Source: Allacma fusca (taxonomy: Eukaryota > Arthropoda > Collembola > Symphypleona > Sminthuridae). Taken from it: 64,000 nt of DNA. The notes under the pieces were generated by a model. It worked only from the letters and a program-made list of their open reading frames with translations. It was not told where the DNA came from and made no database searches. The position numbers and the translations under genes are program-made. The stretch's first letter is position 1. The number at the start of each line of letters is the position of its first letter. The DNA is taken from the NCBI GenBank assembly GCA_947179485.1, contig OX359247.1, forward strand, positions 30,790,801-30,854,800, read 5' to 3'. Below, in pieces: positions 1 to 64,000 of the stretch.

Positions 1-145
1 GCATTTTAGAATTTTGTGCTTAAGCTGCAAGCTGCACAGAGTCAGGATCACGTTATATTAATTGTATTTCAGAGTATCATCAAGTTTGCTGTTACGCGTC
101 CAGCTGGGAATGGATTGAAGACGTGAAGTGCTGTAACTGACTGAA

Positions 146-778
146 ATGTTTCATTCCGCTGGACCTTCCTTACTTTCCATATTGATTATAATAACATTGA
201 AAAACGATAAATTACAGAGCTATGGAACAAAGGAAATTAAATCTCCAGAACTTCCAGAAGTATTGTTTGCAACAAAATATGAAAAGATAGGATTCGAAGA
301 CACAGCGAACTACGGGGAGCCATGCGATTTCAGCAAGTATAGTGCATCCGCATACAAATATGCCTGGAACAAAGCTAATAGGCGTAATTTTTCTGCGGGC
401 GCCGAGATTTTCCATTATTTTGAGACGGTGGTGAGAAAAGGTAGAAACCAAAAATGGCGTCAAGAAATTTGCGACGCTTGGCCTTATTCACTAATGGAAT
501 GCACCCGTAGGAATAGTAACTCCACAGGAAAGTGTGGATGTCTCACCACCAAACTGACAAAATTTAAAATGGTTGTAGAAAAGGTGGAAGGGAAGAAAGT
601 AAAACTTTGTCGAGTCAGATTTGGAGAAAAGTGTAGTTATAAAGCGACGGCTTTAAGATGTGCTGACAATTTTAAATGCCTATCTGGATATTGTGGAGGG
701 TCACAATTGTATTCTCCAGTAACTATCATCTTGTTTGGAATTACACTTCAACTCTTCCACCACCATTTGTATCATTAA
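146..778 (+). CDS. Secreted cysteine-rich protein, family not recognised
   Basis: This is an uninterrupted 210-residue reading frame from an ATG. I do not recognise the family. The N-terminus has a short hydrophobic run (about residues 8-18) that could be a signal sequence. Ten cysteines follow between residues 60 and 184, enough for five disulfides. The last two pairs lie in a knot-like stretch (EKCSY, LRCAD, FKCLSGYCGG). The C-terminus (about 190-206) is hydrophobic and follows Gly-Gly-Ser, which would fit a GPI-anchor signal or a membrane tail. An acceptor-like site (TTTCAG, about 66-71) precedes the ATG in sequence with stops in all frames, so an upstream 5' UTR exon is likely. A polyA signal AATAAA lies at 956-961. 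Extracellular placement is inferred from these signals; no function can be given. Confidence 0.65.
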   Translation: MFHSAGPSLLSILIIITLKNDKLQSYGTKEIKSPELPEVLFATKYEKIGFEDTANYGEPCDFSKYSASAYKYAWNKANRRNFSAGAEIFHYFETVVRKGRNQKWRQEICDAWPYSLMECTRRNSNSTGKCGCLTTKLTKFKMVVEKVEGKKVKLCRVRFGEKCSYKATALRCADNFKCLSGYCGGSQLYSPVTIILFGITLQLFHHHLYH

Positions 779-984
779 AAACCTTTCCAGTGCACCGATT
801 TAAGCAAATTCCATTTGCAGGTTCAGGAAAGTGAAGCTTGCGTACTTGTTACAGTTTTAAGAGGGGCTTGAGCTGCAAGCCCCTATTCTATTATATTATT
901 GTGGCATGTAAACTGTAAAAACAACTAAATCCAGATTTTCTGGTAGTACTCATTGAATAAATTTTCAACGTGCTCTAAAAAACG

Positions 985-1515
985 TCACAGTATAGATTGA
1001 AGGGGGGAAGTTGAGAGGCTGTGGTGGAACCTGTGAGTTACCTGCCATCATATTTACATTTAAAATATTGGGCTGCAAGCAGATATATGTCCAGCCTTCG
1101 AAGGCTTCATTGAAGGCGCTAGACCGATTTTGCATCCCATTGAAGGAATAAGGAAGGCAGGTAGAATTTTTTCGCGACGATTGAAGGAATGCTTCGCAAT
1201 ATTTACTAAAAATGGTAGACGAATGAAGGCGTTTACAAGTAGTAATGTTATTAACTGTCTATACGAAATTTCATTCGTCACATTCATATGAGACGATAGC
1301 GATGATCAAAACTACTTCGTTTTCAAAATTCATGGAAGTTTCGATACCATTTCAAAAATGTTGTAATAAATGAAGGTTTGAATAGAAAGAAGGCTATTTT
1401 TGGAGGAGGGCTGAAGGAAGGGTGAATTCATTTAAAATTGAAGGAAGGAAACTGAGGGATGGTAAACAATTTTAAAAGCTTCACTCATTTGTAGGAAGAT
1501 GGAAGGCATTTTTTA
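985..1515. repeat. Degenerate GAAGG-rich low-complexity tract
   Basis: Short TTGAAGG/GAAGGAAGG words recur about a dozen times at irregular spacing (for example near 999, 1096, 1117, 1139, 1152, 1179, 1224, 1411 and 1440), and again near 2320. No fixed unit length is visible. It looks like an old decayed simple repeat; the short open frames across it are not coding. Confidence 0.5.
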
Positions 1516-3822
1516 AAAATTGTTCTATCCTATTTATAGGCCTATTTATAGAGTAAAAATAGACATGACGTTTCAGAAAATTATAGGGGATAAAATAGGG
1601 TTGTAAGTTGTAATTGTAATAATTACCGCCAAAATAAATCCTACTAAATGTGTAGGAGCTGAAAGAACTCACTTTTTTTATTTGACCTTTTTAAAGGAAA
1701 AAATAGACAATTAATTAGGGCATGTTAATTACATGAAATTACAGCACTTATGAATAATACCCCCTCTATGAGTGTAAAACAAAACTTAAACAAGCAAGAT
1801 TAAGCGTGCCAGCGATAGCAATTCGTTTGCTATTAATCACATCCAACAGGAACTGATTGTGATTTACACTCATGTCATTTTCCAACTTTCTTACATAATA
1901 GCTGTAAAAACCTTTGACAGAACTTTGCCTTACTAACTATTTGTAGATTTTAATAAAAATAAATATACTGCGTCAATTTGGTGAGCCGAGCAAGAATCTG
2001 AAAAAAAAAAATTTATGAAAACGTAGTTTTGGAGATATGAGAGGTCAAAGTTTGAGGTCACATATAATATTTCATTGTACATTTTACTGACTGCGAATAC
2101 CCAGCTTCCTCTTTTTGATTAGGTTCGGGTTTTAGCTTGGCACGATGTATCTTGATAATAAATTCAGACAGCCACATTATAACTGCATATAGGTAGGAAA
2201 TAGGATAGGTCATTCATTTTTTGAACAGCGTGCAGGCTCTCATGTAAGGTTCCCCAAGCTTGTAAAAATAGGCAGGAATTTAGGTAGGCTATTCAATTTG
2301 GACACCTTTGCTTTGAGGGCTTGAAGGAAGGCCATTTCGTTTGAACATCTCTGGCTGAAATTGGACTGCACATTTGATGTTCATATAAACTTGAACCCTT
2401 GGAACAAATTGTTACAAGATACTATGAAATAACTGGCGGAGGGAGAAAGAAAAAGTCCACGTTATTCATTTTTAGCGGCGATCATACTGTACTTCCTACT
2501 GTCGCCTTTGCCGCGGGATGTTGCTTCAAGTTCTGCTGACTGTAGGTTTGTGAACTTTTCCCTTCTTCGATTGATTCTTACATAAGTTTTTGTGTAAGCA
2601 TTCAAATTAATGGAAAGGCAACATTCTAAATTAATTTGGAGTTATTGATAATTTGAAAGTAAATTAAGACTCCCACATCGATTGACAAAAGTTGTTTGGG
2701 TGTATAGCCACTCCGTCCCTTTAAAATTTTTGAAAGAAATTACAAAGTCACGTTTGTATGCATATAACCGGCTACTAAAAGAAACAATTGACTTTCTCTC
2801 TGGCTCGTATTTTAACCAAAGTATAAATATTTAATTTGTATTCTTATATCCACCGAATTGCAGGTGCCCTCTACTCTAAACTTATTCATGAATCAAAGGT
2901 CAGGATCAGGACGGTGATAATGTGGGAGTTAAAATCAGATTTTTTGTTCAGATAGGGTCAGTGCACAAGAGTATTGAAAAAATCCTGGGACTTTCACTCG
3001 CATTTCTCGGCAAAAGAAATGAATTGACAGGCTGCATTAGTGGTTAAAGAATGGTATTTTAGTGACATACCACTTAGTAGTAGAGAGGGAAACATGCATG
3101 TGGTGGTGAGGGGGGGGGAGTTCTATAATAATTATGCATATTTAGGAATAATTATTCTAGAATCTAAAATTTAGAGCAATATTCTGTATTTCTAAAGCAT
3201 GCTCTTTAATCCAGACAACACTGAATGTGGATACTCTTCCTGTCTAATAATTAATGGTTTAAATTCTCAAAGCAAAGTTTTGCATGCCATGGAATGTTTA
3301 CTGGAACAAAAATAATTAAACATTGTTGCAGCATCTTGGACATCTTGAAAGAGATTTTTCTATTCTAGTGGATTGAATACCTTGCTCGCAACTAGGAATA
3401 TTACTCACTACACTACCCATTGCTGATAATAGTTTTAGTAATTCATTCTTCCTAATCACAAGCGAAGTGACTTGAGTGAAATCTTGTTAGAAATAATTGT
3501 CATTATAATCATAATAATAATCATTATGAGCTGGGAATGAGCTTTGCAAGGTCCTGCTTTCTGAAAGACAATATGACAAATGTCAAACCCGTTGAGGTGT
3601 TAAATTTATTGAATAAACTCCTGTGTTGTTTCACTTATTTCGAACATTATTGTAGTGTGTAAAATATGTATAAAACCGCTGAAGCTAATTAAAATTTAAA
3701 GGGATTTACTGTTGTTTTTAATTTCTTTTAATATTAAAAAAAAATTTTTTTGCTGTAAATACTTATGTAGGGTTGTTATGATTCTTATAATGATGACTTT
3801 CCCTACTTCCTTAGTATCTATA
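1516..3822. other. Intergenic, no gene seen
   Basis: AT-rich sequence with scattered short open frames only. I see no conserved protein, RNA gene or transposon end in this stretch. Confidence 0.5.
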
Positions 3823-4617
3823 CAGGGTGCTCAGTAACTTTTATCCCGTAAGTTCTCCAAGATTTAGCCATGCTACACTGAAGGAAGCATTTTATTTGCA
3901 GAATTTCATTCCGGATAGAAAAAAATCAAAGCAATCAGTCAACAGTTATAGAATTAATGACCATGTTACAAAAAAACTGAAAACTTCAATATTGTAACTT
4001 GTTCAGCCCCTTCAGTATTCCAAACCTCGTCCAATCTTCGCTCATATGATTGCAGGAGTTTCTCGATCCATCAGTATAATTTTTCAAATCTTCTAGCACC
4101 TGATCTATCACTCTGTGCGATTCACTTAATTTGTGGTCGTTTTTAGGAAATTTCTGGATCAGAAGATCCTGAACATTGCTTTTCAACTTGGCTCCCAAGT
4201 GTTCACATGGATTTAAGCTAGGAAAGTTTTAAGGCCTTTCTGAATTCCCGAAAAAGTCAATTCTCAGGACTCTTCAGGAATGAAATCAAGTGTTGCCCCA
4301 GGAATACATATTGCATTCCAAATTCCCTAGCACGTATGCAAGAAGACTTCCTCCGTCCATATTAGCAAAACAATTAACAAATCAATCATATATCCTTACG
4401 GTTAAATCGAGTTAAGCAAGGTCAACACTCCATGTGAACGGAGAAGTGGCTACTCTTTCGTTATTCCTCTTATTTCTGACTTGATATGCAACGTCGAGAA
4501 TTTCTAGAATAAAAAATGTCCGAACGAAGACGGCAAATTAAGTGACTTGAAAAATATCATTCTACAATTCTGTAGCGTGGGTAGATCTTGGAGAACAGAA
4601 GGTTATTGAGTACCTTG
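3823..4617 (-). mobile_element. Decayed Tc1/mariner-type transposon
   Basis: The left end starts CAGGGTGCTCAGTAAC right after TA (3821-3822). The reverse complement of the right end starts CAAGGTACTCAATAAC next to TA (4618-4619). Both ends then share TTCTCCAAGAT and a GCTACA word, so the terminal inverted repeats run about 60 bp with small gaps. TA on both sides is the insertion target of Tc1/mariner elements. The interior carries a broken minus-strand transposase remnant. Length is about 795 bp, shorter than an intact element of roughly 1.3 kb or more. A sequence resembling the left-end word TTTATCCCG also lies just outside the right end (near 4630), so the right boundary could be rearranged. 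Confidence 0.7.
3986..4223 (-). pseudogene. Tc1-like transposase C-terminal remnant
   Basis: Reading the minus strand gives PSLNPCEHLGAKLKSNV, which matches the conserved Tc1/mariner motif around the third catalytic acidic residue (usual form SPDLNPIENLW.LK). About 70 codons follow to a stop at 3986. Upstream of 4223 the frame is broken by stops and shifts, though fragments such as a MDGGS..YV..LE word can still be read near 4330-4360. It cannot encode a working enzyme as it stands. It sits inside the inverted repeats of the enclosing element. Confidence 0.65.
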
Positions 4618-5214
4618 TAAGTACATAGCGGGATAAACTTTTATGTGATGAGGGTGCAGGTATAGGTTTACACTGTATACATTTTTCATAATTCTAAAAA
4701 TGGATTTCACTTTGATAAATGCATGCCAAGCTCTTTTCAAGATTGGAAGTATACTTATTCATCCCTTTAATATCAGGAGTAACTTTTGATATTATAATTG
4801 GTACGTATCTTGCATATGTTGTTGTCTGTCTAAATGTAGGGGAAGTAGTCACTTAATATGAGACCTGTTTTATTTCAAACTTTTAGAACTACTTTCAGTA
4901 ATTGCTCTGAAATGAAAGTACACAAAAAATTATACAAGTACTTAAACCACAAGTAAAAATGGGTATATACTATACGTCCGCATTTACAAATATCCTATAA
5001 TGAATCTACATAAAGATCATATATACGTGATAGGCTACAACTTTTTTCTGGCTGAGTAGTTGGTGGTTGTATTTCCAAAGATAATGTCCATTGGAATCTT
5101 TGTTCATCAATATTAGGAGATAAAAACGGAAGACCTTGAAGAGAAGCGGCTTTTGTAAAGAACTTGCTTTTAGAACTGGAGGCAGGGATACGCATCCTCT
5201 GTGAAAGTCCATCA

Positions 5215-6098
5215 ATGATTTCATATCTGCTTCCATTGATAAGAGCCCATGGCCAGAGATTACTGAGTGGAGTGCCGCAGCATCCCTTGAAGAAACTGTC
5301 AAGACAGTGTTCCTACTGTGGAAAGTCAGGAAGATTTGTGTCAATTCAATCTGACTTGTACAGTCGATCGTTTGGGAAAATGACGGTGAGTATTGAATTA
5401 CTTTGGTATTTCATCATTAAATAAATATTAACACAACACTAAGTTATAAGGTCATTGATGTGAGATTATTTTTATGCTGCTGTTATTTTTTATTTTAAAG
5501 CTCAATATTTTTTTATCTTAATTACGTCTTACCCCAAAATTCCAAAACTTATAACAATCTGGTTGCACAAACGGTAGCTGATTTAAAGTTTTGAAGTTTG
5601 CTGTAATTATACTTATATGTTTATTGTATGATTTTAACTCTTGCACTATTTACACTATTTTATAGTCTCCTTTGGGAAATTTGCTGACTGAGGATGAGCG
5701 AACAGAGGTTTTGTCTCCGTTACTCTCATCTGGCTGGAGCATGGTTGAAGGGCGAGATGCTATTTACAAGGAATTTATTTTCAAGAATTTTAATGAGGTA
5801 ATCACTGAAATTTCTAGCTTCAGATTATTATAACGTCAGTGTTAAAGTCTAAAAGTTGTTGGCAATGCAGAATTCCGTAGTAGATCTGGATTAACATTTT
5901 TTTCTGTGTAAAAAGGCATGGGGATTCATGAACCGCGTTGCTCTTCAAGCTGAAAAGATGGACCATCATCCTGAATGGTTTAATGTCTACAACAAAGTCA
6001 ACGTAACTTTAGCAAGTCATGATGTGAAAGGCTTGAGCCAGCGTGACATTAAACTTGCTAAATTCATGGACCGTGTGGCCGCTCCTGCGAAACCTTGA
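5215..6098 (+). CDS. PCBD: Pterin-4a-carbinolamine dehydratase (PCBD/DCoH family)
   Basis: Three exons (5215-5385, 5666-5797, 5916-6098), both introns phase 0, 161 residues. The enzyme dehydrates 4a-hydroxytetrahydrobiopterin so that the cofactor of Phe/Tyr/Trp hydroxylases can be recycled; vertebrate members also bind HNF1. Exon 2 encodes the L..EER...L.PLL..GW region and exon 3 the active-site core [16 protein letters not shown]...SHD, with the catalytic histidines at about 118, 119 and 136. The first 60 residues are basic and Arg/Leu-rich ([17 protein letters not shown]), suggesting a mitochondrial presequence as in PCBD2-type proteins. The ATG at 5215 is the first in frame. An AATAAA signal lies at 6333-6338. 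Malate dehydrogenase lies beyond it on the opposite strand, so the two genes converge. Confidence 0.9.
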
Positions 6099-7387
6099 TT
6101 ACAATTTGGGGGTTTTACTTGTTTTTTTATTCCAAATCTTAGTTTGTTTATGCATAATCGATTGCGTTGATTTACTCATTGTATTCCAGAAATATTCAAA
6201 AAATTGAAAGACAATCTGATCAGCGTAATGTTTGTTTAAATTGAAACTAATGGGACCAACAGTTAACATTAAATAATTTTGAAGTCTGAATAATTGCGCT
6301 TGTTATGATACATATGCTGTAGAGCATTAGAGAATAAATAAAGCATTGATGTGATCATAAATATTTTTCGAGTGAAGTTTTATTATTTACTGAACAATAC
6401 TTTTCTATGAGCAAAAAATATATGATAATTTCATTAAATTCTAAACCATAATGCCTGCATGCCTTTAATGTGTGTACCTCATTAGCCGCAGCATTTAAGT
6501 ATACTTGATTTACAGATCAGTTAAATTGGTATCCTAAATAAGAGGAGTTTACGTGGAGTTGTGTTTGCCTGGTTAATTCATTTCCATTAGGCATAACCTG
6601 GCCGTGTAGTACTTTTAATTTTGATTTTTGGCAAAATGTTGTTGACAGAATTTAGACTCGGTGGTAGGAGGGTTGTGAGCTGTTGTACCTGGCGAAATTG
6701 TTTGATCAATTCTCAATGTTTTATTTGACTCATATTGGACCACGCTCCCAACGAACCTAGTTCCAAGTTTTTTCTTTACACAAAAATCGGCATTTTAGTA
6801 TTACACGATTTATTTGCATCACTAATAGATGTAAATTAAATCAGGTAAATTGAGTGAGTTTCATGCCCGAAGGCTACCGGAAAGTTTGCCGATGAACATA
6901 GAATGTTTTTGACCGAAAAGAAAGAAACGATAATGTCGCATTTATCAATTTGTTCGATTGAAAGCAGGACTTTTCTTCTTGAACATCACTAATTTGTGTA
7001 CTGGTTCAAATGCTTATTATTTGCAGTGAGGATGGATTAGGTTGTGTTTTGTGAGTTAATAGATCCTACAGACATTCAAAGTCGTTTATCAGTATTGGTT
7101 TACGTAATAGTTACAAGAGATTATTCAGTGTCACCGAGATTGATTTCAGAGTATGGTTTTGACATAATGGTGGATATATGCATGGATCTACTTTAATAGA
7201 TTTTAAATGGATGTTGGTGTGATTGCACCGTCTAGATATTTGTTTGACTGGGTCTGTAGTATCTTCCATTTTTATTACTATTTCGACGATAAAATTGCAG
7301 CTCATTTTACTTTACGTTTCACATATAAGCTTTCTACAGTCTCGAAGGTTGTTGATTACTTGGATTTTCTTTTTGGGGCGTATTTAG

Positions 7388-9801
7388 TCAATCTTGACAT
7401 ACGGCAAGGGCCTCTTCCTTTTCCTCATTTAGCTCCTGGCCTGTTTGTTGAAGTTTCTGAACGCTGAATGCATCCAATTCCAATCCCTGATAACAAAAAG
7501 TAAAACCAGTAATTAAGCCATACCGCCATTTAATGTCATTAGTTTTAGCAGGTAAAATCATGAAAACACATATGTAATTAGTGGGGACTGCATAAAATTT
7601 TGCTCACTTGAACGATAGTCCACTGCTTGTCCTTGACCAGGACAGGGAAAGAGAAAATAATATCCTTGGGAGTATTGTAGGACCCATCAGAGATTACTCC
7701 CATTGACACATATTTATCTCCAGTAGTTCCCAACCACCAGTCTCTCATATGGTCGCATGCAGCTTTGGCAGCTGACATGGCAGATGACATTTTTCGTGCA
7801 GCAATGACGGCAGCACCTCGTTTTTGCACGGTCTGTCAAATTAGGTATCATTACAACATTCTGAAGTTATTATGAATTTAACTGGGCATATACTGAAATT
7901 AAAATGGTTTTGTCTACTCACAGAAATAAATTGATCCTGAAGCCATGCAGCATCAGCAGCGCTATCAGCTACGCGGGATTCACCACCATCCTTGGTCACT
8001 ACAGCGAATCGAGCATCTGGGTATTGAGTAGAGGAGTGGTTTCCCCAAATAATTACGTTTCTCACATTATCGATTCCAACTCCAAAACGGGCTGCAAGCT
8101 GTGTGGACACAGTTGAACGCAAACGTTACTCATTGTCTTCGAAGTACACGATTGAGTTTACTCAAGCTTCAGTTATGTTTAATCACGATTTGATGTATTT
8201 CATGAAATAATCTTTGAAAAATGTCAAGACTTACTTGAGCTTGAGCACGATTCTGGTCAAGTCTAGTCATTGCAGAGAAGTTCTCCCTGGGAATGCTTGG
8301 AGCGTATTTCGAGCAAATCAATGCATTAGTATTGGCAGGGTTGCCAACAACCAAAACTTTCACAGTTTTCTTCGCGTGCTGATCCAAAGCTTGGCCCTGG
8401 ACTTTGAAAATCTTCACATTGGCAGCCAAAAGGTCTTTCCTTTCCATGCCTTCCTTCCTGGGCATAGCTCCGACCAAGAACGCGGCATCAATATCCTTGA
8501 ATCCCTCAGCAGGATCGGCAGTTGGTACGACACCCAAAAGAAGTGGCAGAGCACAATCCATCAATTCCATAACAACGCCTTCCAAAACACCCATCATCAC
8601 AGGGATATCCAGCAAGTGCAAGTACAAGGGCTGATCTGGTCCGAAGACATCTCCTTTCGCCAACTGGTACAAAAGCGAGTAGGCAATCTGTCCAGCAGCG
8701 CCGGTGACCACAACTCTGATCGGTTCCAAAGGCTACAAAAATTCATACCACAATATAAAACAATACGTGCGTAAAAAACAAAGCCTTCTATATTCTCAAG
8801 TAACCCATAAAAGCTACAAAATAACTTCATTAACCCTATTACTTCGAAATGGCCATTTCAGCGCAATAAACACATACGCATTCCCTCTTGGAACAGCAGC
8901 CACCGCAGCTTTTTATGACTTATGTGACTCCTACAACTGAAAACTCTCGTTCCGCTGTAACTATTAATGAGAGTCCTTCTTTAATAAACCTATCTCTTTC
9001 TGCCCTGCCTCACCGCATACAATTCAATATTCAAGCTCATAAAATATTCTCTATACAAAAATCCAGCTACATGTTACACACCCAATACCTTCTTTACTCA
9101 TAATTTCCGAACAGCATACATACTTAACTCCAGCCAAAAGAATTACATACAGGCCTACATTTTAACTCATTAGGGTGAAGCCTACATGATCTCACGTGTT
9201 GGTCCCAAGGTATTACGCAACTGGATCTAGCTGCCATCAGTTCAAGGCCATTCTCGAATTTCCATTCCGGACAATCAGCGAGAAATATGATCAGTTAATT
9301 TATTTCCCCATTTTGCATGGAGTTCCAATGTCGACAAGTATCATTCTTACCGTTATTACGTTCCACCATACAATGAGTAAAAACCTGTGACCTTCAACAC
9401 TTAAAAATAGATTTGCAACTCTTCCAACATTCTCCATCAACATCTACATACGCACTTCCCTCCCTAAGATTATGATATTATTTTTAACTGCAGCTTATTC
9501 CTTGTTTAATAAGTTGGTTTTTTTTTTTGCAAAACACTCAAAGTTCTGCCTGATTCTGACATTTATTCATGCTATATATAGTATTTACCGACCCTGTATT
9601 ATATACATATACACTAACCGCACACTATTGTAAAAACCGCAGGGAACAAAAATGTACCAGGAAGACCTAAGCCGGGATAATACTAAAGATACATTCTAAT
9701 CATATATTTTTTTTTAGTAATCCTTTTCTAAATTACAAACTGATACGTAATAAGTTAATAATTTTTGAAGTAAAATTTTGAACAAAATCAACCCTTACCA
9801 T
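7388..9801 (-). CDS. MDH1: Malate dehydrogenase, cytosolic (NAD-dependent)
   Basis: Five coding exons on the minus strand: 9801-9799 (only the ATG), 8732-8235, 8098-7922, 7832-7608 and 7486-7388. All four introns are phase 0. The product is 333 residues, close to the usual 334. It interconverts malate and oxaloacetate with NAD in the cytosol, as part of the malate-aspartate shuttle. Visible motifs are the Rossmann loop VTGAAGQIA (10-18), the NAD-ribose aspartate D43, the mobile active-site loop [11 protein letters not shown] with R93 and R99, [16 protein letters not shown] with D160, and the catalytic histidine H188 in [12 protein letters not shown]. Exon 1 is inferred: CCT-TTG-GAA opens exon 2 without a Met, and the nearest fitting start is ATG followed by GTAAGG at 9793-9798. 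That start is less certain than the body of the gene. Confidence 0.93.
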
Positions 9802-12385
9802 TGTAGCTAATTACACTTTCGGGCGGTGGAATAATACAGGAACTTCGACGTGACGTGAATCTCCTCGTACGATGGGATAACTTGGAAAGAGACTCTCCTT
9901 ACACTTCTCACTGGTTTTGTTAGAGCTGGGAAATATCCTGCATGTCCCTTCCAGTGTAGGACAGTTGCTGCTGAAATGAGCCTCCGGGAATCAACGCTAG
10001 AACTCCTGGATCAGTCCTGTAATGTGTCATTGTCATCCGAGAGGAATGCCTTTAATCCAAAGAGTATCTCATACACATTTTTTTAACGAACTCATTTGAA
10101 GAGCCTAGCTGCAAAATTGAACGTGTTGAATTTCCTTGAGAATTATATTATTTTAAAATGACCCACTGCGAGGTTATTCATGGGTAAAATGCTGGAGGTC
10201 AAAGCTCAACGGACAATTTTACTGGGAAATTATATTTATAAAACCGCCGTGGGTTATGTTTTTTTAAATTTCTACTGTAAAATTGATAGAATTGATTTAT
10301 TCCTTATTGCATCTACAGATACTCTTCGCTTGGATAAAATGTTGCTAATTGGCAATAGTAAATTACACGAATTGATTTCATTGTTTATTTTCCTTCCACA
10401 GCTTGTGCGCAAAAATCCTTTTCATAATTACTTTCAATAAATGATCGTGATTAGGAGTGTGAAGGATTCGTTAGAGTATGAGGGCGTAACTATATGGAAT
10501 TTTTACATGGAATGTGTCTTTTAACGAGGTTAATTTAGGTTAAATTATGCTTCGATGATGTAAAATCCTGTTTAATTTGTTATCTATCACTTTCTACGCG
10601 TTAGATTAGGTCAGGTCAGGATTTAATTTTACAGGAATTACAAACACTTGATGCAATAATTATTATTTGTAGTTAATCTATATACTCCCAATTATGTTCA
10701 CCTCTATTCTCAAAATTTTATGAGAACCTTGCTACTTGCTACTAACATGTTGTTCGGAGTATCCGTATCGTAACACAATCATTGAATAACTCTGGTTTAG
10801 TCTTATTTCCACAACCAGACGCGATAACATTTTAAATATTTTGAGGCAATGGATATTACAAATTACAACGAGTCTTGCAATTAGGGTGAATATATTATCA
10901 TCTCTGAAGAGGCAATATGGTCTACGTGTGCATGCTTTTGTAGAAAGAATGCGTAGTATATGTAATTTTAAATAGGTATCAATCTTTTTATTATACTCAA
11001 CCACTTGATAATATAATCTGTAATTTCTGGAGGACTGTACATTAAGCAGGGGTGGATTATTAACGAAATTGTGATCCTGGCCCTAATCATCAATATAAAT
11101 GAGTGGTCCTATAAAAGGGTAAATCTGAGGGCCTTGATTAATTTTTTTAAACTTGCCATCCCATAAATTCACCCCCATCCCCTGATATAAAAGGACTTGA
11201 ATATTACATTGCAAACGGGCTCCTTTCTCCTTCCAAATACATGCTTGGAAAAGCTATATATATTCAAAGTATTAATTGTAAGTAAACAAAGAATAATAAA
11301 TCTTGATGATTTGCAGAGGGCTATAACGGAGTACACATGTAATTAAGTGCTCACAGTGGAGGGGTAGTCAACATTGGCCTCGTGAAGTGGACGTCTTTAA
11401 TATCGACAAGAGTTGACTTTGAAGTAGATTTATTCAATGCACTGACTGAGCACTGAGCACGCTTGATAAGTGTTCTAAAATCCAGTGACAAGCAATGCTA
11501 TTGCTATGCTTCAACATTGTGGCCGGTCCTTACTGAATGTACTTATACGAGAGTATGTACTTCCATACATTTAAACGCATCGTCAACCTCTACCGTTGTA
11601 GCGCACACGCGAGCCCGAAACCAATCGGATTTCTACACTTGAATTTGCCAACAACTCAAAATTACATTTAAACTTATTGCAATCAAAAATTGTACACGTC
11701 AATTTGCGAATTCAGCTGAGTAAAATTAATACTTACATACAAGGTAAAGTATTTCAGCTTGTGGTGGATTTAGAAGGTAAGAGAGCTTGGATTGTTGTAT
11801 TGTAACTTGGAGTATTTAAAAGTTAAGGTTAAAAGTAGTTTGAAAATTATTTATAAGTAAATAAAAGTAAGTACTGATTTGGATGAAGTCAAATGATTTT
11901 AAAATTAACCTGCACTCCCGGAATTTTGAGCATTGCATTGATTTGCATCATTGTGTGCAATTTTATGTAGATTTTAGAAAAATATTGTTTGTATATTCAG
12001 GTACGTTATTTTGAAATCATGAAACTTTTGTATAACTTTATTTGGTTCATTAAGTTTTTATTGTGTGAAACGAAGATTTAATTATTTTAAGTTGTTTTTG
12101 CAAGACTTGTAATTTTGGGTTTAATATTTTTAGGGGAAACCTTCATTAGGGGTGAAGTTAAAATAAATTCCAGACGTAGATTGTTGAATAAGAGGAGTCG
12201 GACGGGAATTAAACTTTCGAGGAATATTTTATAGGGGGACGAATTATTCTGTCTCTGGAGGACTGCCTTTCGAATCGGAGGAGTATTTAGCGATGCTGGG
12301 ATGATCTTTTAACACGCTTACTCTGTTGGATATCGTGTGGTGTTCTGTTTGTTTTGGAAGTCATTGAAAATCTGAGTTTGGAAGG
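9802..12385. other. Intergenic between divergent MDH1 and erlectin
   Basis: No coding region recognised. This must hold the promoters and 5' UTRs of the divergently transcribed malate dehydrogenase and erlectin genes. A short CAGGGGTGG...CCCCTG pair near 11047-11184 was considered as a mini-transposon and not accepted. Confidence 0.5.
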
Positions 12386-14859
12386 ATGGCTGTTGTCATT
12401 AGGAAGATTTGTTGGGTACTCGTCGGTGTAATAGTAGCTTTTGCCTCTGCCACTTATTTTGATGCTTTGGATGACTCAATTTTACATAAGATCAACTGGT
12501 TGGACGCAGGGTCCGACGACTCCTTGTTGAATGTGAGTACGTCAGACTTTGGGAATTTAAAGAATGTTGGATTTGACCTGATTCAAGGGGTAGAGTTGAA
12601 ATCAATGTATATTTGAATCAGAATTTTGCTTTGTTTCGTAGGAACCATTAGATTCAATAATGATGTCCACTGCTAGGAATGAGAGGTATCGATGTACCTT
12701 GCCCAGGCGTCAGGATAACACTGCTGTAAGTTTTACTACATATTTAATTTGAAAGTTTATGGATTTTTGAAGGTGTATATATCTACGTGGGATATAAAGT
12801 GGTGTGGTTAACTATTTGAACAATTTTGTGGAGTTTGACCTTTTAATTTTTCAGGATGAGAATGGTGTTTACAATGGGCCTAACCCGATTGAAATATTAG
12901 CACCTTTATTCAATAAATTTGTTTGTACGTTTAAGGTAATTAATAATAATTAATTAATATATTTGATTGCCTTGGATGTTGTTATAGTTATTTTTAATCA
13001 AATTAGCTGGAAACATACTGGACGTACGAGCTTTGTCATGGCAAATACATTCGTCAGTACCACGAAGAGAGAGAAGGAAAAAAGGTGAAACTTCAAGAGT
13101 ACCATTTGGGAAAGTGGGATGACGAAGCATTGGATAAAATGAGTGAGGGTTTTTATACGAAATCTTAAATAGTAATTTTAGTATTTAATTATTAGTATTT
13201 AATTCGTCATAGCTGGAAATCTAGCATGAACAAAATTACAGCTTCCATAAAAATAAATTGAACTAACTATAAGTAAATGAAATTTGGACATCCACCAGTT
13301 CATTTTGTTTTTATAGACATCTGAAAATAGTTTGTTTTGCTTGTAGGCTCATATTTCTCAGTGCATTTTTAATTGTTTTATATAATTTTTTTGCGTTCAA
13401 TAGAAGCTCAAGTTGCGCAAGAAGTGAAAGACCCAGATTACAAATCAAAGATTCCTACAAAGAAAATTGATGGAGTTAATATGCCCTACTTGCAAATTAA
13501 TATGAGTGACGGAACAGTTTGTGACCTGAATGGACAAACACGAATGACCCGTGTTTTGTATGTCTGTTATCCTCATGGAAAGCATGAGATCAATTCACTG
13601 GAAGAAACGTCAACCTGCGAATACGAAATTGTTGTATTATCTCCGCTTTTGTGTCAACATCCGGACTACATGTAAGTTTTATAGTGTGCAGTAGAATTTT
13701 CAAAAGTTTAATTACTTTAATAAATTCTGTATCTGCACGTATAATCTTGTAATAATTTTATGCACAAACCTATTTTCCAGGTCAAAAGAGACTGGAGAAA
13801 ATATGATCAATTGCTATACAGTTGATGATGCTCCTAAAACACCCAAAGCTATGGCAGAATTAGAAGCAGAAACATACAAAATACGTCACGAGCAATTGCT
13901 GGTAAAACTGGTAGATGATCGTTTTGTTCTTTTTGTTTATTTTTTCGGTTTATATTAGTAAATGAAAATTTGTACTTTGAAACTAATATATATTTCTAGC
14001 AAAACCTGGAGACGTTACTTGAGACTCAAATTAAAGGGGATGCAAAGCCTGTTGAATTAATTGGAGGAGAAGAAGATACTAATATTTTCAAGCAATCTAC
14101 AGGCACTAAACCTGTTCTGCATGACGCTTCATTTTTGAATGGGTTTCTCGAAGGAAAACATTGTCTTACTGGGGTACGTTATTATTATCTACTTACACTT
14201 AAACAAGTATATTATTGGTATGTATTATTAGACTGTGTGAAAATTTGAAGATTAAAACATGACAAATGGCAAATTATAATGCCGTAAATTTACAGGGATC
14301 TCATTGGTGGAAATTCGAATTCTGCTACGAAAAGTATGTTCTGCAGTATCACGAAGAGCCTGGTAGCTCAAGCCGAACAGAAATTATTTTAGGAAAATGG
14401 GACGTAGAAAAACACAAGGAGTGGCTGGCAAAGAATCCGTCGAAGAAATCTTCTTCATTGGAGTCGAAAAAGACGGTTCACCATTTCTACAGCGGTGGAG
14501 CTTCGTGCGATCAGACAGGGACTCCTAGAACAGTAGAAGTTCGACTGAAATGCACAGAACATAATAGCCAAAGTCCTTCTGCTGTGGCTCTGTATCTTCT
14601 CGAACCGAAAACTTGTGAGTATATACTAGGTGTAGAGTCCAACTTGTTTTGTCCAATTCTAAAGACTGTTGATGACCATGGACTATTCGACCACCACCGG
14701 CGGAAGGGATCTTCAATGGGGATGCCTACCTCCAGCAGTATTCCTTCGGATTCCAGGAGGTCTAGAGATAGAAGTCCAACTCCTAAAGTAAAAAAGTTAA
14801 AAACTGCGGAAGATGTTGAGGTATTGGTGTTAGCTGACGATGAAGGTCAAGGGAATTAA
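12386..14859 (+). CDS. ERLEC1: Erlectin (ER lectin with two MRH domains)
   Basis: Eight exons: 12386-12532, 12642-12725, 12855-12935, 13007-13142, 13404-13671, 13781-13901, 14000-14173 and 14296-14859. The product is 524 residues. Erlectin is an ER-lumen lectin that reads trimmed N-glycans and hands misfolded glycoproteins to the HRD1-SEL1L ubiquitin ligase. A signal peptide covers about residues 1-22. MRH domain 1 (about 105-240) has [24 protein letters not shown] and [12 protein letters not shown] domain 2 (about 338-440) has [24 protein letters not shown] and KTCEYILGV. Both keep the Gln, Arg, Glu and Tyr expected to bind mannose. The tail is basic and Ser-rich, with no KDEL-type signal. 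Exon 6 could end four codons later at a second in-frame donor. AATAAA lies at 15105-15110. TBP converges on it from the other strand. Confidence 0.92.
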
Positions 14860-15737
14860 TTATTATTGGCCACATTTACACCTTTTAGTCACCTCTTGAA
14901 CTATTTTCAGTCATCAATCAAGCGATTTAAGGTACCCTCGACATTTCGTAGTTACTGTGATGATCATCTAATAATATTCGGGAATCGTTAAAAACGGCTA
15001 ATGTTATTTAATTTGCTATTTTACTGTGTTAGCTGTGCAAGTGAGAATGTGTGCAAGTCAAAGTGAATTTGTAAATTTTCACAAGTTTTTGTATGCAGTT
15101 TACGAATAAATGCATTATGTATATGTGTTGTTATTTTCACTATATACTCGAAATTATACTGATACAACAAAATTAAATTTTTATTTAATATTCTACACAA
15201 CGTTTAAATGGTTCACAGTTTCACAGGTTTTACTAAGTCAGTGCTGGAACAGTTGAGTGGTGATTTTCTTTTGCACCGCACCTAATGAAGATACTAAATT
15301 TAAAATAACAACAATAAAATAAATAAACAACTGTGAACTTTGCATACATTCAGACAAGCAAGTAAAACCTACATGATTTGATGCTTTTGAAATGTAATAA
15401 TAAGCCTCAATTTCCATCACAAGTACTTTACAACCTCTACTTTACAATGTAGTATTTTAGCAAGACTTGGGAGTCAGGATATAACGCTTTTATTTGCTAC
15501 TCTAAATGTTCTAGATGGAACAAATGTATTCAAAAGCTACCTTTCTCTTAACAAACACACAAACAACATACGGACCTTGAAAACTATTGAGATACAAAAG
15601 GAAACACCACATTCTTAAATCTTATTCGATATAAAAAGACGATCTTGTCGGTCCCGCAGTAACAAACAGCATACAAACGTATGAATATCTTTAGCACTAA
15701 AATTCGAGTTCTCCACAACGTCATCAGAATTCAAGAC

Positions 15738-17090
15738 CTATTGCTTCTTAAAGCTTTTCAGAATAGGGTAGATATTATCGAAAGCTTCATAAATTTCCTG
15801 ACGGACTTTGGCACCTGAAATTCAAAAATAAGCAATAATAATTGAATGCTCGGTTCGGCTTAAATCTCCACTCTTTACACAGTTGTCTTTCTCACCAGTC
15901 AAGACGACTTTTCCAGAAACAAAAATAAGTAAAACAATTCTAGGCTTCACCATACGGTAAATCAGTCCAGGAAAGAGCTCAGGTTCGTAACTAGAATGAA
16001 ATACACAAGAATAATTAAAACATCTGCAATTTCTTACAGTTTACAGAATGATTATAAGGTTAGAGTAACCCCGCATACCTGCTGAACTGGCTGTGCGTTA
16101 AAACTAAACCCTCCAATCTGATAGGAAACTTGACGTCACAACTGCCCACCATATTCTGGATTTTAAAATCTAAAAATTTGGCTGCAAAGCCAAGCTTTTG
16201 AACGATTCGTGCGTACTTTCGAGCTGCCAGTCGAGAGTCTTCCTCGCTCTTAGCTCCAGTACACACCATTTTTCCAGAACTAAAAATAAGGGCTGTGGTT
16301 CGAGGCTCACGAATTCTCATAATCACAGCAGCAAAACGTTTAGGATTGTACTCAGCATTTCTAGCATGTAACGCAATTTTCTTTAGGTCAAGTTTACAGC
16401 CGAGGTTCACTGTTGAGACAATATTTCTGGAAAGAAATGCCACAATTCAAATTTCCATGTTTCCTGTACAGGTCTACAATAATTTAAAAATTCAAACTGC
16501 GTACTGAAGTTGAGGGACAATCCCAGGATCCGCCGAAGACGGTGTCATCGGTGTCATAGGGGCTGGCGTGGTGGGTCCACCATATAAGGACATACTAAGG
16601 GGCTGGTGAACACTCATAGGTTGCGTCAGACCAGACAGTGAGGGAGCACCGATCGCCGGAGAGAAATTTGACTACAAAACAAATAGCAAAAAAAAAAACA
16701 TTACAACAAACTCAACCACGATTATGATGCTGGAGCACATTACCACCCAAAATAATCCTCAAATCTTCAATTAATTAAACTTACAGGGGTTTGTGGCTGC
16801 ATTAAGCTATGAGGCTGCGGGGTCATTCCATGATGTTGTGGGGTCAATCCATGATGCTGTGGGGTTAATCCATGATGCTGCGGGGTCAATCCATGGGCCT
16901 GGGGTGTCATTCCCGTGTGGAACGACGAGATTACACCCCCCAAACCAACGGAAGCAGGTCCACTTGAACTATTAGCAAGACTCTGCTGGTGCTGCTGGGC
17001 TGAGGGAAGAATCAAATCCTCCTCAGGCTGATGCAAAGGGGTACCAATACTCGGGATGTTGAATCCCGGACTGGGTAGCATGTTGTCCAT
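15738..17090 (-). CDS. Tbp: TATA-box-binding protein
   Basis: Five exons on the minus strand: 17090-16785, 16671-16505, 16426-16079, 15990-15896 and 15814-15738. The product is 330 residues. TBP nucleates pre-initiation complexes for RNA polymerases I, II and III. The divergent N-terminus begins [20 protein letters not shown], as in insect TBPs, and carries a tandem run of TPQHHGL-type heptads at about residues 63-95. The conserved saddle core starts at [19 protein letters not shown] and has both symmetric halves: [34 protein letters not shown] and [33 protein letters not shown]. It ends FKKQ. The core is read without gaps across four exact splice junctions, so the gene looks intact. Confidence 0.97.
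16815..16900 (-). repeat. 21-bp coding tandem repeat in TBP N-terminus
   Basis: About four copies of a 21-bp unit encode GLTPQHH heptads inside TBP exon 1. Neighbouring copies differ by one to three bases. The variant outer copies read GMTPQAH and GMTPQPH. Confidence 0.8.
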
Positions 17091-20000
17091 TTTCGAGAAC
17101 TCTAACTATTTTCAATCTATCCAGCAAAATAACGCTGTTCCAGCAGCGCCCTGCCCCAGTCTAGAACATTCATAAAAATTAGTCATATTAATACACATCA
17201 ATCCAAACTATTTCCCCCCAAACCTTAGCAATCCTAAAACACTCATTTAACTCCACTTACCTTCTACCAAACCCCTTCAGTCAAATGATCCTCGAAACCC
17301 TATCAGTTCAAACTAAATTAACAACAATTTCCAGGCACAACCCGGCTGTCTAAACTTACACTTCAAGACCTTTCGGTATAACGTCCGTCCTCTGGGAATG
17401 CTCTCAATATACAATTTTTTCAATCACTGTCAAAATCCCGACTCTTAAACGTTGAACATACAAATTGCACATGTAATTTATAATTTACTACTTATTTGAA
17501 CTGGATTTTTACTTCACACATGACAAACGCACGTAAATAAATAATCCATGATTGGAGTTTTGCCCTATCTCCAAAATTCTTGTAACGATCTTATTTAATC
17601 ACTCAACATCCTACACTATAGCAAAATTCTACAGGGATTATAAGTCACTATTTGTGCATTTAAATTTTAATAATCAAGGCTGGTTTAATTTTCAGTGGAC
17701 AGGGGAATATTCAAACCAAACATTATGAGATTTTTTTGATTTGTGCTTTATGAGCTCCTATCCTATCGGCTTACATCTTGTATGTATGCTATGCTTCCAC
17801 CGTCCACTGTTGTGTGTGTGTATATGCTGTACGAAAGGGAACATATGTACTTGTAGTGTGTCCTGCTATGTGTATGCTCTGTGTACTGTGTACAGTATAC
17901 ACACAGTTTTGAACAAGACTTAGCGACAGGATAGCAAGAGCCAGGGCTAAACAATAAGAATAAGGGACACGACGTGCATTAGAAATCATTGAAATACATG
18001 CATACTTTGAAAGGTTACAAGTTCCCAGTTCCCATCAACTACTTTTACTCCACCATCCCCAACCATACTCATTCGACGCACGGCGGCTTGTGAACCAACT
18101 TCAGTGATGATCGTCCTTATATAGGTTCCTCATTGCCTCGCTATTGCCCCAATGTACCTCTACCTCCATCTGCTTGCTTCATATTTCATTCTGAGGATTT
18201 TAAAGAGTTGCAGATGACGCTGGACTATCAATAAATCTGAGCCCACTCAAATATTTAAATTAATTTTACATCAGTCATAATATAATGTAGAAAAGTAGTA
18301 AGTATAGTAAGTGTTTATCTAAAATGATCCTATATACTAATTTGAAAGAGGTCGTCTTGATGATGATGATGATGGCAGTCGTCACTTATGTACATGACAT
18401 GTTGAAGCATGGCGGTTAAAAAATGCTTTGATTTTTATTTTAAAGCCTTTATTTTTGCTCGAATGAAATAAATACGAACCGCTATTCTTTTTTAACATTT
18501 CTTTTTTGTTTACTTTAACAGGCTAAAGTTATGGTAACCAAGTGTTACTGCAACTTAATCCTGTTCAAGTCAACACAAAATAATACCATTTAGATTACAA
18601 AGCAAAAATTAAAATAGAGAGAAAAGAAATACCGTAATGTTAAACAAGTAGTTACTACCTTGAATATTGGAATATGTGTGGTTAATTCAAATCAACTACC
18701 GTTTGCTTATTGTGTACGCCTTTGAATATTAGTACAGTTTGGCTAATATGATCAGTCATCATCTTTTAACCACCACAATTAAATTTTAACTTTGGGTAGA
18801 AGAGCAAGTAGAATTTAAGAGTAACATTTTGGTTCACCAACACATGTCAGACATACAATTCATTAAAATGATGTAGCTATCATGCATTAACAGCGTTCTG
18901 GATTATTAAAAACAATTTGACCCTATCCTAGTCCATGGGTAAATAACCAATTTTTGTAAGCCAAGATTTTAAGTTTGAGAACAATTCTAAAATAGTAAAA
19001 GGAGAGGCTCCAGTTTTTAAAAAACACCTAATATTATTTTTGACCAAAGTCATTTTGATGTCGCAATGTTGCTAACATAAGTAGGATGCGTTTAGTTTTC
19101 TTAAGAGTGTGTTGCCAATTCCATTCGATGTTTATTTGTGACTACAGATAAAGTCAATAAAACTGAAGTTACTTCAAAAACCTACGAAATGTAGGTAAAA
19201 CAGTGAATATCAAGCCATTCCTTATGTAGGTCAGTGACGGGGTACTTTGAATAACATATAAATAGCCAAATAAATAGAAAGGGATTTCTGCATGGAATCT
19301 GAGGGACATTTTTTTACCCTGACCGGTCCAGAGTTGAACCCCCTTAAAGGAGGTTTTTTAAAAAAAAAACAACAAATTTTTTAATTTAGCTTTTTGCAAG
19401 GAAAGTAATGAAGAAAATGTATGAAGCCATTAATAAGCGACGAAGTTGGTTTCTGTCACAGATTTTACCCAATCGAAACGGGTTGGAGGTTTGAAGGATC
19501 CGTTGCATTTATTTACACGAAGAACAGCCTTATATGTAAAAACGACCTAATTATATATTGTGAAGTTTCACTTATCACTATCACTGCAATCCCAGTTTTC
19601 CCATCCACCTTGGTGGATGGCTTTCATGCTAGTATAAATTAATTATAGCCAGCTTTCCCAAACCGGACGTTCATAAATTTTTTTTATTGTTTTTGTCTGT
19701 ATGTACTGCATAGTTTTGGGTATTTTTTCGACCCTGCATCAAATGTAATTTCGGTTATATTTTTTTGCCTACCCTTATTACTGTATATTGTTCCATCAAA
19801 TGTGTTTTCGGTATCTTTTTTCCCAACTGCCAAAATTAGTACTCACTGGGCTGGTTGGTTTCCAGTTCCACTCCTTCCACCTTTTTTTTTTGCAGCAAAG
19901 GATATAGTATTACATTGCCCTTTTTTGCATAGGGGGAAGGGGGACATATTTTACTACACAGGTTTCGTAAATATTTCCTTAACCCAATTGTCCCTTGTTT

Positions 20001-23000
20001 GTTAATTGTAAGGACGGGTAGCCCTGAAAGTCATCAAATATTTAAGGGAATGTTGGTTGGACCTTGTATTTGGGCTTGGCGCCTTATTATATATGCATTT
20101 TTATATATTCGTTATGTATAGTAACAAAACAGGAAGACGTAATAATCCAGACTTGAGTATTATTCATATATAATATATGGGAAAAAAAGATGTCTGAAAA
20201 TATTCTTTTGCTGGATAAATGTGAATAAAATTATTTGAAAATTTCAAATAATATTTAGGATGTAATGCCAATTTTATCATGTTTGCTGGAACTTATGAGA
20301 GGAAAATCGCTTCCAGTAGTGTAATGCTGGGAAATTATGTGGAGGTTTAAAGCACAGGACTTTTAAAAATCGATGATCCCGTTTAAGCCTGTAATTTTGT
20401 AACTGTGTAGATGATACAAGTTCAAAGGTAACCCCTGGAAGTGACGAATTAAACAAAAGAAATTGATAACTAGTAAATTCCAGCATTATACCAAATAAAC
20501 ACATTTATTTAGTAGAATTATTGAAGATTTTTAATGCGCTTTAAATATACATATATTGAACTTTATTTACAGGAAATTAAAATATTACGACGGATTTAGG
20601 AATATGGGATATAATTTTTTGTGTACTTGCACTCTTGTGCAGAGATATTCAAATAAAAGGACCTTCAATGGTCAATTTAAAAAAAAATGCCTCGAACGAT
20701 ATGGTTAAACGATATTTGAGAAAAACGTTTGTTCAAAAAAATGTAATGTACAAAATCCTCAAAAAGCCTCAGCTTCCTATTCACACCTTTGACGATTGTT
20801 AGCAGTTTAGCACAATTCTTGCGTCAGTGAGACAAATTTTGAAAAATCTGGAAATTAATTTGCTTGAAAATGAGGGAAACATATATTTTTCGTTATTGAC
20901 CCTTATATGGGCTAATGGGAGCGGGAAAGGATATGAACACCTTCTTGGACTCTAAAATGCCTTATATATATGTAACAGCAACCCTTGTATTAAACGATAT
21001 TTGAAATATTTTGATTAGGGGTGCTAGTTACTGGTTGCTGTTGTAAGTATATATTGGCTACTACTCATTTCATGTCTAATATTTGCGGTTCCTCCGACTT
21101 CGACCCCAATGTTCGATTTACTGGGAAGCCCATGAAATTCGCTACAAGTCTAGCATTTTTATATCTATATTTTGATATATATAACCACCTGTTATGAGTT
21201 ATGAGTACTCTTAAAATACTCACGAAATTTCCTACAACTAATTTTCACAAGATATTTTGAAGAAATCTTGGGTGGAATATAAAATCATTATTTATAAAAT
21301 CCTTAAAATATCCCTACTTTGTATGACGTTTTTCACCACTGTGTCCGCAAATACTGACCTAGATCACTAGAACATTTTTTAGAAAATCAAAAGAAGTTGT
21401 GTGTTCTTGAAAATGGGGGATCGATTGTTTGTTTTTATTTTCCCTCTTGTAGGGTGTAGGCAGAGGAAAAAATGTTCTGAGGTACGCTGTACTTAAATAA
21501 CGGGAGTTGATGAGTTGACATTCTCTATGCTGTTAAGAAATTATTATTATTATTAGCACAACATTGAAAATAACCATTCAAATATTATTACCCAATTAAT
21601 ATTACAATGTAATTATTTAATGTAACAAGTCATAATAAGATAAATACATACATACATATCTATCTATACTTACGGACGTGCGACAAAAGTCAGAGAAAAG
21701 ATTGAATGAGCTTACATAATAATGTCTTTTACGCTGGATTAAAGGATTATTTCATTACTCTCCGCAATAAGAGAAATTAACAGAAGTTGATTGTGGGGAA
21801 GGTTGGTTGATACACGCACACTGATTACAACTCCGCTCTGACTGTTCATTGGATGAATTAACTGCAAAAGATATTTGCCGCATGAGAGACGTAACTATTT
21901 TCGTCCCTCGACCTCCATATGTCCAGGACATGTTGAGCTTCGTCTATTGAAATTGAACAAGAGCTCTTAATTGTGTTGACAGATTCGGTGAATGTGTTTG
22001 AATTCCTTCCACGAAAAAATCACATTTATGTAATTATTGATTGTACTAATATGTATAACTTTATTGCTGTTGTAGAAGACAGTCTTGCAGCAGCGTCTTC
22101 ATGTCGGCACCCGCAGTTGGTTGTAGCACAAAGAAACATATCATCTACTTCTTAGAAAATTGCTTTGAATGAAAAGCGCAATTCAAAGTATAACAACCGA
22201 TTTGACCATGAACGCCAATCTTGTGGTTCTATAATTTTTTGAAAGATTTCAAATACCGCCTATGAATAGATACATATGAGCTACCACGGTTAATAGATTT
22301 ACGGTCTGTATTTTTACTTCATGTAAGGTCTTATCTTGATATTTGCAGAATTTGTCGAACATGGGGATCGTAATTAAACCTTTCGTTATGGCTAAAGAAA
22401 AATATCATTTAGCAAAATACGTCGAATAAGCAAAACATGTAAACTTCAAGTAACTATATAAATATACAATACTAAATTTTATAATTTCTAATTTGCTATT
22501 AAAATCACTAGGCATTTGCATAATCAGTTTTTAAAAAAATATTGTAAAAGATAACGTTTGCCATGTGGAAAAAATATCCCTGACTTAATGATTTGACAAA
22601 CTTTGACTCATTGTGACAGCGGGGGTTCTTGGGATGCAGGTGTGTATTTAACGAGAAATATGTTCTGCATGAATGCTGCGATTACTTTTGACAGTGATGA
22701 AGCATGAATTTAAAGATTTGAAAGTTTTATCCGGAGTTTCAGCGTACGAGCTCCAAATGTAATTACATTGCACATATGCACAGGTTATACCTGTATGGTT
22801 ACAGCTATATACATACATAGCTTATGTATAAATTATACAATAAATATTTAGTAGTCCAGAGGCATTTTTCAACCTGCTCCTACTGCTCCCATTTCATAAG
22901 AACTTAAATCTTAAGCTACAGCTCTTGCATGAGGAAAAATGTGATTTTGAATGCTGAACGCATACAGATGTATGCTCTGAATTACCAGCCGAGCAACAGG

Positions 23001-23850
23001 GATCGTGATTTATATTTATATTTATATCTATATATATTTTTTTTTTGGCTTGGTTATCACTTATTATTTGTCCATTTGTAGAGTCTTGCATTATTGTATA
23101 TGCAGTACTAGCACACTGTTTTGTGATAAACTTTAGAAACAATTAACACTAATGTAACGTCAAGACTAGTCCCAACTCTGATTAAATTAAATTAAATGGT
23201 GTGAGTTACATTATACTACAATACATTAATCTCGTTTAAAGCACAGAATGCATCTAAAACAGATTTGTCTATAGGAGACTAGCTCATTTAACTTTCTAAT
23301 TTACAACGCTTGAGTCGTACCGCTAAAGTGATTGTCACACTGTCTTGTAATAACTGAAACTAGTTTGAATACAAAGAATTGAGGTATCTAATTACATATT
23401 AGAAATATTAGAGGTTGAGAGTGTCCACATATTTCATGAATATTATTCCCTTCAGACGCTTGCCATTGGAATTATTCTAACATTATGCGACCTCAGTATT
23501 TTGGGGTTTGTTAATGTGATTATTTATTTTATGTTATTATGCATATCCACAAGAAAGGTTCAAGCAATTCATTTGTGTATAAATATAGATAAGTAATTAT
23601 AACGTTCACTCATGGACGATAAATGGACTCATCCACAACAAAAATATTTATTAGCATATACATAATTACATAAATAGAATCTCGGGAGGATATAAGAAAA
23701 AGGTTTTGAACGGACGTGATCGAGTAAGTTCAAAAAACGGTCTCTGTTCTGCCACATATGCAAGCTGCAAACTGTCAAGTTATGAAGATTGTTTTAAGCT
23801 GTGTCATACCGCCTGATATTGCGGTTATAGATTCACAAAGACATTACTGA
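17091..23850. other. Long intergenic region, no gene seen
   Basis: About 6.8 kb of AT-rich sequence upstream of TBP. It probably contains the TBP promoter and any 5' UTR exon. There is a GT/AC-rich patch near 17810-17910 and a GAT trinucleotide run of about five copies at 18359-18374. No open frame shows recognisable protein similarity on either strand. Confidence 0.5.
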
Positions 23851-24707
23851 ATATCGTCGGTGAAGAGGCAAAATGATCTAGGTGCATGATCGATTAGAAT
23901 CAAAATGATCTACTTGCAGTTTCACTAAAGGCAAAATGATCTACTTGCATTGAATTTTAAAAGCAAAATGATCTAGATGCAGCTTTTCCTAAAAGCAAAA
24001 TGATCTAGATACAAATTATAATAAAAACAATATAAGTAAACACATTCAAATGCCGGTGTACAAAAATGCGAGGTATTCAAAATCTTTTATATATGCATTT
24101 AATTCCCCAATGCCTCCATTTCTTTCTTTCAGTAACATTGAAAAAAAAAAGTTGTCAATTATGATTTAACATTTGAAAATGATTCCGAATGTTATGATAA
24201 TGGTGATGATCGTAGAATACGATTTGAAAAAACTCCACGTTGAGAATTATTAATAAAGGGAAAACCAATTCAATGTGCACACTAACACATGAGCTTACTG
24301 TGATTTTGATTCGTCTTTTAATTCGTCGATTTTTAAATAAATGAATGTTGCAGTTTTCGTAACTAAAAATGTATTAGATGCGATAAGTGAAATTAACTTT
24401 AGTTGCCGGAATGATCCTTAGTAATAGCAAACCCTTCAGAGAATATTAACCCACAACCCTAGGTCAATTACAGTCATGGTTAGCCCTTATAAGCCACGTG
24501 TCCTCCTTACAGATGCTAGTTTTCTCACAAAAAAAATTAGACCAGCACTTAGATCATTTTGCTTTTAAGGAAAATTGTATGTAGATCAGTTTGCTTTTAA
24601 AGAGGCTTGCACCCAGTTCATTTTGCCTTTAGGGAAAAAGTTATGTAGATCATTTTGATTCTAATCGATTATGCACCTAGATCATTTTGCCTCTTCACCG
24701 ACGATAT
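23851..24707. mobile_element. Foldback (long inverted repeat) element with iterated GCAAAATGATCTA motifs
   Basis: The left arm (23851 to about 24010) and the reverse complement of the right arm (about 24540-24707) begin identically, ATATCGTCGGTGAAGAGGCA, and stay alignable for about 150 bp. Each arm holds five spaced copies of [GT]CAAAATGATCTA. The second copy from the outside starts with T instead of G in both arms, so the arms are homologous motif by motif. The centre (24010-24540) has no long frame. This is the structure of a non-autonomous foldback transposon. A clear target-site duplication was not found; a TA or AT at the ends is possible. Confidence 0.75.
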
Positions 24708-27700
24708 AGTCTCTGAAAAATTTGGTCAACATTTTTTATATGCTTTATTTTCGAACATTAATGTTGCGTGCAAAGAGGGTTGGGAAGTCGGTAACAAAAA
24801 TTTTAACAATAATAATAATTGTAAAAAAAATGTATTTTATTGATTTATAATTTTATTGATATTAACTCTAGATAGTTATCTATGTACATTCATAAATACT
24901 TTATAATAAAATTAATCTAAAATTTAAAACATGTAGTAGTTAGTTTGTGACCGTTGTGAGGCATTTAACGTACAGATAGGGGAAAGTTACCTTGAGACGT
25001 GATTTCGATAAGTAATTACTTACAACAGATAATTGCTCAAACTGAAAACTTCGCACACGTGCGGATGTGTTAAGTAGTCCAAAAATAATCAATAATATTT
25101 GAATTTTTACATTTTACCAGAATAACGCTGTGAGATACATATATGTATCTATAACATTATAATGTTATCTGCATAATAACATACATTGGCGCAATTACAT
25201 TAGAATTTTTCTGGTTTTGCCAAACACATTTTTTAATATTTAAAGAGACAAAAAATTGTGGGTTCAATGTTGGTACTTTGATCTCCTAAAAGCGTAGTAA
25301 ATAATTAAGAGGCACTAGATAAGGGTAAAATTTCACTTTGAACATAAGCAATAAAACAATACATTAAGTAACTTCATTTTCTACAAGAGTGTAGCTCTTA
25401 TTCAATCAAAAGTAACTGAGATAGTAAGTAATTAATTCTGTCCAAAAAAACTCCTGAGCCTGAAGGTAAGGAGACATGATCCCACGTAGAAAAGAACTGA
25501 AGGAGAGTCACTGCATGTGTACCAGTTAAGTGTGTAAACTAAACTATGCTCAAATGTGTCATAAAAAGTACAAAAACCTTGAAATCCGTATAAGGTATTA
25601 AGAAACTTACCTCAAATGAGCGTTAAATTCTAACAAAAAATAACTAGTTATTTTAGCATTGATTGTGAGTAAAACAAAAATTAACTCGTTATGCAAATTC
25701 TACTAATTTACTAAATTTTGGTAATTTAAGTATTTCCGGCGTGGAAAGAAAAACGTTTGAATCTCTCGCTGTGGGTGCTATAAAAAACAACTACTGATTA
25801 TATAACCAAAGATTATCAAATACATGCATACATGACAAACCCATTGGCATTGGATTGAAATACTGCAAGTTGTTAAAAAAAGCGAGCAAGTAAAAACTAT
25901 TACGGGCTAAACCCCTATAACTTTCAATTGACAGCATGCAATACGTTTTTTTCTCCAAATAATTGCTGCATAATCATAGGGTCACTCGAGCGAACTATGT
26001 AAAAGCCACAATTTTAATATTTTTTTAATAAAACTACACCTATACATAAGTGGCAAGTGGAGTCAGGTCGTACATGCGAACTGGGGGATTTTGTAATTAA
26101 GCTGTACAGTATAAAACATGGTATCAATAATAGTCTTCCCGTCAGAAATAGTAGTTGTCTGCATGCACAGAAGGACGAACTGCTGGAAGTAAATAATATC
26201 CTTTACTTACAAGCATCTACTAAATAGGTTCCAACAAGTTGGTTTGGCAGTCCCACAACATCCCCAATCCCAAGCACGAGACCATACTCAGAAGTTGTAT
26301 GAAATGATGGATTATAAAATAATTTAGTTAGCATTAAGGAAAGCGCTAACAATAAGTACCATGACTGACAATATACAGCAGTGCGAGGGTTACTCGCTAT
26401 GACATGAAGTCATATTGTAGACACTATACAAAAAATATGCATGTCATCAGTCAGTTATATAGATGGGAAATTGAATGAATTTGTGCTAAATAAGTACCTA
26501 CATGTATAGCTCTATGAAGTATACTACACTCGAATGAGCTTATATTACAAGCTATATTGCGCATATAAAGCAGTGGTTCCTTTCAATATGGCAGAACTTA
26601 CATAAAGTCCTATATGGCGGTTCCATTACATACATATATATATAATGGATAGTATCCCAACATATTTCATATTTGCGTACTTAGCCTAAAGTTATATCCC
26701 TTTTATTATGATTTAGATACTTTCATATACGAGAGAGAGCCCCTAAAGTCATACTACGAGATTGACCAAAAGCTCGGTGGCTCGCACAAGATGAAATACC
26801 AAAATTGTACGCATCAAAAGGAAGAAGGCTTGAATGGGAATAGCAACTTGCAAGTGACTTTTTCTTGTTTGATTCCTATATCGTCTACAGAGGACATGTT
26901 ATGTAGATGCATACCCATGCATGGGGTTATACTTGATCAGTCGTTTATCATCATCGTCAGATTATTTCCTCTGTTGTATCTATCTCTCAAGAGATTTTTC
27001 CCTCTTGCTCCGCTCCTCCAGAGATAGTACATTATGTCATTGGAGCTCCCAAAGTACAAATACAACCACAATCAAAGCTCACACATCTAATTATCCATGT
27101 TAATAGTCTCTCTCCCTCCAGAATACTCATTCATTCATCAGCGTATTCTTTGATTCGGAATTCATCATCATCAGGTCATCAACGAGAGCACCACTGCCTC
27201 ATCATCTTGTCTCAGGAATCCTCAGTAACTTGCTGTCGTGTGTCGTAAACATGGTTATCACTCGTGAGTCCCGCAACTTTTATTGTGTTCCGTGTGTTTA
27301 CTTCAAGAATAATTCCTACAGTTGAACATGTGATACCATCAGGATTTACATTCCTTACAATATTCACATTTTTAGTTCCTCGTTCCATGGTGTTATTGCA
27401 AAAGCAATCGCACACTGCTCTCTTTCTCAGTCCTAATCAATAATACTGTGAACGTGTTTACAGGATTTGAAGTTTGATGTAATAGAATTATTACATCTCT
27501 GTGATTTCACTATCTTTCTGCAGATGCTGCTCATTTATTGTGACAGGGAAGCCTGATTTTACAAACTGCCTTTACATAGAGAACCACATTAGATAGACAT
27601 TTAGGAAGATAATTAAATATTCTAATCATGTCTTGACATCTGGTTGCTCCTAATAGGATTTGATTTGATTTGATTTGAAAAACCTTTGAAAAAAAACTTG

Positions 27701-28185
27701 TTTGTTTTGAACACTTGCATTTTTGCAACCCTACTTTTTCTCTCCGCTGGTCGTTTGAACAGGTGGTTCTGGTGATGGTATAGATACATAAGCAGTAGAT
27801 ACTCACAATTTAAACGAGCAGATGCTAGAGATATTCACACAGCTGACCGTCCTTATATGCAGTGTTCTAATGTACACTTGTTTAAAACCCAACTTTTTCT
27901 GTCTTCCTTCATTATCCTGTCCGTGGTGATAAAGTTGAAGCGTCGCGTCGGGATAATGAATTTGCTGACAATAAAAGTGCTGTTTTCGTACCGGAAAGAA
28001 AGCATTCTCTGACACTTTTCCTATAAGTCTTTACTATACAGTATACCCCCACGTACTATTTACCATGTACTGAAACTTTTTGAGCCTTATTTGAAATACA
28101 GTAGTCTCGTGTGCTGACGAACAGCGTCAATACTTTATGTTACATACACAATAAAACCACATGTTAAACTGTCAAGATAATATCA
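24708..28185. other. Intergenic upstream of fuseless
   Basis: No gene recognised in about 3.5 kb of AT-rich sequence. Close to the fuseless start, TACAGTATACCCCC (about 28038) resembles the end of a pogo-type element, but no partner end was found. Confidence 0.45.
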
Positions 28186-31100
28186 ATGCGGAGTAATACG
28201 AGTTCGCAGCATATTAACATAATGGAGATTAGTAATCGTTCAAGTGGGAAGCCCTCCAAAGCCTCTCTCACCTCCGTTTCCCCGTGTAGGAAAATTCCGG
28301 ATAGATCCGTGCCCAAATTTATACTGAAACAAACGCAGTTATGTTACCGAATGTCGGATGTACTAGTTTCTTTGGTGATTGTCTTCCCATTAGTGATTGG
28401 TTTTTGGCGTGGGGTTTGGAACCTGATGGAGTATTACAGTAAACTGTATGGGGTGGACCCGTGGCTGTGTATTGGGGTGGGCTACTCCATACCTTTTTTC
28501 CTATATTGGCTTCAAGAGCCCTTGAGAAAGCACATTCGACCGAGGAAAATGAACTTTGTGCTCTTTTACATTACCTCTCGTTATCTTCTCCTCTTGCACT
28601 CATTCGGGTCAGTCAATCAATGGCGAGGACTGTGGGAACTACTGGATCAGCAACTCGGAACTGGACTTTACTCCGCACTCGGATCTCTGGTTTTGGGAGT
28701 TGCTTTCTCCATGATGCTAAAAACGTTCTGTAACGTCCTTGCACCCCCTTTGTACATTGCAGTGGATGAGGCTTATGCCATTCATGACTGTCCTCTTCGG
28801 TTTCATACCCCGGTAAAAAATTTGTGAGCTTTTGATTTGTAAGCACAGCAATATATCGCTACCTGAGCAGTCGTTAATTAGGTTATACATAATTAGAAAT
28901 ATTTCAAACCTTCGATTAGCGATTGCTCTTTGTTGGATGGATTGTTTGCTACACTGTATGTTACAATTTAATAGAAGATTCTCTAATACCAAATGGACAT
29001 TAATGTGGGATGAATGCATTGATTTATGCTAAGATTATTATTGTGACAATTATGTTGGAATTTGGAGTGCTTTCCCTTCCATATCTTCACCAAGCTTAAT
29101 CTAGATCTTCAGATTCATTATTATTGTCTGCTGATAATATGTACATGACATAATTTATTTTACAAATTTCAGCCGAAATTAAAATGCTCATACTTATTGG
29201 ATTGCTTGGTCTCGGTGATCTTAGCAGCGTCATTGGTTGTCTTAAGTTGGAGGGGATTGTGGGAACTGGCAGATCTATATTTATACCCTGATGAACAAAT
29301 CATATCGGCAGTTACATCCTTGGTAATACAAATTCATTGCTGTCGACTGTCAGTATTACTTACTACATTTGTGCACGTAATTACATGTTACAGTTACTCT
29401 GTCATGGTAATTTTGTATATTGGTCGTAAATTACTTGACACATGACGAATGTGTCACTTATTGCCCTACTGATTTAAATATCGTCCTACAAATATTTCAT
29501 GATCCGTTTAAATCGCAATGATTATTACTTCCTTATCCCCCTTGTTCCATTTTCTTAAATAGTTACATATGGTGCACTATTTTGCAATTATTTAAATGGA
29601 ATTTTATTATATTTAACATGCTCATTATACATTTAAGATTATCTATCATGGCTGAACCTATGTACAGTGCATTCTACCCATGACCACACAAGATAATTCC
29701 TAAAAGTAGCAAAATTTTGCTCCTTTAGTGAGATGCTCTTATAGGAAACAAACTCACATTGTTTTAAACCTGAATATGTACATTTCTAATATTTTGGATA
29801 AAATCCTCTCAAAAGGGGATCTCTTATAGAGGGAGTATACTGTATGTAGTTTCCTTGTTGTGCATTCCTACAGGCCTTTGGCTATGCCTTGGTGTTGTTA
29901 CTGCTCACTTGTCAACCTTATATAAACAAAACGATTGAGAGATTGGAAGGATGGTTGCGTCTCATCTTTGCTGACCTGGTTACTTTTGTGGGCTTCGTGG
30001 GTTGCGTATTTGCTTGGAGGGGACTTTGGATGCTGTATGATGAATATTTAGGTAAGACTCATTTAATGAGATCTCATCAGCTCTCAGAAATCATAATATT
30101 TTTTCATGATTTCAATTTTCTGAGGGACAGAAAATTATCAATATGGAAATGATTATTTCAATGGATCAGCATTCAACCGAGAAGAGTTCGCTTGATTAAC
30201 TTTTACAGAAGCAGTAAGGCATGACGAGAAAAGTTAACCAGGATAGGATAAAATGACTCAGAAATACTTGATGACCTTAAAATAAGTCACCGTGCCGTGT
30301 AGTTGAAATATTATAATTGAAAAGCAGAATGTCAACTATTGATAAGGGGGTATTTTCGTGCAAGGTTGGACGGGGAAATACGATTAACTTTTATGCTGAT
30401 TGTCAATTTTTCACCAGCAGGTTGGTGTACGTAGTGTAAAATTATCTGGGACAGCTAGTGACATTGGATAGCCACAGCTACAAGTAATTTCTTGTTTTAA
30501 TTCGTCCCAATACTTTTTCTAGAGGTCCAATGTGGCACCAAGTCTTGCTGTATCTGTGGGCAAGTTAAAACAAATGATAATTAATTTTTATGTTCCCACG
30601 AGTAAAATATAAATGTAATAAATACATCCAAAGGGAATGAGATAAATGAATCTTTACATAAAAAGTAGGTACATATTAGTGCTTTCCAGGTAATCTATAT
30701 GTTATAAAAACTGGTGCAATTATGCCAGTTCACACGTGTACAAGTATCGCTGCACAGAATGATTGAAGCTAAAACTCAAAACGAAGAAGCCAACGCAATC
30801 GTACATAAAAAAGAGTTTACAGATACAAGTACTATACCCTACATATTTGGTATTATAGGGTTTACATATGTACATCATGCAAGCGACGGCAACACGCCTG
30901 TTAGAGATAAATTTGAAATTAAATCGTACAGGAAAGATCTGAAATCTATTTAAATTTGTATCTTCTGCGGCTTGGTTACTATGTTCCCGAGTCAAAGCTT
31001 CCATAAAGCTTTGACAGCAATATATGAATGTATCTGCACTAGCTTTCCCATTCATTAATTCACGTATCTATCCCAAATCATATATCCTGAGTCATGAATT

Positions 31101-32500
31101 TGGATTAGGAGACTTACTGCAGTGGTAGCTGAACAGTGATAAGGTTGCGGAAAGAGATAAGAAATTTAAGATGCAGATGCACATTACATTTTTCAACGTA
31201 AATTTAAAGCTCAGTTTGTGTGAGACATAATTATACAATTTATATATACTTTCAGCATACAATAACGTGCACTTAAATTTAGCTGAAACGAAAATTTGGA
31301 AATATTCAGCAGCAAATACCTATCAAAGTCTGCACTGAATTTTGATTTTAATGTTTGGTTGTAACAAATTCCTTATCTAAAATATATTTCTTATTTTTTA
31401 ACATTGGCCGAGGTCTGTTTATGGATTTTTGAAAGATGGATTTTTTAATTTGAAGTTGGTGATGTAAAAAGAATGACAAGTATGCTAATGTTGCTCTTGT
31501 AATTATACATATATAATTATATAATGGAATCTATGGTATTCATAGTAAAAGATCTCAGCTGACAAAATATGTCCATTCTTTTGATAATAATCCACTCAAA
31601 TAATTTTTTTTTGAAAGATTAATTTGTTAACCTGCTTGGGTGAGTAAAAGAGGACAGCATTTTAGTAAGTAATTTTCAATATTTCAGGAACTCTAAGTGG
31701 GAATTGGGTGACTTGTATTATTGGTGGGCTGGGATCGATGATACTTGGTTGTATTTCTACTGTCGTGGTTCGAGGTGTAGCTGTGGATGGAGAAGTTTCT
31801 GACAATGGATCATCTGGATGGCCAATACCGTACATAACGCTACTCCGAGACAGCATATACGACGTACCCTTCCCCGAACCTTGGTTGTTCCGTTATCTTT
31901 GTACTCCACAGGTATTGCAAGTATTCTATGTCCTCTAATCTTAGATAGAATCCAGAGTATATTTTGATGCTTTGGTGCTCAGTTTTAAATGCTCAAACTA
32001 AAGAGGAAAATTAATTATTACAGAAAATGAACTGCCATCCATTAAAGACCAAAACAGCGAAGGAAGCCACTCAAAAGGAAATGCAAGGGGCACAGCTGAA
32101 CGCGAAAGCTAATCTAGTGTCTGTGGAGACAGGAGAAACTGAGACAGCAAAGATGCTACAGCAAGATGTGACCACAATTCCATTACGAAACATTGACAGT
32201 TCAACGGATGATGAGGAGGAACAAGATCACCAAGTGAGAATTTCCATCACAAATCCCACTAGAGATGTAGATATAGTCAGAGGAAATGCCAGCAGTGAAA
32301 GTTTACCCAGTGAAAGTTATGAGTTAAAGTCTTTGCGTAAAGTCAACAATGCAGAACAAGAGAACGCAAATGTGCACGATAGACTCAATTTAGAATCCAC
32401 ATCCGCCATGCTAGAACGACATCACTCATCAACGTCAACAGCCTCATCCAGTCCGTCAACTTCACTTAGACACAAAACACAGGATGTGTCCACAGAATAA
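28186..32500 (+). CDS. fusl: Fuseless, multi-pass presynaptic membrane protein
   Basis: Five exons: 28186-28812, 29173-29322, 29874-30051, 31688-31911 and 32024-32500. The product is 551 residues. In Drosophila, fuseless is a predicted eight-pass membrane protein needed for calcium-channel organisation and transmitter release at presynaptic terminals. Here a polar N-terminus (1-55) is followed by hydrophobic segments to about residue 360, and then a long polar cytosolic tail rich in Ser, Thr and Glu (about 395-551). The motif WRG[LV]W.L appears four times, at residues 74, 146, 235 and 307, each at the end of a hydrophobic segment. The ATG at 28186 opens the frame; Met codons at about residues 13 and 56 are alternatives. 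The 1.6-kb last intron carries no visible gene. Confidence 0.85.
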
Positions 32501-35500
32501 CTTAATTTTTCTATTCTCTGTGAAAACAACGTATGTGAGTGACATTGACCGTATTATGTAGGAAAGCTATGGGCTATTCCTACTGGGACGGTAGAAAGCA
32601 AACGAGGTTTTAAACGAATGGTTGCGGCATTGTTTGTGTCTGTAGATTAGTCATGTGTTCCTCGGGCATAAGTGTATTTGGATAGGAGTGTCCGTATTGG
32701 TGCCATGGGTAGACGAATTGGAAATTAAATCCCTATGAGTGTACCTATTCTATGTCCCTTGGTCTAATTAAAATACAATGGCTAGTTTCCTATTTCCTAA
32801 TTAGAGAATTGACGCAATTAAAAATCATACTTTTTACCCTTTCCTTGCCAGGCACGAAATTAGACCTGACGGGATTTGCCAATGCAGATTGTTACTGTCT
32901 CAAATGCTGATGATGTATAAATTATTGTCGATGCATTGTACATTGCTGTTTTAGTCCACATGCAATTAGCTCAGTCAGACTATTATAATATCCTCGTTCG
33001 TTATTTGTATGTGGGCCGCAAAATGTCAGTGTAAACAAAAGAGCTGAATGACTTTTTTCCTGTTCTTTTACATCAATCGATTCTAAACTTGACAAATCTC
33101 CTACAGACTTTTTCGCACTGGTCATTACACTCATACAAATGCATAATAGGGGTTATGAAACCAGATCTCGGTGCTCATTGTGAGCTCCAACAATTGGTTT
33201 CATAACCTCTGTAATATATTATGTGAACTTATTGTTAGTGCCTACTATTCCGTAGTTCCGACGTAGTCTAAATAATCCGTCTTCTTTAGTATTCCAACTT
33301 TTATCTCGCTGTACGGTCATTCCTGCAAGGAAATACTATTTTATAAACGGTGCCATTTATCAATGAACTATGTATGTTTAATTCAACGTTGACACATTTA
33401 AAAAAAGAATGTCACATGTCAAGGGAATTAAGATGTGGTCAAATACTTTGGATTCCATGTAATGTAACGTTAAGTAGAGGGTAAGTCAGTAGTATGGAAA
33501 GAAATTTTCATAATTAGATATGAAAATCTCTTTCGCAAAATCCGGGAGGCTTTTTAATAATTACATATATGTGTTTGTGAGTGGCTTCTGTATGTGATAT
33601 AGATAAATATGACTGGGTCAGTGTGTAAATACATAATGTAGAGCGATGACGTAGTAAAACTTTTTCCCGCACAGTAAACGTCTTATATGTAGATCAATAT
33701 AAATGCATAGAAGCAGGCAACTTTAAATGTTTTAATAGAAATAGTAGCTTAATTTTACAAATGAATGATATTTTAATTAGTACTTTGTGAGTAGAATATT
33801 TTAAGTAGTTTCTGTTGTATGTTATTGTTGAGTAAAAATAAATACTGCCAAAATGTTCTCCCATGTTTGAGCATTTAAAAATATGTACCAAAACGAGCTT
33901 TCAAGTGAAACTATAGAGTTGGTGTCGGAGCCTTCATAGTTTCACTAATTGTCAAATGTTTTCTGGTCTGAGAACATGTACACAGAAATATTTTAGCAAT
34001 AAATTTATTTTGACTTTTTCATCGATTTTGAATTTTTCATCAACACTGACGTCACTGACGTTTGTCGGCGAAATTCATGCTGGTTTCTTGAGAGAAATAA
34101 TGGTATCAAATTCCTTAGATTAGAAAAACTAATTACAATTTTAATAACGTCTCACATTCCTTATCTCAATTTAGCTGATGTTGCTGTTGATTAAAAATGC
34201 AATACCCTCAGGGGGTTTTCAACTTGAAATGAACATAGATTTCGGTACCACCTGAAAGTTGAAATGTATCACGTTGCCCTCCTTTGCTACCTCTTCCGAG
34301 CCCGTATAGTAATTTTATACAGCTACCTACTTAACTTGTAGTCAGGGGTGCATTTCAGGCTGACGCCCAGTAACAAATTTTAGGGCTTGTCTAAAAAAAT
34401 ACATTGCTGGCCCAAATAATAAAAACTTCCAAAAATTCCAAAGTTTGAAAAAATACCCATACGTGGCAATTCTAATGTGATTCTAGAAGATATTGCTAAA
34501 ATATTTCTGAGTCTGCAATCACGTAGAGAAATACACAGCTATTTCAGGTAAGACTAGATCCCTCTAACTCCGTTTTCATCTCAATAAACTTCAGGAAATT
34601 ATGTTGTTGCTTTCAATTTTCACGAGGGTACTATCTACATCTACAGTAATTACTTCTCTACAGTATCACGTTAGTATCCACCTTGCATTATTGATTGAAT
34701 GAATGTATCCAGACCGAAAATTACAATTAAGCAGTGTAATTCAGGGAGAGTAATAAATTAGACAAACTGAACGGAATTAACCATTTACAAAGTTAAAATT
34801 TTGTAGCCTAGAGGGAGAAATTTGAATCCTTCAGATAGGAACAGGTACATCCAAAAACATAAGATTCCTATATACGTCTATAAAATATTTTCTTATAGTT
34901 TAAACCCATACCAGAACAATAGAAGGCACAATAGGGCTAAAGGTATATTTTCATTTATGTCAAAAAGTTTTGAGTTTGCATTATTTTCATGCAATAAGTC
35001 GATATGAAAATCAAACTACCTATATGAAAATGTTGTGCTTTCATATTATGATATTAGTAGATATTTGGGGATATTTGGGGGTATTTTGAAACGTATACAT
35101 GTAAATGTGATACCGATACCCCTTAGCCCTTTTCAAAGATATTTATGTAGCGTTATTAAAATATGCCAGATTGATTTGGCGAAAGACGCAAAAAACTAAA
35201 TTAATACACACATACGGTTAAACCCATTCTTGATCTGGGCTGCTATTTGAGTCTTTGACGTTTTACGTTTTTTAATTCATTAGCATCAAAATTTAATTTT
35301 CTCCAATTTCTGATATTTGAGAATCAGTGATAGAAACCCAAACCTTCCTGCCAAATTAAGTTGCATGTAATTTGAAGTGAGGGATAGGTATAAACAAAGA
35401 CGAAAGTTGTATGTTACTGTTATGTATGTTTATTATTATTGACATAATTTTTTGTTACACAGTTGAAATGCAGATACTAAATACAAACAAAAACTGCACC

Positions 35501-37699
35501 TGCCGGCTGGTACATACGTATGTATGTATCTATGAATCCCTAATACCAAAATATTTGATTATGATTGATCTTGTGCATGAAAGCCATGCATTTGGTTCTT
35601 TTTTACTCATTTGGCAACCAAAACTGACTGGGAATGGAACTAGTACAGAATAAAATTGTACTGATACACCATTACGATTACACGGGAAAGCAAAGATATT
35701 TCTAGCAATCGACTATTCTGAGAACAGGAAATAAATCAGCTGATTTGCCATCTGTGTCACTGTCAGCTCGGGCTCAAAAGAGAAAACAAATTTAAAACTC
35801 TGTTCCTGCAAGTACGTAGTGACGAGACCAAGCTGAACTTTTAGACAATGAAGGATGCCCCAGTCTCAGGGTTAAACGGGGAAATTAAGCTTGCCAATGT
35901 TGTGGTGTAATATAGAGTTTGTGTGCTGCTCACCTTGCAAACTCATGTACTAATATCCCTCATTGACATCTCTGTCCTCAGAATCAGCTGTGAGTTAATA
36001 CTCGTAAGTTGTAACTGTACCACCTAATTAAAATTCATGAGCCACGGTCACCAGTATACAAGTACACGGTTCTAGGAAGAAAACATCCCCAGTGCAAATA
36101 ACATATAACTGGAAAGGAATTGCGTGCTAGTAAAAACTTTCGTGTAGCTAAATGAAAGTTATAGTGCAGGAGTAGGTATACTTAAAGGTACGTTGTACTG
36201 AAGGTCTCAAACAAATTTACATAAGGTCTTGGCTACCAGCAAACAATAAAATTACAGTATCTAGCCAAGTTTGCTAACTTGAGGTAGTTTCAGATTAGTA
36301 CATTAGCGCACATTATATAAGGTGGATGGATGCATTATCAAACCAAAGGTACGAGAATGTATAGAGGAGTCATAGCTTGAATGACTGAACCAGAATTTCT
36401 GTAATGGGTTTTTTTGCTGTGGAAACATCTTCACGTAGCAATCCGGGTTAAAGGGTCTTAAAATAGCTGAATCTACGACAGTGGGCTGAAGTGCCGATAC
36501 GTTTACACGGTAGTATTGGGTGTTTCTTCAAAATTCAACGTGGACTCACACACTCATAAGTTCCACAACGTTGAATAGGCTCAACTTGTGCGTATAAGTA
36601 TAAGCAATGTTACATTTTAGCAAATACACCTCCATGGTTCCTCAACGCCTTCTCCTCCCCTTGTCTGGTGACTATACCCTGTGTGCAGTAAATAAATAAG
36701 CAACAAGTATGCAGAATACAGGCACTCAAGAAACATACTCCCTCTTCCATAACAAGCATCTTATCATACTCTAGTAACTATATGTACATATATGCATACG
36801 AGCTAAACATTTATATATTCGAAGTTTTTTTCGAATATTTCCCAAATTTACTGTAGAATTTAGTGTATTATACATAAATGGCTAATCCAATAAGTTCTGG
36901 ATTCAGGCCGTGGCTGGGAGTTGTGAAGAAAGTGAGTGAAAGGTAGTTGTGAATCAAGAACCAAAACCACACTCGCCCATTAATTTTACTACTCCAGATC
37001 CAAAAATGTTGACGTGGGAATGTAATTTTGTTCGTAGATTGTAACTGAATTTTAAGGAAAATGATACATACTTGAGAGCCAAAAACTTAACAGCACTATT
37101 TTATTTCGTCAGCTTGGGTGAGAAAATACTTGTAGGGATCCTGTACTCTCGGAGTATTTACCTGCTGAAATTGCACTTGACAAAATACTTGCTATACACT
37201 CCAATATAGCTACAAGTACATACAAATGGGTTTTTACTCAAACTGCCTATAACATCTTCACTTCCGGGGAAAATAAAACTCGTAAATTAGGTGTACTACA
37301 GTGTACACGAATAATACACATGAGTACCTATATATAATGAAGCATTACTGAACAGACTGAACTGCAGTTGGAAACAGTGGGGTGTAAAACAAGGGAGATA
37401 CGGTGAGAGATACTTTTTCTGTCTGTATTACATTTCCCCTGTCCCCTAATCTTTATAGGAGCAAGTCAGAGAGGCATAAGAATGTGACCAGGCGGGCAGC
37501 CAAATTTTTCCCAATTCAACATACAGGAAGAGCCTATGTAAGCATTTAGCACGGCACTAGAAGATTCCGGGGTCTCAGCAGTGGTGAAGTATCGAACGGA
37601 GGTCTTGAGTATTTAAAATTTAACTTCTGAGGTTAAAAAAGACCATTTTACCTGAAAAAATAGTGACTTATAAGTTTAATTGAACAGGGATTTAGGGCA
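32501..37699. other. Gene-poor stretch; fuseless 3' UTR then intergenic
   Basis: The first part should be the 3' UTR of fuseless; the first clear AATAAA words lie more than 1 kb downstream (near 33836). One strong hairpin lies at 33151-33207. Beyond that, to the acylphosphatase-like gene, I see only AT-rich sequence with chance open frames. Confidence 0.5.
33151..33207. other. 57-nt hairpin with a 13-bp perfect outer stem
   Basis: GGTTATGAAACCA at 33151-33163 is the exact reverse complement of TGGTTTCATAACC at 33195-33207. Between them an inner stem GCTCA/TGAGC closes a three-base loop, and scattered pairs join inner and outer stems. The whole can fold as one long interrupted stem of roughly 23 pairs. 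It lies about 650 bp past the fuseless stop, possibly in its 3' UTR. A pre-miRNA-like structure or a tiny palindromic MITE are both possible. Confidence 0.6.
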
Positions 37700-38269
37700 A
37701 TGGATTCGGGATTTCAATCACAGATTCCAGGAGGTGGAAATGCTGGAGGAGTTGTCTCTGTTGAGTATGAAGTTTTCGGTCAAGTTCAAGGTACGGCGTG
37801 ATTTCTTTTAGTTACATAACACTACCTGAAATTCTCAAGGTAAACAAAAGGTTGACTGAAGTAGTAACTATTCAAACATTTTTTAAATGTTCTTTTGTGT
37901 GGGATACTAAAATTTCAGGATGCTACTTCACGAAATACCTGAAGGAAATTTGCGACCAAAGAAGTGTAGGTGGATGGGTCAAGAATTCAAAAAGTGGAAC
38001 TATTCTAGGGAAATTGCAAGGACCACGTGGAACTGTGGATGAAATGTAAGACAAGTAATACTTAATAAGTAACTACTTCATAAATATTTCAATATATGTG
38101 GTAGAGTTTTGATTATTAAATTTCAAAACCAATTGCTTCGTGTAATTACCATAGTATTCACTGGCTTCGAAACACTGGCAGCCCTGGTAGCAAAATCGAA
38201 AGATTAGATCTGAGAAATTGGGAACTAATGGCTCGACAAGAGTTCAGGAGTTTCAGTATTCGATTCTAA
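37700..38269 (+). CDS. Acylphosphatase-like protein lacking the catalytic arginine
   Basis: Three exons: 37700-37790, 37919-38045 and 38155-38269. The product is 110 residues. The fold is the small ferredoxin-like acylphosphatase that hydrolyses acyl phosphates such as 1,3-bisphosphoglycerate. The family hallmarks EYEVFGQVQG, GGWVKNSKSGT, GKLQGP, WLRNTGSPGSKIER and a terminal FSIRF are all present. The phosphate-binding loop reads VQGCYFTKY, where active enzymes have VQGV.FRK[YH]. So Thr stands at the position of the essential Arg (Arg23 in the vertebrate enzyme), while the catalytic Asn in WVKN is kept. The protein may be inactive or have another role. A Gly-rich 15-residue N-terminal extension precedes the domain. 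The gene converges with eIF3k. Confidence 0.9.
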
Positions 38270-38997
38270 ATATGACGACGGGTGTTGCAAATAGTACCAA
38301 CGTGTGTTTGTCCTGTAAGTCTGCGTTTGAATTGAAAACTTGCATTTCAAACAATTAATATTTCAAGCAAAACATAATTTAAACAGGATGTGACAATTAT
38401 CTTTTCAACGATGCAATGTTCTTATGTAGATTTTCAAGTGTGTTGGAGATCTTCTTGTACATAATGAAAGGAGATGGAAACTTGGTTTCCAACCTATTGC
38501 TGTGTCACTGATGGTGAGACCGCGAAAGACCGATAACAATTTGTAACAAGAAATTAATGAGTGTGAAACATTCTTTTCAATGTTTTTTAAATGTGATGTC
38601 TTTAAAAATGGATTTCGTGGATTATATGACACTTTACTGAAAATAGATACCTAACCCTTCAGCTAATAATCACTGCTTTAGACTTTGTCCGAACATATAT
38701 TATTGTTAGCAAATTCATATAAATTCTTATTGTGTATAAATTGCTGTGAATAAAAATTTTAAGTATACACAGAAATCATGAGAAAATCGAAATACTCTTT
38801 AGAAATATTTCACTTTTTACTACAAAAAGTCTTTCATCAGAAGATTACATAAAATCGATTTCCATAAAAGCAAATCATTTAGATACTTGCAACGGTATGT
38901 GAAATTTTAACGAACAAGTCCGAATTAGATCAGAACAAAATGGAAACTGTATTAGTGATTTCCTGTAGTAATGTTTTTAACAAAACTCAGATTCTGA

Positions 38998-39965
38998 TTA
39001 CATAACCACAGATACTGTGTCAAACGTAATTTTTTCGGTGATATTTTTCGTCTTCACTAAATCCTCTTGACTTTGGATGAAAATCATACCATTGGGTTCT
39101 TCCTTCCAACTATTCTTGGCAATCCAGCTGCGAAGTTCAGCATCTGTAAGCAGAAATTATTCTTCATGAAATCTAATAATGATAAGATTATCCGCAATGC
39201 AACCTGAAAGCACACCAATGATACACTTACCCGGAATGCTCCCTAGAAGCTCCTTAAGAACGCCTCTATCAATCGTCTGGTAAGTTATATTCACCACATG
39301 GCAAATAAATTTCCTGATGGAGTCGTCGAATCCTGAAATTTGCGTGATCAAGGTGTTATCCTGAGCTTTCTCTTGCCAGAACTTTTTGAATTGACATAAC
39401 TCCAAAAGATTAGCCAAGTACGCAATACGGAGGATGCTTAAATCCTCCATCTAGTAAAAATCAATTCATTAGAGATTAGCCATCAACACTTGCAAAAATG
39501 CATGAAATAATAATTGAACCAATGGCTTGATAATGTACCTGGCTAGGTCCCAAAAGACACCGACAAAGAACAAAGTCTGTGTGCGGGAGGTTCGTTAATG
39601 CCTTCAGCAGAATCATATTCACAATATCCGGCTGATACAACTGAGGGAAAAATTGGTACAGCTTCAGCACGGCCAAATTAGCCTCCAAATCGTAGAAGTT
39701 GTCAGTCACCTGGAGTTCCACATACCGCTGAAACTTTAGCAAGTTGCTGGAATTGTACCTGCACATGGGAATATGAAAATCAAAATCACAGCACGAAATA
39801 AGTATACCACAATTACTCTAGAAGGGCAACCCCGTTCACCACAGGAACGTGGTTAACAAACCCACACCATACGAACACTCTCAACTCTCACCTTTCCACA
39901 GTGTTCAGGAAATTATTGATTTCCGCTCGCAACTCCTCAATTTCTTCTCTCCGACCTCCGACCAT
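38998..39965 (-). CDS. eIF3k: Eukaryotic translation initiation factor 3 subunit K
   Basis: Four exons on the minus strand: 39965-39892, 39758-39539, 39450-39231 and 39143-38998. The product is 219 residues, matching the usual 218. eIF3k is a non-core subunit of the eIF3 complex that helps load mRNA and Met-tRNA on the 40S subunit; it pairs with eIF3l. Recognised stretches are YDLEANLAVLKLYQFFP, the HEAT-like helices with DFVLCRCLL, FWQEK, the winged-helix region beginning DAELRSWIAK, and the closing IFIQSQEDLVKTKNITEKI followed by FDTVS. The ATG at 39963-39965 opens MVGGRREEIEEL. All junctions keep frame and GT-AG ends. Confidence 0.93.
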
Positions 39966-41690
39966 TTTGAACCTAGTACATAAATACAACAATTAGGACT
40001 TTCCTTGCATCAATTCCGATGATATTCCATAACAATAACTTAACAATAACCTCAAAATCAATGTCAGCTATCGTCTAACATTGCACGTCTAAAGAGCACA
40101 AACACAGAAGGTAGGAAGATCTACTCAATTCTGACAAGCTGGTAGTAACAGAAGTAGCACATATGAGCACGATTTGTACTACCTGAACAAAAAAATTGAC
40201 ACCTAAATTTCCTATTTAACAATACTTATGATCACTGTTTCCATACATAAAATCCTTACAGCCAACGAAATATAATGTCCCTGGTGCATTGCCCACTGGA
40301 ATTCTCAAAGAATTTGATAATTTACTTGCGCAACCTCTGAATCACACTTTTGCGTCCCTATCAAAATTGTATCTAATTTATGGAAAGTGGTACATATAAA
40401 TATTGTACCAAAATTCAACATAACTACAATCAAACCTTACGAGATGCAACAACGGGTTTCATAGATGATGTTACTTTGCCTGAAGTAGTCATACAAGAAA
40501 CCATCCAATAAGATAAAGAAAAGAAAATGGAACTAAATCCTAAAAAGTGCATATACAAGTGACAATTGAATATTGATCCCATCCGTGGTAACCTTATTCA
40601 AATCTTGATCTAATTATTGGTAGTAAAATTATACCCAAATCCCAGGAAAGTAAATGACTAGGTGTTTATATACATAAATAACAGAGCTAAAGGGCTTGGA
40701 TTAAATCTTGGCTTAAACTTGAGCCTCTGTAATAACTTGGCTAAAGAATATCAGACACAAGATTTGATAAATCCCTAATCAGAACCTCCCGAATTAGATA
40801 CACACTCGAGTTCCAATTCAATACTTTAATGGTAGAACCAGAAAGTACAATACATTATTAGAAATCAAATTCAGGTGTGAGAGATCCTGTCAACTGTAGA
40901 TCTTCAATACCATATTTAATCCAGGAAATTAACAAACTAAAAAAATCTGAAATCGATTACTTGATTATGCAGAATTAACTACGGTTATTATGTGAAAGGT
41001 TTCAGTAAATTACCGATCTCCATTCAATATCATAGCTATCTTCAATACCTAATGCCTCTTGCCTCTTCTTTTATCCCGATTAATGGTGTTTGCGTTTTGC
41101 ATATGCCCACTTGACAGTGAATCATCAAATCTAATATAAGGGGAAAGGTACAAAAAGAGCTACAAATTTTGACCAGTGATTCCTTGGACCCCCAGGGATC
41201 AGGGCTTCGAACTATAGTTTTTCTAAACTAATAAAATTATCAATAAAACTCTCGTACAAAATTTCTTAAAATTATAGCCTTGACCTAACAATAAGATCTT
41301 AGTACTTCGTATCCCATTATATGCCAAATTCCAACACATTGACCAATTACAGATATGAACAGATGCATGTGCTGCTGCTGAACAGCACGCTCAATAATTC
41401 TAATTTCAAATACCCATACCAAGATATTTTTCAAACCTTTCCACAAACTCGAGGAACTGCAATTACGTACTAATTATTAAAATGAATTATTTAATACCTT
41501 TCACACAATTTAACAGGGAAATTAACTCAAGATGTCAAAGATTGTTCACACGTCCACGGGAATCCACGACGGCACGACTTTACCGAAAAGCCGAATTTTA
41601 AAACGTCCACCGCAGTCCTTGTATGTATAACACGTGGTAATTATCGCGGCAGTACGAACTCCGGCTTCATTTAGGTTTGCACGTAAATTT
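39966..41690. other. Intergenic upstream of eIF3k
   Basis: No gene or repeat recognised. It should contain the eIF3k promoter. The last eight bases (41683-41690, GTAAATTT) are the left target-site copy of the element that follows. Confidence 0.5.
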
Positions 41691-41697
41691 GGGCCTC

Positions 41698-41990
41698 ACT
41701 AAAACACTGAACTACTGAACTACTGAACCACTGAACTTTACCCTAAAACACTGAACTACTGAACTGCTGAACCCCAAATACTGAACTGCTGAACCCCAAA
41801 TACTGAACTGCTGAACCCCAACTACTGAACTGCTGAACCCCAAATACTGAACTGCTGAACCCCAACTACTGAACTGTTGAACCCCAACTACTGAACTGCT
41901 GAACCCCAAATACTGAACCCCCTAACTACTGAATCACTGACTGCTGACCTCCCCCAAAACACTGGCCAGTACTGACATGGTGACTGCTGA
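41698..41990 (-). repeat. Left tandem-repeat arm of the outer element
   Basis: About seven copies of a 22-bp unit (CTACTGAACTGCTGAACCCCAA and variants) plus related ACTGAACTACTGAAC words. It is the inverted counterpart of 44030-44413. The 65-codon open frame across it (about 41712-41909) only reads the repeat and is not a gene. Confidence 0.85.
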
Positions 41991-42118
41991 ACTCCCTAGA
42001 CATGCTTTTGTAAATTGGAGGTCTCATAAAATATATAGTACAAGTATATAACCAAGCACTGTATATGAACTGAACTCCACAAGTATGCAAGTAATACGTA
42101 CTCCTACTTGGGTGTACT

Positions 42119-43920
42119 TAGGGTATGTCGATTTGAAAATGTCCGGCATTTTGGGCAACTTGCCCGCCCAAAATGCCCTGGCATTTTGGGCATTTTCATT
42201 TCAGGGCGAGGGCGGTATAATAGGGCATATTGGGAAAGGGCATTTTGGGCATTTTCATCGAGGAAAAATTGAGCATTTTGGGCAGAATCGTGGAATATAA
42301 TCGTATAATCTATACAATTTGACAATTGATTTCAAAATTTCTTTGTACTTTTGGAGAAAAATCGTTCGAAATTCCCTTGAAAATTTTATTAGATTTGTCA
42401 TTATGTTGACGAAGTTAATTCAACCGGTGATGAAATACGTTAGGATACCATAAGTTATACTGAACATTACAATTTGTGAAACACCTGTACACGATACAGC
42501 TATACATTAAATTATTCTAGGAACTATTTTTCCAATCTGCAGACGATGTAAAATGAACTTCCACCATCCTGGGAATATTCACATACCCCTATGCATGCAT
42601 GTATATTACTGCGATCAGAAATGTCTTTTCGGTTAAAATTTGAACTCATTCGGTAATTGTTTTATACACCATAAATCTACAAACAACAATATTTGGGGGA
42701 CCTTTATGGAGGATGTAAATTGGTTTTTACTCGAGCCATTTTTGGCTGATCGTTGCAAACTGCAGACAATAGTGATGTAGAATAAACTGAGTATAAAATT
42801 CAGCTTCATCACCCATTAACATTTTGACTGATCAGTTACCATCAGATTTTTACTTTATGAGTTCGTACTTCAACAGAAAATGGTATTTCTGCCCACCCGT
42901 CAGTAACTCATATGCAAATTTATTTCATATTATTGTTTACATAGAAATTTATTTTCATAGGAGTGATAAACGATGTCACCTCATAGAGCTTCCAATGTGT
43001 TCAACATTTTTGTTCCGTAGAAAATTCCGTTCCGTTCCGAAACCTACAAATAATATTGTTCCCGGTTCCGTTCCGACTGTCGGGACATCGGAATATTTTA
43101 AATGAAATCGTTCGGAACAAAGAAGTAAATTTTTGTTTCCGTCACAGTTTGTGTTCCGTTCCGGATTATGCTGGTTTTTCTGTTCCGAACCCGTTCCGTT
43201 CCGAAGCATCCCGGGATTTTTTATTACATGTACATGAAATGCAATTTGCACTACCTGTAATATTTCCACAACAATATTTATGTTCAAGTTTGATATTTGA
43301 TTATAAATAATTCCTTTCTGTATTTTAAAATAGTAAGGACACTTCATTAACTGTACCGGTATCGGAACGGAACGGAACAGAACAATTCCGCTTTCCGATG
43401 ACATAAATTTTATGTGACAGTTTTCGTACCGATGCTGTGAACTGTCCCGGTCCCAATATCATCGGTACAAGTGCTCATGTTCCGGTTTTGTCCCGATTCA
43501 ATGACGGAACAAAAAGAATGTTCCGAAATTGTTCCGTTCCGTTTCCGAACACGGAACTTCGGGATTTCGGAAACCCGAAGGAAGCTCTATCACCTCATGT
43601 CAATGAAATTTAATTGATTTGGTAGTTTTTGCCATTATAATATATTAACGAACAAGCGAGTAACCAGGCATTCACATTTGTACCTTTTCCTTAGCTTCGC
43701 TTCCATGCATTCGGATGGATATTCTAAATATATGCTAGTAATCCAATTTTGGTGCCGTGAAAATGCTCAAAATGCCCAACTTGCCCCGCCCAAAATGCCC
43801 AAAATCAGGGCTTTTGTAAAACCTGCACACTTGCCCAACTTCGGGCAATTGGGCAGGCATTTTGGGCATTTTCAGCTGGGCGGGCAAATACTGTAGGGCA
43901 TTTTCAATCGACATACCCTA
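42119..43920. mobile_element. Inner inverted-repeat element (TAGGGTATGTCGA ends)
   Basis: The left end TAGGGTATGTCGATTTGAAA (42119) matches the reverse complement of the right end TAGGGTATGTCGATTGAAAA (ending 43920) apart from one inserted T. Both are followed inward by CATTTTGGGC/GCCCAAAATG words repeated in both orientations over about 170 bp. The near-match GTGTACTT (42112-42119) and GTGTGCTT (43923-43930) could be a target duplication, but the offsets are off by two bases. It may be an independent insertion or an inner layer of the outer element. Confidence 0.6.
42984..43589. mobile_element. hAT-type MITE, 606 bp, with perfect 8-bp target duplication
   Basis: The ends are exact inverted repeats, TAGAGCTTCC at 42984-42993 and GGAAGCTCTA at 43580-43589. 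They are flanked by identical 8-bp copies of TCACCTCA (42976-42983 and 43590-43597). Inside, GTTCCG/CGGAAC words recur dozens of times, mostly near both ends and in inverted order. An 8-bp duplication with TA-G ends is the signature of hAT transposons. No transposase is encoded, so it depends on an enzyme supplied elsewhere. The clean duplication suggests a fairly recent insertion. Confidence 0.9.
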
Positions 43921-44029
43921 GCGTGTGCTTCGATGAGAAAGTTATTTTGCAACACTGTGTAATCATATTTGTTGAGAAGAAATCGGTTGATTCAAATTTT
44001 GTATTCAAATTTCAGTCAGCAGGTCAGTG

Positions 44030-44413
44030 CAGGTCAGTGTTTTGGAGGAGATCAGTAGTTCAGAGTTTCAACAGTTCAGCAGTTGGGTTCAGTAGTTCAG
44101 TAGTTGGGGTTCAGCAGTTCAGTAGTTGGGGTTTAGCAGTTCAGTAGTTGGGGTTTAGCAGTTCAGTAGTTGGGGTTCAGCAGTTCAGTAGTTGGGGTTT
44201 AGCAGTTCAGTAGTTGGGGTTCAGCAGTTCAGTAGTTCAGTAGTTAGGGGGTTCAGTAGTTCAGTAGTTAGGGGGTTCAGTAGTTCAGTAGTTAGGGGGT
44301 TCAGTAGTTCAGTAGTTAGGGGGTTCAGTAGTTCAGTAGTTAGGGGGTTCAGTAGTTCAGTGTTTTAGGGTAAAGTTCAGTGGTTCAGTAGTTCAGTGTT
44401 TTAGTGAGACCCC
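44030..44413 (+). repeat. Right tandem-repeat arm of the outer element
   Basis: Two unit types: about seven copies of a 22-bp unit (GTTGGGGTTCAGCAGTTCAGTA), then about five copies of a 25-bp unit containing GTTCAGTAGTTAGGGGG. The arm ends CAGTGTTTTAGTGAGACCCC. The 25-bp units have no equal run in the left arm, so this arm has expanded on its own. Confidence 0.85.
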
Positions 44414-44826
44414 GTAAATTTTGTGTTTGTGTGTTCATGTGTAGGTGCTAAAGCCCCTGCAGTTTAAAACAATAATTAATTACTTCTCGTCTCTGCAATA
44501 GTAGTTGGATAATCCTTTAATTAATAATAAATTATTATATTAAAAACGTGAAGGCATAATCAGTTGAAATTGACTTCATGATTATGTATTGTAACTATAC
44601 CTAGTTTGTAATTTTTTTGTAAGGGCGACAGTTTATGCATGTGCTGAAATTGAAAGAGCTGAAAGTTACTTCTTGCTATACAGTATAATCGTGACTTATT
44701 GCCTTAACCAATGATTGATTAATTACATACATGTTTTTTCTGTTCCATCAAATACGTATTTTTCATAATTGCCGTTTAAATTGTATTGACATTTTGACCC
44801 TCCGATTCTGTCACTGGAATAGCAAA

Positions 44827-46403
44827 ATGAGTCAGCTAAGGTTAATAGGTACACCTTGCCATGTTTTTAATTCATGTTAAACTTGTAAAAATTGTACTTG
44901 ATTCAAATTGTTATTTATAATTTCTTATTGGCATCATTGATGCATGGCCGGTTTTGTGATTTTTTTTTCGGATTTTTAGATATTGGGGCAAATCTCACAG
45001 ATGACATGTACCAGGGCATGTACAATGGAAGCAAGAAACATGAACCGGATTTGGACAGAGTTCTGGAACGATCCTGGAAGACTGGATTGGAGAAGATAAT
45101 TATTACGGCCGGAAATCTTGAAGATGTGAGAGCTTCATTAGAGTTGGCAAGAACGGATGGTAAGTTTCGGAGTACAGAAATAAAAATATTTTTATTTGCC
45201 GGAGGATATTTTATTTGTGATACACAAGTTACGTGTAATAAATAACTAGATCGCCTCTTTACCACCGTGGGGGTTCACCCAACAAGATGTAATGAATTTA
45301 GCGAAAGTCCAGAGGGTCGTGAGAAATACTTGGCCGAGCTAAAAAGTCTACTGGCTGGAAATAAGGATAAAGTAGTTGCAATTGGGGAATTCGGATTGGA
45401 CTATGATAGGACCAAGTTCTGTGAAGTGGATGTTCAGAAAGAGTAAGGGCACTTTAATTGTGTTTAACTTGATAAGTACGTTTATCGAATATTGTTATTT
45501 AGGGTAATTTTAGTATGGGTGGCCAATAAGGGTAAAACAAAAGGAATGTTTTTAGTTTGTTTTCATATTTTTAGGTATTTCCAACTTCAATTAAAAGAGT
45601 TAGCGCTAAATTCGGATCTGCCTTTATTTTTACACTGCCGGGCGGCTGCCACGGACTTGCACAGTATATTAAGCTCCGACAGAAAATGCTTCCCTCGTGG
45701 AGGAGTAGTACATTCTTTCGATGGAACTATGGAGGAAATGCAGCAGTTTATTGAACTTGGACTCCATATTGGCATTAATGGATGGTACATTTTATAAATC
45801 AATACGCTTGTATTGTTTTTGTTTAAAAAATTATAGATCAGCTATTACAGCGTGAAATTGTAAAAATATATTAATAATATTAATTTAGTTATAATTACTG
45901 GACTTATTACTAATTTAGTTCCCTAAAAACTGAAGAATGTCTGGAAGTGATAAAGGAAATACCCAATGATAAACTTCTGCTAGAGACGGATGCTCCATGG
46001 TGTGGCATGCGGTATGAATAACGTTGCTAAATATGTATATATTATTTTAATTATATCGTCAATGGCTGTTTCATGTTCATTGAGCTTCTGGTGTAGTCCC
46101 AGTCACGCCGGAAGCAAATATATTCAAACCAAGTTCGAAGCAGCGAAGAAAACTTGGAGTGAGACTACCATGTATAAGCAGAGGAATGAACCGCAAACAA
46201 TTCTGTAAGTGTTTGTGATATTTTTGTATAATTTTTAATAATTAACTCAGGTTCGGTTTTTAAACGTAATTCTCCTTAATCTGATATTCTACAGAAATAT
46301 ATTGGAAGTCGTTGCTGGTCTGAAATCCATGGATGCAGGAGCTCTTGGTGCTCAAGTTTACGAAAACTCAGTAAATTTGTTTTTTCCTTCGAAACTTACA
46401 TAA
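44827..46403 (+). CDS. TATDN1: TatD-family deoxyribonuclease (TATDN1)
   Basis: Seven exons: 44827-44848, 44980-45159, 45250-45442, 45575-45784, 45919-46011, 46097-46204 and 46295-46403. The product is 304 residues. TATDN1 is a metal-dependent nuclease of the amidohydrolase (TIM-barrel) superfamily, acting as an endo/3'-exonuclease on DNA. The 22-bp first exon encodes MSQLRLI, joining exactly to DIGANLTD. As in other TATDN1 proteins, the usual first H.H metal pair is replaced by DIG.NL. The other metal ligands remain: E in [13 protein letters not shown] in LFLHCRA, H in VVHSFDG and D in [15 protein letters not shown] and the C-terminal NRNEP-like QRNEP are also present. AATAAA lies at 46445-46450. 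Confidence 0.93.
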
Positions 46404-46450
46404 CGAATGTTTCCGCTACAATTTATACTTAAAGTGCTGGAGCAAATAAA

Positions 46451-47436
46451 AGTCCAGCATGATTTAAATTACCTTAGTGTGATACCTGTTTATGAATAAT
46501 CAATGTCACCTGCCATTTTCTTTCAAGTACTACAACGTAAACTCCTACTTAGATGTACTAAAACACTGTTTGTACTGAGTCTTGTTGTAAACGGTACTAT
46601 TCATCTCCAAATTGAAGATATGCGTACCTATATGAGACGGTCATTTGTTATCGTGAAATATGTGTAATGTAATCGCACCCGAGATTACCACAATAACTTA
46701 TCCAAACTACATAGTACACAGTTTAATAACTTATTAATGGAGGTGGGAAACTATTTATATTTGAATTCTCTGACAGGATAGTTAAAAAGTCGGTATAACA
46801 TAACTACACTCGTGTTTTATACGTTAGATCCCCGCCTCCTTGAATTTTAATTGCTCCTGTTTCAGCGGTTTGAGAAAGCAATATTTCTACTCTGTTATAA
46901 ATATTTCTAGTAATTGTACCCTCAGCCCTGGTAAATCACAACGTCGCACCCATTGTCAGGTTATTACATTCTTTCATACGTAGTATACACCTGTACCGGA
47001 TAAAATAAGCCAGTGTCGAACTTTCATTATGTTAGAGGCACACTCATCCTCATTGATATATTCAAGGTCAGAAGTCCCTAGAATACATGTGTAAAGATCC
47101 GATATCCGACCCACACATAAATATTATACATAGAACGCATTCTTTTATAAACCAGTTCCTTCGGAAGTAAAACGGCACGCACGTACTTATTTGATGAAAA
47201 CAACACTGATGTGGGAAGCAACACTAATAAAGCCTAAGGGTAAAAGAAGTGGACGAGAAGATCCACTATACCATGAAATGACATATGCACATAAACTGCA
47301 ATATCATTTCTTACATTCTGCACATCTTACTACATTTCACTGCGATTATAGTTTTGTGCACCATTATTATTGAACTTGTTACAAAATTTAAATCTAACTT
47401 TGTCTCAAACTTTGTACCTGCATTCTTATTGTTAGA
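46451..47436. other. Intergenic between TATDN1 and the steroid reductase gene
   Basis: About 1 kb without recognised features; it should hold the promoter of the next gene. Confidence 0.45.
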
Positions 47437-48973
47437 ATGGATATTTTGGAGCCCCTCTTGCCGACAACTGACGAAGAACTAGTGACAGTTCTTGGGATAA
47501 TTCATGTAATTGGTGCAATCATCACATTTACTACCGCAATTTTTCCTATTCCGTACGGGAGATATAGTGACACTGTCAAGTTTACCGGGATAACTATTGG
47601 GGGTCAAAACCTCTGGAGGGTGAGAATAGATTTATTTATTTGTTTTTACAAATATTTAACATTCGTTAAAAACCGAGTGTTACGACGTTATGTGTTACGC
47701 ACTTTTTTGAAAAATATTCAATAATAATTTGCTAATTATTGCAGTAATTATTAATTATTTCTTTTTCCTTGAGCATAAACATATATAATATATGTTAAAT
47801 CTATAAACAGTGCTTCTGCGTTACATGGATTACGCCCTTGATCGTTGGAATGGTCACACCAAATAGGATGCTGGTACATCCATTGAACGTTCTTGCTCTC
47901 CTCATGTACATCTCTCACTACGTTTACAGGTATAGAGGTATACATAATAATTATTTATGGTTGTATAAATTTCTTATAATTAGATTTGGGTACGTATTTT
48001 GCTTGATTACTCAGGATACACATTTTTGTTGTTTATTTGCAGATCAATGATTTACCCAAACCTGTTCATGAAGAATGCATCCTGCTGGCCAATAGAGTCC
48101 GCCATGACAGCAATTCTTGCATGTGCTTTCAACGGATTCATCCAATCATTTCACCTCCTTAATGTCCACCGAATCAATGGATTAGGAACGGTCGGACTTC
48201 TGGGTAAAAACTTTATTTTGGCGTCCACTTTTTTTGGAATTATTGAGTTTTCTGGTATTTTTGATTCTGATTTAGGCATATTCCTATTCGTCACTGGTTT
48301 GTCTGTAAATGTATACCATGACAAACTTCTGGCTAACTTAAGGCAAAAATCAGGAAAGGGACAAACCCGAGCTGGCAAATACCATATTCCTCGCGGAGGT
48401 CTTTTTGAGTACATATCAGCTGCTAATTATTTTGGAGAAATCGTGGAATGGTGGGGCTTGGCTTTATTTACCAGAGGCTTTCCACAGGTAAAGCACTTTG
48501 AAAGAATAATAATTACTGAACCGCAAGTATCGGAGCTTGGTCACATCCCTAGAATCCATGTGCCCGTAAAGCCTTGTCGCCCAGAATTAATGAAACTGCT
48601 GCATAACTAAACCAAAGTGGTTGTCTTGGAATTATGAACCGAAGTTATTGAAACTGTATATTATTTTCCTTGATCCATGTACCTACGGAATTTATGCCAG
48701 AAAATGAGGTACCAGTATGTTTCTGGTTGTTTTGACCATAGATGGATTAAAACCGTTGACACAAAATAGATTTGGGAATGTTAACTCAGACCCCTTCAGA
48801 AACTCAAATGAAAATGTTTGATGTTTAATTGTATTGTTTAACAGGTCATGTTTGGTGTCACGACAATCGCACTAATCGGTGTTCGAGGATGGCAGCACCA
48901 CCAGTTTTATAAGAAAACCTTTGGCCGAGCTTACCCCCCACAAAGGAAGGCAATTATACCTTTCCTTCTTTAG
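47437..48973 (+). CDS. 3-oxo-5-alpha-steroid 4-dehydrogenase (SRD5A1/2-type)
   Basis: Four exons: 47437-47619, 47811-47929, 48043-48487 and 48845-48973. The product is 291 residues. The family reduces the steroid 4,5 double bond with NADPH in the ER membrane; the arthropod substrate is unknown. It is hydrophobic throughout with about seven membrane segments. Family signatures are SHYVYRSMIYP (His-Tyr pair of the substrate pocket), NVYHDKLLANLR (NADPH-binding N...D), YHIPRGGLFEYISAANYFGE, EWWG and the C-terminal RKAIIPFLL, which matches the RKIIIPFLF ending of vertebrate SRD5A1. The Glu expected near residue 57 is not evident at the exon 1/2 junction. The frame of exon 3 also stays open through the donor for 41 more codons (to 48610). 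It converges with the BTB gene. Confidence 0.88.
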
Positions 48974-49451
48974 AGTACCTGAAAGCCATATATACTAATG
49001 TGATCTTATGATATTTACTGGTATCAAGAAAAAGATTACTAATTTATTCATTCGAAATCCTCCACAAAACAGAAACGCCATATACGGAAGGTATACTTAC
49101 TAGAAGAAATTATCCAGAATTTTCCGACCCGTAAAATTATTATTTTGAAAAAAATGTTTATCAAGCATTAGTCACTGATCTTATTTTATACAATACCTGC
49201 TTTGATATTTTCCACGACGTAAAAAACATTAAAATAAGGAATAACTACACAAAATACTAAAAGTTGATATATATTCCCGGAGATGTAGTTTGTCATTTTT
49301 GTATTTGCGACCCTTGAACCGATTGACATTTCAAATGATCAGTTATGTGCTGGCGTTGCAAGGCTCACCCCACTGTTTCTCGTGACTCTGAAGTATGGAA
49401 CAAAATTGAATTAATAAATAAAATTCACACCTTTTTGTAACTCACAAATTG

Positions 49452-50320
49452 TCATACAGTCAGATATTGAACCAGCATGAACCGTCCATACCTTTTGAAA
49501 GCTGCCAATAGTTCCTTCCCAATATCTTCCATATCATCCTCTGTCATGAGCTTCTCCAAATTGCTCTTATTAATTTTCTTGAAATCCTCCCCAGCAACAA
49601 CCATTTTAGCATTCCTGTATATTAAGCGTCTCAAAATTAAAATCTCCTACCGACAACGTCCATGCTCTCAATAAACACAATTAATATGACGCATTACTTG
49701 AGGATAAACTTCCAAGCCAGGTCTTCATACTTAACAACCTTGTAGCGCTGCGAGTCTTGGAAGATCGTCACCGCATTCTCAACAGTAATACCAACTTTCT
49801 CCAAGTACTCCACACACAGATCAACAACAAACTTTGCCTCATACTTCTCAGCCATGACCATCAAAGGAATGACATCTTCTTTTTTCTCTGTCCACTTGTT
49901 AGTGCAGATGGCCTGTAGGTAAAAATAAAATTAAACCCCCCTAATTAGAAATTGCATCCAGGTGCTTACTGAAGTAAAGCATTAATGAATACCTAAGTAT
50001 ATTTACTGCAGAATTCAGAATATTGTTCCCGATTCAAGTACCTTCAGAAGTAACCCAAAGTGTTTCTCATCCCCTTTTTCGACGACGGCAAAGTCTTTCC
50101 CCTCAGCCTCAGCGTTGGCAATAATCTTGCCAAGCCCTGGTGACAAATGTTTCAGGAAGCAGGTAATTCCACCATACTTTTTCTGACTATCTTCAACGTG
50201 GAAATAAAAGTCCCCTTCACCGTTATCAATAGCGTTGCTAATTTTTTCCACTTGCGTAAGATACTTTCTGGGTGCAGCAGAAGGTTGGATTTGTTCCATA
50301 ACTGCTACTGAGGATGCCAT
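49452..50320 (-). CDS. BTB-BACK domain protein
   Basis: Three exons on the minus strand: 50320-50042, 49912-49698 and 49614-49452. The product is 218 residues. Exon 1 has a divergent BTB/POZ fold (DFYFHVEDSQKKYGG..CFLKHLSPGLGKII), and exon 2 completes it and enters a BACK-like helical region (VMAEKYEAKFVVDLCVEYLE, ENAVTIFQDSQRY). BTB domains dimerise and often link substrates to Cullin-3 ubiquitin ligase. No Kelch, MATH or zinc-finger partner follows. The exact family is not recognised. The 3' end is uncertain: an AG|GTATGG donor lies 30 bases before the stop and could lead to a further exon near 49370. The BTB start motif is unusual (FYFHV instead of the usual D[VF].[FL].V). Confidence 0.7.
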
Positions 50321-51755
50321 GATGACTGATGTATCAATTGAAACAAAAAATATTAGTTAAACAATTATTTTTTCAAACTAAGCCAACTAAGAATTTTTCT
50401 GTTGTATGAATTTCGTCGTTCTCAAACCAAAACAGTATTAATAATGAATAGCTTCTTCCTCGACCTTCTGTGTCTCTTCGTAAACAATTATTAACACTGA
50501 GGGAGAGGGACCTTTTTTCTTTACCCGATTGCCTTTCGAATAGAGAGTAGTTTCGCCCCAGTACCAGAGGTACCTATATTAATAGACTTTTAACTTACAA
50601 TTCCTAGAACGTACTATAAATATCTACGCTCTACACTCATGTAAGTATTCGTATTATTGCTGACTGGACAATTTTTGAAAGGCAGTAGAGTAGGCATTTT
50701 GTAGACAGGCATGCAGTTACAGACACTCATGGGATGTTCGGAGTGGCCTGAGGCGAGCGTATTTTTGGTTGTCGCTTTAATGACGTTTTGACTTTGTATA
50801 ACAGTACGACGTACGTAGTTACACAGTTGTTCTTGACATAAGTATTCTAAAATGGATGTTATAGGTCATATTTTCATACTATATGGAGTAACACAATTTC
50901 TAATTTTTCTAGATAATTTTCTGCTACTCAAATAGAGTCATTCGCCACTCCTGACTCATTGTTATTTTTGGTAAATAATAATTACTTACTGTTTTGTTAA
51001 AGTTATGTTACTGATGACTAATTTTTTTGTAATGGAGATTTTAACATAGGTATTAATTAGAGCCGTATTTTTAAGTGCTACAAAGACACAATATTCTAAA
51101 TATTTTTTACGGTTTTTTGGTATTTAGTAACAGTAAGCATTTTGTTCATCGTAGTCGAAAACATGTAAAGAACTGGAACTCTGGAAGTACATATATGTAT
51201 GGAGTGCATGAATTATTATACTTTTATCTGTGTAAATATAAATATGTATATAGATGTATATTTCTTTCGCACCTAGTAATCCAAGCTTACTTTATGTTTT
51301 CTGACTGGAGTAATTATATATTTGTTTCCTGTGTACTCAGTATCAGTCATGGTTATAGAATATAGAATACCTTATAGATATGACTTTTATTGAAGTTTTC
51401 TTTCTAGCATAGTGCTCTGGCACATATATTGGACATGTCTCTGTGTAAAATTACCACTAGAAAGGTTATCGACTTATTCATCTATCTATAAAATTCTCAA
51501 GAAGTAGTAAGACTGCAGTCTTTACTAGGAGGCTAATTTGAAGCAGCGGTTCGAGGAATATAAAATCTGTACAAAAATATACCACAAATGTGCCCTTATG
51601 GGCATGGATATTATGGGCTAAGACCCAAACTCGTATCTCTTTAAGTAAGAGTAAAATAACAATGTTGGACATCACACATCATTTTATTTAGTTGAAAACA
51701 ACACTATGAAAGAAGGCTTACTTAAGGGTAAAATCTTTAACGCAAACAATAATTA
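50321..51755. other. Intergenic between the BTB gene and CDIN1
   Basis: About 1.4 kb of AT-rich sequence with chance open frames only. It should hold the BTB promoter and the CDIN1 3' UTR. Confidence 0.45.
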
Positions 51756-53486
51756 TCACTTTAAACGAGTATCGGACAGTTTTGACGGCAAGTCCTCCCA
51801 TTCCCAATTGGTGTCCATGTGTACAATGTTTGTGGGCATGTTTTCCCGGATCATGATTCCGGATGCACTGATGCTGGAGTCGTCGAGTGTGTCAACGTGA
51901 CCCAACCAGTAAATAACGAGGCCTGGCCCATACCTGGAAGAATTAAAAATAACAGTCTTCAAAATTGAGTGATTAATGTTGAGATTCACGGAGCAGGAAT
52001 TTTAAATATTGTCATGAAACGAAAGGTCATACTGTAAAGTCCTAACTACATGGTATTACCGATTTTTGTAGCTTATTAATTGGTCCTCCATGTATCCTCT
52101 GTGGGTTTCTTCATCCCCAAAAGTAGCTTTACTTTCAACCCAATTTACTATTTTCCCATCTATTCCTGGAAATCCATTAATGAATGGGCGTAACTATCGA
52201 ATACTAAAGTTTTAATGAACTAGTAGAGTTGGAGTAAAAAACTGTAAATTGGTACCAATCGGCAGTTCCAATTTGAAATCAGGTGTTTTATCATAACCAC
52301 GTTTTCGAAGTTCCTGCTCATCAATGTACAAAATCTTTAGTTCCTTTAATTTCTCCTCCAATATCACTTCATACTCTCTCCCAACTGCACTGAAATGTTT
52401 AATTTACAATTGACAGTATAAATTTTGAGAAGCACCCAAAATTGGCAGTACCTTAAATATGTTCTTAAAATGGGTTGCTACTCACTTTTTGATAGCGTCA
52501 GGTAATGGGCCGTAGAAGCTATCATGTATCGTACACTATAAAATATCAGAAGTCACCCTTAAAACAAACATTATTGATGATTGTTTCACAATGTCGAGCT
52601 CCTTAAGTGGCCATTGAACTTACCAAATGAACCTCATACGATAGGTTGGGATTTTCTATTTCTGTCGTGTCCTTTATCAACCGGGAAACCTCGGATTTTA
52701 AAGCCATTAGATTAATAGGGGGAACACGTGTGGGCGTGTTAGACGATTCGGCCGTGTCCTTCTTACTTTCCTTGTGTCTCATGGTCCGCTGTTGTTGCTG
52801 CGACCTCAGGTACCCTTCCAAAACAAATCTGGCCATCAAAGTTGGACACAGCTCGGCATTGGCTGCCATCCGAACTATTATTCCAGGAGGCTCCTTCTTT
52901 ACCACGGCATTTTCGTACCTATGACAAACAATAATAATGATTATTATTATATACACTTTACTCAACAAAATAACCCTAAGGTAGCAGTTAGCAGCAGTAT
53001 CTTCTATTGCTAGTGATAATTTATGAATTTACTCCTCATAGTAAGCTGTAATTTTTTCAGAGTTATTATGACTCGCATGGGTCTTCTTCATCTTCCGTTG
53101 AACATAGTTGCCCAAGATACTTCCAAGAGTCAAAGGTGATACACTGAAAATAAAGGAAATAATAATGACCATGCATTCTTATGCTACCCTCAACAACGAA
53201 ATTATCTTCGGTCAATTCAACAGATCTAGCCTGGAACTATTGACACGTGCACTGAATTTTCGACAATCTTTCATTTTGTGGCTGCTCCCAATTAAACTAT
53301 TACGACTAACGACTCATTTTAAATTAACATACCAGTTATAATTTACAATGAGTACTTGTTACTTCTAATAAAATTATTACATAATACTTACGTCGGATAT
53401 TTCTCCTCCAATCTCGAATGTGCATTTTGGAGGCTAGTTTCAGAGATCGATGTCAGGATTTCGTCATACAATTTTTTTGAAATCAT
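51756..53486 (-). CDS. CDIN1: CDAN1-interacting nuclease 1 (C15orf41 homologue)
   Basis: Seven exons on the minus strand: 53486-53392, 53143-53033, 52918-52624, 52535-52486, 52389-52256, 52165-52060 and 51933-51756. The product is 322 residues against about 281 in human. CDIN1 binds codanin-1; mutations of either cause congenital dyserythropoietic anaemia type I, and it carries a PD-(D/E)XK nuclease fold. N-terminal helical parts match (RKMKKTHASHNNSEKI, ELCPTLMARFVLE). The nuclease core is GYDKTPDFKLELPIG, then IVNWVESKATFGDE, giving D221, E239 and K241 as the catalytic triad, followed by YGPGLVIYWLG. The extra length is a polar loop after exon 3 (QQQQRTMRHKESKKDT region) and a longer tail. 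The gene looks intact. Confidence 0.92.
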
Positions 53487-54149
53487 GGTTTATTAAATTC
53501 CTTTTAACTTTCTCTTCCAAGTTGCCACTTTTATCTTTTTCTGTGGAACCTGAACTATCCTGGTGCAATTAGGTACTTAATCACTACTAAACATATATAC
53601 ACAACATTGTTGGTCTCTAATATTTTTATTTACTCCTGTCATTGAACTAAAATGTCAGAGTTTAAAATCTTAATAATATGATAAACAGTTCAAAGAATTT
53701 TTCTTTCAGGTGTTTCTCCAGTGACTGACTACATTGCATACATAATAAGTATGCATATGTAGTACGTAGTTGCTTTAAATTTATTACGCACGTTATATGA
53801 AAAATAGATGTAAGTACCTTATGGTAAAAACCCAACAAATATTATAACGCGGAAGATTCCATGTTGACATTTGACTCCCGCCCTATTTCTCGCAGTCTTT
53901 AGAGTTTCACAATTTAAGTTTGGTAAATTACGTCAATAATTTATTCCGTATTTATAATAAGTACTTACTTACTAATTTTTAGATTTAGATTACAGACAGA
54001 ATTTTCAAAGCTGTACTTTATTTTAGGAGGATAACACTACTAACAAATTCATTAAATAATTGTAGTGTCTACTGTATTAAGTTTACAAACTCTTGGAATC
54101 TTCATTTAGAAGATTCCATGCACATGGCAGGGCTCACTTCATTTCCAAA

Positions 54150-54440
54150 ATGATGGCTTCCAAATTGTTTCCAAAATCTGCTTTTCTCAAATTATTTTTC
54201 GAAAAGTTCCAAGAAATGCTCCAAGAATACAAAACCAAAAACAAAACCAAAGGCAATGCATTTTGGTACTTCCTTGGGATTCTTACTGCCTGTGTGGCAG
54301 GTATTGTGTCACAGAAAATCTGGGGTAAGTTGAGCTATAAAAAAAGTTTCTGTAGCGAGAAATCTAGATTACCTACATCTACATCTATTGTAATAAATTG
54401 TAAGATACAGCCAAGTTCGGATTTCCAAACTCACGATTAA
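54150..54440 (+). CDS. Possible small single-pass membrane protein (uncertain)
   Basis: An ATG at 54150 opens a frame with a Lys-rich amphipathic N-terminus (MMASKLFPKSAFLKLFFEKF) and one clear membrane segment (NAFWYFLGILTACVAGIVSQ). A strong donor, G|GTAAGT, falls at 54324/54325 just after the membrane segment. The coding part may therefore be only 54150-54324, with later exons I could not identify. Read straight on, it stops at 54440 after 96 residues, and the last 38 look non-coding. The layout would fit a short mitochondrial or ER membrane protein. No family is recognised. It is divergent from CDIN1. Confidence 0.35.
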   Translation: MMASKLFPKSAFLKLFFEKFQEMLQEYKTKNKTKGNAFWYFLGILTACVAGIVSQKIWGKLSYKKSFCSEKSRLPTSTSIVINCKIQPSSDFQTHD

Positions 54441-56041
54441 AGCAACGTTATGTAAGGCCCCTGGAGCTGGTCAACATTTTTCAATACAAACGATCAGCCT
54501 AAATTCCAAGGCTTCAGAAACCCACGTGTCTCGGTCTCCGTTTTAAATGGCTTTTTTGGAAATAGAGTAAAAGAAAAATTTACAGTTTGCAGCAGCGAAA
54601 TTGAAGAGCTTTTTCAAGAGTTGCTTACGTTACACATTGATTGATTTTAAGGAAACAAAATTATTCCAGATTTAGAATTTTAAATGTATTTTAGCATGGG
54701 AATATTCAGGAAACTCAGGTTACACTATGGACCAAAAAATGGAACTTTTTGAAATTTCGTAACTTTTACTCCAATAATCGCCGGTTTTCATTTAAATTGT
54801 TGTATTTTTAAGTTTGCTGTAATATTATTTGTGTCTTTGTTTGTATTTTGTTGCATGTGCAAATCACAAACAAATTTGCAAAATTTCCGTTGGAGTTTTT
54901 GTGCGCCCAGCTACTGAAAATTCGCAATTTCAAAGTGCATTTAAAATTGTCAATGGAACACTTCAAGTGCCATCGGCCCTTTTGATAACACAAAGTCTCA
55001 AGTACCTGTGGATTATGTTTACCAAAATTTCATTGTTCATGTTTGAAACTCATGATCACCTCGAAAAAATAAATTGTAGTGCTTTGTAAATGGTTGGTAC
55101 ATAGGTGATATCTTACCGAAAAATTGCTCTAAAAAGCCGTTTATAATTACAAGTATCTCTGAAACCTGCTGGTACTCCATCGGGTAAAAATGCGAGGAAA
55201 TAGAGACTAATCCGGCAGTGATTTTAAGCCATTGAACATTAATATTGATCAACTTGTTTGGTTTATATTGGGTAAAAGGGTTTTTGGTAGGCGAGTGAAA
55301 ACATAGATTTGCTTTTTACAGTCTAGAGGTGGCTGTTAACAAAAGCAACTCTCAAAATTATGTTTTAAATAAATCAAGAGCTAAAATCGAGAAGTTCCTT
55401 TTGCGTCCTCAAAAGTTGAAAACAAGTTTTTGGTAGACAATGATAGAAGAATTCCCTTAGAAAGCAACTTATCGTATGTGGTTCTTGTGCCTCTCATTTA
55501 TTTCCAACTTTTGGATTTGTGGACATTTTTTTACAATTTGCCCAGTGTCAGAAATCTTTAAGAAATATTTTAAAGAAATTAATCTTCAGAAAAGGTTAAT
55601 TAAAATTTCTATATTACTGTGAATGTGAATCTTTGTTTTGAAAAATATTTAACAATGGCGGAATTAATTATTTCAAATTAATTTTAAACTCATAATCAGC
55701 TGTTGCGCGCAAGATTAAATTTTTATGATTTTGGAGCAAAAGTTATTAATCATATTAAATCTGTGTTTTGCGCCCTTGCCAATGACTATATATATACAAT
55801 TAATATAGTAATCATTTCTTCAGACCACATTACAGTACTACTTGCTACATTATATATTATGTACCAACCACAAAACCAAACACGAAAAATATAGCTAAGT
55901 AAAATAATTAGCATAATTATTATTAAAATACTTCGTACATACGTTATAAAAATTGTAGAAGGATAGAGAGCATTAACATTCATTCTCATTTCTATCATTC
56001 ACACACATACACATGTATGATTTTCGGATTAAAAGAGAAAA
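54441..56041. other. Intergenic, no confirmed gene
   Basis: There is an open frame at about 54829-55089, but it starts without ATG and shows no similarity I know. It may hold exons of the preceding putative gene. Confidence 0.4.
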
Positions 56042-57244
56042 ATGATGGCAGAAAATGAAGCACCAAAAATATACAAAGCAGATCATGGAGATTTAAATGA
56101 GTTCCATGAGTCAAAACAATCCTTAGAGCAGGCAGATAGTACTAAAGAAATCAGCCCTGCAGTGAAAGTGATAGTGAGTGAGGAAATTTCCATTAAGCCC
56201 CAAAATAACGGCTCGATATCTCTCCTTCAGAACAACACAACACTGGCGAAATCTGAAGCACGTCTTGGGGAAGAAAATAAGATACTGAATAGTGATTGTA
56301 GCTGTTGCAAATCTAAATCTTCCCCATTCTTCATTCCATGCTCTAAACAGTACTCAGAATTTGATAACGGAGACTCAACTGAGATAGAGGACTACGTTGG
56401 ACAAACTAAGAAAAAACCTTTGAACATCTTCTCGTTATACAATTACCCAGATGAAGGAGTATTGACAAGGATTCAAGAATACAAAATCAAGTTCCCCCGA
56501 ATTAAGAAATCATTGTTGTACTCCAGTTCATCCGACTTTGCTGAGTACGAAAAACTTTTACTGGAACTGTCTCCATTATGTGCTCCAACGACCATTTATT
56601 TTCTCCAGGATCCTAGAGAAAACGTGTTCAGAGGAAAATTCAGTATTTATTGCAAATCCAAGTATAGGTCAGCCTTCAAGGTAAAATCTTCATCTTCCAA
56701 GGGCTACTATGCCGTTTCTCCTCACAGAGGATTTATCTCCCCAGGAGAAGAAATTCATTTGGTTGTGGAAGTCCGTCCTAAATTTAAGAACGCAGGTGCT
56801 GAGTGGATTAGGGAAAGTATCTTCAAAAACGCTGCGTTGGGCATCTTCACAGCTGTGGCTCCTTTAAATGCAAGAGATTCTCGTGATGCCGGACGATTTT
56901 GGGAACATTTTGAAGCGGAGCATTCTATTTTTGTGGGGGGACATTTCATCAAAAGATTTTTCGTTGTTCAGAGTAATGGTAACATTCAGTTTCCAAGTTG
57001 CACGCATAATATTTTTGACTCCATCTCTCCCTCCATTAAAAATCAAGTCAATCAAGTTCAAACCTTGGACCCTCGTGACGAAAGTAATGAGCTAAGAACC
57101 CTGCAGGTGTATAACTGTTTCCTACTGGAATTTCTCGTTTCAAAATCAAAATTCTTGGAATGTACTTTCGCAATTCAGTTAATAATCGCTGGGTTCCTCC
57201 TAGTCATTACGTGGATTCTGTTGGACCATTCTGGGGCCATTTAA
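56042..57244 (+). CDS. Tail-anchored MSP-domain protein (VAP/MOSPD-like), single exon
   Basis: A 400-residue frame with no intron. Residues 1-180 are polar and probably disordered, with a small Cys cluster (CSCCK, about 86-90). Residues about 181-310 form an MSP (major sperm protein) domain: TTIYFLQDP, FSIYCKSKYRSAFKVKSSSS, YYAVSPHRGFISPGEEIHL and VVEVRP. A C-terminal hydrophobic segment (about 373-395, AIQLIIAGFLLVITWILL) ends the protein, as in tail-anchored VAP proteins of the ER. VAP-type MSP domains bind FFAT motifs at membrane contact sites. The conserved basic FFAT-binding face was not verified. The insert between the last MSP strands (KNAGAEWIRESIF region) is longer than in VAP. No intron in 1.2 kb sets it apart from its neighbours. 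Confidence 0.8.
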   Translation: MMAENEAPKIYKADHGDLNEFHESKQSLEQADSTKEISPAVKVIVSEEISIKPQNNGSISLLQNNTTLAKSEARLGEENKILNSDCSCCKSKSSPFFIPCSKQYSEFDNGDSTEIEDYVGQTKKKPLNIFSLYNYPDEGVLTRIQEYKIKFPRIKKSLLYSSSSDFAEYEKLLLELSPLCAPTTIYFLQDPRENVFRGKFSIYCKSKYRSAFKVKSSSSKGYYAVSPHRGFISPGEEIHLVVEVRPKFKNAGAEWIRESIFKNAALGIFTAVAPLNARDSRDAGRFWEHFEAEHSIFVGGHFIKRFFVVQSNGNIQFPSCTHNIFDSISPSIKNQVNQVQTLDPRDESNELRTLQVYNCFLLEFLVSKSKFLECTFAIQLIIAGFLLVITWILLDHSGAI

Positions 57245-58524
57245 GACTTTTCGGTCTAGTTTATGCAGCCAGCTAAAATGTTATTACGTTAATGCACTTG
57301 AATAATAAGTAGTAGCTTGTTGAAACGCAGTTCACTTCTCAAGTACCGACCTGAGAGGCTGATACACTTTGTAATCAGCACTGCGGATGTCCCGTGATAA
57401 AAATGCCACCAATTACCAAAATCTCACGTGAAACAAGGAAATAATGCAACATGCTAAACACATGCAAGATAGTGTTTATGCTCACATATCATCGATCATA
57501 GAATGAACAGAAAGAAGGTCAGTCATGCAAGCAATTGACCATTGGAATTGAGTGCATTGCAAATGATAACAGAAATGATCACACCAACACCAAAGACGCC
57601 GATTAGTCACGCATACGTTTTAATTATGTACGTGATGTTCTGGACACCTGAATTGATCCTTGAATAATTAAAATGTATCTGAAAATTATGTACTTGATGT
57701 TCTGGACCCCTGAATTGATCCTTGAATAATTAAAATGTATCTGAAAATTATTTGCGCATAGTTTTAAGATTGGATACATTTTTTTACATATGCACTGATT
57801 GGCGTGCACATATGTGAACAAACCGGAATCTTGTATCAACCGCAACAATACAGTCTCGTTTCATAAAAATGTAATGATAAAATATAGTAACTATACACAA
57901 TAATAATGAGCTAATTGTAAAATGTCTAGATTAGCTGTGTGTAGTTTATAAAATGAGAAAGGCAAATGAACATATAATTACTTCACGATTGAATTGTGTT
58001 CGAAAAAGTTGTGACTTGGGACGCTATCGTTTCAAATATGTGAGTACTTACATACGTACATATGTATATGGTTAAGGTTACGTTACAAGTACGAGTGGGC
58101 AGCGTCTCGTGACATTTTGACTTTTGTTTATCCAAAGGACAACATTGAATAGATACATAGGCAGATAATATCCGATATTTACAGCAACCAGCAACTATTA
58201 ATGAATTGTTATTTTATATAGTTAGTTACAGCGGCACACTCGTGATCATGACTATGACACTTCAACCTGGAGTCTGAACTTGTGTTTTGGGCGGACTATA
58301 TATACGTAAATTTATTTTATCGCGTGGGATTTCAGCTTCTAAAGCGAAAGGAGATTCTGATTGGGAGTTCTGATAGTTATTCGGGAACTACAATGCACGC
58401 ATATTGTTCAGAATTTTTAATTTAATTTCAGTAGTGTATATTGGGTTGGAATACCTGCATCGATTTGTATCAAAATATTTAACAGCTGTAATAGTAGTTT
58501 GAAATAGTTTTGGATATATTAAAC
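57245..58524. other. Intergenic upstream of the UGT gene
   Basis: No gene. It contains a 62-bp tandem duplication at 57622-57745 and the presumed UGT promoter. Confidence 0.5.
57622..57745. repeat. 62-bp tandem duplication, two copies
   Basis: Copy 1 at 57622-57683 and copy 2 at 57684-57745 differ at two bases (G/T at the 11th position and A/C near the 26th). A third copy starts (AATTAT) and breaks off. The low divergence suggests a recent local duplication. Confidence 0.9.
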
Positions 58525-61135
58525 ATGAAGTTCTTAAAGGAAGCAGTGTTTTTAGCTACCATAACTGTTTTAGCTCAGTTATGTTCCTCTGAAAGAATTC
58601 TGTTCCTGACGCCCTTAGGAACTAAAAGTCACAAGAACGTGTTTGAGCCACTGATTAAAGCCTTAGGAGAGCGGGGGCACAAGATGACCGTCATCGCGAA
58701 CACCAAGTCTTCAAATATGGGGGCGAATGTGACAGAGTTTGTGCCACTAGATCTGAAAAATATAAATTTCCCAAATCCCTTGGAACAGCGCAAGAAAGGA
58801 ATTTTTAGTTCATTTTGGGATTTATCGTTTGTATTCGAAGCTTGCGAGAAGATTTATCAGAATCCGGAATTCCGGAGTTATATGAACCAAACATATGATC
58901 TCGTGATCATGAACGGGTTCATGAATACCTGTTTCGTGGGCTACCTCTACAGATTGAACGTACCTTACATTTTTTATGTCTCTATGGCGGCTCCAAATTC
59001 GATCACCAGTCGGTTAGGAAATTGGTTACCACCATCTGTGGTTCCAAATCCATTACTCCCATTCTCCGATCGGATGAGTTTTTACGAAAGAGTCGTCACT
59101 ATTGCCCTTGACTGGCTCTTTATTCTTGGGAGAGATTATGAGGTTGCTCCATTGTACGAGAAAATGTACAGAAAATATTTGGGAGATGATATTCCTAGTG
59201 TCTCAGAGATTGAGGGAAATATTAGTTTGCTATTTATGAATAGCTTCTCCAATTTTCCTGCTCCTCGTCCAACCTTGCCAGATGTCATTGAAGTAGGGGG
59301 GATGCACGCTCGGCCTGCCAAACCTCTTCCTAAGGTAAGGTTCCTGCTATAAGGCAGTTTAATTTTTAGATGAACTTTTTTCCCCATTCTCTCATGCTCA
59401 GGTATATTAAAGCTTCATTAAAAGGAAAAGGTGTAATATGGAAAAACTTATTAATTTTAGTAATTATTAACTTTACGCAGGATTTGGAAGATTTTGTCTC
59501 CGGAGCAGAACACGGTTTCATCTATTTTAGTTTTGGGTCCATCATCAAGGCTAATGTTTTTCCAGAGAGCACACGAAAAATCTTTTTGAATGTATTCTCA
59601 AGATTGAAACAGCGAGTTTTATGGAAATGGGATGAAGATATGAGTGATGTGCCTCCAAATGTAAAATTAGGGAAATGGCTTCCACAGCAAGATATTTTAG
59701 GTAAACTTCCAAAGTTTCCAACTACCACTATATAAAATCCACTCGCGTCGAAACATTAAACATTAATTATATAAACTAGAGTTAGTTTCAACTCCAATGG
59801 AAATTCATAATTTCATTCCGTACTAAAATTCAGGCCACAAAAACATCCGATTATTCATAACGCACGGGGGCCTCCTCAGCACACAGGAAACTATTTACCA
59901 TGGGGTCCCTCTGCTGGGAATTCCAATGTTCCTGGATCAAGACTTGAACATGAATCAAGCTGAACATGCCGGATTTGCTTTACGGCAGGAAATATTGGAA
60001 ATTACTGAGGAAAGTCTGGAAGCACGCTTGACTGAGCTGCTGGAAAATCCCAAGTAAAAATAAAAAATCTTATAAAAAAATGACTTTATAGGCATTGGAT
60101 TTGTATTACCGTTGCTTGAACTGTACGTACACTGCGTATATACATAGTTTAGTCAACTCTGTTCCTACCATGACTTCTTTATAGAGACATTTCACCTGTT
60201 CACTAATAGTAATTAATATCTTCACTATTGTTTTTAACATGCTATTGAATTACACCTCTAGAACGGTTATTTATAATGACACTTCCTTTGGGACTCCAGA
60301 AGTGTTTGTCTCCTCCTGGAGGCACTGGTAATGTATTTTTATAATAGGATTTTTTGAGTAAGTCATTATATATGTAGTTATATAATGAGAGTTGACTGTA
60401 CTGTAATTATTATATCTAATTATATATGTACGTGCTTTTGAAACTGAGAGTGTGGAATAGTATACGAATTCGTCACTCCCAAAATAGCAGACATTGAATA
60501 CAATGATGCACATACATAAGTAATTACGCATATTGTCTCTTAAGTTATTTTTAAATGAGCATCTGCAAAAGCTTTGGAGGAAAAGCATGCCAGAGATTTC
60601 CATGTATAATCAAATGTGGTTGTCTTTGTTTTCTCAAATATACAGTATTTTAGTAGATTCGCCTTTCCTACTCAAACAAACACTGAATAGATTCTAAATT
60701 TTGCTTCGTAGAGGTCGAACGATATGAATAACCATTACACTTTTTAACTGTAAGCCAACTTTTCATGCCAACAGGATCACCGAAAGAGCCAAGTATCTTT
60801 CCCGTGCCTTCAAGGACCAAATGCAAACCCCTCTAGAAAAGGGGGTCTTCTGGGTCGAGTACCTCCTCCGCCATAAAGGGGCGTCTCACCTCCGCTCTGC
60901 CGCTCGTGACCTCACCTACTTCCAGTATCACAGTGTGGATGTCATCCTGTTCATTGTGGGCGTGGTCCTAGTCATCATCTCTTTTGTAGTGTTAATTCTT
61001 CGAGGGGTCTACTTGTTCCTTAGGAGGATTTTATCCAGGAAAGCCCCAGAAGTAAACAACACCACTACTACTATCAATAAGTCTACTAAGAGCCAAAGCA
61101 AGACAAAGGTGTCTAGTCCCAAGAAAACAAATTAA
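58525..61135 (+). CDS. UDP-glycosyltransferase (UGT, GT1 family)
   Basis: Four exons: 58525-59334, 59481-59700, 59834-60053 and 60775-61135. The product is 536 residues, a full-length UGT. It transfers sugar from a UDP-sugar (glucose in most arthropod UGTs) to small lipophilic substrates in the ER lumen, for detoxification, pigment or hormone metabolism. A signal peptide (1-22) is followed by the acceptor domain with catalytic H36 in GTKSH and D125 in NQTYD. The donor-binding signature WLPQQDILGHKN..FITHGG...QE..YHGVP..GIP.F.DQ..N is complete. A membrane segment (about 472-495) and a Lys-rich tail ending KKTN (a KKXX-type ER retrieval signal) close the protein. The ATG at 58525 directly precedes the signal peptide. 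AATAAA lies at 61153-61158. Confidence 0.93.
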
Positions 61136-61158
61136 TCTCTAATAGTTTACATAATAAA

Positions 61159-62370
61159 CGATTACTATTATTTTAACATAATGTATAAATTATAAAATCT
61201 ACAACAGTAATACGAATCCCCAATTCTTAACCGTATTATTATTTTAAGCATCGTTACACTCAGGACTCAGGACAATCATATTCATGACCTTGAAAATGAG
61301 CTTGAGAGGACCATATAGAATATTTACTTTTTTCGGGCTTGTTTTGCAGCGCAAATGCCTTCCGCGTTTCCAAACTCGTAGTAATCAGATGACAAATCTA
61401 GAAAGCTTTGAATAGTTCTATTGTAAAGAGCGAGTTGCTTTTAAATTAAATACGATTTATGTGTGTACAGCTCAAGTACAGATATACTGTAGGATGTGGA
61501 TTCCAAGAATATTTTAACCACCTTTTTGTTTTATATGCATAATTCATTGTAACTCGAAGCTAATGTTTTTGCAAATTTTCTAGAATTGACTTAATAGCGT
61601 CCCTGGTCAATATTTGCAGTTTCAGTTACCAAGAATATGTCTATATGTACGTGCGCTTAAATTTTGGAATTTTCGTATTAAATTTTCATTACACATTATA
61701 AGAAAAAACTTCCCAGAAAATAGGCGTGACTCTTTATCCATCATATTATCAGTCTTATGGGCCGGGCCGTCCGTTGAGATAAACACTAAATGTCGGGTGA
61801 TTTTCATGTAGAGAGTATTAAATGCAACCAGTACAGGTGCAGTGTATGTGTATCCAGCGAGACGAAAAAGGGGACGATTCTGATTAAAGATGCTAAATGA
61901 ACTTTATCATTTATAGCAAGTAATGGAAGTTAAAGTGTTCCATGACCTGTTGACTGTTTTGCAAAAAACAAATGACTTCTTTGTCGGTAAACTTTCCTTG
62001 AGAATTAACTGCAGTGACTTCGACATGCCGCAAATTAATAATTTCAAAGATTTTCAGAAACATCGCTGTAGAGAATAATAATTCTTGCTTTGAAGGCTTC
62101 GATACATAAACTTTTCCACCGCAGTCAGGAATGCTGGTCGCATCGATGTCAGGGAAGTAAAATGCAAACAGAAAAATAAAATGATTCATGTATGATTCGA
62201 ACCAAAAATTTGAGCCAGTCAAATATTTTTACTATATTCGACAAATTATTCACCATAGTATTGGGAGTAGTAGGGTCAATAATACAACACGTAGTATTAA
62301 AATTGTAATTTTTAAAGCAATTAATACAAGAAGTTCCGCTTGCTGCTGTATATTCCAAAATATATGTATA
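61159..62370. other. Downstream of UGT, no gene seen
   Basis: AT-rich sequence with no recognised coding or RNA gene. Confidence 0.45.
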
Positions 62371-63193
62371 CGTAAAACCTGTATATAATGGTTTCCCTAG
62401 GGACTCCAAAATTTGACCACTATAGACAGGGACCACTGTACAAGTACATAGTGGTCAGAGGTCACTATATAAACACACACAAACACAGGCACACCTGCAG
62501 GCGACAATTTGATTTGCATGCGTTATTGAAAATCAGCAATTTAAAATTTTTTAAAAATGTTTACTATTTTGCTTTAGACTTTAATTTTGCAAGGGAATCT
62601 TGATGAACCTTGCAGTGATCTTCAGAGAACTCCATGTCTTGAGACATTATCTATAGAGAAATGGGGTCAAAATATTTGTCACCTCTTGATTCGTGTCGAA
62701 TTACCTCAGGATCACTAAATTATCTGAGATCTTGCAAAACAACTAATAATTATTTTAGGATGATTACAGCAACTAAGAATTAATTAAAATATTTCAATGG
62801 ACTAATAATAGAGTCAATGAATTAGCATTTGATTTAGTACCTAGTACCTACATATACATGGAATGCGAAACGGCTGGTTATAAAAACGTAGTCCAAATGC
62901 CTTTAATGGAACTAAACTTAAGCAGCTGTGTCATTGGTTCGGGTTTGTGCGAGTTGTATCCCTTCGTTCTGACTGGTTGACCATTATATACAGGTACTTT
63001 AAGCTGCATTTTAAACTGAAGGGGTATGTTCATTGATTCATTGAACCACTATGAGCAGGTTACCACTATATAAAAAACCATTATATGAAGGGAGTTTCCA
63101 ATGTTAATGGCTAGGAGGTGGGACCGGGACGCCAAAATTTGACCACTATTAACAGGAAACCATTATATGAAAGGCCATTACATGGTTTTACTG
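62371..63193. mobile_element. Non-autonomous pogo/Tigger-type element
   Basis: The right end, read in reverse, is TA-CAGTAAAACCATGTAATGG, a typical pogo/Tigger terminus (63193 inward, TA at 63194-63195). The left end at 62371 reads TA-CGTAAAACCTG then TATAATGGTTTCC, the same words with small losses. Both sides continue with a CAAAATTTGACCACTAT or GTGGTCAAATTTTG block. ACCACTATA and ACCATTATA words recur several times inside (62413-62470, 62978-63090, 63140-63175). No transposase frame is present. Confidence 0.6.
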
Positions 63194-63195
63194 TA

Positions 63196-64000
63196 GATAA
63201 GTCATTAACAGGCAATTAAATATTTAGGCAAATAAATAAATAAAAATTAAATGAAGTAATTAGTATAAAGGTGATATAAGCATAAAAGTTCCACAAAATA
63301 TGGAGTCAGTACACAGGAAATTACGTTTAAATTAGCTCCGTGAAGTTAATCGTATGACAGTATTATGTCAGCCTAAACGGTACAAAGGAACGCTTCACCG
63401 GCTCCCTAGCCCATATTATGAGGGATATGTTAATGTTAAAAAATGATTTTATAAAATTTGTTTAATCCCGCTAGATCAAATTATCCTGATAATCCCGTTA
63501 CAACTGTGAAGGAGGTGAAACAAAATCAGGTTTATTTTGGAAAAGCCCAATTTTTTTATTTCCAGAGTGCTATCCCCTACGTTAAGAATTGCGCCGGTCA
63601 AGATTGAAACAATGAAAACAAATTTACCGTTCTAAATAATTCATTAACTTTATCTCTAAATTCTCGATCGACAGTCTCTGATTCACGTTTTGATTTGGGA
63701 CGACCTGCTAAACCGCCTTACATCAATCCCCCCGAAATCTACTACACCCATTGTTTTGAAATATTGTTATGAATGACCCCCTGCTGAAAAAAAGTTCAAC
63801 CATTTTCAAAATCCCTGTTGGCAAAAATAATTTCCCTACAAGACGTCAAATCCCTACCAAAAAATTCCAAATAATCTAAAAATCCCTGTTTGGATAACAA
63901 AATTTCCTGAAACACCCCACCAAATTTAAAAATCCCTGCCAAAAAAGCACAAACGAATTAAAAAACCCCTGTTCTTAAAAAAAATCCCTTCCCTTTGAGA
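63196..64000. other. Window end: AT-rich with irregular AAATCCCT words
   Basis: From about 63800 to the end, AAATCCCTG/ACC words recur every 25-40 bp among poly-A stretches. It looks like a degenerate repeat or a transposon end continuing past the window. No gene seen. Confidence 0.4.

Follow-up and report, generated by a model that had tools for sequence, protein, structure and literature searches.

The 64,000-nt window analysed here, from the springtail Allacma fusca (contig OX359247.1), contains three transposons that are nested in a known order, each of which belongs to a general type already described. The outermost, el1, is probably a recently active, non-autonomous cut-and-paste foldback DNA transposon, and a Mutator-like (MULE) transposase acting in trans most likely mobilizes it.

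The el1 element occupies positions 41691–44412 (2722 bp; no strand assigned), with the ends GGGCCTCACTAAAACACTGAAC and GTTCAGTGTTTTAGTGAGACCC, and its termini are inverted copies of GGG(C/T)CTCACTAAAACACTGAAC, as described in a first-pass annotation of the same DNA. It is flanked on the forward strand by the 9-bp target duplication CGTAAATTT (41682–41690 and 44413–44421). The first-pass annotation had correctly recognized these identical direct repeats but read them as a perfect 8-bp duplication and gave the structure as 41683–44421. The 8-bp reading was rejected because an additional C lengthens the match to exactly 9 bp in every copy and yields GGG..CCC ends in 16 of 17 copies (the exception, L011, starts with GAG). 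The left arm (41691–41986; about 300 bp) consists of a terminal module, a 22-bp tandem array (41757–41918), and an inner inverted segment; the right arm (44013–44412; about 400 bp) comprises an inner inverted segment, a 22-bp array (44067–44237), a 24-bp array (44227–44393), and a terminal module, with no strand assigned to either arm. The 22-bp arrays and the restriction of one unit run to the right arm agree with the earlier description, which had given the unit of that run as 25 bp; Tandem Repeats Finder assigns it 24 bp. A short core, ACTGAAC, is present in the el1 terminus and recurs about 35 times across both arms. The absence of a transposase, also claimed earlier, was borne out, as the longest stop-to-stop frame within el1 has 160 codons and none is of transposase size. 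A single 2.7-kb palindrome, as originally proposed, was rejected: the interior of el1 is made up of two nested inverted-repeat elements (el2 and el3), which the first-pass annotation had missed.

Comparison across the genome shows that el1 belongs to a family scattered over many places, with constant ends and a 9-bp target duplication. There are 39 exact matches to its 22-base terminus, compared with zero occurrences of the reversed control pattern; with up to two mismatches, the numbers are 117 and 5. A similarity search returned at least 63 matches (40 of 103 candidates scored), a figure that counts pieces of arms rather than elements. Exact 9-bp duplications flank all 18 two-ended copies that were read; those of 17 copies are all different from each other, and a longer relative (L056) supplies the 18th copy, which is the pattern that the initial proposal of a foldback transposon had predicted. 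Only one end was present at 4 of the 20 places examined. The family has the anatomy of a foldback element, with long inverted repeats of tandem units whose number differs between copies; the arms are shorter or less regular in several copies of subfamily B. Two copies at separate places and with different duplications (L012 and L014) are identical over 2037 bp, and a third (L015), likewise at a separate place and with a different duplication, differs from L012 by two substitutions. Judged from the identity of two differently placed copies over 2037 bp, the family therefore moved recently. An origin of the copies by segmental duplication or ectopic recombination is extremely improbable: some pairs of el1 matches do score equally, and, among the matches listed, the copy on the short unplaced contig C20 shares end variants with that at C8:17983855 and may be a haplotypic duplicate, but each of the 18 two-ended copies, including those that are internally identical, adjoins a 9-bp duplication of its own.

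The target duplications of MULEs range from 8 to 11 bp. That of el1 is 9 bp in all 18 copies read, the length typical of the superfamily (PMC3169594, PMC5225508). Together with tandem-unit arms like those of Tm1 and Muta1 and with the presence of a MULE-like frame and a MULE fragment between tandem arms in the same genome, this points to a MULE as the most likely source of the transposase. The frame (832 aa; L051) lies between tandem foldback arms of a different family from el1 and matches both Ulp1 (1.3e-8) and MULE (2.3e-5). Its MULE match, at 25.2 bits, falls short of the 27.6 bits that Pfam requires, a match to Transposase_mut is likewise below the cut-off, and no clear target duplication was seen. 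At a second place (L048), a MULE fragment is flanked by arms of 20-bp units. A springtail genome can accordingly be added to those with foldback elements of tandem arms, in one case enclosing a MULE/Ulp1 frame. These two places are the only ones with tandem foldback arms among the 10 of 49 MULE-domain places that were fetched, nine of which represent the nine weakest matches. At a strong place with an 898-aa frame (L055), long inverted repeats are absent from the 4.5 kb that were read; at another (L050), a single 65-bp inverted pair surrounds the MULE match and clear ends are lacking.

The first-pass annotation had suggested that the family might be named from an autonomous element sharing the el1 ends, but none came to light. 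None of the 49 MULE-domain places lies within 96 kb of any of the 39 exact el1 ends (the closest is 96,751 bp away), and the 18-base terminus with up to three mismatches is absent from the MULE places L046–L054; L048 and L049 each contain one match at four mismatches. The frames inside 17 el1 copies revealed no autonomous member. The relative L056 (4848 bp) has 12 frames of at least 70 codons; the 6 that were searched gave no transposase match and one weak match, below its cut-off, to an uncharacterized family. Among the extensions at five one-ended places, 6 of 15 frames longer than 110 codons were searched, of which three gave matches to retroelement families and three gave none. A copy with GGGYCTCACTAAAACACTG-type ends that encodes its own transposase was therefore not found among the 17 copies, the 49 MULE places, and the searched parts of L056 and of the five one-ended places. 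The lack of a MULE transposase linked to el1 ends would also be compatible with a foldback element from a different superfamily, one able to generate duplications of 7–9 bp (P/Galileo-like, Merlin, or hAT). Foldback arms arose in more than one superfamily (PMC3169594, PMC4079207), and Galileo has a P-element transposase (PMC3169594). Against this reading, which we consider unlikely, stand the constancy of the el1 duplication, which measures exactly 9 bp in every one of the 18 copies, while the el2 and el3 families in the window have exactly 8 bp, and the two places in the genome at which a MULE-like frame or fragment is enclosed by tandem foldback arms.

By description, the foldback elements FB of Drosophila and TU of sea urchins resemble el1 in having arms of short direct repeats. 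Arms of tandem units combined with duplications of 8–9 bp are already known in animal Mutator-like foldback elements such as Tm1 and Muta1, and the initial view that tandem-unit arms are uncommon is not borne out by the literature (PMC3169594, PMC5225508, PMC4079207, PMC10218199). Tm1 of Meloidogyne, a member of the Mutator/Foldback family with 13–15-bp tandem units and duplications of 8–10 bp (mostly 9 bp), shares with el1 the composite inverted repeats and the mostly non-autonomous copies, and one Tm1 locus also contains a nested inverted-repeat element; it differs in sequence and unit length, in its asymmetric 7-bp end motifs, and in that a transposase-encoding copy is known (PMC3169594). 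Among the 12 MULE families of Aedes aegypti that have long TIRs, 10 bear short subterminal tandem repeats; like el1, these families and Muta1 have derivatives with varying numbers of units, but their duplications are 8 or 9 bp, compared with 9 bp in the 18 el1 copies read, and Muta1 encodes its own transposase and moved in yeast (PMC5225508). Rehavkus-1_TC of Tribolium likewise carries short tandem arrays within inverted termini, but has a 164-bp satellite unit in a 9.5-kb element (PMC10218199). Tetris of Drosophila virilis is a foldback element whose inverted repeats contain tandem repeats; it has duplications of 8–10 bp and reportedly no autonomous copy that could be found. Unlike el1, it has units of about 220 bp and three structurally complete copies (PMC4079207).

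The middle layer of the nest, el2 (42119–43920; no strand assigned), has the ends TAGGGTATGTCGATT and AATCGACATACCCTA, measures about 1.19 kb without el3, and belongs to a large family with 8-bp duplications. A genome search for this family returned at least 62 matches (40 of 970 candidates scored; again pieces of arms rather than elements). Two ends were present at 11 of 12 fetched places, and all 11 two-ended places have exact 8-bp duplications. At the one-ended place L045, which was left out of the counts, an el2 relative lies about 1 kb from the end in opposite orientation. In the composite of el1 and el2, the el2 duplication is imperfect: comparison with copies that lack el2 identified the left remnant GGTGTACT (42111–42118, forward strand) and the right remnant GCGTGTGCT (43921–43929, forward strand), which differs from the left by one substitution and one extra base. 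The same el2 junction and sequence changes are common to all eight el1 copies of subfamily A, whereas the nine copies of subfamily B are without el2 ends and align across the el2 site; the composite has therefore moved as a unit. The alignments thus indicate that one el1 lineage took up el2 (TAGGG ends, 8-bp duplications) in the middle of the element and then spread as a composite.

Sister copies of el1 that are alike except in the number of arm units make the growth and shrinkage of foldback arms measurable per insertion, a question that is usually blurred by age. Five near-identical pairs differ by five substitutions and five indels in total, and all five indels fall within the arms; L010 and L011, a pair further apart, are separated by more substitutions (25) than indels (9). 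Among near-identical copies, gains and losses of arm units are thus roughly as frequent as base changes. During transposition, the ACTGAAC core may act as a transposase-binding site and the el1 ends would be joined via 9-bp staggered cuts; unit number could change by slippage, or by gap repair in which units are misaligned. It is conceivable, if rather unlikely, that transposition itself reshapes the arms, with units added, deleted, and swapped at each jump as gap repair changes template from one end to the other; the element would then keep rewriting its own putative transposase-binding array, and the foreign element with 8-bp duplications in its middle would be a durable cargo that multiplies along with it.

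The innermost element, el3 (42984–43589; no strand assigned), has the ends TAGAGCTTCC and GGAAGCTCTA and TTCCG-rich arms, and is flanked on the forward strand by the 8-bp duplication TCACCTCA (42976–42983 and 43590–43597). The copy L009, which is 99.9% alike, has the exact empty site, indicating that the composite in the window later received el3 (TAGAG ends, 8-bp duplication) inside el2. The nest therefore offers both an empty site for el3 and copies without el2. At the el3 site, L009 alone has the exact 9-base word; the word differs in five other subfamily-A copies, L010, L011, L012, L014, and L015, so that their empty sites rest on alignments. As single-stranded DNA, el3 (folded span 42984–43590, one base beyond its end) has a better fold than any of 20 shuffles. 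This result, and the potential of the inverted arms to pair, would suit a structure that matters as a source of hairpin RNA or small RNAs rather than as a mobile element; such a role is very improbable as the main explanation, as the features of a mobile element explain the anatomy unaided. The ends of hAT elements follow the consensus (C/T)A(A/G)NG, to which both the TAGGG ends of el2 and the TAGAG ends of el3 conform, and the 8-bp duplications at the 11 two-ended el2 places and in two two-ended el3 copies have the length expected of hAT elements; el2 and el3 may therefore be hAT-like, a label derived solely from duplication length and end consensus. The second of these el3 copies, with its 8-bp duplication, is located in L023, and a partial el3 match is present in L031.

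The outer element of the window, a non-autonomous foldback transposon, is real and mobile, ordinary in kind, and well resolved in its nesting history. It spans positions 41691-44412 and is flanked on each side by CGTAAATTT, an exact 9-bp duplication; the first-pass annotation had claimed a target duplication of 8 bp because it assigned a C beside CCC to the element. Both ends are present at 16 of the 20 fetched places of this family, and all 17 two-ended copies (the 16 places and the window) have exact 9-bp duplications, no two of them alike; a mismatched end pattern recovered an eighteenth such copy (L056). Only a single end was found at the other four places (L021, L023, L027, and L028), with no far end in 10-kb extensions, and a fifth one-ended place (C5:2964758) has none in the 5 kb read beyond it. 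The genome searched comprises 91 contigs with 392,743,791 bases in total. It has 39 occurrences of the exact 22-base end versus 0 of a reversed control, and with up to two mismatches allowed a 19-base end gives 117 matches versus 5 for the control; these 117 matches include the sister ends GGGTCTCCC.. and GGGTCTGAC... Unusual end variants are common to the copies at C20:19693-21125 and C8:17983855-17985203; the small contig C20 may be a haplotypic duplicate, and its copy was left out of the copy counts.

The family moved recently, since several copies at different places differ little from each other. L012 and L014 are indistinguishable over 2037 bp, and L012 differs from L015 by two substitutions and from L013 by a single 16-bp stretch; these four copies lie on three chromosomes and have different duplications. 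L016 and L017 differ by one 48-bp stretch in an arm, with no substitutions.

The two-ended copies fall into two groups. In all eight members of subfamily A (the window and L009-L015), a second element (el2; 42119-43920 in the window) with the ends TAGGGTATGTCGATT sits at one common junction with the same sequence changes; el2 ends were not found in any of the nine copies of subfamily B (L016-L020, L022, and L024-L026), all of which can be aligned across the site. The common junction in A and the absence from B suggest, most simply, a single entry of el2 into the outer element, followed by multiplication of the composite. Within the composite, the target duplication of el2 is worn (left GGTGTACT, right GCGTGTGCT). 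The el2 family is large (the best 40 of 970 candidates were scored in the genome search), and 11 of 12 fetched places are two-ended, each of the 11 with an exact 8-bp duplication. A third element (el3; 42984-43589) lies within el2 in the window copy only; its ends were not found in the 16 other two-ended copies searched. L009, which is 99.9% alike outside el3, preserves the exact empty site with a single TCACCTCA. Five other subfamily A copies lack el3 as judged from alignments, although a check of these five did not recover the exact word of the site. A second el3-like element, with its own 8-bp duplication, is present at L023. At L045 (4758-6752), an el2 relative in opposite orientation lies about 1 kb further in from a one-ended outer copy, perhaps an independent second nesting. 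Another one-ended copy, at L044 (1-10000), is apparently interrupted by other transposons; this place has frames for reverse transcriptase with GIY-YIG and for reverse transcriptase with endonuclease, as well as additional arrays of words resembling GTTCAG and GGTTCGG.

Read inward from the ends, the arms proceed in 8-base steps grouped as 22- and 24-bp units, whose order differs between the two ends of an element and among copies; read in this way, subfamily B has shorter or more irregular arms. The left arm contains the word ACTGAAC 13 times and the right arm has 22 inverted copies of it, against 6 occurrences in the rest of the 64-kb window; a related word, CTGCTGAA, shows less specificity, with 11 occurrences in the arms and 7 outside them. 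Six copy pairs were compared. Five of these are near-identical (window/L009 with el3 left out, L012/L013, L012/L014, L012/L015, and L016/L017), though not independent, because L012 is in three of them; together they hold 5 substitutions and 5 indels, every one of the indels lying in an arm. The more distant pair (L010/L011) has 25 substitutions versus 9 indels, at least 3 of them outside the outer arms. The units may turn over by slippage or misaligned repair.

The 17 two-ended copies contain no frame of transposase size, the longest having 175 codons (L016). A MULE-domain search of the genome gave 49 matches (all 63 candidates scored), the nearest of which lies 96,751 bp away from an exact outer end. 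Ten of the 49 places were read, including the nine weakest matches. At L051 (1534-6440), an 832-aa MULE-like frame with a C-terminal Ulp1-like protease domain (Peptidase_C48, 1.3e-8; below the cut-off, MULE, 2.3e-5, and Transposase_mut, 6.4e-4) sits between long foldback arms whose tandem units measure 27 to 60 bp. Fusions of this kind are known from plants. L048 has a MULE fragment with arms of 20-bp units on both sides; no tandem foldback arms surround the match at the other eight places read, although at one of them (L050) the match is flanked by one inverted pair of 65 bp. MULE-type frames thus occur between tandem foldback arms in Allacma fusca. The two places do not establish L051 as the mover of the outer family, whose membership in the MULE superfamily is likely but unproven.

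The kind of element is already known, because its architecture of tandem-unit inverted repeats, 8-10-bp duplications, and many non-autonomous copies is shared, in part or whole, by Tm1 (PMC3169594), Muta1 (PMC5225508), Tetris (PMC4079207), and Rehavkus (PMC10218199), as described in the available portions of these reports. The portion on Tm1 also describes one locus with a nested inverted-repeat element, like the nest found here (PMC3169594).

Seven of nine frames in the window (C10:30790801-30854800) have matches to cellular gene families in Pfam, among them UDP-glucosyltransferase, Fuseless, and TBP. The available part of the genome report gives six chromosomes (81.9, 75.61, 66.08, 58.81, 55.59, and 48.07 Mb), a total of 392.8 Mb on 95 scaffolds, and a heterozygous inversion of chromosome 3 from about 5 to 45 Mb (PMC10427803). 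With C10 taken as chromosome 3, the outer element (41682-44421 with its duplications, at about 30.83 Mb) lies within this inversion. The matches listed for C10 include sister-type ends close to 5.15 and 5.58 Mb, as well as a copy of el2 at 45.59 Mb; because the inversion breakpoints are known only approximately, these positions establish no link with the inversion. The foldback-like Galileo is described, in the portion of the report available, as a source of inversions in flies (PMC2775673). Elsewhere in the window, two arrays with units of 32 and 64 bp (23866-24030 and 24550-24692) are seemingly inverted counterparts (GCAAAATGATCTA / TAGATCATTTTGC) and perhaps represent another foldback element.
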